From Shewanella sp. HN-41 (GTDB lineage Bacteria; Pseudomonadota; Gammaproteobacteria; Enterobacterales; Shewanellaceae): a DNA stretch of 64,000 bases. Position 1 is the stretch's first letter, and every line of letters starts with the position of its first letter. The translations under genes and the position numbers were made by a program. Below the pieces are notes generated by a model. The model was not told the origin of the DNA. It did not search any database and saw only the letters and a program-made list of their open reading frames with translations. The DNA lies in assembly GCF_000217915.1 (NCBI RefSeq), contig NZ_AFOZ01000013.1, forward strand, positions 62,001 to 126,000, written 5' to 3'. Positions 1 to 64,000 of this stretch are shown piece after piece.

Positions 1-1437
1 TTATTCTGCGGCTTTCGCTTTAGGTGCGCTAGGGCGGCGGCGACGGCGCTGGGTGGCGTTACGATTGCGATTCCCTAGCGCCTTATTACCGCTGCGCGCA
101 ATAGCCAAACGCTCGGTTTCATCGGCTTCGACAAACAGTTGCCACCAGGCGGCACTCTTAGCGACATTACCACCCTCGGCTTCGCCTCTAAGCAATAGCA
201 AGTCATAGGCGGCCCTAAATTTGGGATGTTCCATCAGTTTAAAGGCACGGGTTCCTTGGCTGCGGTCAAAACGTAACTGCAACTGCCAAATGTCTTTTGC
301 TGGCGTACTAAAACGACGTGGAATACTGATGGTTTGACATTGCTGCTCCATCACATCGCCCATGGCGGCAAAAAAGGCATCGTATAAGGTCAAACCGCTT
401 TCAACGGCAATATCTTCGGCGCGTTGGCGCAGGGAATACCAAAGAATGGCGGCATAGAAGAAGGAAGGGGTGACGGGTTTATCTTCGTTGACCCGGCTGT
501 CAGTGCTCTTCATGATGGCCTGCACCATCTTCATCGCTGGACCCTTTGGATCTTCTTTGAGTATCGCATCGACCTGTGGAAACAGCGGCGCGAATAGCTT
601 GTATTCCTGCATCAGTTCGAAGTTGGCTAAGGCTTTGCCTGCAAAGAAGAGTTTGAGCACTTCTTCATACATACGTGCGGCGGGGATGTCCTTTAACAGC
701 GGAGCCAACTGTTTGATAGGCTTAGCTGTGACTTCTTCGATACCCATGCTGAGTTTAGTGGCGAAACGCACCGCCCTTAGCATACGAACGGGATCTTCAC
801 GGTAACGGGTTTCAGGATCGCCAATCAGCCTTAAGGTGCCTGCTTTGAGGTCGCTCATACCACCGCCGTAGCAACGGATGGAGTAATCGCTGATATCGTA
901 GTAGAGGGCGTTTACGGTAAAATCGCGGCGCTCGGCATCTTCATCAATTTCGCCATAGACGTTGTCGCGCAGTAAGCGGCCTTCGGCATTGGCCTTAGAG
1001 ACTTTCTCGTTACTTTCACCGTGATGGCCACGGAAAGTCGCCACTTCGATGACATCGCGGCCAAAGACGATATGGGCAAGGCGGAAACGGCGGCCAACGA
1101 CGCGGCAATTGCGAAACAGTTTTTTGATTTCCTCTGGCGTTGCGTTGGTCACAACGTCGAAATCCTTTGGCTCGAGCCCGAGGAGTAAATCACGCACACC
1201 GCCACCGACTAAATAGGCTTGAAAACCAGATTTATTTAGTCTGTACAATACTTTCAGTGCATTTTCGCTAATTTGTTTGCGGGAGATGGAATGGGCATCT
1301 CTTGGCACTAACTCCAAGCTTAAGGTACCGGAAGAAACTTCAGGGATTTGGGGTTCAATCTGAGCTGGAGTCGGAGCGGTCGTTTTAGGCGCGTCTTCAA
1401 ATAGCTGCTTGCAGAATTGGCTGATACGGCGAAAAAT
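1..1437 (-). CDS. pcnB: Poly(A) polymerase I, AUU start
   Basis: Adds 3' poly(A) tails to RNA and so promotes decay and plasmid copy-number control. The nucleotidyltransferase core is clear: GGGVRD at residues 78-83 and the catalytic DFD at 92-94, followed by the RNA-binding helical region and a basic Arg-rich tail (RRRRR) typical of PcnB. An open frame continues 20 codons further upstream to an ATG at 1497, but those residues do not resemble PcnB. An ATT at 1437-1435 is preceded by GAGGTG at a proper distance and begins IFRRISQFC, which aligns with E. coli MFTRVANFC; E. coli pcnB is known to start at AUU. This gives 478 aa. It is the last gene of the sfsA-dksA-gluQ-pcnB block, 79 nt after gluQ. 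The stop codon is the first three bases of the window. Confidence 0.93.
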   Translation of the reverse strand: MFRRISQFCKQLFEDAPKTTAPTPAQIEPQIPEVSSGTLSLELVPRDAHSISRKQISENALKVLYRLNKSGFQAYLVGGGVRDLLLGLEPKDFDVVTNATPEEIKKLFRNCRVVGRRFRLAHIVFGRDVIEVATFRGHHGESNEKVSKANAEGRLLRDNVYGEIDEDAERRDFTVNALYYDISDYSIRCYGGGMSDLKAGTLRLIGDPETRYREDPVRMLRAVRFATKLSMGIEEVTAKPIKQLAPLLKDIPAARMYEEVLKLFFAGKALANFELMQEYKLFAPLFPQVDAILKEDPKGPAMKMVQAIMKSTDSRVNEDKPVTPSFFYAAILWYSLRQRAEDIAVESGLTLYDAFFAAMGDVMEQQCQTISIPRRFSTPAKDIWQLQLRFDRSQGTRAFKLMEHPKFRAAYDLLLLRGEAEGGNVAKSAAWWQLFVEADETERLAIARSGNKALGNRNRNATQRRRRRPSAPKAKAAE

Positions 1438-1516
1438 GGGACACCTCGAAATATGATCTGTTATGTGATTAAAAATCTGGCGGCTATCATATACCAAATG
1501 CAGCCTAATGAGTATA

Positions 1517-2422
1517 TCAGGGCTCGATCAGTATCTCAGATTGTTGCGGTATAGTGGAAAATTGAAACTGATCCACGGCTTGAGTGAGCATTTGTGCCAC
1601 AGAACCTTGGGTCTCAACAGGTTGTTGGCCTAAAAATGCCAGTGCCGCATTTAGACTGGCTTGGGGATGTTGTTTGTCGATGGCCTGTGCATGGTTTTGT
1701 TTTGAAAGTTTAAATCCTGGTGTCAGGCAGGCGAGGGGTAAGTGTAACCACTCGGGCGCGGCTAAACCAAAGGTCTGATATAGACTTAATTGGCGACAAC
1801 TGGCCTCAATTAGATCACAACCGCGCACCACTTCGGTGATCCCCTGATAGGCGTCATCCAGCACTACCGCGAGCTGGTAGGCATACAAGCCATCGCTGCG
1901 TTTAATGATAAAATCCTCCGCGGCAAATGGGGTATCGACGCAGATATGGCCCATTAAGTTGTCGTCAAATTCCTGGACTTGCGCCGTATTGACTATCCGT
2001 ACCGCACCCGATACGTGGGCTTGTGGCAATCGGTGACAACGGCCGTCGTAGATACCACCCATGGCCTGAATGTGTTTGCGACTACACTGGCAGAAATAGG
2101 CTTTATCCTGGGCCAGTAAAAGATCGATGTGCGATTGGTAGGCCTCGGTGCGCTGGCTTTGATATAACACTGCGCCATCCCATTCCAAGCCATAGGCTTC
2201 TAAGGTGCGTAAAATATCATCTGCAGCGCCTCTGACCTCCCGTGGGGGATCAATATCTTCGATACGGATGAGCCATTGACCAGCGAGGGAACGGGCCCGT
2301 AAATAGCTACCAAGGGCGGCGATCAGTGAACCAAAATGTAGCGCACCCGAGGGGGAGGGCGCAAAACGGCCAACATAGGGCTGGTTACTTGGATGAAGCG
2401 TTAATGACATAGGCAATAGCAT
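1517..2422 (-). CDS. gluQ: Glutamyl-Q tRNA(Asp) synthetase
   Basis: Charges glutamate onto the queuosine base of tRNA(Asp); it is a paralogue of the GluRS catalytic domain without an anticodon-binding domain. The HIGH-type motif is HFGS at residues 29-32 after APSPSG. The zinc-binding set C111, C113, Y125 and C129 is present, and the KMSKS equivalent is KLSKQ at 238-242. The length of 301 aa fits the family (about 300). A second Met at residue 5 (2410) may be the true start; neither has a good ribosome binding site. The gene lies between dksA and pcnB, as in enterobacteria. Confidence 0.93.
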   Translation of the reverse strand: MLLPMSLTLHPSNQPYVGRFAPSPSGALHFGSLIAALGSYLRARSLAGQWLIRIEDIDPPREVRGAADDILRTLEAYGLEWDGAVLYQSQRTEAYQSHIDLLLAQDKAYFCQCSRKHIQAMGGIYDGRCHRLPQAHVSGAVRIVNTAQVQEFDDNLMGHICVDTPFAAEDFIIKRSDGLYAYQLAVVLDDAYQGITEVVRGCDLIEASCRQLSLYQTFGLAAPEWLHLPLACLTPGFKLSKQNHAQAIDKQHPQASLNAALAFLGQQPVETQGSVAQMLTQAVDQFQFSTIPQQSEILIEP

Positions 2423-2556
2423 CTAGGCTGAGTGTAGGAAGCGCTAGCAAAAGTGGTGGTATTTTAGAGGGACACAAAGAGAAAAGCGAATCGAGGAATA
2501 AAATGAAGTGAGCGAGGCTTAAACTAGATGAAGTATCTAGCGTTTAGAAACAAGTA

Positions 2557-2573
2557 GGCGGGGAATCCCCGCC
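2557..2573 (-). terminator. dksA-gluQ intergenic hairpin
   Basis: A GC-rich 7-bp stem (GGCGGGG / CCCCGCC, 3-nt loop) lies 13 nt downstream of the dksA stop. Read on the minus strand it is followed only by a broken U tract (CUACUUGUUUCU), so it should be a leaky terminator or a processing stem rather than a full stop. A terminator between dksA and gluQ that tunes gluQ is known in Shigella, so the position is meaningful. Confidence 0.6.
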
Positions 2574-2585
2574 CAGTTCGGCAAA

Positions 2586-3029
2586 TTAACCCGCCATTTG
2601 CTTCTCTTTGATCTCTGCAAGGGTTTTACAGTCGATACACTGATCGGCCGTTGGACGCGCTTCGAGACGGCGGATGCCGATTTCGATACCGCAGGAATCA
2701 CAGAAGCCGAAATCGTCTTCTTCGATTTTTTGCAGTGTTTTTTCGATCTTCTTGATCAACTTACGCTCTCTGTCGCGGGCACGAAGTTCGAGACTGAACT
2801 CTTCTTCCTGTGCTGCACGGTCAACAGGATCGGGAAAGTTTGCTGCCTCATCCTGCATGTGACTCAGAGTACGGTCGACCTCTTCACGCAACTGATTGCG
2901 CCAAGCTTCAAGAATTGTCTTGAAGTGACCCAGTTGCTTAGCGTTCATATACTCCTCACCCGGCTTTTCCTGGTAGGGACTTACACCTGCGATAGCGAGT
3001 ACGCCAAGTTTTTTGGTGCCTTCAGGCAT
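2586..3029 (-). CDS. dksA: RNA polymerase-binding factor DksA
   Basis: Binds the RNA polymerase secondary channel and, with ppGpp, sets rRNA, amino-acid and stress transcription. The 147-aa product is nearly E. coli DksA. It has the coiled-coil tip acidic pair in [14 protein letters not shown] (D67 and D70 here) and the four-Cys zinc finger C110, C113, C131 and C134, so it is the zinc-bound rather than the Cys-poor paralogue. sfsA lies 163 nt upstream, long enough for a separate dksA promoter. A hairpin follows the gene before gluQ. Confidence 0.98.
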
Positions 3030-3192
3030 AACGCATCTCCTGTAATCATTTGCGTTTGTAGGGCGTCCTTAAGAACGGCCGCTATCTATATCAGAATCTT
3101 TACAACGAGGCAAATTTTTCAGTTCGCCTTCATTGAAATTTATGACTATGTTCGCTAATTGAATTTAATTTTAAATTTACGGGATCTTAACA

Positions 3193-3897
3193 TCATACTC
3201 GGACTGTGCATGCTTGGGCTAGGTGTATCTCTGAGGGGGATATTTCACAGCGATAGGCCAATACCTCTACTCCAGCTAAAACAGCCATTTTCAATAGCTT
3301 AGCATATTCAGGATCGATATGTTCTGCGGGGGCGACACTGAAAATCTGTGTGTGTTGTACCACAAAAAGCAACACCGCCCTGTACCCAAGGTTGGCCACT
3401 TGCATCAATTCCCGCAAATGTTTTTGACCGCGTAGACTCACCGCATCGGGGAAATAGCCTTGCCCCCCTTCGAGCAAAGTACAACTTTTGACTTCTATAT
3501 AACAGGCGGATTTTTGAGCACTCTCGAGCAAAAGATCGATACGACTATTTTCATCCCCATATTTGACTTCACGCCTTAGGCTGTCATAACCCGCTAGTTC
3601 GCTGATCATGCCCAGCCTAATCGCTTCCTCCGCCAGCGCATTAGCATTCCCCGAATGTATGCCAATGAGTCCCCCCTCTTGAGTGCCCATCAGTTCCCAA
3701 GTGTGGGCATATTTGCGTTTAGAATTGGCGGAGGTTGAGAACCAGACAGGCTCGCCGGGAAAGAGGCAATTGCGCATCGAGCCCGTATTAGGGCAGTGGA
3801 TTGTAATTTCAGAGCCATCGGCCAGTGCGATGTCAGCGAGAAAGCGCTTGTAACGCCTGAGTAATTTTCCCTGCTTTAGTGCTGGAGTAAAGCGCAT
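3193..3897 (-). CDS. sfsA: Sugar fermentation stimulation protein SfsA
   Basis: The 234-aa length equals E. coli SfsA. The N-terminal part has an OB-like basic stretch (KLLRRYKRF) and the CPNTGSM motif. The C-terminal part has the nuclease-like signature RIDLLLES then IEVKSCTL, giving the D and E-x-K residues of a restriction-endonuclease-like fold. The exact cellular role is poorly defined even in E. coli, where it was linked to maltose gene expression. Its place directly upstream of dksA is the conserved enterobacterial order and supports the call. It is transcribed divergently from pepB. Confidence 0.93.
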
Positions 3898-4078
3898 GCC
3901 TTTGACCTGTATCGATAACCATTAGCCCAAAGACTAGCAAATTTCGCAAATGTTTACAGATTTTACCTGAGTAACTGCCGCCAATCGCTTTGCGTCGCAG
4001 GCGGCTAGCAGTAAACTGCCGCCATAAAGTTTGTTCTGATTGATTGTTCTAAAACGAATCGAAAAATAAGGATCCCTA

Positions 4079-5371
4079 ATGAGTGAACTAAAAGTAACAG
4101 AATTAATGAAAGTGCGACTAACCAAAGAAGCGCCAGCTGCCCACTGGGGCAAGGCCGATGTGACTTTTAGTGTCGAAGGGGCGCACATTCATTTAGCGGG
4201 TGGCGATGAGCTGCGCCAAATTCAAATGGCGGCCCGTAAACTGCGCAGCCAAGGTATTAGCAGTGTGGTCTTAGAAGGACAGCTTTGGGATCTGAACACT
4301 CAATGGGTGTTTGCACAGGGTTTTGCGACGGCTAAAACGGGTTATCAAATTCAATGGTGTGGTGATGATTCAGTGCAAGCCGAGTTACAACGTCGCTTAG
4401 AAGTGGCGACCTTTGCCCGTCAACTGATCAACGACACCCCTGAAAACCTATCACCGGTAAAACTTGCGCAACAAGCGGCCAAATGGTTGGCCGATATCGG
4501 TGGCGACAAGGTGAACTATCGGATTATCGAAGGCGAAGCACTGCTCGAAGAACAGTGGATTGGTATCCATGCAGTGGGTCGCGGCAGTGAGCGTCCACCG
4601 GCAATGTTAGAGTTAGACTTCAATCCATTAGCTGCCGATGCAGCTGTGTCTGTGGCGCTTGTGGGCAAAGGTATTACCTTCGACTCAGGCGGTTACAGCA
4701 TCAAAGCCTCTGAAGGTATGCTGGGGATGAAATGCGATATGGGCGGCGCGGCGACTGTGACGGCCGCACTCGGCTTAGCCATTAAATCTGGTCTAAACAA
4801 ACGGGTTAAACTCTTCTTATGCTGTGCTGAAAACCTGATCAGCGGCCGCGCCTACAAGTTAGGCGATATCCTGACCTACAAGAATGGCGTAACAGTGGAA
4901 GTAGTGAACACAGATGCGGAAGGCCGCTTAGTGTTGGCCGATGGTCTGCAAGCAGCCTCTGCCACGGGTGCGCCTTTTATTATCGACGCCGCAACCTTAA
5001 CTGGCGCCGCTGTGATGGCAGTTGGCTCTAACTACAATGCGATTTTCTCGCCACAGGCGGATGTGTTGCAACTGGCCCAACAAAAAGCGACCAGTGTTGC
5101 CGAGCGCGTATGGCCGCTGCCACTGGATCCTTGGCATAAAGAGATGTGCCCATCGGCCTATGCGGATACGGCAAACAGTCGTCCGGTCAAAGGCGGTGGT
5201 GCAGGTGGTGCTTCCAATGCCGCAGGTTTTCTATGGCGCTTTGTATCCGCCGAAGCTAAATGGCTACATGTCGATTTAGCGGCCGCCTTTGAAGATTCGG
5301 CTTCTGCACTGTGGGGCGCGGGTGCCACCACCCACGGCGTACTGACCATTAGCGAGCTGATTAAGGGTTAA
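4079..5371 (+). CDS. pepB: Peptidase B (M17 leucyl aminopeptidase family)
   Basis: Cytosolic metallo-aminopeptidase that clears peptides, with two metal ions per active site. The 430-aa length matches E. coli PepB (427) rather than the longer PepA. Metal and catalytic residues are visible: K197 and D202 in GKGITFDSGG, D220 in KCDMGGAA, and D279, E281 and R283 in NTDAEGRL. The ATG is preceded by AAGGA at 7 nt. It is a single-gene unit closed by an intrinsic terminator. Confidence 0.95.
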   Translation: MSELKVTELMKVRLTKEAPAAHWGKADVTFSVEGAHIHLAGGDELRQIQMAARKLRSQGISSVVLEGQLWDLNTQWVFAQGFATAKTGYQIQWCGDDSVQAELQRRLEVATFARQLINDTPENLSPVKLAQQAAKWLADIGGDKVNYRIIEGEALLEEQWIGIHAVGRGSERPPAMLELDFNPLAADAAVSVALVGKGITFDSGGYSIKASEGMLGMKCDMGGAATVTAALGLAIKSGLNKRVKLFLCCAENLISGRAYKLGDILTYKNGVTVEVVNTDAEGRLVLADGLQAASATGAPFIIDAATLTGAAVMAVGSNYNAIFSPQADVLQLAQQKATSVAERVWPLPLDPWHKEMCPSAYADTANSRPVKGGGAGGASNAAGFLWRFVSAEAKWLHVDLAAAFEDSASALWGAGATTHGVLTISELIKG

Positions 5372-5416
5372 GCATTCGCTAATTGAGCTTAGCGAGTCGC
5401 AATACTCTGTGATTTA

Positions 5417-5440
5417 ACACCGCCTTCGGGCGGTTTTTTC
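5417..5440 (+). terminator. Intrinsic terminator after pepB
   Basis: Stem ACCGCC / GGCGGT with a TTCG tetraloop followed by six T residues, 45 nt after the pepB stop. Confidence 0.9.
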
Positions 5441-5545
5441 TTGTATAAAATCTATCAATAAGCAGTATAGAGTATTTGCGTGTTTATATTATGATTCAGA
5501 AGGTTAGTTATTCGATTTGGCTGAGATGATTAATCGGGGAAGACT

Positions 5546-6055
5546 ATGCTAAGGATACGAAAGGCGACTCAATTAGATGCTCAGGCCTGCTGGGATATCC
5601 GCAATGCAGCCATCAATAAAGGCTGCGCCGGATTTTATGCTGCGGGCGATCTGATTATTTGGACCGAAGGCGAACTGACCGAGCAATTTAGTCGTATCGT
5701 CGATGCACATTTTTATGTGGCAGAGCTACTTACGGATGCGTCGTTGGATAAAAAGGTTGTAGGCACTGCCATGTTAGATGAACCCTATGCCCAGTTAGAA
5801 GCATTGTTTGTCTCCCCCGATGCCATGGGGCTTGGCGTGGGTAAGGCGCTGTTAACGTTTATTGAATCTATGGCTTTTAATCAGGGTATTGCTCAGCTCA
5901 GGTTGGAATCGACTTTAAATGCGGTTGATTTCTATCGCCACTGTGGTTTTGGTGGCGAAGGCTTAGAGGAGGATTCTGTCTATTGCTCACCCCGCGGCAT
6001 CGCCTTGGAATGTAAGGTGATGTATAAGAATCTAGGACGGCCTTCGGCATGCTAG
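5546..6055 (+). CDS. GNAT-family N-acetyltransferase
   Basis: Starts RIRKATQLDAQACWDIRNAA, a classic GNAT beta1-alpha1. The acetyl-CoA pyrophosphate loop is visible as LFVSPDAMGLGVGKALL, and the usual late strand FYRHCGFGGEG follows. The substrate cannot be read from sequence; the family acetylates amines of small molecules or proteins. The 169-aa length is normal. The start has GGGGA 6 nt upstream. The coding end runs straight into the repeat-rich intergenic region at 6056. Confidence 0.85.
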   Translation: MLRIRKATQLDAQACWDIRNAAINKGCAGFYAAGDLIIWTEGELTEQFSRIVDAHFYVAELLTDASLDKKVVGTAMLDEPYAQLEALFVSPDAMGLGVGKALLTFIESMAFNQGIAQLRLESTLNAVDFYRHCGFGGEGLEEDSVYCSPRGIALECKVMYKNLGRPSAC

Positions 6056-6145
6056 GACGCTCGCAAGCTCGCGGCTAGGGCGCAGCAAAAAACGCTGCAG
6101 CTAGAATCTAGGGCGTTGCTTTGCAACTGTTAGGAAGCTTGGTTG
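6056..6145. repeat. CTAGG-punctuated short hairpins
   Basis: Directly after the acetyltransferase stop, copies of CTAGGA or CTAGGG alternate with short inverted repeats: GCC-TTC-GGC, GCAGC with GCTGC, and GTTGC-TTT-GCAAC. The stretch grades into the regular heptamer array that follows and looks like a diverged part of the same repeat. No open frame of note. Confidence 0.6.
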
Positions 6146-6267
6146 CTAGAACCTAGAACCTAGAACCTAGAACCTAGAACCTAGAATCTAGAACCTAGAA
6201 CCTAGAATCTAGAACCTAGAACCTAGAACCTAGAACCTAGAACCTAGAACCTAGAACCTAGAACCTA
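6146..6267. repeat. CTAGAAC heptanucleotide tandem array
   Basis: About 17 head-to-tail copies of the 7-mer CTAGAAC, nearly perfect, with occasional CTAGAAT variants that create TCTAGA. It is non-coding and lies between a GNAT gene and the end of prkB. Every unit carries CTAG, a tetranucleotide that is rare in most bacterial genomes, so this local density is exceptional. Function unknown. Confidence 0.95.
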
Positions 6268-6477
6268 TGTTGTTAAAGGTTGCTGGCATACTCAAGGGAA
6301 TCAACAGATCAAGATGGGGGAATTCACTCCCAAGAGTATGCCAACTATCGTTCTTTCGCCTGAAATCCCGATGTCGGCAAGATTAACGTCTATGGCTTAA
6401 ATCAAACTTAATCTATTGCTAAAAAAGACTTTATTTCATTAACCTTTAGTCAAATCTCACAAAAAATATCCTGTATC
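6268..6477. other. Intergenic region with a 10-bp inverted repeat
   Basis: No gene seen. A perfect 10-bp inverted repeat (TGGCATACTC at 6284-6293, GAGTATGCCA at 6334-6343) encloses 40 nt that can fold further (GGGGGAATTCACTCCC). There is no U tract, so it is not an obvious terminator. The remainder is AT-rich sequence leading to the prkB stop codon. Confidence 0.5.
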
Positions 6478-7365
6478 TTAATTTGCCTCAGGGCTATTAA
6501 GTTGTTGGCGTTTTTCCATCAAATCCTTGATCAATGGTGTCAGGATCAACTCCATTGCGAGGGACATTTTTCCGCCGGGGACAACGAGAGTGTTAACTCG
6601 TGACATAAAAGAGCCTTGGATCATACTCAGGAAAAAGGGAAAATCGACATTGTTAATACCACGGAAACGGATTACCACAAAGCTCTCGTCTAGGCTCGGA
6701 ATATCTTTTGCACTGAAAGGGTTAGAGGTATCGACCGTAGGAACCCGTTGGAAGTTGATATGGGTGCGGGAGAACTGTGGTGTCATATGCTTAATGTAAT
6801 CGTCCATGCTGCGGACAATGGAGCCCATGACCTTTTCACGGCTATGGCCGCGTTCAGAGGTGTCGCGAATAATCTTTTGGATCCACTCTAAGTTAACAAT
6901 GGGCACCATGCCGATAAGCAAGTCTACGTGTTGGGCGACATTGGCATCCGCCGTCACTACGCCGCCGTGTAGACCTTCGTAATAGAGCATATCGGTATTT
7001 TCTGGAAGCGGCCGCCATTGGGTAAATGTGCCGGGCATTTGATTAAAAGGCACCGCCTCGTCAAAGGTGTGCAAATAGCTGCGGGTTTCGCCTTGGCCTG
7101 TGGCACTGTAATCGCGAAAGCATTGTTCTAAACGGGCAAAGTTATTGGCCTCTGGGCCGAAGTAACTGAGGTTGCGGTTTTCGGCTTGGGATTTGCGGAT
7201 CATCACTTCCATTTCAGCGCGAGTGTAATGGTGAAAACTGTCACCCTCGACAAAGGCTGCATTGATCCCGAGCTGGCGAAAAATATGGCTAAAGGCGGTG
7301 GTAGTCGTGGTAGTTCCCGCGCCTGATGAGCCTGTAACTGCAATAATGGGATGTTTTGCTGACAT
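6478..7365 (-). CDS. prkB: Phosphoribulokinase-like protein PrkB
   Basis: The 295-aa sequence is collinear with E. coli PrkB: MSAKHPIIAVTG start, P-loop GSSGAGTTT at residues 12-20, EGDSFH at 40-45, YFGPEANNFARLEQ, YEGLHGGV, and ERGHSREKVM. The P-loop has Thr where most Walker A motifs have Lys, a feature of this family. No Rubisco or other Calvin-cycle gene is in the window, so carbon fixation is unlikely. The in vivo substrate of the heterotrophic PrkB group is not established. It follows yheT-yheU on the same strand, as in E. coli. Confidence 0.92.
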   Translation of the reverse strand: MSAKHPIIAVTGSSGAGTTTTTTAFSHIFRQLGINAAFVEGDSFHHYTRAEMEVMIRKSQAENRNLSYFGPEANNFARLEQCFRDYSATGQGETRSYLHTFDEAVPFNQMPGTFTQWRPLPENTDMLYYEGLHGGVVTADANVAQHVDLLIGMVPIVNLEWIQKIIRDTSERGHSREKVMGSIVRSMDDYIKHMTPQFSRTHINFQRVPTVDTSNPFSAKDIPSLDESFVVIRFRGINNVDFPFFLSMIQGSFMSRVNTLVVPGGKMSLAMELILTPLIKDLMEKRQQLNSPEAN

Positions 7366-7454
7366 TTTTTCTACCTAGCTGGAAACCAAAAGAGCCGCTT
7401 ATGGTAAGCGATAAAACCACGAGTTCTATTTATACGGTACAGTGGCTGTGTGGG

Positions 7455-7700
7455 TCAATCTTGCCGTTTGGTAATTTGATCTGCCGAACGTATGGCAAAG
7501 GATTCGTCATCCTCACTGTATTCTAACACTAGCTTACCTTGCTTAAGTGCTTGTTGACATTGAACTATCGCTTGGGATAATTCCTGCTCATCGAGGCTGG
7601 CAAAACTGCCATCCTCCACTTGGCCAAACAGATATTCACGGATCAAATTCATCAATGTTTCATTTGGCAATTGTAAAAGGGCTTCATAGGGAACAAGCAT
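7455..7700 (-). CDS. yheU: YheU family protein (UPF0270)
   Basis: Small 81-aa protein resembling E. coli YheU (MLIPWQDL...), role unknown. The frame is open back to 7736, but the ATG at 7700 begins MLVPYEALLQLP as in the family and has AAGGA at good spacing, so it is the better start. It follows yheT by 22 nt and is presumably cotranscribed with yheT and prkB. Acidic C-terminal half, no membrane segment. Confidence 0.85.
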   Translation of the reverse strand: MLVPYEALLQLPNETLMNLIREYLFGQVEDGSFASLDEQELSQAIVQCQQALKQGKLVLEYSEDDESFAIRSADQITKRQD

Positions 7701-7722
7701 AGGGTTTCCTTGTGGCAAAGGT

Positions 7723-8694
7723 TTAATGATCATCACCGAGTAAAAAATCTAAAATACGCCGTTCGAGGTAGTAACGGGGTTTCCATGGGGTGCCACCCTC
7801 GATAAAGCCGACATGGCCACCATAGGCGTGTAATTCATATTCAACATGTTCAGACACTTGGCTAGGGTGTGGGATGACATCGTCGGTCATAAAGGGGTCG
7901 TCCTTGGCGTGCAGTATCAGTGTGGGTTTAGTGATGCGACTGACAAAGGGCAAACCACTGGCTCGGGCGTAGTAGTCGTCAACACTCGCAAAACCGTGTA
8001 GCGGTGCTGTGACTTTGTCATCGAATTCATAGAAAGTATGCAGCTGGGCGACTTGCATCTGGTTTAGGGGAATGGTGCTGGCTAAATCCGGATCTGCTAA
8101 TTTCCCGCTAATTTTTTGTTGTAACTGTTTGATTAAATGGCTTTGATACACTTTTGAAAAGCCATTCTCTAAGCGTTTAGCACAGGCTGATAATTGTAGC
8201 GGTGCCGAGACGACGACGGCTCGGGTCAATAGACTCTCATCTCGATATTCACCTTGGTATTTAGTCAATACATTGCCACCTAAACTGTAACCTACGGCGA
8301 GTAGAGGTGATTGCGGATAGGTTTGTTGCAGTTTCAATAAGCTAAACTGCAAATCATCCGTGTCCCCACTGTGGTAACTGCGGGCGAGGCGATTGCTTTC
8401 ACCGGAACAACTTCTATGGTGATGCACTACCGCTGTGAGTTGCTTCTCCTTGCAGGCGAGGAGTAAGCGTCTGGCATAATGTGACTGGGAACTCCCCTCT
8501 AAACCATGGATGATAACCACAATGGGCGCGCCTTCCTGTGGTGAGCCTTGCCAGTCTAGATCGATAAAATCGCCATCGGGTAGCTCTATACGTTGCCTTT
8601 GCAGCACTGGTTTGGCCACTTTAGTGAAGACGGGCAAAATCGTTTGTATATGAGGGCTCTTGGCCCACCAAGGCGGTATAAAGGTATTTAACAT
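7723..8694 (-). CDS. yheT: YheT family alpha/beta hydrolase
   Basis: The alpha/beta-hydrolase fold is supported by the oxyanion region IHGLEGSSQSHYARR, the nucleophile elbow GYSLGGN, a late Asp in LHAKDDPFM and the terminal His in YGGHVGFIEGG, completing the Ser-Asp-His triad. The 323-aa length is close to E. coli YheT (340). A serine esterase or thioesterase is expected but the substrate is unknown. First gene of the yheT-yheU-prkB run. Confidence 0.92.
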   Translation of the reverse strand: MLNTFIPPWWAKSPHIQTILPVFTKVAKPVLQRQRIELPDGDFIDLDWQGSPQEGAPIVVIIHGLEGSSQSHYARRLLLACKEKQLTAVVHHHRSCSGESNRLARSYHSGDTDDLQFSLLKLQQTYPQSPLLAVGYSLGGNVLTKYQGEYRDESLLTRAVVVSAPLQLSACAKRLENGFSKVYQSHLIKQLQQKISGKLADPDLASTIPLNQMQVAQLHTFYEFDDKVTAPLHGFASVDDYYARASGLPFVSRITKPTLILHAKDDPFMTDDVIPHPSQVSEHVEYELHAYGGHVGFIEGGTPWKPRYYLERRILDFLLGDDH

Positions 8695-8804
8695 GGGATT
8701 TTATCTTGGTATCGACTATTGCTGAAAATTAAAACGTATGTTTAATTTAGATCCGCGGCTATTGTAGCACAATTGTTTATTACTAAACGTTTTAGGAGAA
8801 CTAG

Positions 8805-9314
8805 ATGAATAGACGTACCTTTTTACTGGGCACGTTTGCCGGAACGGCGGCATTAGCCTTAGGGGTCAATCTCTATTCTCCGGAGTTTAGTGTGCCCGAT
8901 GAGGATGAAGCTAAAGACTACCGTTTGTTATTTAGCGTGCTCTTGCCCGTGATGCTGGAAGGGGCGCTACCCGATGTGGCGACTCACAAACTGGCGGCGC
9001 AGAACCGCACCTTAGATGCGATCAATCAATCGATTTCTGTGCTGCCGGATGAGCAACAAGCCGAGTTATTTGAACTCTTAGCTATGCTCGAAAATCGTCT
9101 AGGGCTATTGGTGTTGACCTCGAGCATGACGCCACTGCTCCTGCGCTCACCCACCGAATTAGCCCAAATGCTTGAGCGTTGGCGCCACAGCTATTTTGCC
9201 CTCCTGCAAACGGCTTATTTAGGTTTGAGGGAACTGGTGATGGCAAGTTATTACGCTTGCCCCGAACATTGGGGTCGTCTGCACTATGCCAAGCCGGAGT
9301 TATTTAAGTCCTAA
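8805..9314 (+). CDS. Twin-arginine signal protein, small subunit of the downstream GMC oxidoreductase
   Basis: 169 aa beginning MNRRTFLLGTFAGTAALALG, a Tat signal with the RRTFLLG motif and a hydrophobic Ala/Leu-rich core. The mature part is helical without clear metal motifs. Position and Tat signal match gluconate 2-dehydrogenase subunit 3-type proteins, which accompany FAD-dependent GMC dehydrogenases and carry them across the inner membrane. AGGAGA precedes the ATG. The GMC gene follows 78 nt downstream on the same strand. The subunit role is inferred from context. Confidence 0.75.
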   Translation: MNRRTFLLGTFAGTAALALGVNLYSPEFSVPDEDEAKDYRLLFSVLLPVMLEGALPDVATHKLAAQNRTLDAINQSISVLPDEQQAELFELLAMLENRLGLLVLTSSMTPLLLRSPTELAQMLERWRHSYFALLQTAYLGLRELVMASYYACPEHWGRLHYAKPELFKS

Positions 9315-9392
9315 AGCTGTTTTGCATCATTAAAACTAATACAGTCCAAATCAATCGATAACAAGATTTCCTGCGGCAATGGAGCACAAAAC

Positions 9393-10994
9393 TTGGCAAT
9401 CATAGATCCCATAGTGAATGGTTTAAATTCGGGTTGGTTACATACCGATGCCAGTCAACTACAAGAAAATCAAAGCTTTGAAGCTGATGTCATCATAGTC
9501 GGTACTGGCGCCGGTGGTGGTGTTGCGGCTGAAATTCTCACCCAAGCTGGGCTTAGCGTGATCATGATTGAGGCGGGGCCGCTAAAATCTTCTAGTGATT
9601 TTAATATGGAAGAGCGGACCGCGTATCCCAATTTGTACCAGCAGGCTGCGGCGATGAAAACCGCCGACAAGGCCATTGGTATTTTTCAGGGCCGCGCCGT
9701 GGGGGGCTCGACAACGGTGAATTGGACTACCTCGATTCGTACCCCGACTGAGGCTTTAGCCTTTTGGGAGCAACATAAATCGGTAGCAGGATTAAATCGT
9801 GAGAGCTTAGATCCCTGGTTTGCGCAGATGGAACAGCGGCTTAATATCCATGAGTGGAATTACGAGCCTAACCGTAATAATGGGGCATTAAAACAAGGTT
9901 GTATCAATCTGGGCTGGGATTACACCGTTATCAAACGCAATGTGGCGGGCTGTTGGAATACGGGATATTGCGGCATGGGCTGCCCCGTCAATGCAAAACA
10001 ATCTATGTTAATCACGACCATTCCTGCGGCATTGGATAAAGGTGCGCAGTTGATCAGTCGGGCAAGAGTCGTCAAGATTGAACACCACAATGGCCAAGTA
10101 TTGGCCCTAAAAGCGCAGGCCTTGGATGTGAATTTAAGACCTACTTCAGTTGAGCTGTTATTTAAAGCTAAGCATTATATTTTGAGTGCTGGCGCTATCC
10201 ATACACCGACCCTGATGATGCGCTCCCAAGTGCCCGATCCCCACAAACTTTTGGGTAAACGTACCTTCTTACATCCCACCTTACTCTCTGGCGGCGTGTT
10301 TGCCGATGCGATAAATGCCCATAGTGGCGCGCCTCAATCTATCTATTCCGATGAATTTGTATGGCGAGATGGTGCCGAGGGTGAGCTGGGGTATAAACTC
10401 GAAGTCCCCCCCGTGCATCCGATATTAATCTCTTCAAAAACATTGGGCTATGGCACGAGCCACGCCGAGTTAATGTCGCAATTTAACCAACTGCAGGTCA
10501 CTATTGCCTTAGTTAGAGATGGCTATCACCCCGATAGCCAAGGTGGACAAGTGCATTTGACTTCGACGGGCTTTGCCTTGGATTATCCATTGACCGATGC
10601 GTTTTGGCGTGCGGCGCGGCGCGCCTATGCCAGCATGGCTGAATTACAATTTTCTGCGGGGGCATTAAAAGTGCTGCCGATCAGTGATGGCATGCCATAT
10701 CTCACCTCTTGGCAGGATGCTAAAGAAAGTATCGCCCAGATGTCACTGGCACCACTGCGTACCGTGGTTGCTTCGGCCCATGTGATGGGAGGCTGTCCCT
10801 TTGGTGAGGATGAAAAGCTTTCAATGGTCAATAGTTACGGCCAGTCGCACTATCTTGAAAATCTGTCGGTGATGGATGGATCTATTTTCCCCACCAGTTT
10901 AGGGGCCAACCCCCAGTTGTCTATTTATGGTATTACCGCCCGTAATGCAACCGCATTGGCGCAAAGGCTAACCGACGGTCGAGAGCATAGATAA
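9393..10994 (+). CDS. GMC-family FAD-dependent oxidoreductase
   Basis: 533 aa. The N-terminal FAD-binding Rossmann motif is ADVIIVGTGAGGG near residues 31-43, ending in IEAG. The C-terminal GMC active-site region has the conserved His in SAHVMGGCPFG and Asn in GANPQLS. A Cys-rich CGMGCP segment near the middle recurs in Gram-negative gluconate/choline-type dehydrogenases. The start is TTG with GGAG 8 nt upstream; the nearby ATG is out of frame. It has no signal of its own, so export may depend on the Tat protein encoded just upstream. No cytochrome subunit gene lies beside it, so the electron acceptor is unclear. Confidence 0.87.
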   Translation: MAIIDPIVNGLNSGWLHTDASQLQENQSFEADVIIVGTGAGGGVAAEILTQAGLSVIMIEAGPLKSSSDFNMEERTAYPNLYQQAAAMKTADKAIGIFQGRAVGGSTTVNWTTSIRTPTEALAFWEQHKSVAGLNRESLDPWFAQMEQRLNIHEWNYEPNRNNGALKQGCINLGWDYTVIKRNVAGCWNTGYCGMGCPVNAKQSMLITTIPAALDKGAQLISRARVVKIEHHNGQVLALKAQALDVNLRPTSVELLFKAKHYILSAGAIHTPTLMMRSQVPDPHKLLGKRTFLHPTLLSGGVFADAINAHSGAPQSIYSDEFVWRDGAEGELGYKLEVPPVHPILISSKTLGYGTSHAELMSQFNQLQVTIALVRDGYHPDSQGGQVHLTSTGFALDYPLTDAFWRAARRAYASMAELQFSAGALKVLPISDGMPYLTSWQDAKESIAQMSLAPLRTVVASAHVMGGCPFGEDEKLSMVNSYGQSHYLENLSVMDGSIFPTSLGANPQLSIYGITARNATALAQRLTDGREHR

Positions 10995-11010
10995 ATAAAC
11001 CGAGGCACCT

Positions 11011-11421
11011 ATGAAACAAGAGCAAGGCTTAGAAGGTGGCTGTTTATGTGGCGCTATTCGTTATCGGATTGAAGGTTTGCCCTTCGATGCCGATTATTGC
11101 CATTGTCGTATGTGCCAAAAGAGCATCGGTGCCGTGTTTGGTGCTTGGATGGATTTTAAGTTACCGCAGGTGGTCTGGCTTAAGGGGCAAGTGACGGAGT
11201 TTGCTTCCTCTGATAGTGTCAGGCGGGGCTTTTGCCAGCAATGTGGTTGTTCGCTCACCTACAGGCATACCCAATACCCAGATTATTTAACCTTAACCAT
11301 TGCCAGCTTAGATAATCCAAGCAGTATTAAACCGAATTACCATATTTATACCGATAATCAGGTGAGTTGGTTAACTATTGAGGACAATTGCAAACGTTAT
11401 CCCCAAGGCCGCAGCACCTGA
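11011..11421 (+). CDS. GFA-family (Gfa/CENP-V fold) zinc protein
   Basis: 136 aa with the full Cys pattern of the glutathione-dependent formaldehyde-activating enzyme fold: C11 and C13 in GGCLCGAIRY, C30, C32 and C35 in YCHCRMCQKS, and C75, C78 and C80 in GFCQQCGCSL. These bind zinc. Most family members of this length have no demonstrated formaldehyde role, so the activity is left open. It follows the GMC gene by 16 nt with a short leader and could be cotranscribed. The stop codon lies inside a 7-bp hairpin (CCCAAGG/CCTTGGG, 11402-11428). Confidence 0.85.
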   Translation: MKQEQGLEGGCLCGAIRYRIEGLPFDADYCHCRMCQKSIGAVFGAWMDFKLPQVVWLKGQVTEFASSDSVRRGFCQQCGCSLTYRHTQYPDYLTLTIASLDNPSSIKPNYHIYTDNQVSWLTIEDNCKRYPQGRST

Positions 11422-11463
11422 CCTTGGGTTTGCTAGGGGATATATATTGCAAGAAGCATCGAG

Positions 11464-11925
11464 CTAAGGGGCGATCAGGCCAAGTTGCTTCACATCCCCT
11501 TCACCCAGCCCAAATAAACTCAGATAACTCACTAAATTTGTCTGGCGACCATTGGGTGATAGTCCATTGATAATCTTCAAAATAGTACGCTGAGCTTTAC
11601 GTTCTATCATCAGTTCTACATTGAGCATTTGCTGATATTCGTCTTCGTTTAGGCTCGCTTTTACAAGGCGACGAAGGCGGCGATAGGGCGTGAGAAACTT
11701 TTCATCCCATTCGTTCACTGCGACTACTAATCGCTGCCACTGCTCAACGCTGTATTCCCTCGGGCCCGCGACATCTAGGGTGATATCTAAATACTGTGCC
11801 AGCAGTAACAGATTCACATTGACTCGGCAGCTGTCCTGCAAATCGAGACACAGAGCCTTATTTTGCCCATAACTCATATCACACCAATGCCAAATATGGC
11901 CGTCTAACTGAATTACATCCGACAT
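11464..11925 (-). CDS. TIGR02444/DUF2390 family protein
   Basis: 153 aa, with N-terminal DGHIWHWCDMSYGQNKALCLDLQD, a Trp- and Cys-containing segment typical of this small gammaproteobacterial family often found beside the yheS-type ABC-F gene. No catalytic motif and no membrane segment are visible; the function is unknown. AAGGAA precedes the ATG. It lies 41 nt downstream of yheS on the same strand and may form an operon with it. Confidence 0.75.
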   Translation of the reverse strand: MSDVIQLDGHIWHWCDMSYGQNKALCLDLQDSCRVNVNLLLLAQYLDITLDVAGPREYSVEQWQRLVVAVNEWDEKFLTPYRRLRRLVKASLNEDEYQQMLNVELMIERKAQRTILKIINGLSPNGRQTNLVSYLSLFGLGEGDVKQLGLIAP

Positions 11926-11966
11926 ACTATTTCCTTGTACGTTAGGCTTAAGGCGTAGATTATGGA

Positions 11967-13877
11967 CTACTGGGCCATAACCTCAAGCTCCATTGAATCA
12001 ATTTCTTCTTGTAACTCAAGCCATTGCATTTCACTTTCTTCTAAGGTTTGCGTCAAACTGGTGCGCTCATTCAGTACGGCAGTGAGTTTGGTTTTATTGT
12101 CTTGCTCATATAATTCACCATCGGCCAGTAAATGTTCTAGTTCGGCGAGGCGTTCACTGAGCTTTTGCTGATCGGTTTCTAGCTTGGCTTGCTTACGTTT
12201 AAGGGGCGACACTTTTTGGCGGATCTCCGCCTCTAGGCGCTTTTGCTGCTTCTTATCGGCAGCGGGCTTAGTGTCATCGCTATTATTGGTTTGATTTGCG
12301 TTGGCCTTGGCCGCGTCGAGCAGCCATTGATGGTAATCCTCAAGATCACCCTCGAAGGCGCGAACTTCACCTTGATCAACCAGATAGTAATCGCTACAGG
12401 TTAACCGCAGCAAGTGGCGATCATGGGACACGATAACCATTGCGCCTTCAAAGGTTTGCAATGCCATGGTAAGCGCATGGCGCATTTCTAGATCTAAGTG
12501 GTTGGTCGGTTCGTCGAGCAATAGCAAGTTAGGGCGTTGCCACACTAACAGCGCGAGCACTAAACGGGCCTTCTCACCGCCGGAAAAAGGCCGCACGGGT
12601 GAGAGCGCCATATCGCCATTAAAGCCAAAACCGCCTAAGAAGTTACGCAATTCCTGCTCGCGGGCATTCGGCGCCAGACGCACTAAATGCTGCATCGGCG
12701 TATCATCGAGGCGTAAAAATTCGATTTGATGCTGGGCAAAGTAGCCGATATTGACGCCAGGATTAGGTTCATACAAACCTGTCATTGGCGATAATTGACC
12801 CGATAACAGCTTAATTAATGTCGATTTACCTGCGCCATTTCGGCCTAGCAACCCAATACGGGCACCGGGCACTAAGTTTAAATGCACTTTGCTAAGGATT
12901 TGCTTATCGCCATATCCCACTGCCACTTGTTCCATTTTTATCAATGGATTGGGTAGGGCTTCTGGAGCACGAAACTCCATATAAAAGGGGCTGTCGGCCT
13001 GGGATGGTAGCAGCTCAGTCATGCGCTCGAGTGCCTTTAAGCGGCTCTGGGCTTGCTTCGCCTTACTGGCCTTGTAGCGGAAACGGTCAACGAAGGACTG
13101 CATATGCGCCCGTTCCTTTTGTTGACGCTCGAAGGCCACCTGTTGCTGTGACATGCGTTCGGCGCGAATACGTTCGAAGGCGCTGTAATTACCTTTATAG
13201 AAATTGAGTTTTTGATTTTCAACATGGACGATTTCATCGACGATTTCATCGATAAAGTCCCTATCGTGGCTGATTAAAACCAAGGTACCTTGATAGGATT
13301 TAATCCAACCTTCGAGCCAGTACATGGTATCTAGGTCTAAGTGGTTGGTGGGTTCGTCGAGCAGTAACAAGTCCGAGCGGCACAGTAGTGCTTGGGCTAA
13401 GTTGAGGCGCATACGCCAACCGCCCGAAAAGCTCTTAACAGGATTGCTTTGCTCGGCTTCGCTAAAGCCCAAACCCGCCAGCAGTGCACCCGCGCGGGCG
13501 CGAATAGCATAACCACCGATAGCATCGATTTTACCGTGCAAGGTCGCAATGGCATGGCCATCATTTTGCTCTTGAGCCGTGTGTAAGTCGGCTTCTAGCT
13601 GGCGATATTCTTTATCACCATCAAGCACATATTCTAAGGCTGAGATGTCAAGTGCAGGTGTTTCCTGGGCAACGGTGGCGATTTGCCAGCCCGATGGCAG
13701 GCTAAACTCACCTTTGTCTAGGCTTAAGTGACCTAAAATTAATGCGAGCAATGAGGACTTACCCGTGCCATTGGCACCGACTAGCCCGACTTTATGGCCC
13801 GGGTAAATCGTGAGAGAAGCTTCATCTAGCAGGGTTTTGCTGCCGCGGATTAATTGCGCTTGGTTGATGCTGATCAT
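11967..13877 (-). CDS. yheS: ABC-F family ATPase YheS
   Basis: 636 aa, equal to E. coli YheS (637). Two ABC domains in tandem: Walker A GANGTGKSS and GRNGAGKST, signatures SGGWRMR and SGGEKAR, and Walker B DEPTNHLD in both halves, with no transmembrane segment. A charged linker lies between the domains and a long Lys/Glu-rich coiled-coil tail follows (KKQQKRLEAEIRQKVSP). ABC-F proteins act on ribosomes; the YheS role is less defined than that of EttA. Located near yheT and yheU as in E. coli, with other genes inserted between. Confidence 0.95.
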   Translation of the reverse strand: MISINQAQLIRGSKTLLDEASLTIYPGHKVGLVGANGTGKSSLLALILGHLSLDKGEFSLPSGWQIATVAQETPALDISALEYVLDGDKEYRQLEADLHTAQEQNDGHAIATLHGKIDAIGGYAIRARAGALLAGLGFSEAEQSNPVKSFSGGWRMRLNLAQALLCRSDLLLLDEPTNHLDLDTMYWLEGWIKSYQGTLVLISHDRDFIDEIVDEIVHVENQKLNFYKGNYSAFERIRAERMSQQQVAFERQQKERAHMQSFVDRFRYKASKAKQAQSRLKALERMTELLPSQADSPFYMEFRAPEALPNPLIKMEQVAVGYGDKQILSKVHLNLVPGARIGLLGRNGAGKSTLIKLLSGQLSPMTGLYEPNPGVNIGYFAQHQIEFLRLDDTPMQHLVRLAPNAREQELRNFLGGFGFNGDMALSPVRPFSGGEKARLVLALLVWQRPNLLLLDEPTNHLDLEMRHALTMALQTFEGAMVIVSHDRHLLRLTCSDYYLVDQGEVRAFEGDLEDYHQWLLDAAKANANQTNNSDDTKPAADKKQQKRLEAEIRQKVSPLKRKQAKLETDQQKLSERLAELEHLLADGELYEQDNKTKLTAVLNERTSLTQTLEESEMQWLELQEEIDSMELEVMAQ

Positions 13878-14129
13878 TAACTACAACTTGGTAAGAACGT
13901 GAATTCGTCAGGGCATGGATAATAGCCTACATGGCCATCGCAGACCATAGCTAGTGTCTTTATTAGTCAGGTAAATCCTTAAGTGATGTGTGCTTGCTTT
14001 AGGATTTGACCTTAGGCTTTGCCTCAAACGGCTTGCCGTTAAGGTAAGGCTGGTAATCGATAGGGAGTGTGGCAAAATAGCGGCAATTTTTATGACCTAG
14101 CCCCAAGGGCTAACGATTTGGTCCAAGAT

Positions 14130-14333
14130 ATGACAACGACAAAAATCAAAAAGCGCTTCGTTGCTGGCGCAAAGTGCCCTAAATGCGGTGCTAAAGACAG
14201 CATCTTATTGTTTAAAGAACATGGTATTGAAACCGTTGAATGCACTGAGTGCGATTACCGCGAGCAGCAAACCGATGAAAAGGTAGCTGAAAAAGCCACA
14301 GGCGCAGTGATAGGGGTGTTTAAACCTGACTAG
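14130..14333 (+). CDS. yheV: YheV family zinc-ribbon protein
   Basis: 67 aa; MTTTKIKKRFVAGAKCPKCG corresponds to E. coli YheV MAIRKRFIAGAKCPAC. Cys pairs C16/C19 and C38/C41 form a zinc ribbon. The C-terminal VIGVFKPD also matches. The frame is open upstream to 14067 but the ATG at 14130 gives the family start. Role unknown. It is divergent from yheS with about 250 nt between them, while in E. coli both genes also sit close together. Confidence 0.85.
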   Translation: MTTTKIKKRFVAGAKCPKCGAKDSILLFKEHGIETVECTECDYREQQTDEKVAEKATGAVIGVFKPD

Positions 14334-14396
14334 GTTTGGCTTCGCTGGTCGCCTTTAAAAGCTAGCTCCTAAAAGACATCACCGATGTGCAGTGTC

Positions 14397-14625
14397 GATT
14401 GGCATTATTACTCCAGTGACACGCCGGCTATTGTTTTTAAAATAAGCTCCCTGAGGGCTCGACGGTGGCATCTGCTGTATATGGCTCTTGATTACAAGAA
14501 TCGAATGTTGCGATCACATGGTCAATAATGTTCCAGACATTATAATGACATTCCCCATATCCCTATGGATCTGATGTGAAAGAGCGGCCATGCCACCGAC
14601 GGTCACTTCCGTAATAATGCCAATC
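14397..14625. mobile_element. MITE-like element, 15-bp terminal inverted repeats
   Basis: 229 bp bounded by perfect inverted repeats GATTGGCATTATTAC (14397-14411) and its complement (14611-14625). Three mismatches further in, the repeat continues with AGTGAC/GTCACT. A second internal pair, CGGTGGCAT (14463-14471) and ATGCCACCG (14590-14598), is nested within. It has no coding capacity. Internal words ATCTGATGTGAAAG, AGCGGCCATG and TCCCTGAGGGCTC recur in the intergenic elements near 29780 and 18503. No target-site duplication is evident, so the mobile origin is inference. Confidence 0.65.
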
Positions 14626-14854
14626 CTAACTAACCCTCTCGCTGCTCGTTCACCTAAACAGCTATTGCTCCAAAGTGATTTATCTACTTAGTGAATGTAT
14701 AAACTGGTGGTGTAAGATTGCCAGTATCTTAGTCATTAGACGGCAATCGGCTATTGCAAAAAATCGATGTTCGGTATTTACTGCGAGCGGATATGAATCA
14801 ATAGCTTATAAATAAGACTATTTTGAGTTAGTTAAAGTAAATAAGGAAATGACT

Positions 14855-15124
14855 ATGTTTATGTTTCTTGGATGGCTAATTTTGGCAATTCTAGTGGGTG
14901 TATATGCGAACACTAAAGGTCGATCTGGATTGGGATTTTTCCTTCTCGCGGTCGTTTTCTCTCCACTTATAGGATTTATCATTGCATTAGTTATGTCACC
15001 AGTAAAAGGAGTGATTGAAGCCAATGCCATTCAATCCGGTGATATGAAAAAATGTCCAGATTGCGCTGAATTAGTCAAAGCAGAAGCGAAGATTTGCAAA
15101 CATTGTCGTGCAGAGCTTGCGTGA
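14855..15124 (+). CDS. Small membrane protein with C-terminal zinc ribbon
   Basis: 89 aa. Two hydrophobic segments at about residues 3-17 and 26-46 are joined by a short KGRSG loop, followed by a cytoplasmic tail with C67-x2-C70 and C81-x2-C84, a zinc-ribbon pattern (CPDCAEL ... CKHCRAEL). Two in-frame ATGs are available; the second (14855) has AAGGA at 7 nt, while the first sits almost on it. It stands alone and ends in a strong terminator. Function unknown. Confidence 0.72.
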   Translation: MFMFLGWLILAILVGVYANTKGRSGLGFFLLAVVFSPLIGFIIALVMSPVKGVIEANAIQSGDMKKCPDCAELVKAEAKICKHCRAELA

Positions 15125-15155
15125 TTTTTAAGGTTATCTAAGAAAATTGACGCAT

Positions 15156-15182
15156 AAAAAGCTAGCACTTGCTAGCTTTTTT
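15156..15182 (+). terminator. Intrinsic terminator after zinc-ribbon membrane gene
   Basis: AAAAAGCTAGC-ACTT-GCTAGCTTTTTT: a 6-bp core stem with flanking A/T pairs and a six-T tract. Confidence 0.9.
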
Positions 15183-15386
15183 ATTCTTAGGAAGAAAATT
15201 TAAACACCCTATTACCATTGCCGCCGCGTTGTTTGGCGTGCTTTACTTTTTTGAAAAAGTGAGTGGCGATGATGCCTGTTTAAGGAAAAATTATGACTCT
15301 TATTGTTTTAACTTGGGTGGCTTGATTTATTCCTTTCTAGCCCGATTTACTCTTATGGATTTTAGTCTCTAGGGCTGTAGTCTAAT

Positions 15387-16298
15387 TCAGTTAACCACTA
15401 CACCAAGGGATTGAATAACATACTCGACAAAGTGAGTTATCAAGGCCGATTCAGCCCGTCGCTGAGTATAAAGGGCGTAAAAGTTTGCGCCTTTTGGGCG
15501 ATAGGCTGGCAATACTTCGCGAACGATACCCTGTTCTAACTCGTCGGCTACCAGATAACGAGGCAGTTGTGCTATCCCAAACCCCTGCAACATGGCTGCG
15601 TGAATCGCTTGTTTGTTACTAAAAGCCAGCTCACCGGCAACTTTCACTGCCAATTCTTTACCATTATCCAATAAGGTCCATTGCTCATAGCGTGAATAGT
15701 CGGTGCATCGGGTGATTAGACTATGCGTCTGTAAATCCCTTGGATGAGTTAATGGCGGATATTGTAAAAGGTAAGTATCAGCCGCACATAGGACCATTTC
15801 ATCTTGGGCAATGAAACGTGCCATATAGGGTTCGTTGTTTAGCTCTGTACTGCGAAATGCCACATGGATATTGTCTCTTTGCAAGTCTGATTTGAGGTTA
15901 CTGAAGTCAGTTATCAAACGTACCTGAGGGTGACTCGCCCGAAACTTAAGCAGTACTGGGGTTAACATTATTTCTCCCCATAGGGTGGGGGCTGTGATGC
16001 GAAGCTCACCGCAGAGTGAGTTGCGGCGATTGTGTAATCCATCGATTAATTGCTCGTGTAGCGTAATCATCTGCTCTGCTTGACGATAGGTCAATTCACC
16101 AGCGTCCGTTAGATGGAGTTTACGAGTAGTGCGATTGAGTAATACGGTTCCTAAGGTGTGCTCTAAATACTTGAGGTCTTTTGAGGCTTTACTGGGAGTT
16201 ATCCCTAGGTGCTCGGCTGCCAAAGCGAAGGAGTCGAATCGGACTATGGTGACCAACAGACGCATTAGATAAAGAGTGTCTAGTTTGTGATTATTCAT
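15387..16298 (-). CDS. LysR-family transcriptional regulator
   Basis: 303 aa. The N-terminal winged helix-turn-helix is clear (LLVTIVRFDSFALAAEHLG then TPSKASKDLKYLEHTLG), with the usual LNRTTRKLHLTDAG after it and a substrate-binding domain from about residue 90. It is transcribed divergently from the ene-reductase/RhtB pair with 104 nt between the starts, the standard layout for a LysR regulator controlling its neighbour. Inducer unknown. Confidence 0.9.
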   Translation of the reverse strand: MNNHKLDTLYLMRLLVTIVRFDSFALAAEHLGITPSKASKDLKYLEHTLGTVLLNRTTRKLHLTDAGELTYRQAEQMITLHEQLIDGLHNRRNSLCGELRITAPTLWGEIMLTPVLLKFRASHPQVRLITDFSNLKSDLQRDNIHVAFRSTELNNEPYMARFIAQDEMVLCAADTYLLQYPPLTHPRDLQTHSLITRCTDYSRYEQWTLLDNGKELAVKVAGELAFSNKQAIHAAMLQGFGIAQLPRYLVADELEQGIVREVLPAYRPKGANFYALYTQRRAESALITHFVEYVIQSLGVVVN

Positions 16299-16402
16299 TA
16301 TTGTGTCCTGTTGGGCGTTAATGTCTTTCCTGTTGTTCTGATTATATCTTATTCGGCATGGGTTACAGTGTGCTAAATCTCATTGCTTAACTGGATAGAC
16401 AA

Positions 16403-17509
16403 ATGCACAAAGATTTAAATGATGAGTTTCACTTTATTAAAGCAGGGATGCGGCTTAAAAATCGCGTAGTACTCGCTCCTCTTACTCATAATATGAGCGC
16501 TAAAAATGGTGATCCAAGCCAAGCTGAACTTGACTGGCTTGCACGCTGTGCCCGTGGTGGGTTTGGATTAATTATTGCCGCCGCAACTCAGGTATGGCCT
16601 GGCGGTCGTTGCTGGTCAGGACAACCCGCGCTTATGACCCTTTCGCAGCAGAATGCTTTTTCGACCTTAGCAAAAACAGCGAGTGAAAATGAAGCGCTGG
16701 TATTAGTGCAGCTTCATCATGGCGGGGTAAGGGCTATGCCTGAACTGAATGCCGGATCACCCTTCGGCCCTAGCGGTGAGCAATCTGGCGGTCGTTACGC
16801 TCTTGGGGTGACTGAGCTTAAGGATAATGATATCCGTGAGCTTATAGAGGCGTTCATCCGAGCTGCACAACGTGTTTATGACGCGGGTTTGCATGGCGTT
16901 GAATTGCACGCAGCACATAACTTCTTACTGTGTAACTTCCTCAACCCCAAACTGAATCGGCGAACTGACCAGTGGGGAGGTAGTGTGCAAAATCGAGCTC
17001 GGTTTTTAATCGAGATAGTTAGGGGGATCCGTGCGCGGATGCCACGCCAGTTTTTAATTGGGGTAAGGCTATCGCCAGAGAGTTATGCCAATGTGGTTGG
17101 GACCGAACTGGATAATCAGTTAGCTGTTACCCGCTTGCTGGCAGCTGAAGATATTGATTATGTGCATTATTCCATGGGAGACACATTTAAATCCGTTAAC
17201 GGTCAGGTTGGAGTGGACTTGTTGACCGAGTTGAGTCGAGCCATTCCTGACGATATCCCTATGATGGTTGCAGGAAACATTCGGGATGCTAGAGGCGCCA
17301 AGCTGGCACTAACAGGTGGCGCAGATTTGGTGGCCATTGGCACCGCCGCTTTAGGTAATCCTGACTGGGTTAAGAAGGTCGATAAGGGAATAGCATTAGT
17401 TTGTCCACCTTATAGCGAGTCATGGATGCTCGATCAGGGTTTCACCTCAGCAGCGCTTGAGTATCTGAGGACTATGACTGGTGTGGTTAAGCGAGTTAAG
17501 GAAGCATGA
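16403..17509 (+). CDS. Old Yellow Enzyme-family NADH:flavin oxidoreductase
   Basis: 368-aa TIM-barrel FMN enzyme. N-terminal LKNRVVLAPLTHN matches the family start. The substrate-binding His pair is H169/H172 in HAAHNF, followed by NPKLNRRTDQWGGS and NRARF. The C-terminal phosphate-binding region is VAGNIRDA and DLVAIGTAALGNPDW. Most family members have His-Gly-Tyr after the second His, with Tyr as proton donor; here it is Asn-Phe (F174), so classical ene reduction may be altered. It overlaps the next gene by 4 nt. Confidence 0.88.
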   Translation: MHKDLNDEFHFIKAGMRLKNRVVLAPLTHNMSAKNGDPSQAELDWLARCARGGFGLIIAAATQVWPGGRCWSGQPALMTLSQQNAFSTLAKTASENEALVLVQLHHGGVRAMPELNAGSPFGPSGEQSGGRYALGVTELKDNDIRELIEAFIRAAQRVYDAGLHGVELHAAHNFLLCNFLNPKLNRRTDQWGGSVQNRARFLIEIVRGIRARMPRQFLIGVRLSPESYANVVGTELDNQLAVTRLLAAEDIDYVHYSMGDTFKSVNGQVGVDLLTELSRAIPDDIPMMVAGNIRDARGAKLALTGGADLVAIGTAALGNPDWVKKVDKGIALVCPPYSESWMLDQGFTSAALEYLRTMTGVVKRVKEA

Positions 17510-18123
17510 TGTCTGAGTGGATGCTGCTATTGATGTTTATTCCTACCTTTTTTCTGATATCGATATCTCCAGGTCTGTGTATGATGCTTGCCTTGAGTTA
17601 CGGTGCCAGTTTGGGGGTTAAGAGAGCACTTTGGGTGATTTTTGGTGAGGTCCTTGGGGTATCACTTATCGCTCTGACAGCCTTGTTGGGTTATACCCGA
17701 GTGCTGGTTGAATATCCTGTATTTATGCAAGTGTTTAAATATGTGGGCGCTTGTTATCTTTTATGGATGGGAATTAGCGGTTGGCGGGATGCCAAAGTTA
17801 ATACTGCCACTATGCAGGTGGATTGTCGTAGTGCTGAATTAATATTGCGGGGCTTCTCGGTTGCGATTTCTAATCCTAAGTCTTGGATATTTCTAATGAC
17901 ATTGCTGCCACCCTTTATTAATCCTGCTTTGCCATTGGGTGTGCAAACGTTGCTCTTTATCAGCATGATCGCACTGATTGAATGTTTCAACTTATTGATT
18001 TATGCCTATGGGGGATACAAGGTCAACAGACTGTTGTTAGCTCAGGGGCGGGGTGAGATATTAGGCCGGATTTCGGCACTAATGATGATCAGTATTGCGG
18101 TGTTTTGGCTCATTAGCAGTTAA
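17506..18123 (+). CDS. LysE/RhtB-family exporter
   Basis: 205 aa, with about six hydrophobic segments and the LysE hallmark near the N-terminus (FFLISISPGLCMMLALSYGASLG), corresponding to the usual PGP/GP export motif. The family effluxes amino acids or related metabolites. It overlaps the ene-reductase stop by ATGA, so translation is coupled and the two probably handle one compound under the divergent LysR regulator. Substrate unknown. Confidence 0.88.
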   Translation: MMSEWMLLLMFIPTFFLISISPGLCMMLALSYGASLGVKRALWVIFGEVLGVSLIALTALLGYTRVLVEYPVFMQVFKYVGACYLLWMGISGWRDAKVNTATMQVDCRSAELILRGFSVAISNPKSWIFLMTLLPPFINPALPLGVQTLLFISMIALIECFNLLIYAYGGYKVNRLLLAQGRGEILGRISALMMISIAVFWLISS

Positions 18124-18640
18124 TTGAAGGTCTTGTTCCGTTGAGTTAAATCCCTCCTATTAGCGGTATTGGTTCACTGTGCCACGACATGAAGGCTGAA
18201 TATCACTTCACGGTTGTAGTAGCTCTTAGCGTTAGTTTGCAAAAGGTCTATATAGGCTCCACCTAGTGGTTAATCCTTATCCTCTTATTTAACAGCCTAC
18301 CATTCTATTTTTTCGAATGTTTAGGCCGTTATTTCGCGTTATTTTTTGGTGAATTTCCTTGTTATTCTGCCTACATCAGCAAAGCGTTTGCGTTTGGTAT
18401 TAGCTGCCAGATGCTCTAGCTATCTAAATAGTCGATTCGATCACTTTGTAGGGCGATTAGGGTATCGGTAAGCAGGTCCTCTGCGCCATGGATGGCGCGG
18501 TGGAGCCCTCAGGGAAGAGTTCATGGCGTGCCTGCGTGCGATATCCTGCGATGTAGCATAATTAGGAGCAGTTATTTGGTGTTAGCTGCCTGTGTTTGCC
18601 GTTTCACGCATCGCTTTGCTTAACCTAATTGGAGAGCGCA
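18124..18640. other. Intergenic region with palindromic repeat element
   Basis: No gene seen. A perfect hairpin GCGCCAT-GG-ATGGCGC lies at 18483-18498 and is followed by GAGCCCTCAGGGA (18503-18515), which is the exact reverse complement of TCCCTGAGGGCTC at 14448-14460. Near-identical 18-mers (TTTGGTATTAGCTGCCAG at 18393 and TTTGGTGTTAGCTGCCTG at 18575) flank this as direct repeats. Probably a member of the same intergenic repeat family as at 14397 and 29703. Confidence 0.5.
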
Positions 18641-19498
18641 ATGAAAGTCTTAAGCCAGTTTTCTGCTAAACCTGCGATGGATGGCGATGGGGTGAATATT
18701 CGCCGTGTGGCTGACTTTGTCACCACCCATTTTGATCCATTTTTGATGATGGATGAGATTAAATCCGATGATAAACAGGATTTTATTGGTGGCTTCCCGC
18801 CACATCCACACCGTGGGATGGAGACCTTTACCTATATCCGTAAGGGCGGGTTCGAGCATCGGGATCAGATGGGTAACGTCAAAGCGATCCGTGCGGGTGA
18901 TGTACAGTGGATGAGCACGGGTTACGGCGTGGTGCATTCTGAAATGCCGTTGGCCGATGCGCTCGATGGTCTGCATGGTTTTCAAATTTGGGTCAATATG
19001 CCCGCCAAGGACAAACTGCGCCCCGCGACTTATCAGGATACGGCCTCAAGCCCAAGTGTTGAAACCACGAACGACACAGGGGCAACCTTAAAAGCCTTGG
19101 CGGGGGATTGGGCCTTTGTTGGTGAGCCTGCTATAAGCTCTACCATCCAAGGATTAGCGGGAGAGGCGGCGATTGCCGACTTGATGATCAATGCCAATGG
19201 TGAAGCTCGGCTCGATTTATCCAAACATGAGTTTGCCGCACTCTATATTTACCAAGGCGGCTTAAGTAAAGGCGATCAATCACAGTGGTCATTCAATCAG
19301 GGTGAGTTTTTAGTGCTCGATAGCCAAACGCCATTAACCTTGAAGGCGGATGAGCGTGGTGCGGGTATGTTGCTGTTTGTGGGTAAACCTATCCGTGAAA
19401 AAATCGTCCAAATGGGCCCCTTTGTGATGAACACTCAAGCGGAAATTCAGCAGGCGATCCGCGATTACCAAGAAGGTCGCTTTGGGCAAATTGCCTGA
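18641..19498 (+). CDS. Pirin family protein
   Basis: 285 aa. The N-terminal cupin has the pirin metal ligands in HPHRGMETFTYI and the downstream HSEMP motif; GDVQWMSTG is typical. The C-terminal cupin is more diverged. Bacterial pirins are iron-binding cupins, some with quercetin dioxygenase activity, others regulatory. The start is placed at ATG 18641, which has GGAGAG upstream, rather than the in-frame TTG at 18629. It is monocistronic, with a terminator after it. Confidence 0.9.
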   Translation: MKVLSQFSAKPAMDGDGVNIRRVADFVTTHFDPFLMMDEIKSDDKQDFIGGFPPHPHRGMETFTYIRKGGFEHRDQMGNVKAIRAGDVQWMSTGYGVVHSEMPLADALDGLHGFQIWVNMPAKDKLRPATYQDTASSPSVETTNDTGATLKALAGDWAFVGEPAISSTIQGLAGEAAIADLMINANGEARLDLSKHEFAALYIYQGGLSKGDQSQWSFNQGEFLVLDSQTPLTLKADERGAGMLLFVGKPIREKIVQMGPFVMNTQAEIQQAIRDYQEGRFGQIA

Positions 19499-19533
19499 TA
19501 GTTTGAGGGATGAAAGTTAGCTTTAACCCCTTA

Positions 19534-19576
19534 AGCCCTGTGATCCTACTGATGGATGACAGGGCTGTTGTTTTTA
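19534..19576 (+). terminator. Intrinsic terminator after pirin gene
   Basis: Long stem AGCCCTGT.ATCC / GGAT.ACAGGGCT with one G-G mismatch, followed by a T-rich run (TTGTTTTT). Confidence 0.8.
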
Positions 19577-19783
19577 TCAGCCTAGCGAGAATGGTTGTCC
19601 TAGTGGGGATTATTTAAGACTTAAGGCAAAAGCCTGCTTTTGTTGTTACAATAGCCAAGTTTTTAGATTGGGCTGGCATTTGCGCTAAGCGCAATCTTAA
19701 GCCCACAATACCCGTTTAATCGATAAGTAACGCAATTTCAGTAACCTAGCAGCCGCTTCGTTACCCACCACAGGATATTCACC

Positions 19784-21193
19784 TTGAGCAACTCAGATAC
19801 TAAGCCTACTCCATCACTGGCTTTTTCGACTCTTAAGCTAAAAACCGAATTGCTTGAGAACCTTTCTTCAATGGGCTACAACGAAATGACGCCAATTCAG
19901 GCGCAAAGTTTACCGCCCATTTTGGCGGGTGAGGATGTGATTGGCCAAGGGAAAACTGGTTCGGGTAAAACGGCCGCCTTCGGACTAGGTTTACTGAATA
20001 AGCTCGATGTGAAACGTTTTCGCATTCAAACCTTAGTGCTGTGCCCAACCCGCGAACTTGCCGACCAAGTGGCGCAGGAAATCCGTACCCTTGCCCGGGG
20101 GATCCACAATGTTAAAGTGCTGACCCTTTGTGGTGGTGTGCCAATGGGGCCACAGGTGGGCTCGCTCGAACATGGTGCACATATTATCGTCGGTACGCCG
20201 GGACGTATTGTCGATCATTTAGATCGTAACCGTTTAGATTTAAGTCATCTCAACATGTTAGTGCTCGATGAGGCTGACCGCATGTTAGAAATGGGCTTTC
20301 AACCTGCGTTGGATGCAATTATTGAGCAGGCTCCGCGTGAGCGTCAAACACTGCTATTTAGTGCGACTTTCCCCGAACAGATTCAATCTATTGCTAAGCA
20401 AATCATGTATAACCCAACCATGGTAAAAGCGGCGGTTACCCATGAAAAGAACACCATTGAGCAACACTTCTATCAGCTCGATGACGATAAAGCACGCATG
20501 CAAGCGCTGCAATTATTGCTCTTAGAACATAAGCCTGAAAGCGCCGTGGTGTTTTGTAATACCAAGCGTGAAACCCAAAAAGTGGCCGATGAACTCGAGG
20601 CTCTCGGTTTTAGCGTATTGGCACTACATGGCGATTTAGAGCAAAGAGACAGGGACGAAACCCTGCTGCAATTTGCCAATAAGAGCGCCTGCGTACTGGT
20701 GGCAACCGATGTGGCCGCCCGTGGACTGGATATCGATGCCCTCGATGCGGTATTTAACTACCATGTTGCCTACGATACCGAAGTGCATATTCACCGTGTG
20801 GGTCGTACTGGCCGTGCAGGTAGTAAAGGCGCAGCTTACACCTTCTATAACGACCAAGACGGTTACAAGATTGCCTTGTTAGAAGAGTACTTAGAGCGTG
20901 AAATCCAAAGTGAGCCACTGCCAGCCATAGGTTTACTCGGTAACACACCAGCAGCACCGACCATGATCACCTTGCAGATCGATGGCGGTAAGAAAGAGAA
21001 ACTTCGCCCCGGCGATATCTTAGGAGCTCTGACGGGCGAAAACGGTATCGAAGGTTCACAGGTCGGTAAAATCCAAGTCACGGATTACCGTGCCTATGTG
21101 GCGGTAAACCGTAAGGTCGCTAAAAAGGCACTGAACAAGATCACCAGCGGCCGCATTAAGGGTAAGTCTTACCGTGCATGGCCAATGAAATAG
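19784..21193 (+). CDS. dbpA: ATP-dependent RNA helicase DbpA
   Basis: DEAD-box helicase acting on 23S rRNA during 50S assembly. All motifs are present: Q motif (MTPIQAQSLP), I GQGKTGSGKT, Ia PTRELA, Ib TPGR, II DEAD, III SAT, V VATDVAARGLD, VI HRVGRTGRAG. The 469-aa length and a C-terminal RNA-binding domain (LRPGDILGALTG ... VAVNRKVAKKAL) are as in E. coli DbpA (457 aa). The start is TTG with AGGA 8 nt upstream, opening MSNSDTKP. Monocistronic. Confidence 0.95.
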   Translation: MSNSDTKPTPSLAFSTLKLKTELLENLSSMGYNEMTPIQAQSLPPILAGEDVIGQGKTGSGKTAAFGLGLLNKLDVKRFRIQTLVLCPTRELADQVAQEIRTLARGIHNVKVLTLCGGVPMGPQVGSLEHGAHIIVGTPGRIVDHLDRNRLDLSHLNMLVLDEADRMLEMGFQPALDAIIEQAPRERQTLLFSATFPEQIQSIAKQIMYNPTMVKAAVTHEKNTIEQHFYQLDDDKARMQALQLLLLEHKPESAVVFCNTKRETQKVADELEALGFSVLALHGDLEQRDRDETLLQFANKSACVLVATDVAARGLDIDALDAVFNYHVAYDTEVHIHRVGRTGRAGSKGAAYTFYNDQDGYKIALLEEYLEREIQSEPLPAIGLLGNTPAAPTMITLQIDGGKKEKLRPGDILGALTGENGIEGSQVGKIQVTDYRAYVAVNRKVAKKALNKITSGRIKGKSYRAWPMK

Positions 21194-21212
21194 ATACCAC
21201 TGGTATCTGGGC

Positions 21213-21243
21213 AAAAAGCGAAGCCAAATGGCTTCGCTTTTTT
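21213..21243 (+). terminator. Intrinsic terminator after dbpA
   Basis: AAAAAGCGAAGCC / GGCTTCGCTTTTTT with an AAAT loop; 8-bp GC-containing stem plus T tract. Confidence 0.92.
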
Positions 21244-21392
21244 GTTTTATCGCATCTAACTTGATAGTGCCTTGTCATAATCCGAGTGTTTGGCCGTAAC
21301 TAGCGACGCTTGCCATTACTGCGTCGGTGTCGATGGAGCGTATGATAGCTAAATGAGAAAAGGCTGATTTACCATTTTATTCAATTACATAG

Positions 21393-21815
21393 CTAAAGAC
21401 ATCTTTTCGCCATGGGATGATTAGGGTTAAGTTGCAGCAGATCCCAGCGGTTACCGTAGAGATCTTCAAATACGGCAACTGTGCCGTAATCCTGCTCCTG
21501 CGGCTCGCGAATAAAGTGAATGCCTATTGACCGCATATACTCATAATCGCGCCAAAAATCATCGGTATTTAAGAATAAAAATACGCGACCACCGGCCTGA
21601 TTGCCGATAAATGATTCCTGCTCGGGTTTGGAGGCTTTGGCTAACAGTAGGGCTGTGCCATGGGAATTGGGCGGCGCTACCACGACCCAACGTTTATCCT
21701 GTTCGGGTTGATAGCTGTCTTCAATCAACTCGAATTTGAGTTTATTGACATAAAAATCAATCGCCTCATCGTAATCTCTTACGACAAGTGCGATATGGAC
21801 AATCGCCTGTTTCAT
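21393..21815 (-). CDS. VOC-family (glyoxalase/dioxygenase fold) protein
   Basis: 140 aa with the single-domain VOC pattern: VHIALVVRDYDEAIDFYVNKLKFEL at the start, and YEYMRSIGIHFIREPQEQDYGTVAVFEDLYGNRWDLLQL at the end, which carries the usual metal-binding Glu region. Function within the superfamily cannot be assigned. It lies 123 nt downstream of tas on the same strand. Confidence 0.85.
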   Translation of the reverse strand: MKQAIVHIALVVRDYDEAIDFYVNKLKFELIEDSYQPEQDKRWVVVAPPNSHGTALLLAKASKPEQESFIGNQAGGRVFLFLNTDDFWRDYEYMRSIGIHFIREPQEQDYGTVAVFEDLYGNRWDLLQLNPNHPMAKRCL

Positions 21816-21938
21816 CTTTTTCTCGAGTTTTGATGTCTATTACAAGGGCTATTTTAATCGCTATCGCAACGGTCGGGATACCGCTGCGATAGCATAAAAC
21901 ATCAATCAGTAGCGTAAGTCAGTCACTGACTCAAGAGA

Positions 21939-22979
21939 CTAAGGGCAAGGTAATCTAAATTGATCGGACAGTTCGTTTAATCGCGCTAACAACTCAGGCG
22001 ATAGCGTGACTTTTAAGCTATCGATATTTTCCTTAAGTTGATATAAATCCGTGGCACCTATGATGTTTGAACCGACAAATTTGCGTGAGTTTACAAAGGC
22101 TAGGGCCATTTGTGCCGGCGTGAGTTTGAACTCTCGGGCTAAATCCACATAGGCTGCCGTGGCATCGAGGGCCATTTGCGAACCCGTGTAACGGGCGAAG
22201 CGTTTAAACAGGGTTAGGCGCGCGCCTTCAGGCCACTGATTATTGCAATATTTGCCCGTTAAGGCGCCAAAGGCTAAGGGCGAGTAGGCCAGCAGTGGCA
22301 ATTCTTCGCGGTGGCTGATTTCACTCATGCCCACTTCAAAGCTGCGATTGAGTAAGTTATAGGGATTTTGAACACTCACAATCCGCGGTAAGCCGTGTTT
22401 TTCTGCTAATTGCAGGTACTTCATCAGTCCCCATGGCGTTTCGTTCGACACGCCTATATAGCGCACTTTGCCTTGGCGAATGACTTCGGCGAGGGCTTCG
22501 AGGGTCTCGAGGATCGGGGTGTGATGCTCAATCTCTTGCTCGTCGTAAAATAATTCCCCAAAGAAGTTGGTATTGCGGTCTGGCCAATGCACTTGGTAGA
22601 GATCGATAGTATCGATTTGCAGGCGTTCGAGCGAGGCGTCGACCGCTTGATGGATATTATTCCAGTCCAGCGCCATGTTTTTGCGAATATAGTCACTCTT
22701 ACCACCCGGCGCGGCAATCTTAGTGGCTATCACTAAGTCATCACGGTTACCACGGGCCTTGATATATTGCCCCAAAATCCGCTCGGTTTCCCCTTGGGTT
22801 TCCGGCTTAGGTGGAACAGGATACATTTCAGCCGTATCAATAAAATTGATGCCATTACCTATGGCGTAGTCTAGCTGTGCAAACGCCTCGGCTTGGGTAT
22901 TTTGTTCGCCCCAAGTCATAGTGCCCAAACAAATTTTGCTGACCTCGAGATTAGAATGCGGTATGCGTCTGTATTCCAT
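21939..22979 (-). CDS. tas: Tas-like aldo/keto reductase
   Basis: 346 aa, the same length as E. coli Tas. The AKR tetrad is visible: Asp and Tyr in FIDTAEMYPVPPKPETQGETE, Lys in VIATKIAAPG, and His in YQVHWPDR. The PVPP insertion after the Tyr is characteristic of Tas. The NADPH-binding C-terminus includes SNIIGATDLYQLKENI. AGGAGA precedes the ATG by 6 nt. Physiological substrate not established. Confidence 0.9.
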   Translation of the reverse strand: MEYRRIPHSNLEVSKICLGTMTWGEQNTQAEAFAQLDYAIGNGINFIDTAEMYPVPPKPETQGETERILGQYIKARGNRDDLVIATKIAAPGGKSDYIRKNMALDWNNIHQAVDASLERLQIDTIDLYQVHWPDRNTNFFGELFYDEQEIEHHTPILETLEALAEVIRQGKVRYIGVSNETPWGLMKYLQLAEKHGLPRIVSVQNPYNLLNRSFEVGMSEISHREELPLLAYSPLAFGALTGKYCNNQWPEGARLTLFKRFARYTGSQMALDATAAYVDLAREFKLTPAQMALAFVNSRKFVGSNIIGATDLYQLKENIDSLKVTLSPELLARLNELSDQFRLPCP

Positions 22980-23432
22980 CTATTTCTCCTACGAAAACCT
23001 TCTTAGTTCGAGGCTATCAAGCTTTTGCGGTAAAGCAAAGGTTAAACCATGTGGTTAAATGCTACTGCGTGAAAAACAATCAATTAACAAGGGGGATATT
23101 GCACCACTTTAATGCGAGTAGCAGGTTGAATTTTATACGCTAAGTCGTCTTTTTAGCGCTTATGCTGCCAACAATCCCCCAAACCTAGATTTTTGTTTAT
23201 TTCTGATGATTTTAGACGTAGCAACGCTGCGGTAATCTATTTATGAATAAATAGTTATAAAACTACATTCCTCGACTGGCGTGCGCATGGATGTGAATCA
23301 ATGTCACAAAATGGCGTGAAATTTTGTATTTAACTTACGAATTTGCAGTGGAATGTGACGCCAATATCGGAATATCTGTTAACAAACCTCTACCCTAAAT
23401 TTATCTAAAAATTTTCATGGTTGATATTTGTT
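22980..23432 (+). promoter_or_regulatory. nqr operon upstream region
   Basis: 453 nt without a gene, AT-rich, between divergent tas and nqrA. It contains an 8-bp perfect palindrome CTATTTAT-GA-ATAAATAG (23237-23254) and an imperfect dyad TGTGA-ATCAATG-TCACA further down, whose 7-nt spacing is one longer than a CRP site. Either could be an operator for nqr; no promoter can be fixed confidently. Confidence 0.35.
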
Positions 23433-24803
23433 ATGGCAGATTTTTCAAACCAAATTGTCACGATCAAGAAAGGCCTCAACTTGCCTATAGCGGGTGAGCC
23501 TCGGCAGATCATCGAACCCGGTAACAGGCCATCCCAAGTGGCACTGCTCGGTGAGGAGTATGTTGGCTTAAAACCGACTATGTTGGTTGAAGTGGGGGAT
23601 AAGGTCAAAAAAGGCCAACCTTTGTTTGAGGATAAAAAGACCAAGGGTGTGTTATTTACGGCTCCCGCCAGCGGCGAGATTGTGGCGATCAACCGCGGTG
23701 AACGCCGCGTGCTGCAATCTGTGGTGATCCGCTGTGATGGCCTAGATGACGATGAGCAAATCCGTTTTGATATCCACAGCGATGTGCAGGCGCTTTCTGC
23801 GGATGTGGTACAAGCACAATTGGTGAACAGCGGTTTGTGGACGGCTCTTCGTACTCGCCCATTCTCAAGGGTACCTGAGCTTGATACGCAACCCGCGGCA
23901 ATTTTTGTGACGGCAATGGATACCAATCCATTGTCCGCAGATCCACGGCTGATCATTGCCGAACAAGCCGATGCCTTTAAGCTTGGGTTACAAGTGTTGA
24001 CTCGCTTGACCGAAGGCAAGGTTTACCTCTGCCAAGATAAAGGTGCCGCGATAGTGGGAGAATTGTCGCCCCAAGTTGTTATACGCCGTTTTACGGGCGT
24101 ACATCCTGCGGGATTAGTCGGTACCCATATTCATTTCACTTTGCCAGTCAGTATTGAACGTCAGGTTTGGCATATCGGTTATCAGGATGTGATTGCCTAT
24201 GGCAAGTTATTCCAAACCGGTGAGTTATATACCGACCGTATCGTCGCCTTGGGTGGCCCAAGTGTGCTCAATCCCCGTTTACTGCGGACTCAGCTTGGCG
24301 CCCAGTTAACTACGCTCGTGATGGATGAAATCAAACCCGGCCATAACCGGGTGGTATCCGGCTCTGTGTTATCGGGCCACACCGCCAAGGGCGTGCATGA
24401 CTTTTTAGGTCGCTTCCACAATCAGGTATCGGTACTCGCCGAAGACGCTGAGCACCATGTATTACCTTGGGTACGGGGTGGTTCGGATAAATTCTCCATT
24501 ACTCGTACTGTGACTTCACGGCTCTTTGGCTTAACAACTTCCTTTGAATTTACCACCCACCAAGGTGGCTCACCGCGAGCCATGATGGCCTTTGGTCAGC
24601 TAGATAGGGTGATGCCACTGGATATTTTACCCACCTTGTTAGTTCGAGATTTAGTCGTGCGTGATACCGATGAGGCGCAGGCCTTAGGTGCATTGGAGCT
24701 AGATGAAGAAGATCTGGCACTGTGCACCTTTGTGTGTCCCGGCAAATATGACTTCGGTAAAGAGTTACGTGCCTGTCTAGATGTTATTGAGAGGGAAGGT
24801 TAA
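23433..24803 (+). CDS. nqrA: Na+-translocating NADH:quinone reductase subunit A
   Basis: Peripheral cytoplasmic subunit of Na+-NQR. From [21 protein letters not shown] on, it aligns with Vibrio NqrA, including [45 protein letters not shown] and the C-terminal [21 protein letters not shown]. 456 aa from the ATG at 23433; an upstream in-frame TTG at 23421 is less likely. First gene of six; its stop overlaps the nqrB start by one base (TAATG). Confidence 0.96.
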
Positions 24804-26035
24804 TGACGACACAACCAAAAAAACCTGATTTACAGCAGGCCACTGATTTACAAGAAGAGTACTACGCTACGGGCAAATCCATGAAGGGTTTTGTACGCTC
24901 ATTGGTGATCGCCAGTGGCCGTAGCACTAAGGGGAAAGTGCATGTACGTGACGCCATTGACGTAAAACGTACCATGACGCTGGTCGGCCTGTGTTTATTG
25001 CCTGCTATTTTATTTGGTTTATATAACTTAGGCTTACAGGCTCAAATCGCCCTAGTCAGTGGTTTAACGACACCGGACACTTGGAAACTTACTCTGTTTA
25101 ATGCGTTAAGCGGTGGTTTAACGGAACAGACAGGCATGATTGGTTTATGTCTCTATGGCTTAAGTTTTTATTTGCCGATTTACCTCACAGCATTGCTCAC
25201 CAGTTTATTTTGGGAGGTCGTGTTTGCGCGGGTACGTGGTCAAGAATTGCACGAAGGCTTCTTCGTTACCGCACTGCTGTTTACCTTAATCTTGCCCGTT
25301 TCAACGTCACTTTGGCTGGTGGCAATGGGCATCAGTTTTGGGGTCGTCGTGGCCAAAGAGCTGTTTGGTGGCATGGGATATAACTTCCTCAATCCTGCGT
25401 TGGCGGGCCTTGCCTTTATCTATTTTGCCTATCCATCCGAAGTCGCTACCGTTAAACAACTCGTGGCGGTTGATGGATTTTCCGGGGCAACGGCGTTGGC
25501 ACAAGCGGCGGCGGGCAAGCTTGAGTTTGCCGATTACGCTTGGTATAGCGCCTTTAGCGATCCTAATTGGTGGAATAATTTCTTTGGTTTTACCGTGGGT
25601 GCAATTGGTGAAACCAGCACGTTGGCGGTATTACTGGGTGGTTTGCTGCTGATCCTGACCCGCCTAGCCGACTGGCGCATTGTTGTGGGTGTTATGCTAG
25701 GCATGATAGCCACTGCCACTTTATGTAATTTTATCGGTTCAAGCACTAACCAAATGATGGCGATGCCCTGGACATGGCATTTAGTCACCGGTGGTTTTGC
25801 ATTAGCGATGATGTTTATGGCGACCGATCCCGTGACCACCTCCTATACCCGCCCCGGCAAATTTGCCTATGGCGCTCTGATTGGTTTTATGACTGTGCTT
25901 ATCCGTGTGGCGAACCCCAAAATGCCTGAGGGCGTGATGTTAGCCATTCTGTTCGCCAACCTGTGGGCACCGTTGTTCGATTATCTGGTGGCCCGTGCCA
26001 ACATCAAACGGAGATTAAAACGTCATGGTATTTAA
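24803..26035 (+). CDS. nqrB: Na+-NQR subunit B, covalent FMN carrier
   Basis: 410-aa integral membrane subunit with about ten hydrophobic helices, bearing covalent FMN and riboflavin in the complex. The flavinylation motif is GFSGATAL with Thr230, equivalent to Vibrio T236. The N-terminal soluble arm (KPDLQQATDLQEEYYATGK) and the FGGMGYNFLNPALAG loop are typical. It overlaps nqrC by 11 nt. Confidence 0.96.
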   Translation: MTTQPKKPDLQQATDLQEEYYATGKSMKGFVRSLVIASGRSTKGKVHVRDAIDVKRTMTLVGLCLLPAILFGLYNLGLQAQIALVSGLTTPDTWKLTLFNALSGGLTEQTGMIGLCLYGLSFYLPIYLTALLTSLFWEVVFARVRGQELHEGFFVTALLFTLILPVSTSLWLVAMGISFGVVVAKELFGGMGYNFLNPALAGLAFIYFAYPSEVATVKQLVAVDGFSGATALAQAAAGKLEFADYAWYSAFSDPNWWNNFFGFTVGAIGETSTLAVLLGGLLLILTRLADWRIVVGVMLGMIATATLCNFIGSSTNQMMAMPWTWHLVTGGFALAMMFMATDPVTTSYTRPGKFAYGALIGFMTVLIRVANPKMPEGVMLAILFANLWAPLFDYLVARANIKRRLKRHGI

Positions 26036-26819
26036 GAAAGATACTGTGGTGGGGACCATGATCTTCACCATTACGCTCTGCCTTTTGTGCTCCTTTATGA
26101 TCACCGGCACCGCGGGCGTATTGAAAGAACGCAAATTAGCGAAAAAACGTGATGAACTGCAGCGTTATGTGTTGATGGCGGCCGATGTGAACTTAGGCCA
26201 AGGTAATGAGTTTAGAGAAGTTTTTGCTAAATCCGTTAAGCCACTACTGATTAATCTCGACACGGGCAAAGTGGACTCAGATGCCAATGTGCTCGATTTC
26301 GATGAGCGTATGGCGGCGATTAACCCTGGAACCTCAAGCGCCCCGAAAAAGGATATCGCAAAAATTAAAACCCGTGCCAACGATGCCCGCGTATTTAAAG
26401 TTTTAGATGCCGACGGCAAGTTAGCTAGTGTGGTCGTGCCCTTCTACGGTAAAGGGCTCTGGTCGATGATCTATGGTTATGTCGCCGTCGAACCCGACTT
26501 TAATACCATCAAGGGACTGGTCGTGTACGAACACGGTGAAACCCCAGGTATTGGTGACTTTGTGACAGATCCTCAATGGTTATCCCTGTGGAAGGGTAAG
26601 CAACTATTTGATGAGAAAGGCCAGTTTGCTATGCGTCTCGTCAAGGGTGGCGCTAAAGAAGGGGATATTCACGGTGTCGATGCTGTGAGTGGCGCGACCA
26701 TGACAGGTCGTGGCGTACAGCGGGCAATGGAGTTTTGGTTTGGCGTTGAAGGCTTTCAAACCTTTTTCAACCAGTTAAAAGCGCCGACAGTGCAGGGTGA
26801 GTTGGGAGGTGCAAAATGA
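26025..26819 (+). CDS. nqrC: Na+-NQR subunit C, covalent FMN carrier
   Basis: 264 aa with one N-terminal transmembrane helix and a large periplasmic domain. The covalent FMN ligand lies in SGATMT at Thr225, the same number as in Vibrio cholerae NqrC. Other signatures are [15 protein letters not shown] and HGETPGIGD. It overlaps nqrD by 4 nt (ATGA), supporting coupled translation. Confidence 0.96.
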
Positions 26820-27436
26820 GCAACACTTTATCCATGCGTGACATGCTAACGGGGCCTGTGTTTGCCAATAACCCCGTCGCGATGCAAGTGCTAGGGGTCT
26901 GTTCGGCACTGGCGGTCAGTAACTCAATGCAAACCGCCGTGGTGATGACACTGGCGGTGACCTTTGTGCTGGTGTTCTCCAACCTCATCATCTCCGCCAT
27001 TCGCAACTTTATCCCTAACAGTGTGCGGATTATTGCCCAGATGACGGTCATTGCCTCCTTGGTGATTATCGTCGATATGGTATTACAGGATGTGGCCTAT
27101 GAGTTATCTAAGCAACTTTCTGTATTTGTTGGGTTAATTATCACTAACTGTATCATTATGGGCCGCGCCGAAGCCTTTGCGATGAAGTATCCGCCGCACT
27201 TAGCGGTTGTTGATGCCGTGGGTAATGCGACGGGATATGGCCTGATTTTGATCAGTGTGGCCTTTGTGCGTGAACTCTTAGGCACAGGTAACCTGTTTGG
27301 CCATAGCGTATTTACCACCATTGAAAACGGTGGCTGGTACCTACCGAACGAGATGTTCAAATTACCGCCGAGTGCTTTCTTCCTGATTGGCGTGCTGATC
27401 TGGACCATCAATGTGATCCAGCGTAAACGGGGTTAA
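26816..27436 (+). CDS. nqrD: Na+-NQR subunit D
   Basis: 206-aa, six-helix membrane subunit. C29 ([10 protein letters not shown]) and C112 ([10 protein letters not shown]) are the conserved cysteines that, with two in NqrE, hold the intramembrane iron centre. The sequence [18 protein letters not shown] is highly characteristic. Nine nt separate it from nqrE. Confidence 0.96.
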
Positions 27437-27445
27437 GGAGCAGAT

Positions 27446-28054
27446 ATGGAACACTATATAAATCTATTTTTGCAGGCCACTTTTATCGACAACATGGCGC
27501 TGTCGTTCTTCCTCGGCATGTGCACCTTTTTAGCCGTGTCTAAAAAGGTGTCCACCGCCTTTGGCTTAGGTGTGGCCGTAGTGGTGGTGATGACCTTAGC
27601 CGTACCGCTAAATCAGCTGATCTATGTGAAGGTTCTCGCGCCTGGCGCTTTATCTTGGGCGGGCTTAGCTAGCATCGATTTAAGTTACCTGCAGTTGATT
27701 ACTTTTATTGGCGTGATCGCGGCTTTAGTGCAAATCCTTGAGATGTTTTTGGATAAATATATTCCAAGCCTGTATGACTCCCTTGGGATCTTTTTACCTT
27801 TGCTCACAGTGAACTGCGCGATTTTTGCGGGGGTGATCTTTATGGCGAACCGTGATTATAACTTTGCGGAATCGGCGGTATTCGCTATGGGCTCTGGTCT
27901 TGGCTGGGCGGTGGCCATCGTGCTGTTGGCGGGCTTGCGCGAAAGAATGAAATTCAACGCGATTCCCGAAGGCCTACAAGGTATTGGTATCACCTTTATC
28001 ACAACGGGCTTGATGGCGCTGGGCTTTATGTCTTTCTCGGGGATCTCGCTGTAA
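27446..28054 (+). CDS. nqrE: Na+-NQR subunit E
   Basis: 202-aa, six-helix membrane subunit homologous to NqrD in inverted topology. Conserved C26 ([10 protein letters not shown]) and C124 (TVNCAIFAG) complete the iron site shared with NqrD. AAGGAG lies just before the ATG. Confidence 0.96.
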
Positions 28055-28105
28055 CGAGTGCTTGAGAAAGTGAAACCGCATTCTGTTTAGAAAAAGGGTT
28101 ATCGA

Positions 28106-29323
28106 ATGGAAATGGCAATTGGCATAGGCATGTTCACACTCGTGGTCTGTCTATTGGTGGTAGTGATCCTTATCGCCAAAAAGAAATTAGTCACCAGCGG
28201 TGAAGTGACTATCGGCATTAACCATGATGCCGAGAAAAGCATTAAAGTCGCCGCTGGCGACAAATTGCTCGGCGCGCTGGCGAGCCAGAGTATTTTTATT
28301 CCCTCGGCCTGTGGCGGTGGCGGTACTTGCGGCCAGTGTCGAGTCAAAGTCAAATCGGGCGGCGGTGATATTTTGCCGACGGAACTTGGGCATATCACCA
28401 AGAAAGAAGCCAAAGAAGGCTGTCGTCTCGCCTGTCAAGTGGCGGTGAAAACCGATATGGAGCTTGAGCTAGACGAAGAAATCTTTGGGGTGAAGAAGTG
28501 GCAATGTGAGGTGATCTCAAACGATAACAAGGCCACCTTTATCAAAGAGTTATTATTGAAGCTCCCCGAAGGCGAAGATGTTCACTTTAAAGCTGGGGGT
28601 TATATTCAAATTGAAGCGCCAGCCCATGTGGTTAAATACGCTGACTTTGATATTCCGGCTAAGTACCGTGGCGATTGGGAAAAATACGGCCTGTTCGATC
28701 TGGTTTCGACCGTGAATGAAGATGTGTTGCGTGCCTATTCTATGGCGAACTATCCCGATGAAAAGGGCCGCATCATGCTCAACGTGCGGATCGCCACGCC
28801 ACCTTCGGCCAATGTGCCACCGGGTAAGATGTCTTCTTACATCTTTAACCTGAAGGCTGGGGATAAGGTGACCATTTCTGGCCCATTTGGTGAGTTCTTT
28901 GTGAAGGAGACAGATGCGGAAATGGTATTTATTGGCGGCGGTGCGGGTATGGCACCTATGCGCTCGCATATTTTCGATCAGCTAAAGAGCAAGAAAACTA
29001 AGCGTAAGATGAGCTTCTGGTACGGTGCTCGTTCGACCCGTGAGGTGTTCTACCAAGAAGACTTCGATACCTTAGCGGCCGAGAATGACAACTTCGTCTG
29101 GCATGTGGCGCTGTCGGAGCCGTTACTAGAGGATAACTGGACCGGTTACACTGGCTTTATCCATAATGTGCTCTATGAGAATTATCTTAAAAATCATAAG
29201 GCACCAGAGGATTGTGAGTTCTATATGTGTGGCCCACCGATCATGAACTCCTCGGTGATCCGTATGCTCGAAAGCCTTGGGGTCGAGCCTGAAAATATCC
29301 TGCTCGATGACTTTGGTGATTAG
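28106..29323 (+). CDS. nqrF: Na+-NQR subunit F, NADH dehydrogenase
   Basis: 405-aa electron-entry subunit. One N-terminal helix (residues 5-23), then a [2Fe-2S] ferredoxin domain with ligands C69, C75, C78 and C110, then an FAD/NADH reductase module: RAYSMANYP for [15 protein letters not shown] for NADH, and the C-terminal [10 protein letters not shown]. It is the last gene of the operon, followed by repeats and a strong terminator. No apbE (flavin transferase) follows, so covalent FMN attachment must rely on a gene elsewhere. Confidence 0.97.
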
Positions 29324-29407
29324 CACTTAAACTTAAGCTAGCACTTAAGTTAACGCTTAGGTTAAGGCTTAAGATTAAAGCTGCGGTTAAACCAGAGCTT
29401 AATCAGA
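29324..29407. repeat. Degenerate 12-13-nt repeats after nqrF
   Basis: Immediately after the nqrF stop, units such as GCACTTAAGTTAA, CGCTTAGGTTAA, GGCTTAAGATTAA and AGCTGCGGTTAA run head to tail with a period of 12-13 nt. They contain no open frame and end just before the terminator. Confidence 0.65.
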
Positions 29408-29436
29408 GTTTCAACGAACGGTTAAAGCTTGAAACT

Positions 29437-29478
29437 AAAAACTCGCGTTAAGGCAACTTAACGCGAGTTTTGTTTTTT
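29437..29478 (+). terminator. nqr operon terminator
   Basis: AAAACTCGCGTTAAG / CTTAACGCGAGTTTT, a 15-bp perfect stem with GCAA loop, followed by G and six T residues. Confidence 0.95.
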
Positions 29479-29702
29479 GGGTTTTGGCGTACTTTGAGTA
29501 ATTAGGGGGAAGTCTTAAATCAAACGCAAGTCGCTTTTGGATAAAAGAGTATTGGAAAATTGTGTAGTGCTAGTACAGCTGAGTAACCTATAACTTCAGT
29601 TATTAGGCACTTTGCGTTCGCTGATTTTCACTCATACAGGTGCGCCATGGCATTGACTCACCGACACGGTGAATAGAAACCTAGATTTCTGAGCTTATGA
29701 AC

Positions 29703-29871
29703 GAGAGCCATGGATGGCGAACTGGCAGTTAAACACGGATGTTGTTCAAGTCCATCCGAGGATGCAAGGCCGCCCCATCTGATGTGAAAGGATTCACAAA
29801 TGCCGCGATGGCATGGATGCCAAAAAGCGGCCATGGGGCGGACGGTCGGCTCGCCCATCACCATGGCTCTC
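29703..29871. repeat. Nested inverted-repeat element
   Basis: Outer arms AGAGCCATGG (29704-29713) and CCATGGCTCT (29861-29870) enclose inner arms CCGCCCCAT (29770-29778) and ATGGGGCGG (29833-29841). Further local hairpins are TGTGAA-AGGA-TTCACA (29783-29798) and TGGCAT-GG-ATGCCA (29809-29822). The words ATCTGATGTGAAAG and AGCGGCCATG are shared with the MITE-like element at 14397-14625. A 118-codon minus-strand frame across it looks fortuitous. The rest of 29479-30036 holds nothing else recognisable. Confidence 0.65.
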
Positions 29872-30036
29872 CTGTTGAGCATCGATGCAATCTTTAGGTC
29901 CAATAGACAATAGAATTGCCGCGAACAATCACTTTTATGGTAATACCATATTGCTCTAAGTGTATTATAAATAAGAAAATTTATGCAAAATTGAACGTCA
30001 GGACAGTTTAACAATGGGTGGCTATGTTTTTAAATA

Positions 30037-30435
30037 TTACTCTTGCTTGTTAGCGTTTTTATGTTCAAAGCCTCTAACAATGACATATGCGATAAGGGCA
30101 AATATGAATACGATAAGGTACATCCATGCGATACTTTGCAAAGTTTCAATAATTGTCCGATAGATCTCAATAGTCCAACGTTCTAGTGTTAGCTGTAGAA
30201 TCTCTACATCTTTATGTCGAGCGGTAATGTAGCGCTCTAAATCATAAATCCTAACCCCACCAGAAATACCCACAACATATGTGGCAAAAATGATATATTT
30301 TTGCCACGCGGCACTGATTGAATCTTGAATTATTCGAGAAAATATTTCTCCCAATGGTTTTTTGAAAATCGAAACAACCAGAAATGAAACGGTTATAGAT
30401 AGTGCAAATGTAATCAATAGTAATGTAAAAAACAT
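30037..30435 (-). CDS. Hypothetical two-helix membrane protein
   Basis: 132 aa, not recognised. Hydrophobic helices at about residues 2-24 and 101-120, with an amphipathic, Arg/Glu-rich middle (YDLERYITARHKDVEILQL) and a charged C-terminus. AAGGAG sits 6 nt before the ATG, so translation is credible. It lies alone between a repeat element and a lipoprotein gene, in AT-richer DNA than the flanking nqr operon, which hints at accessory status. Confidence 0.65.
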   Translation of the reverse strand: MFFTLLLITFALSITVSFLVVSIFKKPLGEIFSRIIQDSISAAWQKYIIFATYVVGISGGVRIYDLERYITARHKDVEILQLTLERWTIEIYRTIIETLQSIAWMYLIVFIFALIAYVIVRGFEHKNANKQE

Positions 30436-30735
30436 GCTCTCTCCTTAGAACAGATATTCAAATTGATACCTTCGCCAGCCATTTTAAATCAACAACATAA
30501 TCTGCTTTGGGCTTCCTCTCAAGCCAATCATGATTTGTGACGCTTTAAAGATAGGGGCAAAAGTGGCTATCCACATTACTTGAACCTCAGTCAAAGAATT
30601 TAACTTAAGTGGATTTGGCCTAGGTTTCTTTAACTTATGGGCGAAACTCTATAGGCTGAGTTACTATACCTAAGTGCTTATGCCTAAAGGTATAACTTAT
30701 CATGGATGCAACTGTTTGTAGGATAGGAGGCTTGT
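30436..30735. other. Intergenic, no feature seen
   Basis: 300 nt between divergent small genes; AT-rich, presumably holding both promoters, but no palindrome or consensus box stands out. Confidence 0.4.
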
Positions 30736-31053
30736 TTGAAAAGGTTAGCTATAGCATCACTTATCTGTTTCTCCCTTAGTGCATGTTCTTCACTCAATGA
30801 GGTTAAATTAGACGCTCAATCGGCGCCTAGCTATATCGGCGAAAAGGTCAAAGTCACCACCATATCGGGTGAACAGATGGAATTTAAAGTCGAAAGAGTG
30901 ACGGAGCAGCTGATTGAGGGAGAGGGAAAAGAAGTCAAAATTGAAGAGATACAGACCTTGGAAGTTGAAGAGTTTAGCCCGCTAAAATCGATATCACTCT
31001 CCGCTGTTTTATATATGTTGGGTGCGGTAATTATTACAGTCGTGGTTTTATAA
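30736..31053 (+). CDS. Small lipoprotein with C-terminal membrane helix
   Basis: 105 aa, TTG start with a strong AGGAGG. The signal peptide ends in lipobox LSAC, making C17 the lipidated residue. The mature part is a short beta-rich domain (GEKVKVTTISGEQMEFKVERV, resembling a small barrel) followed by a hydrophobic helix at 85-103. Having both lipidation and a C-terminal helix is unusual. Function unknown. Confidence 0.75.
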   Translation: MKRLAIASLICFSLSACSSLNEVKLDAQSAPSYIGEKVKVTTISGEQMEFKVERVTEQLIEGEGKEVKIEEIQTLEVEEFSPLKSISLSAVLYMLGAVIITVVVL

Positions 31054-31171
31054 CGAATTATCAATTGCTTCCTAAGTGGCACTCAAAACCTCAAGCAACA
31101 CTTAAGGTGTGCCTGTGATAAGCTGGCCGCTTTCAACTCTGGCCATTGGCCAATTACGTTAAGGATAACCT

Positions 31172-32362
31172 ATGCGTTTGAGTGTCATCAGTACCCTGTT
31201 AACGGGTTTGTTATTATTCCCAAGTGCTAATAGTTTTGGCCTGTTATTTGAGATGGGTGCTGAACAAGAGCAGATCGGGCAAGGCAGTAACGCTATTACC
31301 GTTGAAAGCCAAACCGCATCTTCTGTCTCAAAGGCGGCGGAGATTGAGACCTTAATTCAAGCCGCGATAAAGGATTCGCCGCAGCCATTTAGTGGCAGCG
31401 TTATTCTGCTTGAAGAGGGTAAACCACTGCTTGAATTGCAAAAGGGCGAAGGAATTAATCATGAGTCGCGCTTTGTGATGGCGTCGCTCTCTAAACAAAT
31501 TACTGCAACCTTAGTATTACAGGCACTCGATGCGGGGAAACTCGACTTAAATCAATCGCTAAATCATTACCTTTTTGGTGAGCTTGAAGGGGAACACAAG
31601 GCACTTAAAGCCACTGAACTGAACACCAATACGGGCGCTTTGAATCCCAGTCGTTATGATGAGCGGATTACTTTGCACCAACTGCTGACGCATACATCGG
31701 GTGTCGATAAACTGGGTAAGGCCAATCGATTCGAACCCGGAAGCCAATTTGAATACTCCAACTTTGGTTATTCGCTGCTTGGGCAAGTGCTTGAGAAGGT
31801 CAATCATCAATCCTTTGCCGAGCAAGTGGCGCAGTTTGCTACGCGATATCAGCTTAATGGCATGAGTGCTGAGCTTGGCAGTATTGAGGCGATTCATGCC
31901 AAAGTACCTAGCTTTGCGGTGGGATTGCAGGAAAGCGAACTGATTGCGCCTTCTGAGCTGGTGATTGATGAAGCGCTATTGCCCGCAGGGGGATTAATTG
32001 CCTCTGCGGCCACTTATATCGCCTTTCAGCAACAATTACATGCTGGCAACTTGTTAAGCCCTGAGAGTTATCGGCGGATGACCACTGCGTATATCGAGCT
32101 GCCATTTTTGTGGCCGAATATGCGTTACGGTTATGGGATAAGGATCAATAAGGATAATGGCTTAGTCGAATATAGCCATACGGGCTATGTCTCGGGTTAT
32201 ATGTCGATGACGTTGCATTATCCCGAGTTTAATTTGGATTTGGTGATGCTGGAAAATCTATCGCTAAACCTAAATGATCGCGATCGAGTATTTGAACTGC
32301 ATAATCAGATACGCCAAATAATCCGTAGCCAGTTACTGCTTGCTAAAGCGTCTAATGTTTAA
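31172..32362 (+). CDS. Serine hydrolase, class C beta-lactamase/PBP4* family
   Basis: 396 aa with an N-terminal signal peptide. Active-site motifs: SxxK as S105-L-S-K108 (FVMASLSKQ), YxN as Y195-S-N197 (FEYSNFGYS), and HTG at 336-338 (YSHTGYVSG) in place of KTG. HTG is usual for esterase or D-aminopeptidase-like members, so resistance is not implied. Periplasmic location is expected. It converges on the ankyrin gene across a long terminator. Confidence 0.88.
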   Translation: MRLSVISTLLTGLLLFPSANSFGLLFEMGAEQEQIGQGSNAITVESQTASSVSKAAEIETLIQAAIKDSPQPFSGSVILLEEGKPLLELQKGEGINHESRFVMASLSKQITATLVLQALDAGKLDLNQSLNHYLFGELEGEHKALKATELNTNTGALNPSRYDERITLHQLLTHTSGVDKLGKANRFEPGSQFEYSNFGYSLLGQVLEKVNHQSFAEQVAQFATRYQLNGMSAELGSIEAIHAKVPSFAVGLQESELIAPSELVIDEALLPAGGLIASAATYIAFQQQLHAGNLLSPESYRRMTTAYIELPFLWPNMRYGYGIRINKDNGLVEYSHTGYVSGYMSMTLHYPEFNLDLVMLENLSLNLNDRDRVFELHNQIRQIIRSQLLLAKASNV

Positions 32363-32461
32363 GCCTCTGATGTTTAAACCTTAGCTTTCGCGATCATGTT
32401 GGCTGATAGGCCGCTAAGTCTACCTGTGCCAGTATCCGAAACGTCACTTTTTGTTAGAGTT

Positions 32462-32503
32462 AACCACGAATAAAGCCCCAAAGCTGGGGCTTTATTCGTG
32501 GTT
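32462..32503. terminator. Bidirectional terminator, 19-bp perfect stem
   Basis: Perfect 19-bp inverted repeat (arms 32462-32480 and 32485-32503) with AAGC loop, located between the convergent hydrolase and ankyrin genes. The GC core GCCCCA/TGGGGC is flanked by A/T-rich arms, so it can act on both strands. Confidence 0.9.
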
Positions 32504-32529
32504 CTCGTTGGCAATAAAGGTACTAACCG

Positions 32530-34986
32530 CTACCAAAAGCGTTTTCTGAGTGCGGTTTCAATCTCGATATCGACCCTAAAGTACTGCAAAATAGTCCAAA
32601 CGGAATCGACTAAGGCTTCGGTTAGCGCAGGATAATCATCCTCGATAATCTTGTTAATTTCTTCGACGGTTTCATCGATATATTCCTGCACGCTTTCTTC
32701 AAACTCCGCTTTGGTGGCCTGATTGCGGAAAAAACTAAAATCATTCAGTTTTTCAATCAGCAGATCTAGCTGTTCTTCTATGCCTTTAAATTGGGCGACA
32801 GTGATATCGGGATCCTTTGCGATAAATTTAAAAAAACTCTGCACTTTGGTTTTGAGTTCGAAAATAGTTGGAATTTGGTTTTTATCTGAGGCCGCATTAC
32901 TGACCTCTAATTTGGCTTTTCTAGGTGCTATATCTGGTTGGTCTGCAGGAGCATTATCATCTGCAGTCTCGGTTGTCTGCATATTTGATATAGGCTTAGT
33001 CTCCGTCTGGGCCTGAACTTGAGTCGGCTGTTGTATTGTCTCGCCATTAATATGCTGCAGCAGGCGACGGCTGAAATAGCTTTCTGGCTCCGCTACTTCG
33101 AGTGCTCGCTCAAGCTGAGTTTCACTGTAGGAGGCTATTTGCAGCAGCGCTTCGAAAATCTCCTTATATTCCTGCTCTATAGCTGCGACCAGCGGGCTAT
33201 TGCCGCGGCAGTTCTCAGTTGTTAAGTCGGCGCCATATTGTTGCAATAGTCTTAAGATCCGCACCGCTGTGGATTCAAAGCGAGGAAACTCGATTGAACT
33301 GCCGCCCATCACGGCGCAAAGGGCTGGGGTGGTGTCTTCGGCGTTGATGGCATTAGGGTTTGCACCATGTTCGAGTAGGGCTTCTACGCAGGACTGCGCG
33401 CCGTAGTAACTGGCGCACATGAGTGGCGTAAATTGTTCATCGACCGAAAACTCTTCAATTTTAGCTCCGTGGCGCAGTAATAGTTCCACGGTTTGGCGGC
33501 GCATGGGACCTGTGATTTGATCCCACCAGTAGGTTGAAATCGCCTTGTGTAGAATGGGCGAGTTATCGTGGCCGCAATGGGTAAAAATATCCCCGCCTTG
33601 GTTAATAAGCCATTCGAGTACTTGGGTTCGACAGGAGATAGCTGCCGCAGACACATAGTTAGTGTTGTAGATATTGGTGAGGTTTAAATCGAGTCCCTTG
33701 GTGAGCAGATATTCCATCACTTGGATAAGCGTTGCTTGGTCTTCTTTACCCGAACCGCGCTGGCAGAGGGTCAGTAAGCTTGGCTCATCCACAGCACCAA
33801 ATTTTTTATTGATATCCATGCCATATTGCAGGAAGAGATCGAGAAACTCTGGCAGAAAGGTTTTGTTTTCGATCATAGGATAAACCAGCAGTCGCAAGTT
33901 CGACCAGACTAACATTTCATAGGGTTTACCCGTATTCACAAATTCGGCATTTGGATTAGCCCCATATTTAAGCAAGAGTTCAAGGGCTTGATAGATATAA
34001 CGCCGTTTATTCACATCGGTAAATTTGGCGAGATCAAGATATTGGTTGAGCAAGGGGGAATGGTCGGCGTCAGGCGGTGTCATCCTATAGATGCGATTAA
34101 TATCGACGGTGACCTTAAGCAGCTTTTCGATAATCCCAAGGTCAAATTCTGAGGTCAATGCCGCATAGACCAAACTTTTAGCGTGGGAGTCGGCCTTTAG
34201 CTGTGGATAATTGTCTAACAGGTATTCAGTGTATTCTTGTGCTTTGGCGTAAACGCACAGTTCTAATAGATTCGCGTCATCCCAAAAGCTACTGTCGTTC
34301 GCCATAATATAACGGGACTTTTTAAAGTGAGGAAAGCGTTTTACTAAAGGCGAAAAGGCTTCAATTCCCCAAAAATCGCTCGAAGCAATAATATTTTCAA
34401 TCAGGCTTAATTCACCAATATCCAGTGGAATTTTTTTATTAATGATATACAGAAACAGATCTTTATTTCGCTCATCGATTAATATTTCTAGCGGATGATT
34501 TAGCTCTCCATTAGTCCAAAAACTCACCGATTTGTTGATATCTAAATTACCTTCAAATAAACAATCCAGCATGTTTCTACGTTGCTGATCCTGATAGATA
34601 TACTGTGGATTAGGATGAAATAAATAGTTCAGCCAGCAATGATTGTATTGATTTTGGTAGTAAAGATTGGCACCGGATGCAAGGTAAAGCTTAACTAGTT
34701 CAGGATTGTTATATTCGATAGCAGAATGTAAGGCACTGAAACCATTGCATTCAATCTGCGCGCCTTTGTCGAGTAGATATTGGATAAGTGCTAAATCCGA
34801 CTCTGGGCTGCGGGAGAGCGGGACTAAGACATTACAGGGGGAAATATTAGGGTCAATAAAATTGAGATCCCCACCGTTAGCGAGATATTTCTCAATTTTT
34901 TGTATTTTCTTGGATGTTGAAAGTGCCGAGTCTAAACAAATATCGCGCAGTGTGAGTTTACTATCACTAAAAATCCAATTTAGCAT
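32530..34986 (-). CDS. Large ankyrin-repeat protein
   Basis: 818 aa. Ankyrin repeats run through the first 640 residues, clearest at GFSALHSAIEYNNPELVKLYL, FTPLMCASYYGAQSCVEALL, EHGANPNAINAEDTTPALCA and GNSPLVAAIEQEYKEIFEALL, with degenerate ones between. A low-complexity Gln/Thr linker (about 660-700) leads to a C-terminal helical domain rich in Glu and Lys. No signal peptide or catalytic motif is visible. It is probably a cytoplasmic protein-interaction scaffold; the partner is unknown. Confidence 0.85.
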   Translation of the reverse strand: MLNWIFSDSKLTLRDICLDSALSTSKKIQKIEKYLANGGDLNFIDPNISPCNVLVPLSRSPESDLALIQYLLDKGAQIECNGFSALHSAIEYNNPELVKLYLASGANLYYQNQYNHCWLNYLFHPNPQYIYQDQQRRNMLDCLFEGNLDINKSVSFWTNGELNHPLEILIDERNKDLFLYIINKKIPLDIGELSLIENIIASSDFWGIEAFSPLVKRFPHFKKSRYIMANDSSFWDDANLLELCVYAKAQEYTEYLLDNYPQLKADSHAKSLVYAALTSEFDLGIIEKLLKVTVDINRIYRMTPPDADHSPLLNQYLDLAKFTDVNKRRYIYQALELLLKYGANPNAEFVNTGKPYEMLVWSNLRLLVYPMIENKTFLPEFLDLFLQYGMDINKKFGAVDEPSLLTLCQRGSGKEDQATLIQVMEYLLTKGLDLNLTNIYNTNYVSAAAISCRTQVLEWLINQGGDIFTHCGHDNSPILHKAISTYWWDQITGPMRRQTVELLLRHGAKIEEFSVDEQFTPLMCASYYGAQSCVEALLEHGANPNAINAEDTTPALCAVMGGSSIEFPRFESTAVRILRLLQQYGADLTTENCRGNSPLVAAIEQEYKEIFEALLQIASYSETQLERALEVAEPESYFSRRLLQHINGETIQQPTQVQAQTETKPISNMQTTETADDNAPADQPDIAPRKAKLEVSNAASDKNQIPTIFELKTKVQSFFKFIAKDPDITVAQFKGIEEQLDLLIEKLNDFSFFRNQATKAEFEESVQEYIDETVEEINKIIEDDYPALTEALVDSVWTILQYFRVDIEIETALRKRFW

Positions 34987-35199
34987 AATGTTCCCTATTT
35001 AATGCTATTAACAAAATAGTATCAATCACTTTTCAATTAATTAATCTTGATAAAGTGAAATTTTCTATATTTTAATGCATTTAGTGACAGAAAAACTATG
35101 CTTTAAGACTGATTATAAGGTCACATTCTATTGATAAAAAGCAGCAAAAAACCCATAAATAGCGATATGGGTTTGGCACTGTGAGTTATAGGTTTAGAT

Positions 35200-36162
35200 T
35201 TATGCAGGCTTAAGGTTCAATAACATGGGGATTTCGCAGGCATCGTGTCCCGTGTTACCCAGTGGCGCCGAAAGGTGGATAAAACCTAATTTTTCATAGA
35301 GTTTTATCGCTTCATTTAGCACGGCAGTGGTTTCTAAATAACAACGTTGGTAACCCGCTTCACGGGCAAAATCCAGTGCCATCAGTGCGACACGTTTAGC
35401 GAGTCCCTTACCGCGGATTTCTGGCATAAAGTACATCTTTTGCAGTTCACACACGCCGTCGTTATTTGCCAGAGGGGCAATACCTGCGCCGCCAAGGACG
35501 CGTCCCTCCACTTCTATCACCCAATAATTGGCACCCGTTTGTGAGTAAATTTGGCTGAGACAGTCTAGTGTCGGATCCGCCACGCTATAACCTTTATCTG
35601 CGGTTAAGCCGTATTCGGCCGAGACGGCGCGGATCACTTGGGCAATGGCGGCATCATCTTGGGCTCTGGCTTGGCGGATAAGGCAGCCACTTTGATGTTT
35701 GGCATTATTGATCGCTTGGTTATATAACATAAGTGCTTGCTCTATTTGCTGGGTTTGTGCCTGAGTGAGTTGGGCTAGGATCTCTTGAAATAGCTGATTT
35801 TGCTGGGTATCTAACTTAGCTAATAATTTTTTTCCGGCGGGCGTGAGCTGTACAACCAAACAGCGGTTATCCCTAGGATGAATTTGACTCTGGGCAAGCT
35901 TTTTTTCGACCAAGTGGCTAATCGCTCGGCTGGCATTGGATTTATCTATGCTGAGTTTATAGGCGAGTTCTTTAATCGTCAGCGGTTGACGGCCAATTTC
36001 AAACAGAGCATGGGCTTGCACTGGTGATAGGGGTAAATCACCACAGGCGGAATTTAACACACCTAAATGTCTTACCATTGAACGGGATAGCTGCCTAAGT
36101 TGGCTTGAAGAGCAAGCTGTTTGTGTCATCATTTCGGGTAAATCTGTTGTCAGTAGCGCCAT
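35200..36162 (-). CDS. MarR-type regulator fused to GNAT acetyltransferase
   Basis: 320 aa in two domains. Residues about 15-145 form a MarR winged helix ([29 protein letters not shown], then the wing [20 protein letters not shown]). Residues about 155-318 are a GNAT domain with the acetyl-CoA loop [14 protein letters not shown] and [21 protein letters not shown]. Such fusions occur in several bacteria; the regulated genes and acetyl acceptor are unknown. Starts at 36162 or at Met 11/12; neither has a clear ribosome site. Confidence 0.88.
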
Positions 36163-36178
36163 AGTGAAACCAGAGTGT

Positions 36179-36191
36179 ACACATAGTGTGT
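36179..36191 (-). promoter_or_regulatory. Possible operator of the MarR-GNAT gene
   Basis: Perfect dyad ACACA-TAG-TGTGT lying 17-29 nt before the ATG, within the GTGTACACATAGTGTGT stretch. MarR proteins commonly repress their own gene through such short palindromes. Inferred from position only. Confidence 0.35.
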
Positions 36192-36273
36192 GTTTGGCTT
36201 GAATGGACTTGGTTGTAAGTCACAACTAATTTAGTGGGCTTTAATTGTGTTTGCAACATGTGATTAACAAAAA

Positions 36274-36828
36274 TTATCGGTAAATATCGGGATTTAATAG
36301 TGGCGCCATGGCAAGAATAATCGCCTGAGTGTAATTACTTTCACGGGTCGCATGGCCGTGGGTGAGCAAACCTATAGCACCGCCTTTTTGCTTGATATTG
36401 ACGGTATTGAACAACCTATCCATCACATGCCCGAGTTCTTCCCCCGCTTCTAATGCACGATAAACCTGCATTGGCAGAGGCAAAATTGCGCTGCGACCAA
36501 TGGCCAGTTGCTCTTTATGGCCTATGGCAATATAGGCGAAAGTGGCGGGACCAAAATCGAAGCAATCGACGCCACCCTCCATCGCAAAATAGTAGTCTGC
36601 CTCCCTATTTTGTTCACGGTCGTATTGTTGGCAGTAATGCACGCGGTTGATGGCACCTTGTCGTGTGTCGAGATCTGTCATAGGTTGGGCGGCGACATTG
36701 GAGGGGGCATCCATACCGCTGGCGGCTATTGTGCTATCGGGGAACAGCTGTGCCATCGCTTTGGCTGCAGCATTGATTTTGACAGGGTTTTTAGAGCCCA
36801 CAACAATCTTGATAATATTTTGTTGCAT
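36274..36828 (-). CDS. yjjX: Inosine/xanthosine triphosphatase (YjjX family)
   Basis: House-cleaning nucleotidase that hydrolyses ITP and XTP. The 184-aa product shows the family pattern: VVGSKNPVKINAAAKAM at the N-terminus, GMDAPSNVAAQPMTDLDTRQGAINR, YFAMEGGVD, and GGAIGLLTHGHATRESNYTQAIILAM at the C-terminus. E. coli YjjX is of similar size (about 170). Monocistronic. Confidence 0.92.
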   Translation of the reverse strand: MQQNIIKIVVGSKNPVKINAAAKAMAQLFPDSTIAASGMDAPSNVAAQPMTDLDTRQGAINRVHYCQQYDREQNREADYYFAMEGGVDCFDFGPATFAYIAIGHKEQLAIGRSAILPLPMQVYRALEAGEELGHVMDRLFNTVNIKQKGGAIGLLTHGHATRESNYTQAIILAMAPLLNPDIYR

Positions 36829-37085
36829 ATAAGTTGTTTATTTCCGGTTTTAATGTAGACGCTCGTTTGAATCATTGTTTAAATGGTCTGAGGTGTCTCG
36901 TCTCTGGGTTTTCTATTTTGCCATATTCATCGCCTTGGCTCAGTAAAAAAGCGAATGCATGGGGAGCAAGTAGCCATAGCCGGGCATCAGGAAGCGACAT
37001 ATGATTATTGCTCCTTCAGTAAATTGGGTGGGATGGGCAGTAAGGCTATATGTTATTGAAGGGACCAAACCAAGAGATAATAATA

Positions 37086-39650
37086 ATGAAATTCAACAAA
37101 CTCGTGATCGCTATGGGGATCGCCTGCGGGGTCATACTCGCAGGTTGTAATAATAGCGAAGATAGCTCTGCCCCGACTGAACCTGAAAATAAACTGCAAA
37201 CATTTGCTCCCAATGGCCTGCTTAAAGCCAACATTCGCCGAACCACCTATGGTGTGCCACACATTCAAGCCGATAACTTAGAAAGTTTAGGGTTTGGTAG
37301 TGGCTATGCGCAGGCGCAGGATAACCTGTGTGTCTTGGCCGATGGTTTTATTAAGGCCAACTCACAACGCTCTCTGTACTTTGGTCCCCACGCATCGATT
37401 GATTTCACGACTGGGCAACCCACCGCCGAGGATAATGGTAACTTAATCTCTGACTTTGCCTATAAGGCATTGAAGATCAGGGAGCAAGCCGAGGCTAAGT
37501 GGCCACAGTTTAGTGAAAACTCCCGGGCGTTGATCCAAGGTTTTGCCGCTGGCTATAACCAATACCTGAGCGATGTTGAAGCGGGTAAGCAAACGGCAGA
37601 ACCTTTCTGTAACGGTCAGCCTTGGGTGAAACCCATTGTGCCAGAGGATGTTGTTACCTATCTGTTTTCTATTGCTTTATTACCCGGTGCGGCTAACTTC
37701 CTCGATTTAATTTTCTACGCTAACCCTGGGGATGCGCAGGAATATATGCCGCGTATCGTCGGACCTGCTCCAAGCCAAGAGCAAACTGCCTTTGTCACGG
37801 ATATGCAGTCTAAATTACTGGCTCGCGCCGCTCGTATTAGCACGCCGGATACCAATCCCCGTGATCTTGGTTCAAACGGTTGGGGTTTAGGTAAGGATAA
37901 GACCGAAAACGGTAAAGGCATGGTGCTGGGTAACCCTCATTTTCCGCATACGGGTAACCTGCGTTTTTGGCAGTCCCATATCACCATCCCTGGACATTTA
38001 GATATGATGGGTGGCTCACTTGTGGGGATGCCAGGACCGATTAATATAGGTTTTAACAAAGACTTAGCTTGGACACATACCTTCTCAACCGCCGAACATT
38101 TTGTGATGTATAACCTAGAGCTAGTCTCGGGCGATCGCATGCAGTATCTGTTCGATGGTCAGCCAATGCCAATCACCAAAGAAACGGTATCCGTTCTGGT
38201 TAACGCTGGCCCTGCGGGGATCTTAGTGGCAGAGAAGGATATTTATACCACGGCTAAAGGCCCTATGGTGGAAGCGCCGCCATCCCTCGCGCCTTTTGGT
38301 TGGGATGATGGCAGTGCCTTTATGCTCCAAGATGCCAATATGGGGACTATGGATCCTGTGGATCATTGGTTAGCCATGAATATGGCGACGAATAAAACCG
38401 AGTTCCAACAGGCATTTAAGGACTATGACGGGGTTATTTTCAATAACACTATGTACGCCGATAAAGAGGGTAATGCCTTTTATATCGACGACTCAACCGT
38501 GCCTGGGCTATCGGAATCGGCGGTCGTAGTGTTGAAGACTTCACCCGAGATTAAGGCGGCTAAGGCGCAGGCTGGATTTACCATTCTTCCTGGCAATAAT
38601 TCGCTATTTAGCTTTAATGGTCCCACACCCTACGAGCGAGCGCCAAAACTTGAACGGGCTGACTTTGTGCAAAACTCCAATGATTCCTTCTGGTCGACTA
38701 ACCTGAATGAACCATTGACTTACTTCTCACCCATGTATGGCCCTGAGGCTGGTCAGTTATCACTGCGTACCCGTATGGGCTTAACCTTAATGCAGGATGC
38801 TGCGGGCTCCGATGGCAAGTTCAGTCTGGAAGAGTTGGAAGCCGCGGTATTATCAAACCGTAGCTATTTGGCAGAACTGGTATTACCGGAGCTTATCGCC
38901 CAGTGTGATGCACAGGGTAGTACGCCTGTGGTGGTGTCGGCGGGTTTATCTAAGGATATCACCTCAGCTTGTGCGGCATTAAAGGCGTGGAATGGTAAGC
39001 AAGATAACGACAGCAAAGGCGGCGCCTTGCTGCGTGAGTTTGCCCATCAATTTAGCCAAGCGACTATGCTGACCCAAGGGTTCGATGCTGCCAATGCTGC
39101 GACTACACCTAAAACCTTGACGACAGATGGCAGCGCGTTAGTCGCCTTAGCCCACGGCGCACTGAATTTGGAGGCCGCAGGCTTTGCCTTAGATGCGCCC
39201 CTAGGTGAAGTGCAGTTTGTGGAAAAATCCCTGCCTAATGGCACACCAAGTGGTGCTCGTTTACCTTGGCCGGGAAGTCATAATGCCGAAGGTGGGTTCA
39301 ATGTGTTTTCCACCAGCTTATCCGGCGATGACACTCTGATCCCGCAGCATAAATATGCCCCAATGATGGATGTGGTGACAGGTAAGACGATGAACTCTGG
39401 TTTGACGGCTAAGGGGTATCAGATCCGCTATGGTTCGAGTTGGATGATGGCGGTGAGTTTTACCGATGATGGTCCAGTGGCGAGGGGGATTTTAACTTAT
39501 TCCGAGTCGAGCAATATTCTGACGCCAGAGTTTACCGATCAAAGCCTCTTATATTCAGATGCGAAGAGCTTCCGTCCTCTGTTATTTAAGGAGGCCGACA
39601 TAGCGCCAGCCGTAGTGTCAACGACCGAGTTAAGTCTACAAAAACCTTAG
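37086..39650 (+). CDS. Penicillin/acyl-homoserine-lactone acylase family lipoprotein
   Basis: 854-aa Ntn hydrolase. Signal peptide with lipobox LAGC (C21). The N-terminal alpha segment contains TTYGVPHIQADNLESLGFGSGYAQAQDNL, typical of the family. Autoproteolysis should occur at G262-S263, making S263 of SNGW the nucleophile of the beta chain. WPGSHNAEGGFNV near the C-terminus is also conserved. An acylase of this kind (Aac) that degrades N-acyl-homoserine lactones is known in Shewanella; substrate assignment here is inference. The frame is open to 37050, but ATG 37086 starts the signal peptide. Confidence 0.88.
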   Translation: MKFNKLVIAMGIACGVILAGCNNSEDSSAPTEPENKLQTFAPNGLLKANIRRTTYGVPHIQADNLESLGFGSGYAQAQDNLCVLADGFIKANSQRSLYFGPHASIDFTTGQPTAEDNGNLISDFAYKALKIREQAEAKWPQFSENSRALIQGFAAGYNQYLSDVEAGKQTAEPFCNGQPWVKPIVPEDVVTYLFSIALLPGAANFLDLIFYANPGDAQEYMPRIVGPAPSQEQTAFVTDMQSKLLARAARISTPDTNPRDLGSNGWGLGKDKTENGKGMVLGNPHFPHTGNLRFWQSHITIPGHLDMMGGSLVGMPGPINIGFNKDLAWTHTFSTAEHFVMYNLELVSGDRMQYLFDGQPMPITKETVSVLVNAGPAGILVAEKDIYTTAKGPMVEAPPSLAPFGWDDGSAFMLQDANMGTMDPVDHWLAMNMATNKTEFQQAFKDYDGVIFNNTMYADKEGNAFYIDDSTVPGLSESAVVVLKTSPEIKAAKAQAGFTILPGNNSLFSFNGPTPYERAPKLERADFVQNSNDSFWSTNLNEPLTYFSPMYGPEAGQLSLRTRMGLTLMQDAAGSDGKFSLEELEAAVLSNRSYLAELVLPELIAQCDAQGSTPVVVSAGLSKDITSACAALKAWNGKQDNDSKGGALLREFAHQFSQATMLTQGFDAANAATTPKTLTTDGSALVALAHGALNLEAAGFALDAPLGEVQFVEKSLPNGTPSGARLPWPGSHNAEGGFNVFSTSLSGDDTLIPQHKYAPMMDVVTGKTMNSGLTAKGYQIRYGSSWMMAVSFTDDGPVARGILTYSESSNILTPEFTDQSLLYSDAKSFRPLLFKEADIAPAVVSTTELSLQKP

Positions 39651-40091
39651 TCGACGATTCAGCATAGCCAGACAAAGGGCCCATGAAAAATGGGCCTTTT
39701 TTATGGGGATTTTGGCGTCCTGCAATGTAGCAAATTGTGAAAATTTAACAATTGTTCGGGTGATCTCCTTCAATATTTTGTTGGCATTTGCGGATGAGTG
39801 ACCGATTTTTAAGTTTTTGCGATCTCAATCCGTTTCGGCGTTTTTATCGACGGATATGGATGTCACAACCTAGGGTCCATAGTGAATTTATTGTTTTTCT
39901 TGGTGCTTTTATGTGATCTATTTGATGTCGTTTTGAAAATTTATTACGTGTAATCATAGATCTAGATCCCAATACTGGCTTAACTTGAAATTCTCTTACT
40001 TAAAATGGTGTCAGATCAACTTTTAGGGGCGCTTTTTGGTTATCCTTACCGCGAATTTTTTATGCCAGTCACACCGTAAGGTAACTTTTAT
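39651..40091. other. Intergenic region between acylase and sdaC-like gene
   Basis: Apart from the terminator at 39674-39702, AT-rich sequence with no open frame. A half-site TGTGATCT at about 39911 resembles half of a CRP box but the second half is poor. Presumably carries the transporter promoter. Confidence 0.4.
39674..39702 (+). terminator. Intrinsic terminator after acylase gene
   Basis: GGCCCAT / ATGGGCC stem with GAAAA loop and a six-T tract. Confidence 0.92.
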
Positions 40092-41387
40092 ATGCAAAAA
40101 GATGCGACCAGTGTTCTTGGAACACCCCAAAGTACGCAGGAACAGGACACAACAAGAGGTTTATCTTGGACACGCCAAGACACCACTTGGATGCTGAGTT
40201 TATTTGGTACCGCAGTCGGTGCTGGTATTTTGTTTTTACCTATCAATGCGGGTATGGGCGGTTTTTGGCCGCTAGTGCTCATGGCTGCGATCATAGGTCC
40301 TATGACCTATTTAGCCCACCGCGGCCTTTCACGGTTTGTGTGCTCATCGAGCATTCCTGGCAGTGATATTACTCAAGTGGTGGAAGAACATTTTGGTATT
40401 GGCGCGGGTAAAGCCATTACCTTGCTGTATTTCTTCGCCATTTATCCCATAGTGTTAATCTATGGCGTGGGTATAACCAATACGGTTGATAGCTTTATTG
40501 TGAATCAATTGGGTATGGCCTCACCTCCGCGTTTTCTGCTCTCTGGCGTGTTGATCCTCGGGATGATGGCGGTCATGGTCGCTGGCGAGAAGTTTATGCT
40601 CAAAGTGACCCAGCTACTGGTATATCCGCTGGTGGGGATTTTGGCATTTATGTCGATTTATTTAATCCCAGAATGGAAAATGGATGCGCTGCAGGTCGTG
40701 CCAGAGGCCGGGGCTTTTTTAGGCACCGTATGGTTGACCATTCCTGTGCTGGTATTTGCCTTTAATCATTCTCCTGCCATTTCACAGTTTTCGGTCTCCT
40801 TAAAACGTGATCATGGGGCGAATGCGGCCCGTAAGGCCGATGTGATTTTACGCAATACCTCCATGATGTTAGTCGGCTTTGTGATGTTATTTGTGTTCTC
40901 CTGTGTGTTGTCCCTATCACCGGAGCAACTCGCCGATGCAAAAGCACAAAACCTGCCGATTCTGTCCTACCTAGCAAACGTACATAACAGTGGTTTTGTG
41001 AGCTATTTTGGCCCGCTGATTGCTTTTATTGCGATTGTTTCTTCTTTCTTTGGGCATTATATGGGCGCGACCGAAGGGATGAAGGGCATTATTGTTAAAC
41101 AGCTACGCTCTAGCAATAAAACGATCCCAGAGCGAAAAATTAACAAGTTTATTCTGGTATTTATGTTTGCGACTATCTGGGCTGTTGCCATTATAAACCC
41201 CAGTATTCTCGGGATGATCGAGGCGTTAGGTGGACCAATTATTGCGGCGATTCTGTACTTAATGCCTATGTATGCAGTGTATAAAGTGCCAGCCTTAAAG
41301 GCTTACCGTGGCCGGATCAGCAATATTTTTGTAGTGATAGCGGGTCTGTTGGCTATGACGGCGATTCTGTTTGGTTTCTTCCGTTAG
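40092..41387 (+). CDS. sdaC: Serine transporter, HAAAP family (SdaC-like)
   Basis: 431 aa with about 11 hydrophobic helices. Closely follows E. coli Sda[79 protein letters not shown], and [27 protein letters not shown]. Proton-coupled serine uptake across the inner membrane is expected. Not adjacent to a serine deaminase here. Ends before a shared bidirectional terminator. Confidence 0.92.
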
Positions 41388-41404
41388 TTTAGGTTTTTAG
41401 CCGT

Positions 41405-41445
41405 AAAAAAACAGGATTTAGCCATAGGCTCGATCCTGTTTTTTT
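41405..41445. terminator. Bidirectional terminator
   Basis: AAAAAAACAGGAT / ATCCTGTTTTTTT arms with a 15-nt loop between convergent sdaC and a GNAT gene; A and T tracts serve both strands. Confidence 0.85.
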
Positions 41446-41466
41446 ATAGACAATGTGTTGAATAAC

Positions 41467-41910
41467 TTATTTTTCTTCGTACATCAGGTAGTAGCTTTGC
41501 TTCATCCCCAGCGCTTGATAAGTTTGCTGCGCACTCAGATTTTCCTGCTCGACATATAAACGGAAACTTGCGGCACCGCCATTGATTTCGGCTAAATGTT
41601 TAACTTCACTATAAAGTTTGCCATAAATGCCTTGGCGACGATTTTGCGGGCGAATATACACGCTCTGGATCCAGTAATAATCCTTGGCGCGCCAGTCACT
41701 CCATTCGAATGTCACCATGAGCGAGCCCACAATCTCTTCAGCGATTTGTGCCACAAGATAAAAGCCTTTTTCTGGATGGTTGAGTAAGGTGCTCACCCCC
41801 TGAGTAAGCGTCGTTTCATCTAAGGCCAAGCCTTCGGTTTCTTGGGCCATCGCCTGATTAAATTGTACTAAGGCGGTAAGATCCTGTGCTTTAGCTTTAC
41901 GGATCAACAT
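41467..41910 (-). CDS. GNAT-family N-acetyltransferase
   Basis: 147 aa. Begins MLIRKAKAQDLTALVQFNQAMAQETEG and contains the acetyl-CoA loop VYIRPQNRRQGIYGKLYSEV (QNRRQG) and FRLYVEQENLSAQQTYQALGMKQSYY. This sub-pattern is common to small predicted acetyltransferases of unknown substrate. Single gene. Confidence 0.87.
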   Translation of the reverse strand: MLIRKAKAQDLTALVQFNQAMAQETEGLALDETTLTQGVSTLLNHPEKGFYLVAQIAEEIVGSLMVTFEWSDWRAKDYYWIQSVYIRPQNRRQGIYGKLYSEVKHLAEINGGAASFRLYVEQENLSAQQTYQALGMKQSYYLMYEEK

Positions 41911-42119
41911 ATAAAATCTCCTCGGCGGTTATTCGATAATACCGCTCTTGTTGGGTAAGAAATTGGGGCGGCTCACTTTAGCATGGAACCCACTGGGATA
42001 ACGAGTAGGCTAGGGATTTGCCTGTGATTGCACCTTTTAATGGTGAAACTTTGTACGACTAAAGTCTAATCTGCTAGGCTTGTATTAGGTTTTTCTACCT
42101 TTAATTTTGTGAGCCGATT

Positions 42120-42416
42120 ATGGGATTCGTTAAGTCTAGTCGCCGCTTTAAACCCCGATTTTTGCACGTCTACGATGTCAAAAAAGATAAGCAGATTAAC
42201 CATGGATTGCATTTTATTCTAACCTTACTGACGTTTGGATTGTGGGGTCTAGTTTGGTGGTGGCTCATACTCAAATCACAGGGAGGATCCGAGTCACTCT
42301 TTAGCGGCTTTGATGATGATTATTGGAGCTATTTAATCGAGCGTGAGCAACCTCCGGCCGCGCTTTACCGCCAACAAATTGCCCCGCCAGTGAATACGGG
42401 ATATTTTGAGGCTTAG
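42120..42416 (+). CDS. Small predicted membrane protein
   Basis: 98 aa, not recognised. A basic N-terminus (KSSRRFKPRF) leads to one Leu/Trp-rich hydrophobic helix at about 31-51 (ILTLLTFGLWGLVWWWLIL), then an acidic tail. The TLLTFGLWGLVWWW pattern resembles small DUF-type membrane segments seen next to zinc-ribbon domains. Start supported by a weak GTGAG. Confidence 0.6.
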   Translation: MGFVKSSRRFKPRFLHVYDVKKDKQINHGLHFILTLLTFGLWGLVWWWLILKSQGGSESLFSGFDDDYWSYLIEREQPPAALYRQQIAPPVNTGYFEA

Positions 42417-42593
42417 GTGCTTTGTTTCTACACCTTGGTGTATTTTGCAGCGGTTGGCATCAACGTGATGCAGATCATCCTTAGATTTTTATCCCTTATG
42501 CTAGACTCGGCGGTTAGCTAATTTAGAGGCTTAAATTAGTGCCGCCAAGGATAGGGCACGCCATATCATCATTTAAAATTCAAGGTTAAAAAC

Positions 42594-43925
42594 ATGTCAA
42601 AACAGAGGTCATCAGCGTTAGGCCGAGCTTGGTCTTTTTGGATGTCAGTGCCGTTATGGCTACAAATTTTTGTCGGTATGGTGTTGGGCATTAGCGTTGG
42701 TGTGGTGCTCGGTGAACAGGCGACTTACTTAAAACCGATAGGCACGCTCTTCGTCAATACCATTAAGATGCTGATTGTGCCCTTGGTATTTTGCTCGTTA
42801 ATTGTGGGCGTGACCTCTATGGAAGACACCGCCAAGATGGGGCGGATTGGCTTCAAATCCTTTGCATTTTATCTCTGTACCACTGCGATTGCGATCAGCT
42901 TAGGTTTAGTGGTGGGCTATGTTATTCAGCCCGGTGCTGGCGTCCCGTTATTACAGCATGATGCGGTGCAGACGGTGAAGGAAGCCCCTTCGGTGATGCA
43001 AACCCTTATTGACATAGTGCCAACCAATCCCGTTGCCGCGTTGGCAAGCGGCCAAATTTTACAGGTGATTGTATTTGCAGTGGCTTTGGGCATAGCTTTG
43101 GTTCTGATTGGCGACCATGGCAAACCTGCTGTCAAAGTGTTTGAGAGCTTAGCCGAGGCCATGTACAAGCTTACCGATATGGTGATGAAACTCGCCCCCT
43201 ACGGCGTATTTGGCCTAATGGCATGGGTCGCGGGGGAATATGGCATTGAGATGTTATGGCCGCTGATTAAGGTGATTATTGCGGTGTATCTAGGCTGTAT
43301 TATTCATGTTTTAGGCTTTTACAGTATTGTGTTACGTGTATTTGCTAAGCTGAACCCTTTGCAGTTCTTCAAGGGCATTAGTAATGCTATGGCGGTGGCT
43401 TTCACTACCTCAAGTTCGGCGGGTACGTTGCCCGCCAGTATGAAGTGTGCCAGCGAGTATCTCGGGGTTAATAAAAAGATTTCGAGCTTTGTGTTGCCCC
43501 TTGGCACCACGATCAATATGGATGGGACGGCTTTATACCAAGGGGTGACAGCGTTGTTTGTGGCGCAGGCCTTCGGTATCGATTTAACTTGGGTGGATTA
43601 TCTGACCATTATTTTAACCGCGACGTTGGCTTCCATCGGGACGGCGGGTGTCCCTGGTGCCGGTTTAGTCATGCTGACCTTAGTGCTTTCAACCGTGGGT
43701 TTGCCCTTAGAAGGGGTGGCGCTCATTGCGGGTATTGACCGTATTCTGGATATGGCACGGACAGTCGTTAACGTATCGGGCGATCTCGTGGCAACGACTG
43801 TGATTGCCAAGTCTGAAGATGAACTCGATGTCGAGCATTACAATGCCGATATGGCACAAAGCGCTGTGTTCGCCGAGCAAAATGCGGCAATCGAACATGC
43901 GGCGGCGAAGAATGCCAAAGCCTAA
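42594..43925 (+). CDS. Dicarboxylate/amino acid:cation symporter (DAACS family)
   Basis: 443 aa with eight helices and two re-entrant loops expected. Signatures: serine-rich hairpin TTSSSAGTLPASMKC and the Na+/substrate motif NMDGTALYQG, plus GTAGVPGAGLVMLTL. The motif fits the GltP/glutamate or C4-dicarboxylate branch; which substrate cannot be decided by eye. The C-terminal tail is Ala/Glu-rich. AAGGT lies 7 nt before the ATG. Single gene ending in a bidirectional terminator. Confidence 0.88.
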   Translation: MSKQRSSALGRAWSFWMSVPLWLQIFVGMVLGISVGVVLGEQATYLKPIGTLFVNTIKMLIVPLVFCSLIVGVTSMEDTAKMGRIGFKSFAFYLCTTAIAISLGLVVGYVIQPGAGVPLLQHDAVQTVKEAPSVMQTLIDIVPTNPVAALASGQILQVIVFAVALGIALVLIGDHGKPAVKVFESLAEAMYKLTDMVMKLAPYGVFGLMAWVAGEYGIEMLWPLIKVIIAVYLGCIIHVLGFYSIVLRVFAKLNPLQFFKGISNAMAVAFTTSSSAGTLPASMKCASEYLGVNKKISSFVLPLGTTINMDGTALYQGVTALFVAQAFGIDLTWVDYLTIILTATLASIGTAGVPGAGLVMLTLVLSTVGLPLEGVALIAGIDRILDMARTVVNVSGDLVATTVIAKSEDELDVEHYNADMAQSAVFAEQNAAIEHAAAKNAKA

Positions 43926-43942
43926 GTTATGATATTGGATCT

Positions 43943-43969
43943 AAAAAAACCGCCATTGGCGGTTTTTTT
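43943..43969. terminator. Bidirectional terminator
   Basis: AAAAAAACCGCC-ATT-GGCGGTTTTTTT between the convergent symporter and META-domain genes. Confidence 0.92.
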
Positions 43970-43979
43970 AGATTTAGGC

Positions 43980-44396
43980 TTATTTGATTTGGCTTAACAC
44001 CATCACAGGTTTGTCGTCGTTACTCAATAGGGTGAGGCGACCCTGCAGCAGTTTTGCTTTGGCGACGAGTGGCATGGCTTGCATCACTTTGTGCTCTTGT
44101 TGCATTAGGGCATCGACACAGGCTTTCATTGTGCTCCCAGCGGGCATAAGCTTAAGTTCTTGCCCCTGCTGAGTGTATTGGCCGAAAAAGTTATTACAAC
44201 TGTTGTTGCCATGGAGTTTACCTTCGGCGTCGAAGGTAATTTGTGCTGGGCTGTAATCGATAGTGGGCTGACCTTGAACCGCCTCAATATACCAACTGCC
44301 CTGTAGTGGGATAGTGTCGTTTTTGACTGTATCTGCGCTCTGACAGGCAGTTAATCCCAATGCGAATGCACCTAAAATGAATGTTTGCTTTAACAT
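43980..44396 (-). CDS. META-domain (HslJ-like) lipoprotein
   Basis: 138 aa. The signal peptide ends in LTAC, lipidated C18. The mature part is a META domain: LQGSWYIEAVQGQP, ITFDAEGKLHGNNSCNNFFGQY and LMPAGSTMKAC, with the conserved Asn/Cys turn. HslJ-type proteins are heat- or stress-linked outer-membrane-associated proteins. The open frame extends to 44438, but the ATG at 44396 has AAGGA and begins the signal peptide. Divergent from the small membrane gene at 44467. Confidence 0.85.
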   Translation of the reverse strand: MLKQTFILGAFALGLTACQSADTVKNDTIPLQGSWYIEAVQGQPTIDYSPAQITFDAEGKLHGNNSCNNFFGQYTQQGQELKLMPAGSTMKACVDALMQQEHKVMQAMPLVAKAKLLQGRLTLLSNDDKPVMVLSQIK

Positions 44397-44466
44397 TGTC
44401 TCAGTTCCTTGTTCCATGTCTATGTTCATAGTGTACAAGTTTAGCCCGAGATCTAAAGAGGTTTAT

Positions 44467-44700
44467 ATGGTAGACCCAATTAAAAGTATTATGAATTTGT
44501 TGAAGTTTTTACATTGGTTAGGCGTATTGATGTTAGTTTGCGGGATTGGGATCTATCTGTTGACCCAATGGAGTCAAGAGATCAGCGGCATGTTATTAAT
44601 CTCAACGTTGATTGGTTTAGGGCTTGTACTGATGTCGCCCTATCCAGTGGTGTTGTTTGTTCAATGGGCAAAACGTCAGGATGCAGAGTCCAACGAATAA
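44467..44700 (+). CDS. Small two-helix membrane protein
   Basis: 77 aa from MVDPIKSIMNLLKFLHWLG. Helices at about 9-30 and 40-62, with a charged C-terminal tail (KRQDAESNE). Start chosen at the ATG preceded by AAGAGG; longer in-frame extension to 44377 would overlap the divergent gene. Not recognised. Confidence 0.65.
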   Translation: MVDPIKSIMNLLKFLHWLGVLMLVCGIGIYLLTQWSQEISGMLLISTLIGLGLVLMSPYPVVLFVQWAKRQDAESNE

Positions 44701-44717
44701 TAACACTGAGGCACAGT

Positions 44718-45731
44718 TTACAGCTCGGCCGAGTCTGCCGCGGGATTATCATAAAGCTTGGCATTAATCCCTTGTTCCTGATTACTAACCTTTGGCACTG
44801 GCTCTGGGGACATGGATTTTAATTTACAGCGGGCATCCTCCATCATAGGTGCGAGTTTGGCGCTCGATTCTGGGGTAAAAAAACTATAACTGCTATCGAG
44901 TTTAAGTGCATGGTTTTGTTGTTCTAACTGCTTTTCGACGCGCTTCATAATATGCAGAACATCCCGCTCATTATCCACAAATACCAACACAACAAACTGA
45001 GTGGCAGTGTAATGTGCGGCAATATCGGCGGTGCGTATCGTATCTTGGATCAAGTTACCGAGTAATCTATGGTGTTTTTCTTCAAGGGGCTTTTCTGTGT
45101 TTTTAGGACATTGTAATTCAAAGAAAATAATCCCCGCATGGGCGCCAAAGCGTCGGCCCAAGTTGAGCTGCCTTGGTGCCATCATCACGAAACCATAATG
45201 ATTGAGCATGCCGGTTTCTTGATCGCGCATGGAAAGGGATTCGATGCGATGGTACTGACACAAGAGGGAGAGATCCTGTTGCAACAAGATCTGAAATGGC
45301 TCCAACATAGCGGCATTGCCTAGGGGATCTGTCATGTGTGGGTTGAGTACGCATAACGCCCCAAACTGGCTGCCATCGGGCCAAGTGATGGGGCGTGAGA
45401 GAATAGACTGTATGCCATCAAAATCCCGCGGTAATTCATCGAGCATAAACCGCGATAGATTTTGATAATCTCCCTCTGGCTTACTATAAACACACTGTTT
45501 AAAGAGGGGAAAGTCTAGCGGATAGAGGGTGCCAGAAGTGAAGAGCGGGGTTTCACTTATGGAGCTGACGATAATCTCAAAACCTGAGTTAATCGATTGG
45601 AGCACAAACACGCTGGTGGCGTTATAGAAGCTTTTGATCAATTCGCATTGGTGCATCCAACGTCCAAAATTGACTTGTTGATGGTCACTGTCGAGCAGGC
45701 TCACATTTGGATTGATAGTATCGGGCAGCAT
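44718..45731 (-). CDS. GAF plus degenerate GGDEF protein
   Basis: 337 aa. Residues about 20-165 resemble a GAF sensor domain (ISRPITWPDGSQFGALCVLNPHM). Residues about 170-300 follow the GGDEF fold (DQETGMLNHYGFVMMAPRQL ... GIIFFELQC ... AAHYTATQFVVLVF). At the catalytic position GG(D/E)EF is replaced by TATQF, so cyclase activity is unlikely; it may bind ligand or partner only. Convergent with 44467-44700. Confidence 0.75.
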   Translation of the reverse strand: MLPDTINPNVSLLDSDHQQVNFGRWMHQCELIKSFYNATSVFVLQSINSGFEIIVSSISETPLFTSGTLYPLDFPLFKQCVYSKPEGDYQNLSRFMLDELPRDFDGIQSILSRPITWPDGSQFGALCVLNPHMTDPLGNAAMLEPFQILLQQDLSLLCQYHRIESLSMRDQETGMLNHYGFVMMAPRQLNLGRRFGAHAGIIFFELQCPKNTEKPLEEKHHRLLGNLIQDTIRTADIAAHYTATQFVVLVFVDNERDVLHIMKRVEKQLEQQNHALKLDSSYSFFTPESSAKLAPMMEDARCKLKSMSPEPVPKVSNQEQGINAKLYDNPAADSAEL

Positions 45732-45904
45732 AAAGTCGCCTAGCAGTCGCTAAATATGCATTAAGTTTGGGAAACAAAAGGATAATTAGCAAACCTATAG
45801 GATAAAAAAACATCATTTTTTGTGCATCTATTATTAGGATGCGATCCGCTTACTGTATACTGGCGCGCCGCCAGCCAGATAGCTCACTATCTTGAGTAAA
45901 TAGA

Positions 45905-46453
45905 ATGACAGTAAATATTCGACCAGCAACAGTTCAAGACGTTGATTTATTAGTGCTATTAGAGAAAACGTTTCTTAATGACGAACTGTCTCCTTCAGCT
46001 ATGGGGCTCGAAGGACAGGCATTTAACCGCACGGAATTGACCGAATTAATCACTAAGCATTGGATTGTCGTGGCCGAAGATAAAGGGCGGATTATGGGGT
46101 ATGTGATTGCTGGCCGTTGGGGATTTTTCGAGGCTTGGCCCATTTACCGTACCTTGCTGAATCGTTTACCCCAACTCGATTGGCATGGGCCTAAATTAAC
46201 TAAGGCAAACTCTTGCCAATACGGACCTATTTGGGTGCAACAAACCTACCGTGGACAAGGGGTTTTCGAGGCGTTAGTCAGTGAAATTTGCCGCCAAGTA
46301 GCTCCCCATTTTAGCTATATGCTGACCTTTATTGCCGAAGATAATGAGCGCTCCTTTGCCGCCCATTCAGGTAAGGCCAAGATGCAAGTTTTGGACTTTT
46401 TCACTGTCTCTGCCAGAGACTATTATTTAATGGTGGCAGAAACACTGCGGTAA
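45905..46453 (+). CDS. GNAT-family N-acetyltransferase
   Basis: 182 aa starting TVNIRPATVQDVDLLVLLEKTFL, with IWVQQTYRGQGVFEALVSEI as acetyl-CoA-binding loop (YRGQG) and FTVSARDYYLMV at the end. GNAT fold is confident, substrate unknown. The next gene starts 28 nt downstream and could be cotranscribed. Confidence 0.85.
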   Translation: MTVNIRPATVQDVDLLVLLEKTFLNDELSPSAMGLEGQAFNRTELTELITKHWIVVAEDKGRIMGYVIAGRWGFFEAWPIYRTLLNRLPQLDWHGPKLTKANSCQYGPIWVQQTYRGQGVFEALVSEICRQVAPHFSYMLTFIAEDNERSFAAHSGKAKMQVLDFFTVSARDYYLMVAETLR

Positions 46454-46481
46454 TCGCTTAGATTACCTTGGAGGTAAATGC

Positions 46482-46832
46482 GTGAGTATACAATTTGTTG
46501 AGTCCTTATTGGCGGCCTACACCGGGGTCACTCTATCGGCTTGGGATAATCTGAGACTGGTCCTATCTGAGTGCGCTCACCATGGCTGTGAGGCGAAGGG
46601 ATTCGAAGTTGAGTTTGTCTCGGGCTCAGGGCAAACACTGCATTATGGGGTACAAGTTGGCAATATTTGGCTCGATTGCGGCAGAACCAATGCCTATTCG
46701 GCGGCGGTAACACGGCTAACCGAGGAACAAGCAAGCCGAGTCAACACTATGAAGCCACTGGAGTGCGCCATTTTATCCCAGGAGCAGCTGGGTCTACTTT
46801 GCATGCAAAACGCCCATTTTGACCATTGCTAA
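46482..46832 (+). CDS. Conserved-looking hypothetical protein
   Basis: 116 aa, GTG start with GGAGG 7 nt upstream. Mixed alpha/beta, six Cys and four His (SECAHHGCEAKGF, DCGRTNAY, QNAHFDHC), which might suggest metal binding, but no known motif. No signal peptide. Follows the GNAT gene closely. Function unknown. Confidence 0.65.
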   Translation: MSIQFVESLLAAYTGVTLSAWDNLRLVLSECAHHGCEAKGFEVEFVSGSGQTLHYGVQVGNIWLDCGRTNAYSAAVTRLTEEQASRVNTMKPLECAILSQEQLGLLCMQNAHFDHC

Positions 46833-46889
46833 TGTCAATATAAGGCTACTGATTACGAGGCTCTTCAATCTACTTATGACGACAGTTGC

Positions 46890-47579
46890 TTAGGACCAGA
46901 AATGCTCGGGGATAGTTAATTGTTGCTGTGGCGTCTCAGTGATAAGTGCATTTGTGGCATAAGCTGAAAATGGAATCGTTAAACCGTCACCGAAAACAAT
47001 CGATGTGATTGGTAAATATACCGCTAGATTTTGTGTTGTGGTTAAGTGTGAACTTAATGCGAGTGAACCTGAAAATTGGACTTGTACTACAGCTAGTTGA
47101 CGCATACTCAACAGTATTTTTTGACAATCTGCTGAGGACGAAAACGCATTAAAGCTGATACTGTGTGCGGTGATGTTGACCCCTTTGACTATCTGTTGTG
47201 CAAACAGTTGTAATCCATAATTCGCCATTTTAGTTGCTGCTTGGGGTGGTGGAGGTTTAATCCCTGCTGCAATCGCAATGTGTAATTCATCCTCTGGGGA
47301 TAATATTTGCCTAATTTCGTCACGGTATGATGCAAAGGTTGCAGCCGAAAGACTGGGAATTGAAAGCTCAAAGTGGAGTTCAATTGAACCTTGGCTGCCA
47401 GCAGTCAGTTGCGCATATACCTGATTATACCCTTGATAGACTGTACCACTTAGCATTGAAGCCGTGTTTGGTGGTGTTATTAACTGTTTTTCATCAGTTT
47501 TTAAACGTTTTTCACCCGATGATGCGAGAATCAAATGATTGCGCTGAATCAGATCTTGGGGGAGTGTGACAATATACAT
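46890..47579 (-). CDS. Unrecognised protein, second gene of an accessory pair
   Basis: 229 aa from MYIVTLPQDLIQRN. The frame is open to 47612, but that ATG lies in a hairpin loop, so the later ATG is preferred. No signal peptide or membrane helix. The sequence is rich in Ser, Thr, Gln and Ala with alternating hydrophobic residues, suggesting a beta-rich or mixed soluble domain, and has a PPPPQ linker near 110. It lies downstream of the 48216 gene on the same strand and is probably cotranscribed. Function unknown. Confidence 0.65.
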   Translation of the reverse strand: MYIVTLPQDLIQRNHLILASSGEKRLKTDEKQLITPPNTASMLSGTVYQGYNQVYAQLTAGSQGSIELHFELSIPSLSAATFASYRDEIRQILSPEDELHIAIAAGIKPPPPQAATKMANYGLQLFAQQIVKGVNITAHSISFNAFSSSADCQKILLSMRQLAVVQVQFSGSLALSSHLTTTQNLAVYLPITSIVFGDGLTIPFSAYATNALITETPQQQLTIPEHFWS

Positions 47580-47601
47580 GTGAGTTATTTTCTCAAAATA
47601 C

Positions 47602-47623
47602 GCCCCAGACATCGAGCTGGGGC
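47602..47623 (-). other. Intercistronic hairpin
   Basis: GCCCCAG / CTGGGGC 7-bp stem with 8-nt loop between the two unknown genes, followed by GTATTTTG on the minus strand. Could be a weak attenuator or a processing stem. Confidence 0.5.
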
Positions 47624-47652
47624 GATGATATGGCTATCTATGCTGCTGGTAG

Positions 47653-48216
47653 CTACAAGGTAATAGTACTGTTGTTATCTTTACTCGGTAATGCATTACC
47701 GTTTTGATCTTGCGCACCAGTATCGCTAGCTGGGTCGCCCGCTGACATCATGTTGTAAGTATTACCAGAACTGTCCTCAATTTGCATAATTAACACATAG
47801 CCTGACGCATCTACCTGCACATTAGGATATTGGCCCGAAACATAAAGGCTAACATTGGCTGCACCATCGACTTCCTGCGAGTTTGAAACTTCTTTGAAGA
47901 CTTCGTGAATTTCTTCTTTATGGGTTTCCGCATTGGCCGAAATACCTAACCAGCTCCAGAACGCGCTTACACCTCCACCGATGTGGTATTCCTTTTTCAT
48001 CATGTCGTAGGTTTTTGAGTTATCTAAACTACGAATTTTGAATTTCATTGTACCATCTAGTTTGGCCCAAGCTCCGGCACCTGAGACCGAGACTCCCAAA
48101 CCTGATTGGGTACCGCGCTTAGTCGAAACTTTCCAAGAGGAAACCCCCGTGCTGTTTCTTTCTGGGGCAGCAAAAGCAATTTGATTATGTGGGGCGATAA
48201 AATTCAAACTAGTCAT
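47653..48216 (-). CDS. Unrecognised soluble protein, first gene of an accessory pair
   Basis: 187 aa, MTSLNFIAPHNQIAFAAPE start, preceded by AAGGA at 9 nt. Gly/Ser-rich segment (SGLGVSVSGAGAWAKLDG), a possible hydrophobic turn VSAFWSWLGISANAE, an acidic helix HKEEIHEVFKEVS, then beta-like repeats (ANVSLYVSGQYPNVQVDASGYVLIMQIED) and a Ser/Asn/Asp-rich tail. No classical signal. The composition suggests a beta-sandwich, possibly secreted or self-assembling. Not recognised. Confidence 0.68.
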   Translation of the reverse strand: MTSLNFIAPHNQIAFAAPERNSTGVSSWKVSTKRGTQSGLGVSVSGAGAWAKLDGTMKFKIRSLDNSKTYDMMKKEYHIGGGVSAFWSWLGISANAETHKEEIHEVFKEVSNSQEVDGAANVSLYVSGQYPNVQVDASGYVLIMQIEDSSGNTYNMMSAGDPASDTGAQDQNGNALPSKDNNSTITL

Positions 48217-48681
48217 TTTGAATATCCTTATTCGAACAGTAACTGGCTATGCCAGCATAGAGTGACATGTTTGTTTTACTTATACCTAGGGAAAATAGAG
48301 CTGAGGTTGTTCTCGACTTCCCTGTCAAAGTAAAACCCGTAGTGACTGCAAAGAGATATCTCGCAGTGCCCATAAGCGTAGTTGACTGTGTTTCAAAATC
48401 AAATGTCTTTTGTCGATGTTAATTGCAGTGCTAAGTGGCTAGATAAATGGTTTTTGAGTCCAGGTACTAACTTGATATTCAACAGCTTAGATTGAAAAAA
48501 GATGCTATTGGGTAAGCGTGAGTATAATTATCTCGCCTTTATAATCGCCTGATTAATAAGAAATAGAAAATACTCAAAAAAGTGCTATTTGGGATTGGCT
48601 AAGGGGTTAAACAGGTATAAAAAAACCGCCCAATGGCGGTTTTTTATGGCGCTTAATCGTAAAGCGTGGGATGTCTTAGGG
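48217..48681. other. AT-rich intergenic region
   Basis: Lies between the accessory pair and metK. Contains the metK terminator (48618-48644) and a small CTGGC-TAT-GCCAG hairpin (48242-48254) just upstream of the first accessory gene. Nothing else seen. Confidence 0.45.
48618..48644 (-). terminator. metK intrinsic terminator
   Basis: ACCGCC / GGCGGT stem with short loop, flanked by A and T tracts, 37 nt after the metK stop on the minus strand. Confidence 0.92.
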
Positions 48682-49833
48682 CTACAGACCCGCGTCAGCG
48701 CGCAGTGCTTCGGCTTTATCCGTCGCTTCCCATGGGAACTCGTTGCGGCCAAAGTGGCCGTAAGCGGCCGTTGCCTGATAAATTGGGCGAGCCAGATTTA
48801 ACATTTCAGTCAGGCCATATGGGCGCAGATCGAAGTGTTGACGGACTAACTTGATCAGCACTTCTTCAGACACTTTACCCGTACCGAAGGTCTCGATGCT
48901 GATTGATGTTGGCTCTGCCACACCGATAGCATAGGACACTTGCAATTCACAACGGTCAGCCAGACCCGCAGCAACGATGTTTTTCGCCACATAACGGGCA
49001 GCGTATGCCGCGCTACGGTCAACTTTCGATGGGTCCTTGCCCGAGAAAGCTCCGCCGCCATGACGCGCCATACCGCCGTAGGTATCAACGATGATCTTAC
49101 GACCGGTTAAACCACAGTCACCCATAGGTCCGCCGATAACGAAACGGCCGGTTGGGTTGATAAAGTATTTAGTGTCTTTGCTTAACCACTGGGCAGGTAG
49201 AACCGGCTTGATGATGGTTTCCATCACGCCTTCGATCAAATCTGCTTGGGCGATGTCAGGGCTGTGCTGGGTTGAAAGCACGATCGCATCGATACCGACA
49301 ATCTTGTTGTTTTCGTAGGCGAAGGTGACTTGGCTTTTCGCATCGGGGCGCAGCCATGGCAGAGTGCCGTCTTTACGGACTTCTGATTGGCGCTTCACTA
49401 ATGCGTGGGCATAGGTGATAGGTGCAGGCATCAGAATATCAGTTTCGTTGCTGGCATAACCAAACATCAGCCCTTGGTCGCCGGCGCCTTGCTCTTTAGG
49501 ATCTGCGCGATCAACACCTTGATTAATGTCGGGAGACTGTTTACCAATGGCGTTTAATACGGCGCAAGAATCGGCGTCGAAGCCCATATCTGAATGGGTA
49601 TAGCCAATTTCACGAACCGTTTTACGGGTTAGCTCTTCAATATCAACCCAGGCAGAGGTAGTGACTTCACCACCTACTAATACCATGCCGGTTTTGACAT
49701 AAGTTTCACACGCCACGCGTGCTTTTGGGTCTTGAGCCAGAATTGCGTCTAGCACAGCATCAGAAATCTGATCTGCAATCTTATCGGGATGACCTTCTGA
49801 GACCGACTCAGAAGTAAACAAGTGCTTTGCCAT
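48682..49833 (-). CDS. metK: S-adenosylmethionine synthetase
   Basis: Makes S-adenosylmethionine from methionine and ATP. 383 aa, equal to E. coli MetK (384). Motifs include [22 protein letters not shown] at the N-terminus (ATP/Mg2+), the hexapeptide-like [12 protein letters not shown], and [19 protein letters not shown]. Single gene; four tandem MetJ-like boxes overlap its predicted promoter, so methionine repression is expected. Confidence 0.98.
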
Positions 49834-50321
49834 AGTAGGAAAATCTCGTCGTTAGCATTCAAACGTGTAGAAGCATCTACATCTAGACGGCTATTTTAGT
49901 GGAATTTCACTTTGATGACACCCCCTAAGCTAAATATTTGTGTGTAAAGTGAGGCATACCCCAAATTGCGAAGGGGGCTACTGGCTTGGGAAGTACATTT
50001 AATATTTTGAATTTATTTAATTATTTATGTCATTTCCATTTGGCATAAATCTGGGCCTTTCATGTGGGCCTTCAAAGTATAGAGGTTTTTTACCTTGCCG
50101 ATAGCCGGACTTGAGGTGCATAAAATGGTCTTATTAAATGCTATGTAATGTAAATGTTGTCGATTTGAGGCGTTTTATTGTCAGAATGCCGGTTCCATAT
50201 CGCTTTTAAATGCCCCCACTTAAGCCTTTGTGTGCATTTTTCGTTTGCGTCATCCCTTTATGTAGGGGAAAATATGCGTCCAAATTGCCCGCTAGACCCC
50301 ACAAATTAAGCAGGAGAGAGC
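49834..50321. other. Divergent metK-tkt intergenic region
   Basis: 488 nt holding the metK promoter and MetJ boxes near 49861-49921. The tkt side has no clear consensus promoter; a direct repeat GGGCCTT occurs at about 50052. AGGAGAG stands 6 nt before the tkt ATG. No gene. Confidence 0.5.
49861..49892 (-). promoter_or_regulatory. Four tandem MetJ boxes upstream of metK
   Basis: Consecutive 8-mers AAACGTGT, AGAAGCAT, CTACATCT and AGACGGCT match the MetJ consensus AGACGTCT at 6, 5, 5 and 7 of 8 positions. They sit just downstream of a likely promoter on the minus strand (-10 TAAAAT at 49898-49893, -35 GTGTCA at 49921-49916, 17-nt spacer), the usual arrangement for repression. MetJ itself is not in this window. 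Confidence 0.7.
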
Positions 50322-52316
50322 ATGTCTTCCCGTAAAGTACTCGCCAACGCAATCCGTGCGTTAAGTATGGATGCAGTTCAAAAAGCAAACTCAGGCCACC
50401 CCGGCGCCCCAATGGGCATGGCAGATATTGCGCAAGTGCTGTGGAATGATTTCCTTAAGCACAATCCGAACAATCCAAAATGGGTAGATAGAGATCGTTT
50501 TATCCTCTCTAATGGCCACGGCTCAATGCTGATTTATTCTTTACTTCACCTGACGGGTTATGACTTGCCAATGGATGAGCTGAAGCAATTCCGTCAGTTG
50601 CATTCAAAAACCCCTGGTCACCCAGAATACGGCTATACCCCTGGTGTTGAAACCACCACAGGCCCATTAGGTGCGGGTATCAGCAACGCTGTGGGTATGG
50701 CGATTGCCGAAAGAACACTAGCGGCGCAGTTTAACCGTGATGGCCATGATATTGTCGACCACTATACTTACTGCTTCCTCGGCGATGGCTGCTTGATGGA
50801 AGGTATTTCCCACGAAGCCTGTTCTCTTGCCGGTACTTTAGGTCTAGGCAAGCTGATTGCATTCTGGGATGACAACGGCATTTCTATCGACGGCCATGTA
50901 GAAGGCTGGTTCACCGATGACACGCCAAAACGTTTCGAATCCTACGGCTGGCATGTAATTGCTAACGTCGATGGCCACGATAGCGATGCGATTCGCGCGG
51001 CTATCGAAGCGGCGAAAGCGGTGACCGACAAGCCAACCATGATCTGCTGCAAAACCATTATTGGTTTTGGTTCGCCAAACAAATCTGGCAGCCACGATTG
51101 CCACGGTGCACCATTAGGCGATGCAGAAATTGCTGCGGCCCGTGAATTCTTGGGCTGGCCATACGCACCATTCGAAATCCCCGCCGAAGTCTATGCGGGT
51201 TGGGATGCAAAAGAAGTTGGTGCTGCCCGTGAAGCGGCGTGGAACGAAAAATTCGCTGCCTACGCGAAAGCCTATCCAGAGCTGGCTGCCGAGTACGAAC
51301 GCCGTGTGCTGAAAGGTGAATTACCTGCCGATTTCGAAGAGAAGGCGCAGGCCTTTATCCAAGCTTGCCAAGATAAAGCCGAAGGCATTGCGAGCCGTAA
51401 AGCCTCACAAAATGCCATCGGAGCCTTTGGTGCTATGTTGCCTGAACTGCTTGGCGGTTCCGCCGACTTAGCGGGTTCTAACCTAACCCTATGGTCAGGT
51501 TCTAAGGGCATTCAAGACGATGCTGCGGGTAACTACGTGTACTACGGTGTGCGTGAGTTCGGTATGAGCGGCATCATGAACGGTGTGTCACTCCACGGTG
51601 GCTTCATCAACTACGGCGCGACTTTCATGATGTTTATGGAATACGCCCGTAATGCGGTGCGTATGTCTGCGCTGATGGGCATTCAGAACATCTTCGTTTA
51701 CACCCATGACTCTATCGGTCAAGGTGAAGACGGCCCAACCCATCAGCCAGTTGAGCAATTAGCCAACTTACGTATGACGCCAAATATGGCCGTGTGGCGC
51801 CCCTGTGATGCGGCTGAAACTGCCGTTTCTTGGAAAGCCGCGATTCAACGTCGTCATGCGCCAACGTCACTGATCTTCAGCCGTCAAAACCTTAAAGCTC
51901 AAGCGCGTACTAGTGAGCAGTTAGCCAATGTGGCGAAAGGTGCTTACGTGCTTAAGGATTGTGTTGGTACACCAGAGCTGATCCTGATCGCGACCGGTAG
52001 TGAAGTGCAATTAGCGATGGATGCCGCCGCTGCATTAACCGAGCAAGGTAAGCAAGTGCGCGTGGTTTCTATGCCTTCAAACACTGAGTTTGATAAGCAA
52101 GATGCGGCTTATAAAGAGTCTGTACTGCCAAAAGCAGTGACTAAGCGTGTCGCTATCGAAGCGGCTCATACCGATTTCTGGTATAAGTATGTTGGTTTCG
52201 AAGGCACTGTCGTTGGTATGACGACTTTCGGCGAGTCGGCTCCTGGCAATGTACTGCTGAACCATTTCGGCTTCACCGTTGAAAATGTGCTGAATGCAGC
52301 AAAATCATTAGGCTAA
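50322..52316 (+). CDS. tkt: Transketolase
   Basis: TPP-dependent C2 transfer in the pentose phosphate pathway. 664 aa as in E. coli TktA (663). N-terminal [15 protein letters not shown] carries the catalytic His, the TPP motif is [25 protein letters not shown] ... DDN, and the Pyr domain has [16 protein letters not shown] with the substrate-binding His. AGGAGAG precedes the ATG. Followed by a hairpin terminator that overlaps the epd promoter region. Confidence 0.97.
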
Positions 52317-52353
52317 TAGCTTAAGGGATTAGATTAAATACAAAAGGTTAAAC

Positions 52354-52377
52354 TTTTGAACTGTTAATCTGTATAAT
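52354..52377 (+). promoter_or_regulatory. Putative epd promoter
   Basis: A perfect -10 TATAAT (52372-52377) with TTAAAC about 18 nt upstream as -35. Transcription would begin near 52384, at the start of the hairpin described next, so the epd leader would open with that stem-loop. Confidence 0.5.
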
Positions 52378-52378
52378 G

Positions 52379-52407
52379 CGGCCTGCAATCGTTTGCAGGC
52401 CGTTTTT
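52379..52407 (+). terminator. tkt terminator / epd leader hairpin
   Basis: CGGCCTGCAA-TCGT-TTGCAGGCCG, a perfect 10-bp stem followed by five T residues. Reads as the tkt terminator, but it starts 2 nt after a TATAAT box and so could also form at the 5' end of an epd transcript. Confidence 0.85.
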
Positions 52408-52444
52408 GTTTATGCTGTATTGTTAAGAGGAAGTTGAGACCTCA

Positions 52445-53461
52445 ATGATCCGAGTCGCAATCAATGGTTATGGTCGTATTGGCCGCTCTATTCTTCGAGC
52501 TTTATATGAGTCGGGAAAACGTCAACAAATACAGATTGTCGCGATAAACGAGTTGGCTAAGCCTGAAGCCATTATTCATTTGACCCAGTACGACACAACC
52601 CACGGTCGCTTTGCGCATAAAGTTAAGCTAGTCGATGATCATATGCTGATCGGCGATGATGCCATTCAAATTCTCCATGAAGCGGATCCCGCAAAATTGC
52701 CATGGCGCGAGATGGATATTGATATCGTCTATGAAGCCACGGGCGCAATCTTAGATCGCCAAAGCTGCGAGGCCCATATTCATGCGGGCGCTAAACGGGT
52801 GCTGATTAGCCATCCCTCGTCGGCCGATGTGGATGGCACTATTGTCTATGGCGTGAACCACAATTTACTGCGCGCCGAGCACACTGTGGTTTCTAATGCC
52901 TCCTGCACGACAAATTGTATCGTCCCGGTTATCGATGTGCTCGATAAACACTTTGGGGTGAAAAGCGGTGCCATTACCACTATCCATTCTGCAATGAACG
53001 ATCAGCAAGTGATTGATGCCTATCATGATGATTTGCGTCGTACTCGCGCCGCTGGCCAATCCATTATCCCTGTTGATACTAAACTTGCCCGCGGTATCGA
53101 ACGTATTCTGCCGCACATGAAAGACAAGTTTGAGGCGATTTCGGTGCGGGTTCCCACCATCAATGTGACCGCCATCGATCTTTCAGTCACTTTAGCGAAA
53201 ACAGTGGATATTGCTACCGTCAATCAAGTGTTAGAATTGGCCGCTAATGGACGGTTTAACGGCATCTTAGGCTATACTGATGAGCCTTTAGTATCATGTG
53301 ATTTTAACCATGATCCCCGTTCCAGTATTGTCGATGGTACCCAGACCCGGGTGAGTGCGGGCCAACTGGTGAAGCTGCTGCTGTGGTGCGATAACGAGTG
53401 GGGTTTTGCTAATCGTATGCTGGATACGAGTTTAGCTATGATTGCGGCTCCAAAGGGCTGA
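52445..53461 (+). CDS. epd: D-erythrose-4-phosphate dehydrogenase
   Basis: GAPDH paralogue that feeds pyridoxal 5'-phosphate synthesis. 338 aa (E. coli Epd 339). NAD-binding [10 protein letters not shown] at 7-16 and the catalytic Cys at 154 in SNASCTTNC. The segment [22 protein letters not shown] is more Epd-like than GapA-like. Placement tkt-epd-pgk-fba is the conserved enterobacterial order and separates it from gapA. Confidence 0.95.
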
Positions 53462-53588
53462 CAAAAATTCTTTAGCAGTGGGGGCGGGTTTGCTGCCAAT
53501 TCGACGGGATGTCGAGTGCCTAGCGGTGAATTCAAACCGACTGATGTGAAACCAGTTTGTTTTTTTGATTATAAAAGGAAGCGTTACC

Positions 53589-54764
53589 ATGGCAATTATC
53601 AATATGTCAGATTTAGATCTCCAAGGTAAGCGTGTGCTTATCCGTGAAGATCTCAATGTGCCTGTGAGCAACGGCGTCGTCACCAGTGATGCGCGCCTTA
53701 GAGCCTCCCTCCCTACTATCGAGCTAGCCCTTGCCAAAGGCGCTGCAGTGATGGTGATGTCACACTTAGGTCGCCCAACTGAAGGTGAATACAATCCCGA
53801 ATACTCAATGCAGCCTGTGGTCGATTACCTAGCCAAGGCGCTGTCTTGTCCAGTGCGTTTAGCGACCGACTATTTAGACGGCGTTGAAGTGGCTGTGGGT
53901 GAAGTGGTGGTGTTTGAAAACGTTCGCTTCAACAAAGGCGAGAAGAAAAACGACGAAGCGCTATCTAAGAAAATGGCCGCTTTGTGTGATGTCTACGTGA
54001 TGGATGCCTTCGGCACCGCTCACCGCGCCGAAGCCTCAACCAATGGTGTCGGCTTACACGCGCCTATCGCCTGTGCTGGCCCATTATTGGCCCAAGAGTT
54101 AGATGCCTTAGGCAAAGCCTTAGATAACCCCGCGCGCCCATTAGTGGCGATTGTTGGCGGCTCTAAAGTGTCGACCAAGCTGACTGTATTAGAAAGCTTA
54201 TCTGGCATAGTGGATCAATTAGTGGTTGGTGGTGGTATCGCTAACACCTTTATCGCTGCAGCGGGTCATAACGTCGGCAAGTCACTGTACGAAGCCGATT
54301 TGATCGATGAAGCTAAGCGTTTAGTGGCTAATGCCCAAAGCCGCGGTGGTGATATTCCCGTGCCTACCGATGTAGTGGTTGCCGGCGAGTTTAGCCCAAC
54401 TGCGGTTGCTACCTTAAAAGTGGTGAGTGATGTTGGCGATAGCGATATGATTTTCGATATCGGCCCAGATAGCGCCGAAGCTTTAGCGAAAATTATTGAA
54501 TCTGCGGGCACTATCGTGTGGAACGGCCCTGTGGGGGTGTTCGAATTCGACCAGTTTGGCGAAGGCACTAAGCGTATTGCCCAAGCGATTGCCGATTCAA
54601 AAGCCTTCTCTATTGCCGGTGGTGGTGACACCTTAGCGGCGGTGGATAAATACGGTATTGCCGATAAGGTTTCTTACATTTCCACCGGTGGCGGTGCTTT
54701 CCTCGAGTTCCTCGAAGGTAAAGAATTACCCGCAGTGGCTATGCTCGAACAGCGTGGTGCCTAA
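53589..54764 (+). CDS. pgk: Phosphoglycerate kinase
   Basis: Glycolytic ATP-forming kinase. 391 aa from [21 protein letters not shown], with DLNVPV (substrate-binding), [15 protein letters not shown]-side GGSKVSTKL, and the C-terminal [13 protein letters not shown] and [13 protein letters not shown]. The start is ATG 53589, which has AAGGAA 8 nt upstream, not the upstream in-frame ATT region at 53565. It lies 127 nt after epd. Confidence 0.98.
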
Positions 54765-54953
54765 GTAAAGACGAATAACGCGGCGCATAAGACGCCGCGA
54801 ATAAGCTAGTTAAGCTGTTATAAAAATTATAAAAACCGCCCATCCCTCTAAGGAATTAGTAGGGAATGGGCATAAAAATCCATCCAAACGATAGCGACCT
54901 CGGTGACCAAGCGTTGCAGAATGTGACAGTCACCCTATTATTGGAGTTAAAAA
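54765..54953 (+). other. pgk-fba intergenic with two stems
   Basis: Two inverted repeats: CGCGGCG / CGCCGCG (54780-54800, 7-nt loop) without a T tract, and GCCCATCCCT / AGGGAATGGGC (54838-54871). They may stabilise or attenuate the pgk-fba transcript. Confidence 0.4.
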
Positions 54954-56021
54954 ATGGCGTTAATTTCCCTACGACAACTACTCGATCACGCGGCAGAACA
55001 TGGATACGGTGTGCCTGCGTTTAACGTAAACAACTTAGAACAGATGCGTGCGATCATGCAGGCGGCGGAAGCGACCGACAGCCCTGTTATCGTGCAAGCC
55101 TCTGCGGGTGCGCGCAAATATGCTCGTCCTCAGTTCTTAAAATATCTGATGACCGCCGCCCTTGAACAGTATCCGGATATCCCTGTCTGTATTCACCAGG
55201 ACCATGGTACCGATCCTGACATCTGTCAGCGTTCTATCCAACTGGGTATGTCCTCAGTGATGATGGACGGTTCATTAATGGCCGACGGTAAAACCCCCGC
55301 TTCCTACGAGTACAACGTCGATGTGACTCGCAGAACCGTTGCATTCGCCCACGCCTGTGGTGTGTCTGTAGAGGGTGAAATTGGTTGCTTAGGCAGCTTA
55401 GAGACTGGTACTGCCGGTGAAGAAGACGGTGTTGGCGCAGAAGGCGTATTAAGCCACGACCAACTGCTGACCAGCCCAGAAGAAGCGGCTCGCTTCGTTG
55501 CCGATACCCATGTTGACGCGTTGGCGATTGCGATTGGTACTAGCCACGGAGCTTACAAGTTCAGCCGTAAACCAACGGGTGATGTACTGCGTATCGACCG
55601 CATCAAAGAAATCCATGCTCGCATTCCTAACACTCACTTAGTGATGCACGGTTCTTCTTCAGTGCCGCAAGAATGGTTACAGATCATCAATCAATATGGT
55701 GGTCAAATTCCTGAAACTTACGGCGTGCCATTAGAAGAAATCGTTGAAGGTATCAAACACGGCGTGCGTAAAGTGAATATCGATACCGATCTGCGCTTAG
55801 CGTCTACCGGTGCGGTACGTAAATACTTGGCCGAACACCCAAGCGAGTTCGACCCACGTAAGTTCCTAAAAGCCTCTATGGAAGCGATGGCAGATATCTG
55901 TACTATCCGCTACGAAGCCTTCGGTTGTGCCGGTCAAGCCTCTAAGATTAAGCCATTGTCTTTACAAGCAATGTACAAGGCTTATCAATCGGGTGCTTTA
56001 GATCCTAAGATCAACCTATAA
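54954..56021 (+). CDS. fba: Fructose-bisphosphate aldolase, class II
   Basis: Zinc-dependent aldol cleavage in glycolysis. 355 aa, type B class II: the metal and catalytic motif is CIHQDHGTD with H81, D83 and H84, then [24 protein letters not shown] and [10 protein letters not shown]. The C-terminal half has [15 protein letters not shown]. coli FbaA is type A (359 aa); this looks closer to the type B/Cbb branch by sequence, which is an inference. Confidence 0.95.
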
Positions 56022-56038
56022 GCATTAAAGCCTCTTTA

Positions 56039-56065
56039 AAAGCCCGCTTTTTAGCGGGTTTTTTT
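56039..56065 (+). terminator. fba terminator
   Basis: CCCGCT / AGCGGG stem with TTTT loop and a seven-T tract. Confidence 0.92.
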
Positions 56066-56158
56066 ATGCAAAAAACCGCTTAATTTTCATTTTTTAATCG
56101 TAAATGTTAGTATTGCGCAGATTTTTTAGGGGATAAAACGCAATAGGAACGGATAAAC

Positions 56159-56896
56159 ATGAAGAAAGCACTGACCGCAGCGCTATTAATGACTGCGCCA
56201 TTGATGGCCAATGCGGGAGCCGATTTTGTTAAAGGCGATAAGACATTCGCAGGTGAGGCCGAGTTAGGTGCAACCTTAACTACAGGTAACACAGATACCT
56301 CATCCTATAAGGGCCGCTTAAGCCTAAAACACGAGTTGGGTGACTGGGAAAACCAATATCTTTTAGAGGGTTTGTACAAAGAAGATACGGGTGAAGTGAC
56401 TGCTAAACGTTATTTAGCGGGCGCCCAAGGCAACTATAAGATGACGGATCGCAGCTATCTGTTTGCCAACGCTAACTACGAAGTCGATCCTTTTACTGGT
56501 TATGACTACACAATGTCTGGTGCAGCGGGTTATGGCCACAGACTCTATGACACCAGCAAGACCTTCTTAGATGTTGAAATCGGTCCCGGTTATATCTATC
56601 AACGTCTCGATTCGGAGCAGGCCGTCTTAGAAGGCACTGACTCGAACGACAGCGTCGTTGCCCATGGCGTGATCAACTTTGAAACTGAAATCACCGATAC
56701 CTCTAAATTTCAACAGCGTTTTGTTGCCGACTATGGCGATAAATTAGATGCGCGTTCAGAAACTTCGCTGACCGCCAATATCATCGGCGCTTTAGCGATG
56801 AAGTTTGCGATTATCGTGCGTTACAACAGTGAGCCATTGGACGATAAGAAAAGCACTGATACAGAAACCAATATGACACTGCTCTATTCGTTCTAA
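56159..56896 (+). CDS. DUF481 family outer-membrane protein
   Basis: 245 aa. Signal peptide MKKALTAALLMTAPLMANA, then GEAELGATLTTGNTDTSSYKGRLSLKHE, the DUF481 opening, with repeated amphipathic beta strands to a final aromatic residue (LLYSF), as in outer-membrane barrels. Related proteins (YdiY) are acid- or salt-induced. Stands alone between two terminators. Confidence 0.88.
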   Translation: MKKALTAALLMTAPLMANAGADFVKGDKTFAGEAELGATLTTGNTDTSSYKGRLSLKHELGDWENQYLLEGLYKEDTGEVTAKRYLAGAQGNYKMTDRSYLFANANYEVDPFTGYDYTMSGAAGYGHRLYDTSKTFLDVEIGPGYIYQRLDSEQAVLEGTDSNDSVVAHGVINFETEITDTSKFQQRFVADYGDKLDARSETSLTANIIGALAMKFAIIVRYNSEPLDDKKSTDTETNMTLLYSF

Positions 56897-56918
56897 TCAA
56901 TGTGATTGAAATCAACAT

Positions 56919-56942
56919 AAAAGCACCGAGAGGTGCTTTTTT
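56919..56942 (+). terminator. Terminator after DUF481 gene
   Basis: AAAAGCACC / GGTGCTTTT stem with four-nt loop, ending in a T tract of six. Confidence 0.92.
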
Positions 56943-57136
56943 ATCGGCTGTTTTTGGACTAAGTTGACAGTACCTGCATTGATTCTTTATTAGCTAGTGC
57001 TGTAGTTATATAAAAATTAATGTTTTAAGCGCCTGTAGTTATCGGGTAATGCATAGAAAATTGCGTTTTATCAACATTTGCTATCCCTAAGCTATGGTAA
57101 TTTTTGAATTGATTTTCCACCAAGAGATGAACTTTG

Positions 57137-58606
57137 ATGAAATTACTGCGGTTGTTTAAAAACAGTGGAGTGGCTTTTTTAAGCTTGTTCTGCATTGCAA
57201 TATTGAGCGGATTCTCTCCTGCAGCTTGGGCTACAGCAGAAGGAACCGAACGACTTAATCTAACCGCCGCAGCCGTCGGCTATATTGCCCTATGTGTGTT
57301 TGTTATTGCTTATTTATTGGTCATGGCGGAGGAGTCACTGCACCTGCGTAAATCCAAACCTGTGTTGGTGGCGGCGGGGATTATCTGGGGCATGATAGGC
57401 TTTGTGTATGTGCAAAATGGCATGTCAGAGGTATCTGAGGCAGCCTTTAAGCACAATCTATTAGAATATGCCGAGCTATTACTCTTCCTCTTGGTGGCGA
57501 TGACGTATATCAATGCCATGGAAGAACGCAATCTATTCGATGCTATCCGCAGTTGGTTAATTGGACGTGGTTTTAGTCTAAGGACAGTGTTCTGGTTAAC
57601 AGGATTTATGGCCTTTTTCATCTCTCCCGTTGCGGATAACCTGACCACTGCACTGCTGATGTGTGCCGTCGTGATGAAAGTCGGCGCTGGGCAGCGCAAG
57701 TTTATTACCCTTGCCTGTATCAACATAGTGGTGGCGGCAAATGCGGGCGGAGCCTTCAGCCCCTTTGGTGATATCACGACTTTGATGGTGTGGCAAAAGG
57801 GCCTAGTGCACTTTGGCGATTTCTTCCATTTGTTTATTCCTGCCCTTGTGAATTTTGCGTTGCCTGCGGCCATTATGAGTGTGTTTATCCCACATTTCGT
57901 GCCTGAGCCTGAAAAAGAGCATGTTTACACTAAACATGGGGCGAAACGGATAGTGGGCTTATTCCTGCTGACAATTGCGAGTGCGGTTTGTGCCCATTCT
58001 TTCCTTGGCATGCCGCCCGTACTCGGGATGATGACAGGCTTAGGCTTCCTGCAATTCTTTGGCTTCTATCTGCGTAAAACCTTCGATCGTTCGGTTGCCC
58101 GTGAACGTGAAAAGGCCGAGTTAAGACAGGACCAATTACGTCTGCAGCAACTCGGCAGTGTGGTGCCCTTCGATGTCTTTAACCGAATTTCCCGCGCCGA
58201 GTGGGATACCCTATTATTCTTTTACGGTGTGGTGTTGTGCGTGGGTGGCCTAGGTTTTATGGGATATTTAAGCTTAGTGTCCGAGGCCATGTATTCACAC
58301 TGGGACGTTACCTATGCCAACATCGCCGTGGGCTTATTGTCATCGGTTATTGATAACATCCCCGTGATGTTTGCTGTGCTGACCATGAACCCAGATATGG
58401 CCTTAGGCCAATGGCTATTAGTGACACTGACAGCGGGAGTGGGGGGCAGTTTATTGTCGATCGGCAGTGCGGCAGGGGTGGCTTTAATGGGACAGGCGAG
58501 GGGGATTTATACCTTTGGTGCCCACTTACGTTGGGCGCCAGTGATCGCTTTGGGTTATGTTGCGAGCATTTTAGTACATATGTGGCTCAATGCGGCAATG
58601 TTCTAA
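57137..58606 (+). CDS. nhaD: Na+/H+ antiporter NhaD
   Basis: 489 aa with an N-terminal signal-like helix and about 12 membrane segments. NhaD signatures include SPVADNLTTALLMCAVVMKVG and ANAGGAFSPFGDITTLMVW (charged and polar residues in the membrane that form the ion site), plus SVIDNIPVMFAV near the C-terminus. Exports sodium in exchange for protons. Start is ATG 57137; the preceding TTG is less likely. Fits a sodium-based energetics theme with nqr. Confidence 0.93.
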   Translation: MKLLRLFKNSGVAFLSLFCIAILSGFSPAAWATAEGTERLNLTAAAVGYIALCVFVIAYLLVMAEESLHLRKSKPVLVAAGIIWGMIGFVYVQNGMSEVSEAAFKHNLLEYAELLLFLLVAMTYINAMEERNLFDAIRSWLIGRGFSLRTVFWLTGFMAFFISPVADNLTTALLMCAVVMKVGAGQRKFITLACINIVVAANAGGAFSPFGDITTLMVWQKGLVHFGDFFHLFIPALVNFALPAAIMSVFIPHFVPEPEKEHVYTKHGAKRIVGLFLLTIASAVCAHSFLGMPPVLGMMTGLGFLQFFGFYLRKTFDRSVAREREKAELRQDQLRLQQLGSVVPFDVFNRISRAEWDTLLFFYGVVLCVGGLGFMGYLSLVSEAMYSHWDVTYANIAVGLLSSVIDNIPVMFAVLTMNPDMALGQWLLVTLTAGVGGSLLSIGSAAGVALMGQARGIYTFGAHLRWAPVIALGYVASILVHMWLNAAMF

Positions 58607-58772
58607 TAATCAATGGAACACATTGTATCTGTTGTTGTTTTTAGCATTAATTGTTTTATTGATTTGTTTCGCAGATTATTCATCTAACCATGTTAGGTGG
58701 CATTAAGATCACTGCGTTGTTTTAGCTCAAATTGTATACTCGGCCTCAAGTAAAATAATGAAAGAGGCCGGG

Positions 58773-59144
58773 ATGCAAATAGGTGCTTGTTGGTTTAATG
58801 CCCCGGAACAAGTGCGATTGAATTCGGCTTCTGGACGCAGCTGGTTATTAAGTGCGGTGAATTCCCAATACTCTCTCTGGGAAGTCCCCCGTTGGGCAAA
58901 GTGGTTTCATGACGTTATCGCTATGCGCGGGATGGACAAGACTTGGTGGCGCTGATTTGCCGCAGAAAAGTCAGTCTTAGAGCCTCTTGCTATTACCTAT
59001 AAACTCAACCTAGAACAGGCCAAGTTGTAGATGGATCTATTACAGACTGAAGTGCCTAAACTCATGCACGCCGAGGTACATAAAGCCTTATTAGAGCTGT
59101 GCAGAATGAGTTTTGATATGCGATTGTCGATATGGACTCCCTAA
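58773..59144 (+). pseudogene. Decayed gene, N-terminus like the regulator at 61083
   Basis: A single frame runs 58773-59144 with two in-frame stops (TGA 58953, TAG 59028). It opens MQIGACWFNAPEQ, matching MQLGGCWFDRERG of the membrane-anchored regulator at 61083. Downstream the frame reads FAAEKSVLEPLAI and then VHKALLELCRMSFDM, which I do not recognise. The in-frame continuity on both sides of the stops suggests a recently inactivated gene. The first part is preceded by GAGG near the ATG. Confidence 0.6.
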
Positions 59145-59217
59145 ACGATCATGCCCTTATGAAGTTTTATCCCAGCGGTCATTTATGGGCCTGTAGGCGT
59201 CATTAATTTGGACAATG

Positions 59218-59245
59218 AAAAGGCATCCAACTGGATGCCTTTTTT
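59218..59245. terminator. Terminator hairpin
   Basis: AAAAGGCATCC-AACT-GGATGCCTTTTTT, usable on both strands; it closes the lipoprotein operon read from the right. Confidence 0.88.
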
Positions 59246-59279
59246 GGGAGGCGATGAGAGGGGGGGGGTTACTGTGTCA

Positions 59280-59804
59280 CTACTGTGGTGTCACTTGGAC
59301 TAATGTCAGCTCGTTATTGGCCTTAGCACCATAGATCTGAATCGCGACTTTAATTTGGGACACTGCGCCGCTTGGATCCTGTTGCTGCCAATCGAGTCCG
59401 GCCATTTCAAACTGATACTGGCCATTCTTCACTTCGGTCAAGTTACCACTGCATTCACCTTGGCTCTGGCAGCGATAGCTTTGGGTCACGTGCCAGCGTT
59501 TCCATGCCTTAGGATTGGCAGAGGCCTTATCTTTGTCAGGAAAGCCAAAGTAATAAATATCATAGCTTTTGGCGGCGGTAATAGCCGCCTGATTAGCATC
59601 GGTCAGTGAAAAGACTAAGCTGCCGGTGTTGGGATCAAACTGATCTACGGCCAGATTAATCTGGGTGGCCTCATCGACACTGACTGTGGCTTCGACTGGT
59701 GGAGGTGGCGGCGGAGGCGTCACTTCCTCGGATTTATCATCGTCGCTACCACAACCGACAAGGGCGAGTGTACCTAGGGTTAATACAAGTAATGGGTATT
59801 TCAT
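59280..59804 (-). CDS. Lipoprotein, possibly MtrC/OmcA N-terminal-domain-like, no heme sites
   Basis: 174 aa. Lipobox LVGC, lipidated C18, then an acidic patch and a Pro-rich linker (seven Pro). The mature domain (INLAVDQFDPNTGSLVFSLTD ... YDIYYFGFPD ... AWKRWHVTQSYRC ... NGQYQFEMAGLD) vaguely resembles the N-terminal beta-domain of outer-membrane decaheme cytochromes, but there is no CxxCH. AGGAGG gives ATG 59804 rather than the adjacent GTG. The upstream cytochrome stop codon touches this ribosome site, so the two are translationally coupled. Confidence 0.72.
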   Translation of the reverse strand: MKYPLLVLTLGTLALVGCGSDDDKSEEVTPPPPPPPVEATVSVDEATQINLAVDQFDPNTGSLVFSLTDANQAAITAAKSYDIYYFGFPDKDKASANPKAWKRWHVTQSYRCQSQGECSGNLTEVKNGQYQFEMAGLDWQQQDPSGAVSQIKVAIQIYGAKANNELTLVQVTPQ

Positions 59805-59814
59805 CACTGCCTCC

Positions 59815-60636
59815 TTAATTGAAGTGTCCAGTGTGGCAAGTGGTGCATTCCATATCGGTTTTAACGCTTGCCGCCGAACCTAAGGTGCCGGTACTGCCAT
59901 GGCAGGTTTGACAATCCTGGGCCTCTAGGGAAGGTTTACTACCCGGTAAGGCGCCAATATTCTCACCCTGATAGGCACGGTTTAGGAGTTCTACGAGGTA
60001 ATAAGCCATAGAGGCCGATAGACGATAGCAGCGCTCACCTTTTTGGGCAAAGGCTAGGCCAGATGCCCGCGACCAATTACTGATAGAGGAGTGACACAGC
60101 ACGCTCATGGCTTTCGATGAGCTACCGACTAGGGCTGTCTTTTCCGCAGTAGAGCCGATACCCGCGACAAACTCGGGGGTGGATAGTGGCAAGGTGGTGT
60201 TTTCATAGTAACGGAAAGTATTGGAGATGATCGCACTATTTTGACCGTTAATATCATCTAATATATTGACTAACATGCCGATGGCGTTGAGGTTGCCGCA
60301 AAGTGTGCCTTGGCCTGTGACCCCTGCAAAACCATAGCCCGCGAGGGCCGTGGGAATGGTTTTGAATTTGTCCACATCGGCACTATTAGATTGCGCTAGC
60401 ATAGTGATAACCGAATGAAACACTTGATGCATGCAGCCGCCACCTGTTTCATAGGCGAGTTTGGCTGTGGCCATTGGATCGAGTGGCACGTATTTGAGCT
60501 TTTCACCCAGTGCGAGTTGGTACTGACCATCCGCATTGGTAGCCGCAAAGGCTGAAGTTCCCATCAGGGTTGCACCTGCAGCGGCGGTGCTGATACCAAT
60601 AATACGGCTGAGTGCTTGACGTCGATTAATACTCAT
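59815..60636 (-). CDS. Tat-exported diheme cytochrome c, split-Soret-like
   Basis: 273 aa. Tat signal MSINRRQALSRIIGIS then an Ala-rich core ending SAFAA. The body has the spaced Cys pattern GGGCMHQVF, TLCGNLNA and VLCHSS, as in C_GCAxxG_C_C-type redox proteins. Two heme sites lie at the C-terminus: CQTCH 242-246 and CTTCH 264-268. This combination matches split-Soret diheme cytochromes, one of which is listed in the Shewanella cytochrome inventory. Expected periplasmic. First gene of a pair with the lipoprotein below. Confidence 0.8.
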   Translation of the reverse strand: MSINRRQALSRIIGISTAAAGATLMGTSAFAATNADGQYQLALGEKLKYVPLDPMATAKLAYETGGGCMHQVFHSVITMLAQSNSADVDKFKTIPTALAGYGFAGVTGQGTLCGNLNAIGMLVNILDDINGQNSAIISNTFRYYENTTLPLSTPEFVAGIGSTAEKTALVGSSSKAMSVLCHSSISNWSRASGLAFAQKGERCYRLSASMAYYLVELLNRAYQGENIGALPGSKPSLEAQDCQTCHGSTGTLGSAASVKTDMECTTCHTGHFN

Positions 60637-61082
60637 TTTATCTATCCTCTTTTTTGGTCATTGTTTTTATATATCAAATGGTAAAGTTGAGTTGATGGAC
60701 TCGATTTTAGGGGGAAGAGGAATAAATATTGTGATTTGAGGCGGGGGATATACTCTTGGTTGTTCGGCATCCACAAAGCGTAAATACAATCGGTTTATAG
60801 GGTTAAACGCTTTTTATATTATTCATTAACACGATTAAAATGTGACTTACCTCTTGTTATTTGTGGTATTTGTGCAGATTTATGCGCATTTATACATCAT
60901 CTCTATTTCCTTTAGTGGTATTTATTGCTGTGAGCTTAGGCTGATTTTCGCTTAATTTTAGGCGCCTAGGGGGCTCGTCACGAAATTTAACTAATTGCGT
61001 CCTTGGGTTAGCAAGATCACAGTAATCATTAGTAATCTTGCATAGACTCCCATCTGAATGTTGTCGGTTTGAGGAAAGGTAT
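60637..61082. promoter_or_regulatory. Divergent cytochrome-regulator control region
   Basis: 446 nt, AT-rich, no gene. A perfect 7-bp inverted repeat GCAAGAT / ATCTTGC (61011-61017 and 61035-61041) encloses two direct AGTAATC copies, 42-72 nt before the regulator start. TTTGTG occurs twice near 60862. Likely target of the neighbouring regulator; not proven. Confidence 0.45.
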
Positions 61083-61826
61083 ATGCAATTGGGCGGCTGC
61101 TGGTTTGACCGTGAGCGAGGCTTGCTGACCGAACAGTCCCACAACGAGTCTTGGCACCTTCCCCGTGCCGAGTTACAGGTGCTCAGTTTACTGGTGGAAC
61201 ATCAAGGAAAACTTGTTTCAAAGCATGTGCTTAAAACTGGTGACGGCGAACATCCTCCCTTGACTGATACATCATTGGCGCGGGCAGTGTTTATGATCCG
61301 CTCTTTTCTCGGCCCCCAATATGAAGGTCTGATTGAGACGGTGAAGGGGCAGGGTTATCTATTGCATAGTGCCCATGGGCGGCGGATTAAGAGTTTTCAT
61401 TACCCTAGATTGCAATCCTTGCCTTGGTGGAGTGTATTGTTAGTATTTGGATTTATGCTGGCATTCACTGTTTTCTATCTTAACCGAATTGACCACAGTG
61501 TGCCGACCGAGCCGTTAATGTCCACTGATTTGCCTTTAGCCTCGGGCCAACATGTACGCCTGCACCTCTATGCGAATTCGAAGACCAATAATACCTTACT
61601 GTTTGAACTGGGAGAGCGTCTGGGCCAAGGGATAATTGCCTGCGGTAGTAGTGATTGGTCTGAGGTTTACTCTTCTTTATCCCATGATAAACAAGTGCTT
61701 AATATTACGATGCGGGGTGACAAGCTTGGACAGTCCGTCATCCGTAATCTCAAAATTAGCGATTTAAGACGCCCTAGAGAGTTTATCGATGTGAAGTGGC
61801 TGTTGGAGGTTGGGATCTGTGGCTAA
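61083..61826 (+). CDS. Membrane-anchored winged-helix regulator (ToxR/CadC-like)
   Basis: 247 aa. Residues 1-98 are an OmpR/PhoB-type winged helix (AELQVLSLLVEHQGKLVSKHVL ... TDTSLARAVFMIRSFLG ... LIETVKGQGYLL). One transmembrane helix at about 114-134 follows, then a periplasmic domain of about 110 residues. The frame extends to 61038, but ATG 61083 has GAGGAAAGG upstream. It overlaps the next gene by 8 nt, as toxR-toxS pairs do. Divergent from the split-Soret cytochrome gene, its probable target. Confidence 0.85.
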   Translation: MQLGGCWFDRERGLLTEQSHNESWHLPRAELQVLSLLVEHQGKLVSKHVLKTGDGEHPPLTDTSLARAVFMIRSFLGPQYEGLIETVKGQGYLLHSAHGRRIKSFHYPRLQSLPWWSVLLVFGFMLAFTVFYLNRIDHSVPTEPLMSTDLPLASGQHVRLHLYANSKTNNTLLFELGERLGQGIIACGSSDWSEVYSSLSHDKQVLNITMRGDKLGQSVIRNLKISDLRRPREFIDVKWLLEVGICG

Positions 61827-62349
61827 ATGGCTAAAATGGACGATTAACTTGACTATCCTATCGGCCTTAATTGCGGCCTGTGGGGTGATCTATCTACAGT
61901 CGGCTTCCAATAAGGCGGTGATCCTCAATTGCAGTTCTGAACTGTTCGACCGCCACGGACAACTCAAGGATGACGGTAAGTTTTATCTGTTAGTGGATGT
62001 GCTTATCTCATCGGGTAATGCTCAGATTAACTATCGCTATTTTAACCTCGATGGTAGCAGTGCGGGCATGATCTTAATGCAGGGAGAAGTGCAGAGCATG
62101 GAGCCTAACAGTATGACCTATAATGTTTCGGTCAAAACCAAGACAGAATCAGAGGACCTAGATAAGAAGGCTTGGCCCGAGCATATGAAGTACCTCTCAT
62201 ATATCAGCAGTTTACACTTTAGCGAATCTGGCAAACACAATATGAGCATTGAAATACTCCACAGTGATGCCAGCAAAGATTATGCCGTCGTTTTGTTTCA
62301 GCCAAGCAATACTGTCTGCGGTTGCCGGATCGTAAATAGCCGAATTTAA
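61819..62349 (+). CDS. Membrane-anchored periplasmic partner of the regulator
   Basis: 176 aa from GTG. One N-terminal helix (residues 7-27, with a weak IAAC lipobox-like end), then a periplasmic domain with beta character (VILNCSSELFDRHGQL ... FYLLVDVLISSGNAQINYRYF). The GTG starts inside the regulator gene with GGAGG upstream, so expression is coupled. By position it could stabilise or signal to the regulator like ToxS, though no sequence match was seen. Confidence 0.7.
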   Translation: MAKWLKWTINLTILSALIAACGVIYLQSASNKAVILNCSSELFDRHGQLKDDGKFYLLVDVLISSGNAQINYRYFNLDGSSAGMILMQGEVQSMEPNSMTYNVSVKTKTESEDLDKKAWPEHMKYLSYISSLHFSESGKHNMSIEILHSDASKDYAVVLFQPSNTVCGCRIVNSRI

Positions 62350-62444
62350 TCAGTGTATTTAGGTTAGTTTCAGTTTAGATTATGTTTTATTTCCACAGTT
62401 TTGCCGCTGATGGGTCCATTTAGTGAAGGGCGTAACAGGTTTTT

Positions 62445-63848
62445 GTGTCTAAGATACGTGTAAAGCAAGAAGAATCCCTGTCGATTAAGTTCAGCCATCA
62501 GATGGAAAAGGGGGACAATCGCCAACTAGACCTCTATTTCTTTTTGCCAAAGGAAATGGGTATAGGCTCCCATACCTTAAACGAAGAAGAATACTATTAC
62601 AGCTCAATTGTTGGGCGACGTTCCTATTATTCCGAAGGTTTACACTTGCCCTTAGTGCAAGGTCGATTTGCTAGTCTTAACCGTCGTACCGTCGAAGAGT
62701 TTAGATTGTACTTAAACTTATTTGCCTATCAGTTTGCAGTTGCGGTTGAAAACGATGTTAAGGAACTCGGTCAAATTACCGATGTAACCCACTTTTATTT
62801 CGCCCTCGATGAGCTGCGCGAGCAAATTACTCAGTTGCTGAAAAAGTTTCGCCGCAATGAGCCCGGCGATCCTAAGTGGAAGTCCTACTTCGAAAATGCC
62901 GATAACTACCTGTCATGGTTTTGTGAGCAACAATTGCTTAAAGTGCTCGCCTATGCGACGCGCAGCAGTGATTTCAATGATATCCAAGAGCGGGTGTTGA
63001 CTCTCTGTCGAAATGAGTGTGCCTATCGGGACGCTAACAATTACAACTCGACTCAAACTAAGCAAGATCCTAACCGTATTTCGAATAAGATGTTGCTGCT
63101 ACGTCGTTTGATCCAGCAAGGGGTTGTGCTGAAAGAAGAGTTAAAGCCGCTGGGGATTGGCCTTAAGAAATTTACCACGGGGTTGGCGACTGCCTTAGTG
63201 ATGCTTGTCGTCTCGGCACTGATCATCGAGGCACAGGGGGCATTCAGTGGTTTTACAATCGCACTCGTGCTGACGCTCGCGGTGATTTACGGTTTTAGGG
63301 AAATCTTTAAGGATGATGTGCGCAATGCGATGTGGCGTTTTATCCAACGTGGTCGCCCCCGTTGGAGCCGTATTTTGCGGGATACGACCAGTCAGGCTGT
63401 CATTGCGAAGCAATTAGTGTGGCTAGAATTTATGCGCCAGCAGGATTTGCCCGATAAGGTCAGTGAGATCCTCAAGCACAGGCATAGCCAAAATAAGGTC
63501 GACGCTGAGATCCTACATTATAAGATCGCCACTAAAGTGAATCAGAGTGAATTCCAGGCGGGTTATTCGACTATTCAAGAACAAGTCAATTTCAGTTTTG
63601 TGCCCTTTGCCCGCTACTTAGAGCGGGGTAAGGCAAAAATTTATAAGGAATTGGAAGGAAAAATCAGCCATGAATCCGTGGAGCGACGCTATCAAGTGAA
63701 CTTGATTTTAGTGCTACGGGATGGGCGAGAGGTTCCACAATATTTCCGCTACAAGATCACAATGAACCGCTCTGCCATCATTGAAATTACCCAGAGTCAG
63801 TTGCCTGACTCGATAAATTCGCCAACCTCTAAGGATGATGACGAGTAA
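62445..63848 (+). CDS. Unrecognised membrane protein with soluble flanks
   Basis: 467 aa, GTG start with a weak CAGG. A large N-terminal soluble region (1-235) rich in aromatic and charged residues (EEYYYSSIVGRRSYYSEG), two adjacent helices at about 243-262 and 266-285 (GLATALVMLVVSALII, then FTIALVLTLAVIYGF), then a basic C-terminal domain (RNAMWRFIQRGRPRWSRILRD) ending in Ser/Asp-rich residues. Not recognised. The 3' end overlaps the convergent GGDEF gene by 20 nt. Confidence 0.72.
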   Translation: MSKIRVKQEESLSIKFSHQMEKGDNRQLDLYFFLPKEMGIGSHTLNEEEYYYSSIVGRRSYYSEGLHLPLVQGRFASLNRRTVEEFRLYLNLFAYQFAVAVENDVKELGQITDVTHFYFALDELREQITQLLKKFRRNEPGDPKWKSYFENADNYLSWFCEQQLLKVLAYATRSSDFNDIQERVLTLCRNECAYRDANNYNSTQTKQDPNRISNKMLLLRRLIQQGVVLKEELKPLGIGLKKFTTGLATALVMLVVSALIIEAQGAFSGFTIALVLTLAVIYGFREIFKDDVRNAMWRFIQRGRPRWSRILRDTTSQAVIAKQLVWLEFMRQQDLPDKVSEILKHRHSQNKVDAEILHYKIATKVNQSEFQAGYSTIQEQVNFSFVPFARYLERGKAKIYKELEGKISHESVERRYQVNLILVLRDGREVPQYFRYKITMNRSAIIEITQSQLPDSINSPTSKDDDE

Positions 63849-64000
63849 AGGCTTGACCTATATTTTGATCGTTATTCTGCTTTGCTCGCTTGAGCGCCAC
63901 TTCGGCATTACTAAGGTATTGCTCTAAGGTTTGACCTTCCTGATAGCTGGCGATACCAATGCTAATTCCTTCCCCTAAGCCATTACTGTTCAGCTTTTCC
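63829..64000 (-). CDS. GGDEF-domain protein, C-terminal fragment
   Basis: The window cuts the gene. The visible frame reads ISIGIASYQEGQTLEQYLSNAEVALKRAKQNN, the last beta strand and helix of a GGDEF diguanylate cyclase domain, then a stop at 63829-63831. The active-site motif lies outside the window, so activity cannot be judged. It overlaps the end of the unrecognised 62445-63848 gene on the opposite strand. Confidence 0.75.
   Translation of the reverse strand, partial: EKLNSNGLGEGISIGIASYQEGQTLEQYLSNAEVALKRAKQNNDQNIGQAFTRHHP

Follow-up and report, generated by a model that had tools for sequence, protein, structure and literature searches.

The closest described systems to the locus presented here are of different kinds. 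Co-component signalling pairs such as VtrA/VtrC and ToxR/ToxS combine a winged-helix regulator bearing a membrane helix with an overlapping downstream partner whose periplasmic domain is lipocalin-like, as set out in Kinch et al. 2022 (PMC9214523), a text from which the words Shewanella and cytochrome are absent. The outer-membrane cytochromes MtrC, OmcA and UndA carry a lipobox and a domain I joined to a heme domain, and the split-Soret cytochrome Ssc of Desulfovibrio desulfuricans (PDB 1h21) is a diheme protein with two C-terminal CXXCH motifs.

In the window, by which we mean the whole 64,000-nucleotide stretch of Shewanella sp. HN-41 that was analysed, counterparts of these proteins lie side by side in the following layout.

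58574..59278, plus strand: much shortened remnant of a decayed second regulator-partner pair, R2-M2
59280..59807, minus strand: heme-less lipoprotein LP, open reading frame read from the window, with an ATG at 59804
59815..60636, minus strand: split-Soret-like diheme cytochrome CYT, open reading frame read from the window, homologous to NF047622 and 1h21
60637..61082, no strand: divergent intergenic region of 446 bp between CYT and R
60859..60893, plus strand: candidate element of four phased direct repeats ATTTRT, with units starting at 60859, 60868, 60878 and 60888, which R may bind
60929..60944, plus strand: putative degenerate CRP-like block, 3 mismatches
61006..61021, plus strand: second block, with the CRP-like half site GGTTAGCAAGATCACA
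61083..61826, plus strand: membrane-spanning winged-helix regulator R of the ToxR/VtrA type, with a Trans_reg_C domain
61819..62349, plus strand: membrane partner M of the VtrC/ToxS type, whose open reading frame may begin at TTG 61810

The four genes LP, CYT, R and M are confirmed as real at these coordinates, and because they recur together in other genomes their arrangement is not due to chance. The probable start of M is GTG 61819, which gives an overlap of 8 nt with the 3′ end of R. The R2-M2 remnant aligns with a relative (G015) at 88.8% identity over 338 nt and 76% over 377 nt, and the pair is intact in relatives. Unlike VtrA/VtrC and ToxR/ToxS, R and M stand opposite a cytochrome-lipoprotein operon rather than the virulence genes that switches of this kind control in Vibrio, and have conserved Cys pairs in both proteins; unlike MtrC, OmcA and UndA, LP is devoid of a heme domain, the heme protein being the separate and unrelated polypeptide CYT; and unlike Ssc, CYT is coupled to an MtrC-like lipoprotein and to the R-M pair. 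Each part of the cassette is of a known kind, whereas the literature searched yielded no instance of the combination, and the most likely reading of the locus is a self-contained outer-membrane electron-transfer module under local regulation.

The regulator R carries a Trans_reg_C domain (E 9.8e-8), and the best PDB match of its profile is the DNA-binding domain of 7nmb, the cholera toxin transcriptional activator ToxR (E 3.3e-11). Its one hydrophobic segment, read by eye from the alignment as a membrane helix, precedes Cys187 and Cys246, both of which lie C-terminal to it and are invariant in 30 sequences, while Cys38 and Cys169 of M are invariant in 41. The structure prediction of M (pLDDT 87.1) comprises a membrane helix and a lipocalin-like periplasmic domain, the predicted fold of which is closest to VtrC (Z 11.6 to 10.8; top match with rmsd 3.0 and 122 aligned) and then to ToxS (Z 9.3 and 8.9; top match with rmsd 3.7 and 125 aligned), the next match being at 7.8. 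Nitrophorin rows among those of VtrC were read as reflecting the common lipocalin fold, and heme binding by M is not claimed. R and M are predicted to form a co-component signalling pair of the VtrA/VtrC-ToxR/ToxS kind, in line with the ToxR-like regulator and overlapping membrane partner recognised in the initial annotation.

How firmly the genes are linked was assessed in genomes of the genus and in a second set of named loci. In the genus, a threshold of 280 bits divided the 103 CYT rows into 88 main-group places and 15 others (12 paralogues and 3 fragments, one in G026 and two in G060); the presence of the R-M pair was scored from M rows, and for LP the best hundred genome rows were used, weaker rows, mostly inside long open reading frames, being left out. 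LP lies at most 300 nt from CYT in all 88 main-group places and a divergent M at most 3 kb from CYT in 87 of them, the exception being G026, where the CYT gene is in two pieces on two contigs with M by one and LP by the other. Among the loci of the second set, LP adjoins CYT in 81/81, five of which were counted with an LP open reading frame read from an upstream start, and R-M is present in 73/81, including L164, where R is split. Six of the eight loci lacking R-M hold a CYT paralogue with three hemes (a count of 2 for L213 and L221 is too low, having been taken from a truncated slice), two Paraferrimonas loci have LP-CYT without R-M, and two genomes (G029 and G036) have kept R-M without LP-CYT. 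The independent distribution of genes against which the initial annotation had set its proposal is therefore found for the diverged CYT paralogue, which in 12 places keeps LP with no partner gene nearby, and not, these few exceptions apart, for the two-heme form.

The whole cassette also occurs in a family member of a second genus (G511) and, among the best 80 of 103 relatives in the named collection, in named Ferrimonas loci and one Paraferrimonas locus, the cassette genera there being Shewanella, Ferrimonas and Paraferrimonas. CYT is not confined to one genus, since Ferrimonas and Paraferrimonas carry it in the named collection; at E 1e-10 a search of 368 further genomes from the class did not detect it. 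A record labelled 'Marinobacter nauticus' (L142) is probably mislabelled, long stretches of it being 72-86% identical at the DNA level to the Ferrimonas balearica loci. The named two-heme loci that have R-M, 72 in all, represent 14 gene contexts, and a tRNA search of four loci found no tRNA genes. Comparison of these genomes shows the LP-CYT and divergent R-M pairs staying together across genera and gene contexts.

The repeat array between CYT and R is the proposed binding element of R. As the strict unit ATTTRT did not hold up in distant loci, a looser unit and a consensus were adopted in its place, which makes the consensus post hoc. It was drawn in part from the loci to which it is matched here. 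In its exact form it has 32 of its 33 matches in 117 genomes between CYT and R, with none in the reversed-pattern control, and 15 cassettes carrying it lie outside the 40 source loci, all in relatives; it is missing from 56 of the 88 main-group cassettes. Chains of at least three looser units ATTHRY, 9-11 apart, occur on the R strand in 19 of 40 intergenic regions, in 0/40 on the opposite strand and in 9/2000 shuffles, although here as elsewhere counts, shuffles and distance correlations are taken over related loci and are not independent tests. At up to 3 mismatches the consensus is absent from 13 of 40 intergenic regions, mostly those of divergent clades and of G511. The array of the window itself is divergent from the consensus (3 mismatches) yet has four repeats, and at up to 2 mismatches the window genome contains a single match, at C2:176469 and outside the cassette, as compared with 4 for the reversed control, so that the consensus is without power in this genome. 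The element looks like a private switch site of the cassette, and its near confinement there, together with the co-occurrence of the genes in 14 contexts, bears out the earlier suggestion of a self-contained module.

Aside from the repeats, CRP-like sites were sought with the CRP consensus. The block at 60929..60944 is better formed in relatives, and that at 61006..61021 is strongly conserved in 16 close relatives. Over the 40 regions, CRP-type palindromes are enriched, those with at most one mismatch numbering 15 (as compared with 34/2000 shuffles) and those with at most two numbering 39 (as compared with 398/2000 shuffles). CRP control of the window copy is only suggested, because two-mismatch sites are at chance level across the whole window. 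Scans for sigma-70 promoters and terminators gave results no better than shuffles.

These data bear on an unlikely alternative in which CYT and LP would be the input of the switch, informing R-M of the redox state of the envelope or of a ligand (NO, sulfur or nitrogen species), and R would act chiefly on targets elsewhere. Such a role would suit the company of sensor-like and regulator genes in all 14 contexts, the failure to find by eye a fifth constant gene in one locus per context (a weak negative, since choosing the longest open reading frames hid cassette genes in L143 and L154) and two looser-pattern matches outside the cassette in the window genome, but the exact element lies outside the cassette in 1 of its 33 matches among 117 genomes, and with the exact element almost absent there no wide regulon bearing it is visible.

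CYT contains an N-terminal RR stretch of the Tat type and two CXXCH motifs. It is matched by the profile NF047622 (E 3.6e-31), and because its 108.6 bits fall far below the NCBIfam equivalog cut-off of 400 bits it is regarded as an Ssc homologue and not as the Desulfovibrio equivalog. PDB 1h21 was the sole match within the limits set in a profile search (E 9.3e-30), with homology over about 220 residues, both CXXCH motifs C-terminal in each protein and four further Cys of CYT aligned. His182 and His271 are invariant in CYT homologues and are candidate distal heme ligands. By sequence comparison, CYT is a Tat-type homologue of the Desulfovibrio split-Soret cytochrome, and the earlier description of a Tat diheme protein of this type, divergent from the regulator, is upheld. 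SO0939 is taken as its S. oneidensis counterpart, alongside which the locus labels SO_0938, SO_0940 and SO_0941 and the names fba and DUF481 are used. No mention of SO0938, SO0940 or SO0941 was found in the literature searched. In the excerpted text of PMC3623810, SO0939 is named a split-soret diheme cytochrome c, and its deletion is absent from the S. oneidensis mutants named there for a growth-rate defect, so that any role of CYT would be conditional or minor. CYT is present in lists of cytochromes and Tat substrates, the excerpted parts of which give it no function (PMC3623810, PMC4837345).

LP has its lipobox Cys at position 18, counted from the ATG at 59804, and a W104-H105 pair that is invariant in 44 homologues and found in 74/81 of the wider set, while its Cys pair C112/C118 aligns with a Cys pair in MtrC of 6r2q. 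Single-sequence searches with LP gave weak or low-complexity matches only, one PDB match being a proline stretch that was discarded, and Pfam PF22111 scored 19.6 bits on the single sequence, below its gathering score of 27.7; at E 0.1 or better this family was found in 14 of 44 LP sequences. The profile search retrieved MtrC (E 1.3e-4), and the predicted fold matched OmcA (Z 10.9), MtrC (Z 10.8 and 10.4, the comparison with domain I advised in the initial annotation) and UndA (Z 9.5), the next best being 6.9; antibody-like rows ranked under MtrC were regarded as generic beta-sandwich matches. CXXCH is absent from LP itself and from all homologues (0/81), for which reason LP is taken as a domain I homologue and not as an MtrC-type cytochrome. 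On profile and predicted fold, then, LP is a stand-alone homologue of domain I of MtrC/OmcA, as had been surmised for a lipoprotein without hemes.

This identity of LP is what speaks against a quite unlikely reading of CYT as a stress or detoxification protein (acting on NO, nitrite, peroxide or metal), with LP a mere anchor and with no respiratory electron path, since the anchor appears to be specifically MtrC/OmcA domain I. The tie to MtrC-bearing genomes points the same way, an MtrC-type domain being present in 94/94 CYT-bearing genomes of the genus as opposed to 14/23 without CYT, although completeness is only 52% for one of the nine genomes lacking MtrC and the co-occurrence may be inherited. 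That two unrelated divergent operons are neighbours by happenstance through genomic inertia is highly improbable and already strained, for while the cassette occupies its commonest site in 30 of the 72 named loci, the other 42 are spread over 13 more contexts, always with the four genes complete, and R and LP distances correlate with r 0.935 (phylogeny not removed).

We infer the regulation, signal, location and electron path of the cassette as follows, and give the full model, comprising the cassette, the R-M switch and a two-polypeptide electron-transfer unit, a probability of roughly 60%. Briefly, M and the periplasmic part of R would sense an envelope cue. The cue may be a small ligand, hydrophobic or redox-active, inside the barrel of M, or may lie in the state of their conserved Cys pairs. 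Membrane-bound R would then bind the repeat array and switch the cyt-lp operon, probably together with its own operon, with CRP-type input added in some relatives. CYT would be exported via Tat, which suggests an iron centre assembled in the cytoplasm, and would acquire its two c hemes outside. With its anchor in the outer membrane, LP would hold CYT in the way that the heme domain is held by domain I in MtrC, and the two together would act as a two-polypeptide electron-transfer unit sitting at the outer membrane and facing the periplasm or outward. An unlikely extension would make LP-CYT a surface-exposed, two-piece MtrC in which the free domain I docks a split-Soret protein with diheme and iron centre, possibly on a porin conduit of the Mtr type. 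M would then respond to a redox-active small molecule (flavin, quinone or heme), coupling extracellular electron transfer to a switch of the ToxRS type.

Taken together, if the full model is true, a switch of the ToxRS/VtrAC type, known mainly from virulence control in the literature searched, governs an envelope electron-transfer operon. The predicted occurrence of MtrC domain I as a free protein bears on the purpose of that domain, and R with its candidate private site is testable in a model electroactive genus.

The four open reading frames (ORFs) of the initial annotation were borne out in the window, both in position and in arrangement. They comprise a heme-less lipoprotein (LP) and a Tat-type split-Soret-like diheme cytochrome c (CYT), divergent from a membrane winged-helix regulator of the ToxR/VtrA type (R) and its VtrC/ToxS-type membrane partner (M); together they are referred to as the cassette. 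The features of the locus are as follows.

LP side of the cassette: nhaD (NCBIfam NF038006, E 2.1e-213)
58574-59278, plus strand: what is left of another regulator-partner pair (R2-M2)
59280-59807, minus strand: LP ORF, a few bases 3′ of CYT
59815-60636, minus strand: CYT ORF
60859 to 60893, plus strand: four ATTTRT units in the CYT-R region
61083-61826, plus strand: R ORF
likely GTG start at 61819, plus strand: M ORF, overlapping the end of R
62445-63848, downstream of M: NEXT, a conserved, uncharacterised 467-aa protein

The ORFs before nhaD are presumably DUF481 and fba. NEXT (62445-63848) matched no Pfam or NCBIfam family at E 1 or better, and it stays at the usual site even where the cassette sits elsewhere or is absent. 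The assembly of the window's own genome (G000) amounts to 4.41 Mb in 47 contigs.

The proposed co-occurrence of the four genes stood for the main group of 88 CYT places, in which LP lies at most 300 nt from CYT in 88/88 and a divergent M at most 3 kb away in 87/88, the one exception being G026, whose cytochrome gene is broken into two parts lying on separate contigs. It failed for the 12 diverged CYT places, which keep LP in every case and have M within 3 kb in none (three CXXCH motifs were present in all eight of these cytochromes examined), and for two counter-cases, G029 and G036, which retain R-M with LP-CYT missing. In a second set of 81 further-mapped loci (80 named loci plus G511), whose species overlap with the set of 117 genus genomes, LP adjoins CYT in all 81 and the R-M pair is present in 73; the other eight comprise six loci of the three-heme paralogue and two from Paraferrimonas. 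At L213, L215-L218 and L221 (also L097), the three-heme split-Soret-like paralogue, whose third CXXCH is C-terminal, is accompanied by an LP of its own, and no regulator pair lies close to it.

The cassette was found in many gene contexts. R-M accompanies CYT at 72 named two-heme loci. In 30 of these the neighbourhood includes fba, DUF481, nhaD or NEXT, or several of them, and the other 42 sit elsewhere, in 13 further contexts, separated by the absence of a common flanking homologue in a single-linkage test over about 4-5 kb of flank. In G058 the cassette lies elsewhere and the usual site is taken by a second regulator pair. Divergence is correlated between the cassette proteins (r of 0.935 for R-LP, 0.869 for R-CYT and 0.955 for R-M), to which shared ancestry contributes.

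CYT is present in 94 of the 117 genus genomes; at E 1e-10, none of the 368 genomes searched from elsewhere in the class has it. A sample of the order (n=295) gave 17 CYT-bearing genomes within the genus and a single one in a different genus of the family, G511, which carries the whole cassette. Ferrimonas and Paraferrimonas also occur among the CYT-bearing named records (best 80 of 103). The record titled Marinobacter nauticus DP3N21-5 (L142) has a Ferrimonas-like cassette and flanks, long stretches of which are 72-86% identical at the DNA level to F. balearica loci; the record is probably mislabelled. An MtrC-type N-terminal domain was found in 94/94 genomes with CYT versus 14/23 without it, an association that may be inherited rather than functional.

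CYT matches the NCBIfam split-Soret cytochrome c family at E 3.6e-31, with 108.6 bits, below the 400-bit cut-off, and 1h21 was the single PDB entry for its profile (32 sequences; E 0.01 or better), at 9.3e-30. Both CXXCH motifs align with 1h21, as do Cys68, Cys113, Cys181 and Cys203 with cysteines of that structure; Cys68, Cys181, Cys203, both CXXCH, His182 and His271 are invariant in the 32 sequences, and Cys113 nearly so. All 81 loci encode an N-terminal RR stretch and at least two CXXCH (two in 75, three in six). We take SO0939 to be the S. oneidensis counterpart. PMC3623810 describes SO0939 as a predicted Tat substrate and predicted to be extracellular, and reports a deletion that is absent among the mutants named there with a growth-rate defect; a list in PMC4837345 assigns SO0939 to its outer membrane or extracellular group.

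As a single sequence, LP reached no family above cut-off (MtrC-MtrF_N, 19.6 versus 27.7 bits needed). Its profile (44 sequences, against all PDB sequences) returned first MtrC 6r2q (1.3e-4), MtrF 3pmq (3e-4), OmcA 4lmh (2.1e-3) and UndA 3ucp (0.043), scores to which the lipobox region contributes in part; the fold match is independent of that region. With the predicted model (pLDDT 81.3), the top seven Foldseek rows were all MtrC 6qyc or OmcA 4lmh (E from 1.8e-5). The suggestion that LP is MtrC domain I devoid of hemes gains support from this model, which ranked OmcA (Z 10.9, rmsd 3.3, 128 aligned), MtrC domains I-II (10.8, 2.8, 114), MtrC (10.4, 3.0, 122) and UndA (9.5, 3.7, 126) ahead of the next row at Z 6.9. 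The matched MtrC stretch is N-terminal (residues 45-181), and in the profile alignment LP Cys112/Cys118 fall opposite a Cys pair in 6r2q. CXXCH is absent from LP homologues (0/81 loci), the lipobox pattern fits 73/81, and a WH motif occurs in 74/81, the seven without it (six Ferrimonas, one Shewanella) still showing a Cys pair by eye. PMC12304082 describes domain I of MtrC as a split beta-barrel that precedes the pentaheme domain II, and reports that the interaction with MtrAB persists when only domains I-II are present.

R carries Trans_reg_C (E 9.8e-8), and the ToxR DNA-binding domain gave the best PDB rows for its profile (E 3.3e-11). M matched no Pfam family at E 1, and its NCBIfam rows were weak and chance-like. 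Its predicted model (pLDDT 87.1) resembles VtrC (Z 11.6, 11.4, 10.8) and ToxS (9.3, 8.9), with the next row at 7.8; Foldseek alone placed VtrC first (E 9.9e-4), then nitrophorins (1.4e-3). The anatomy of R-M is that of the co-component superfamily described in PMC9214523. Cys187 and Cys246 of R (30 sequences) and Cys38 and Cys169 of M (41 sequences) are invariant; at least two Cys occur in the C-terminal half of R at 72/73 loci and in M at 73/73. In Shewanella sp. KJ10-1 (L164 4734-5493) the R ORF is broken into two parts, and a stop falls within the R match of G099, reflecting either decay or sequencing error.

Further regulator-partner pairs were observed. Relatives, e.g. Shewanella sp. ANA-3 (L195 7425-8733), carry an intact R2-M2 pair that converges with LP, and an M-like partner lies on the LP side in 28/88 places, G073 among them in opposite orientation. 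At L085, L086, L087, L088 and L100, an R2-type regulator stands near fba and NEXT with LP-CYT missing from that site (M2 was seen at all but L088); R2-M2 is therefore probably a system separate from the cassette. Just upstream of NEXT, pairs at L073 8138-9122, L090 5527-6562, L092 5274-6309 and L094 5323-6358 include a regulator ORF (163-180 aa) apparently without a DNA-binding domain; in the last three, another R-like ORF (172-206 aa) comes before this one.

Several conserved blocks occur in the CYT-R region (16 close relatives), the most telling being direct repeats about 10 bases apart. The four-unit ATTTRT array of the window was reached by 0/300 shuffles, and a chain of at least three looser units (ATTHRY, 9-11 apart) was found on the R strand in 19/40 regions, on the other strand in 0/40 and in 9/2000 shuffles. 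The consensus ATTTRTNNNATTYATGTNAATT occurs at up to 2 mismatches in 25/40 regions versus 3/800 shuffles; 13/40 do not fit at up to 3, and the window's own copy requires 3. Judged against CYT and R coordinates from genome searches, 32 of the 33 exact matches in the 117 genomes fall in the CYT-R region, on the R strand (15 of them from genomes unused in drawing the consensus), the single other being in G097; hence 56/88 main-group cassettes, the window's included, have no exact match. The reversed pattern had no exact match in the 117 genomes. Within G000, the three-unit array pattern was exact at the cassette and recurred at a single further position with one mismatch (control 0), and the consensus at up to 2 mismatches was found in one place only, away from the cassette (control 4). 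The simplest reading takes the element for a cassette-specific binding site, and we infer that R binds it.

Every part of the cassette belongs to a known kind, and the four-gene combination was not found in the open-licence full text searched. The comparisons establish the gene content, its conservation, the joint occurrence of the genes in many contexts and the existence of the repeat element, and the folds are predicted. The cassette would be regulated in answer to a signal, and its products may act in electron transfer at a putative location in the envelope.
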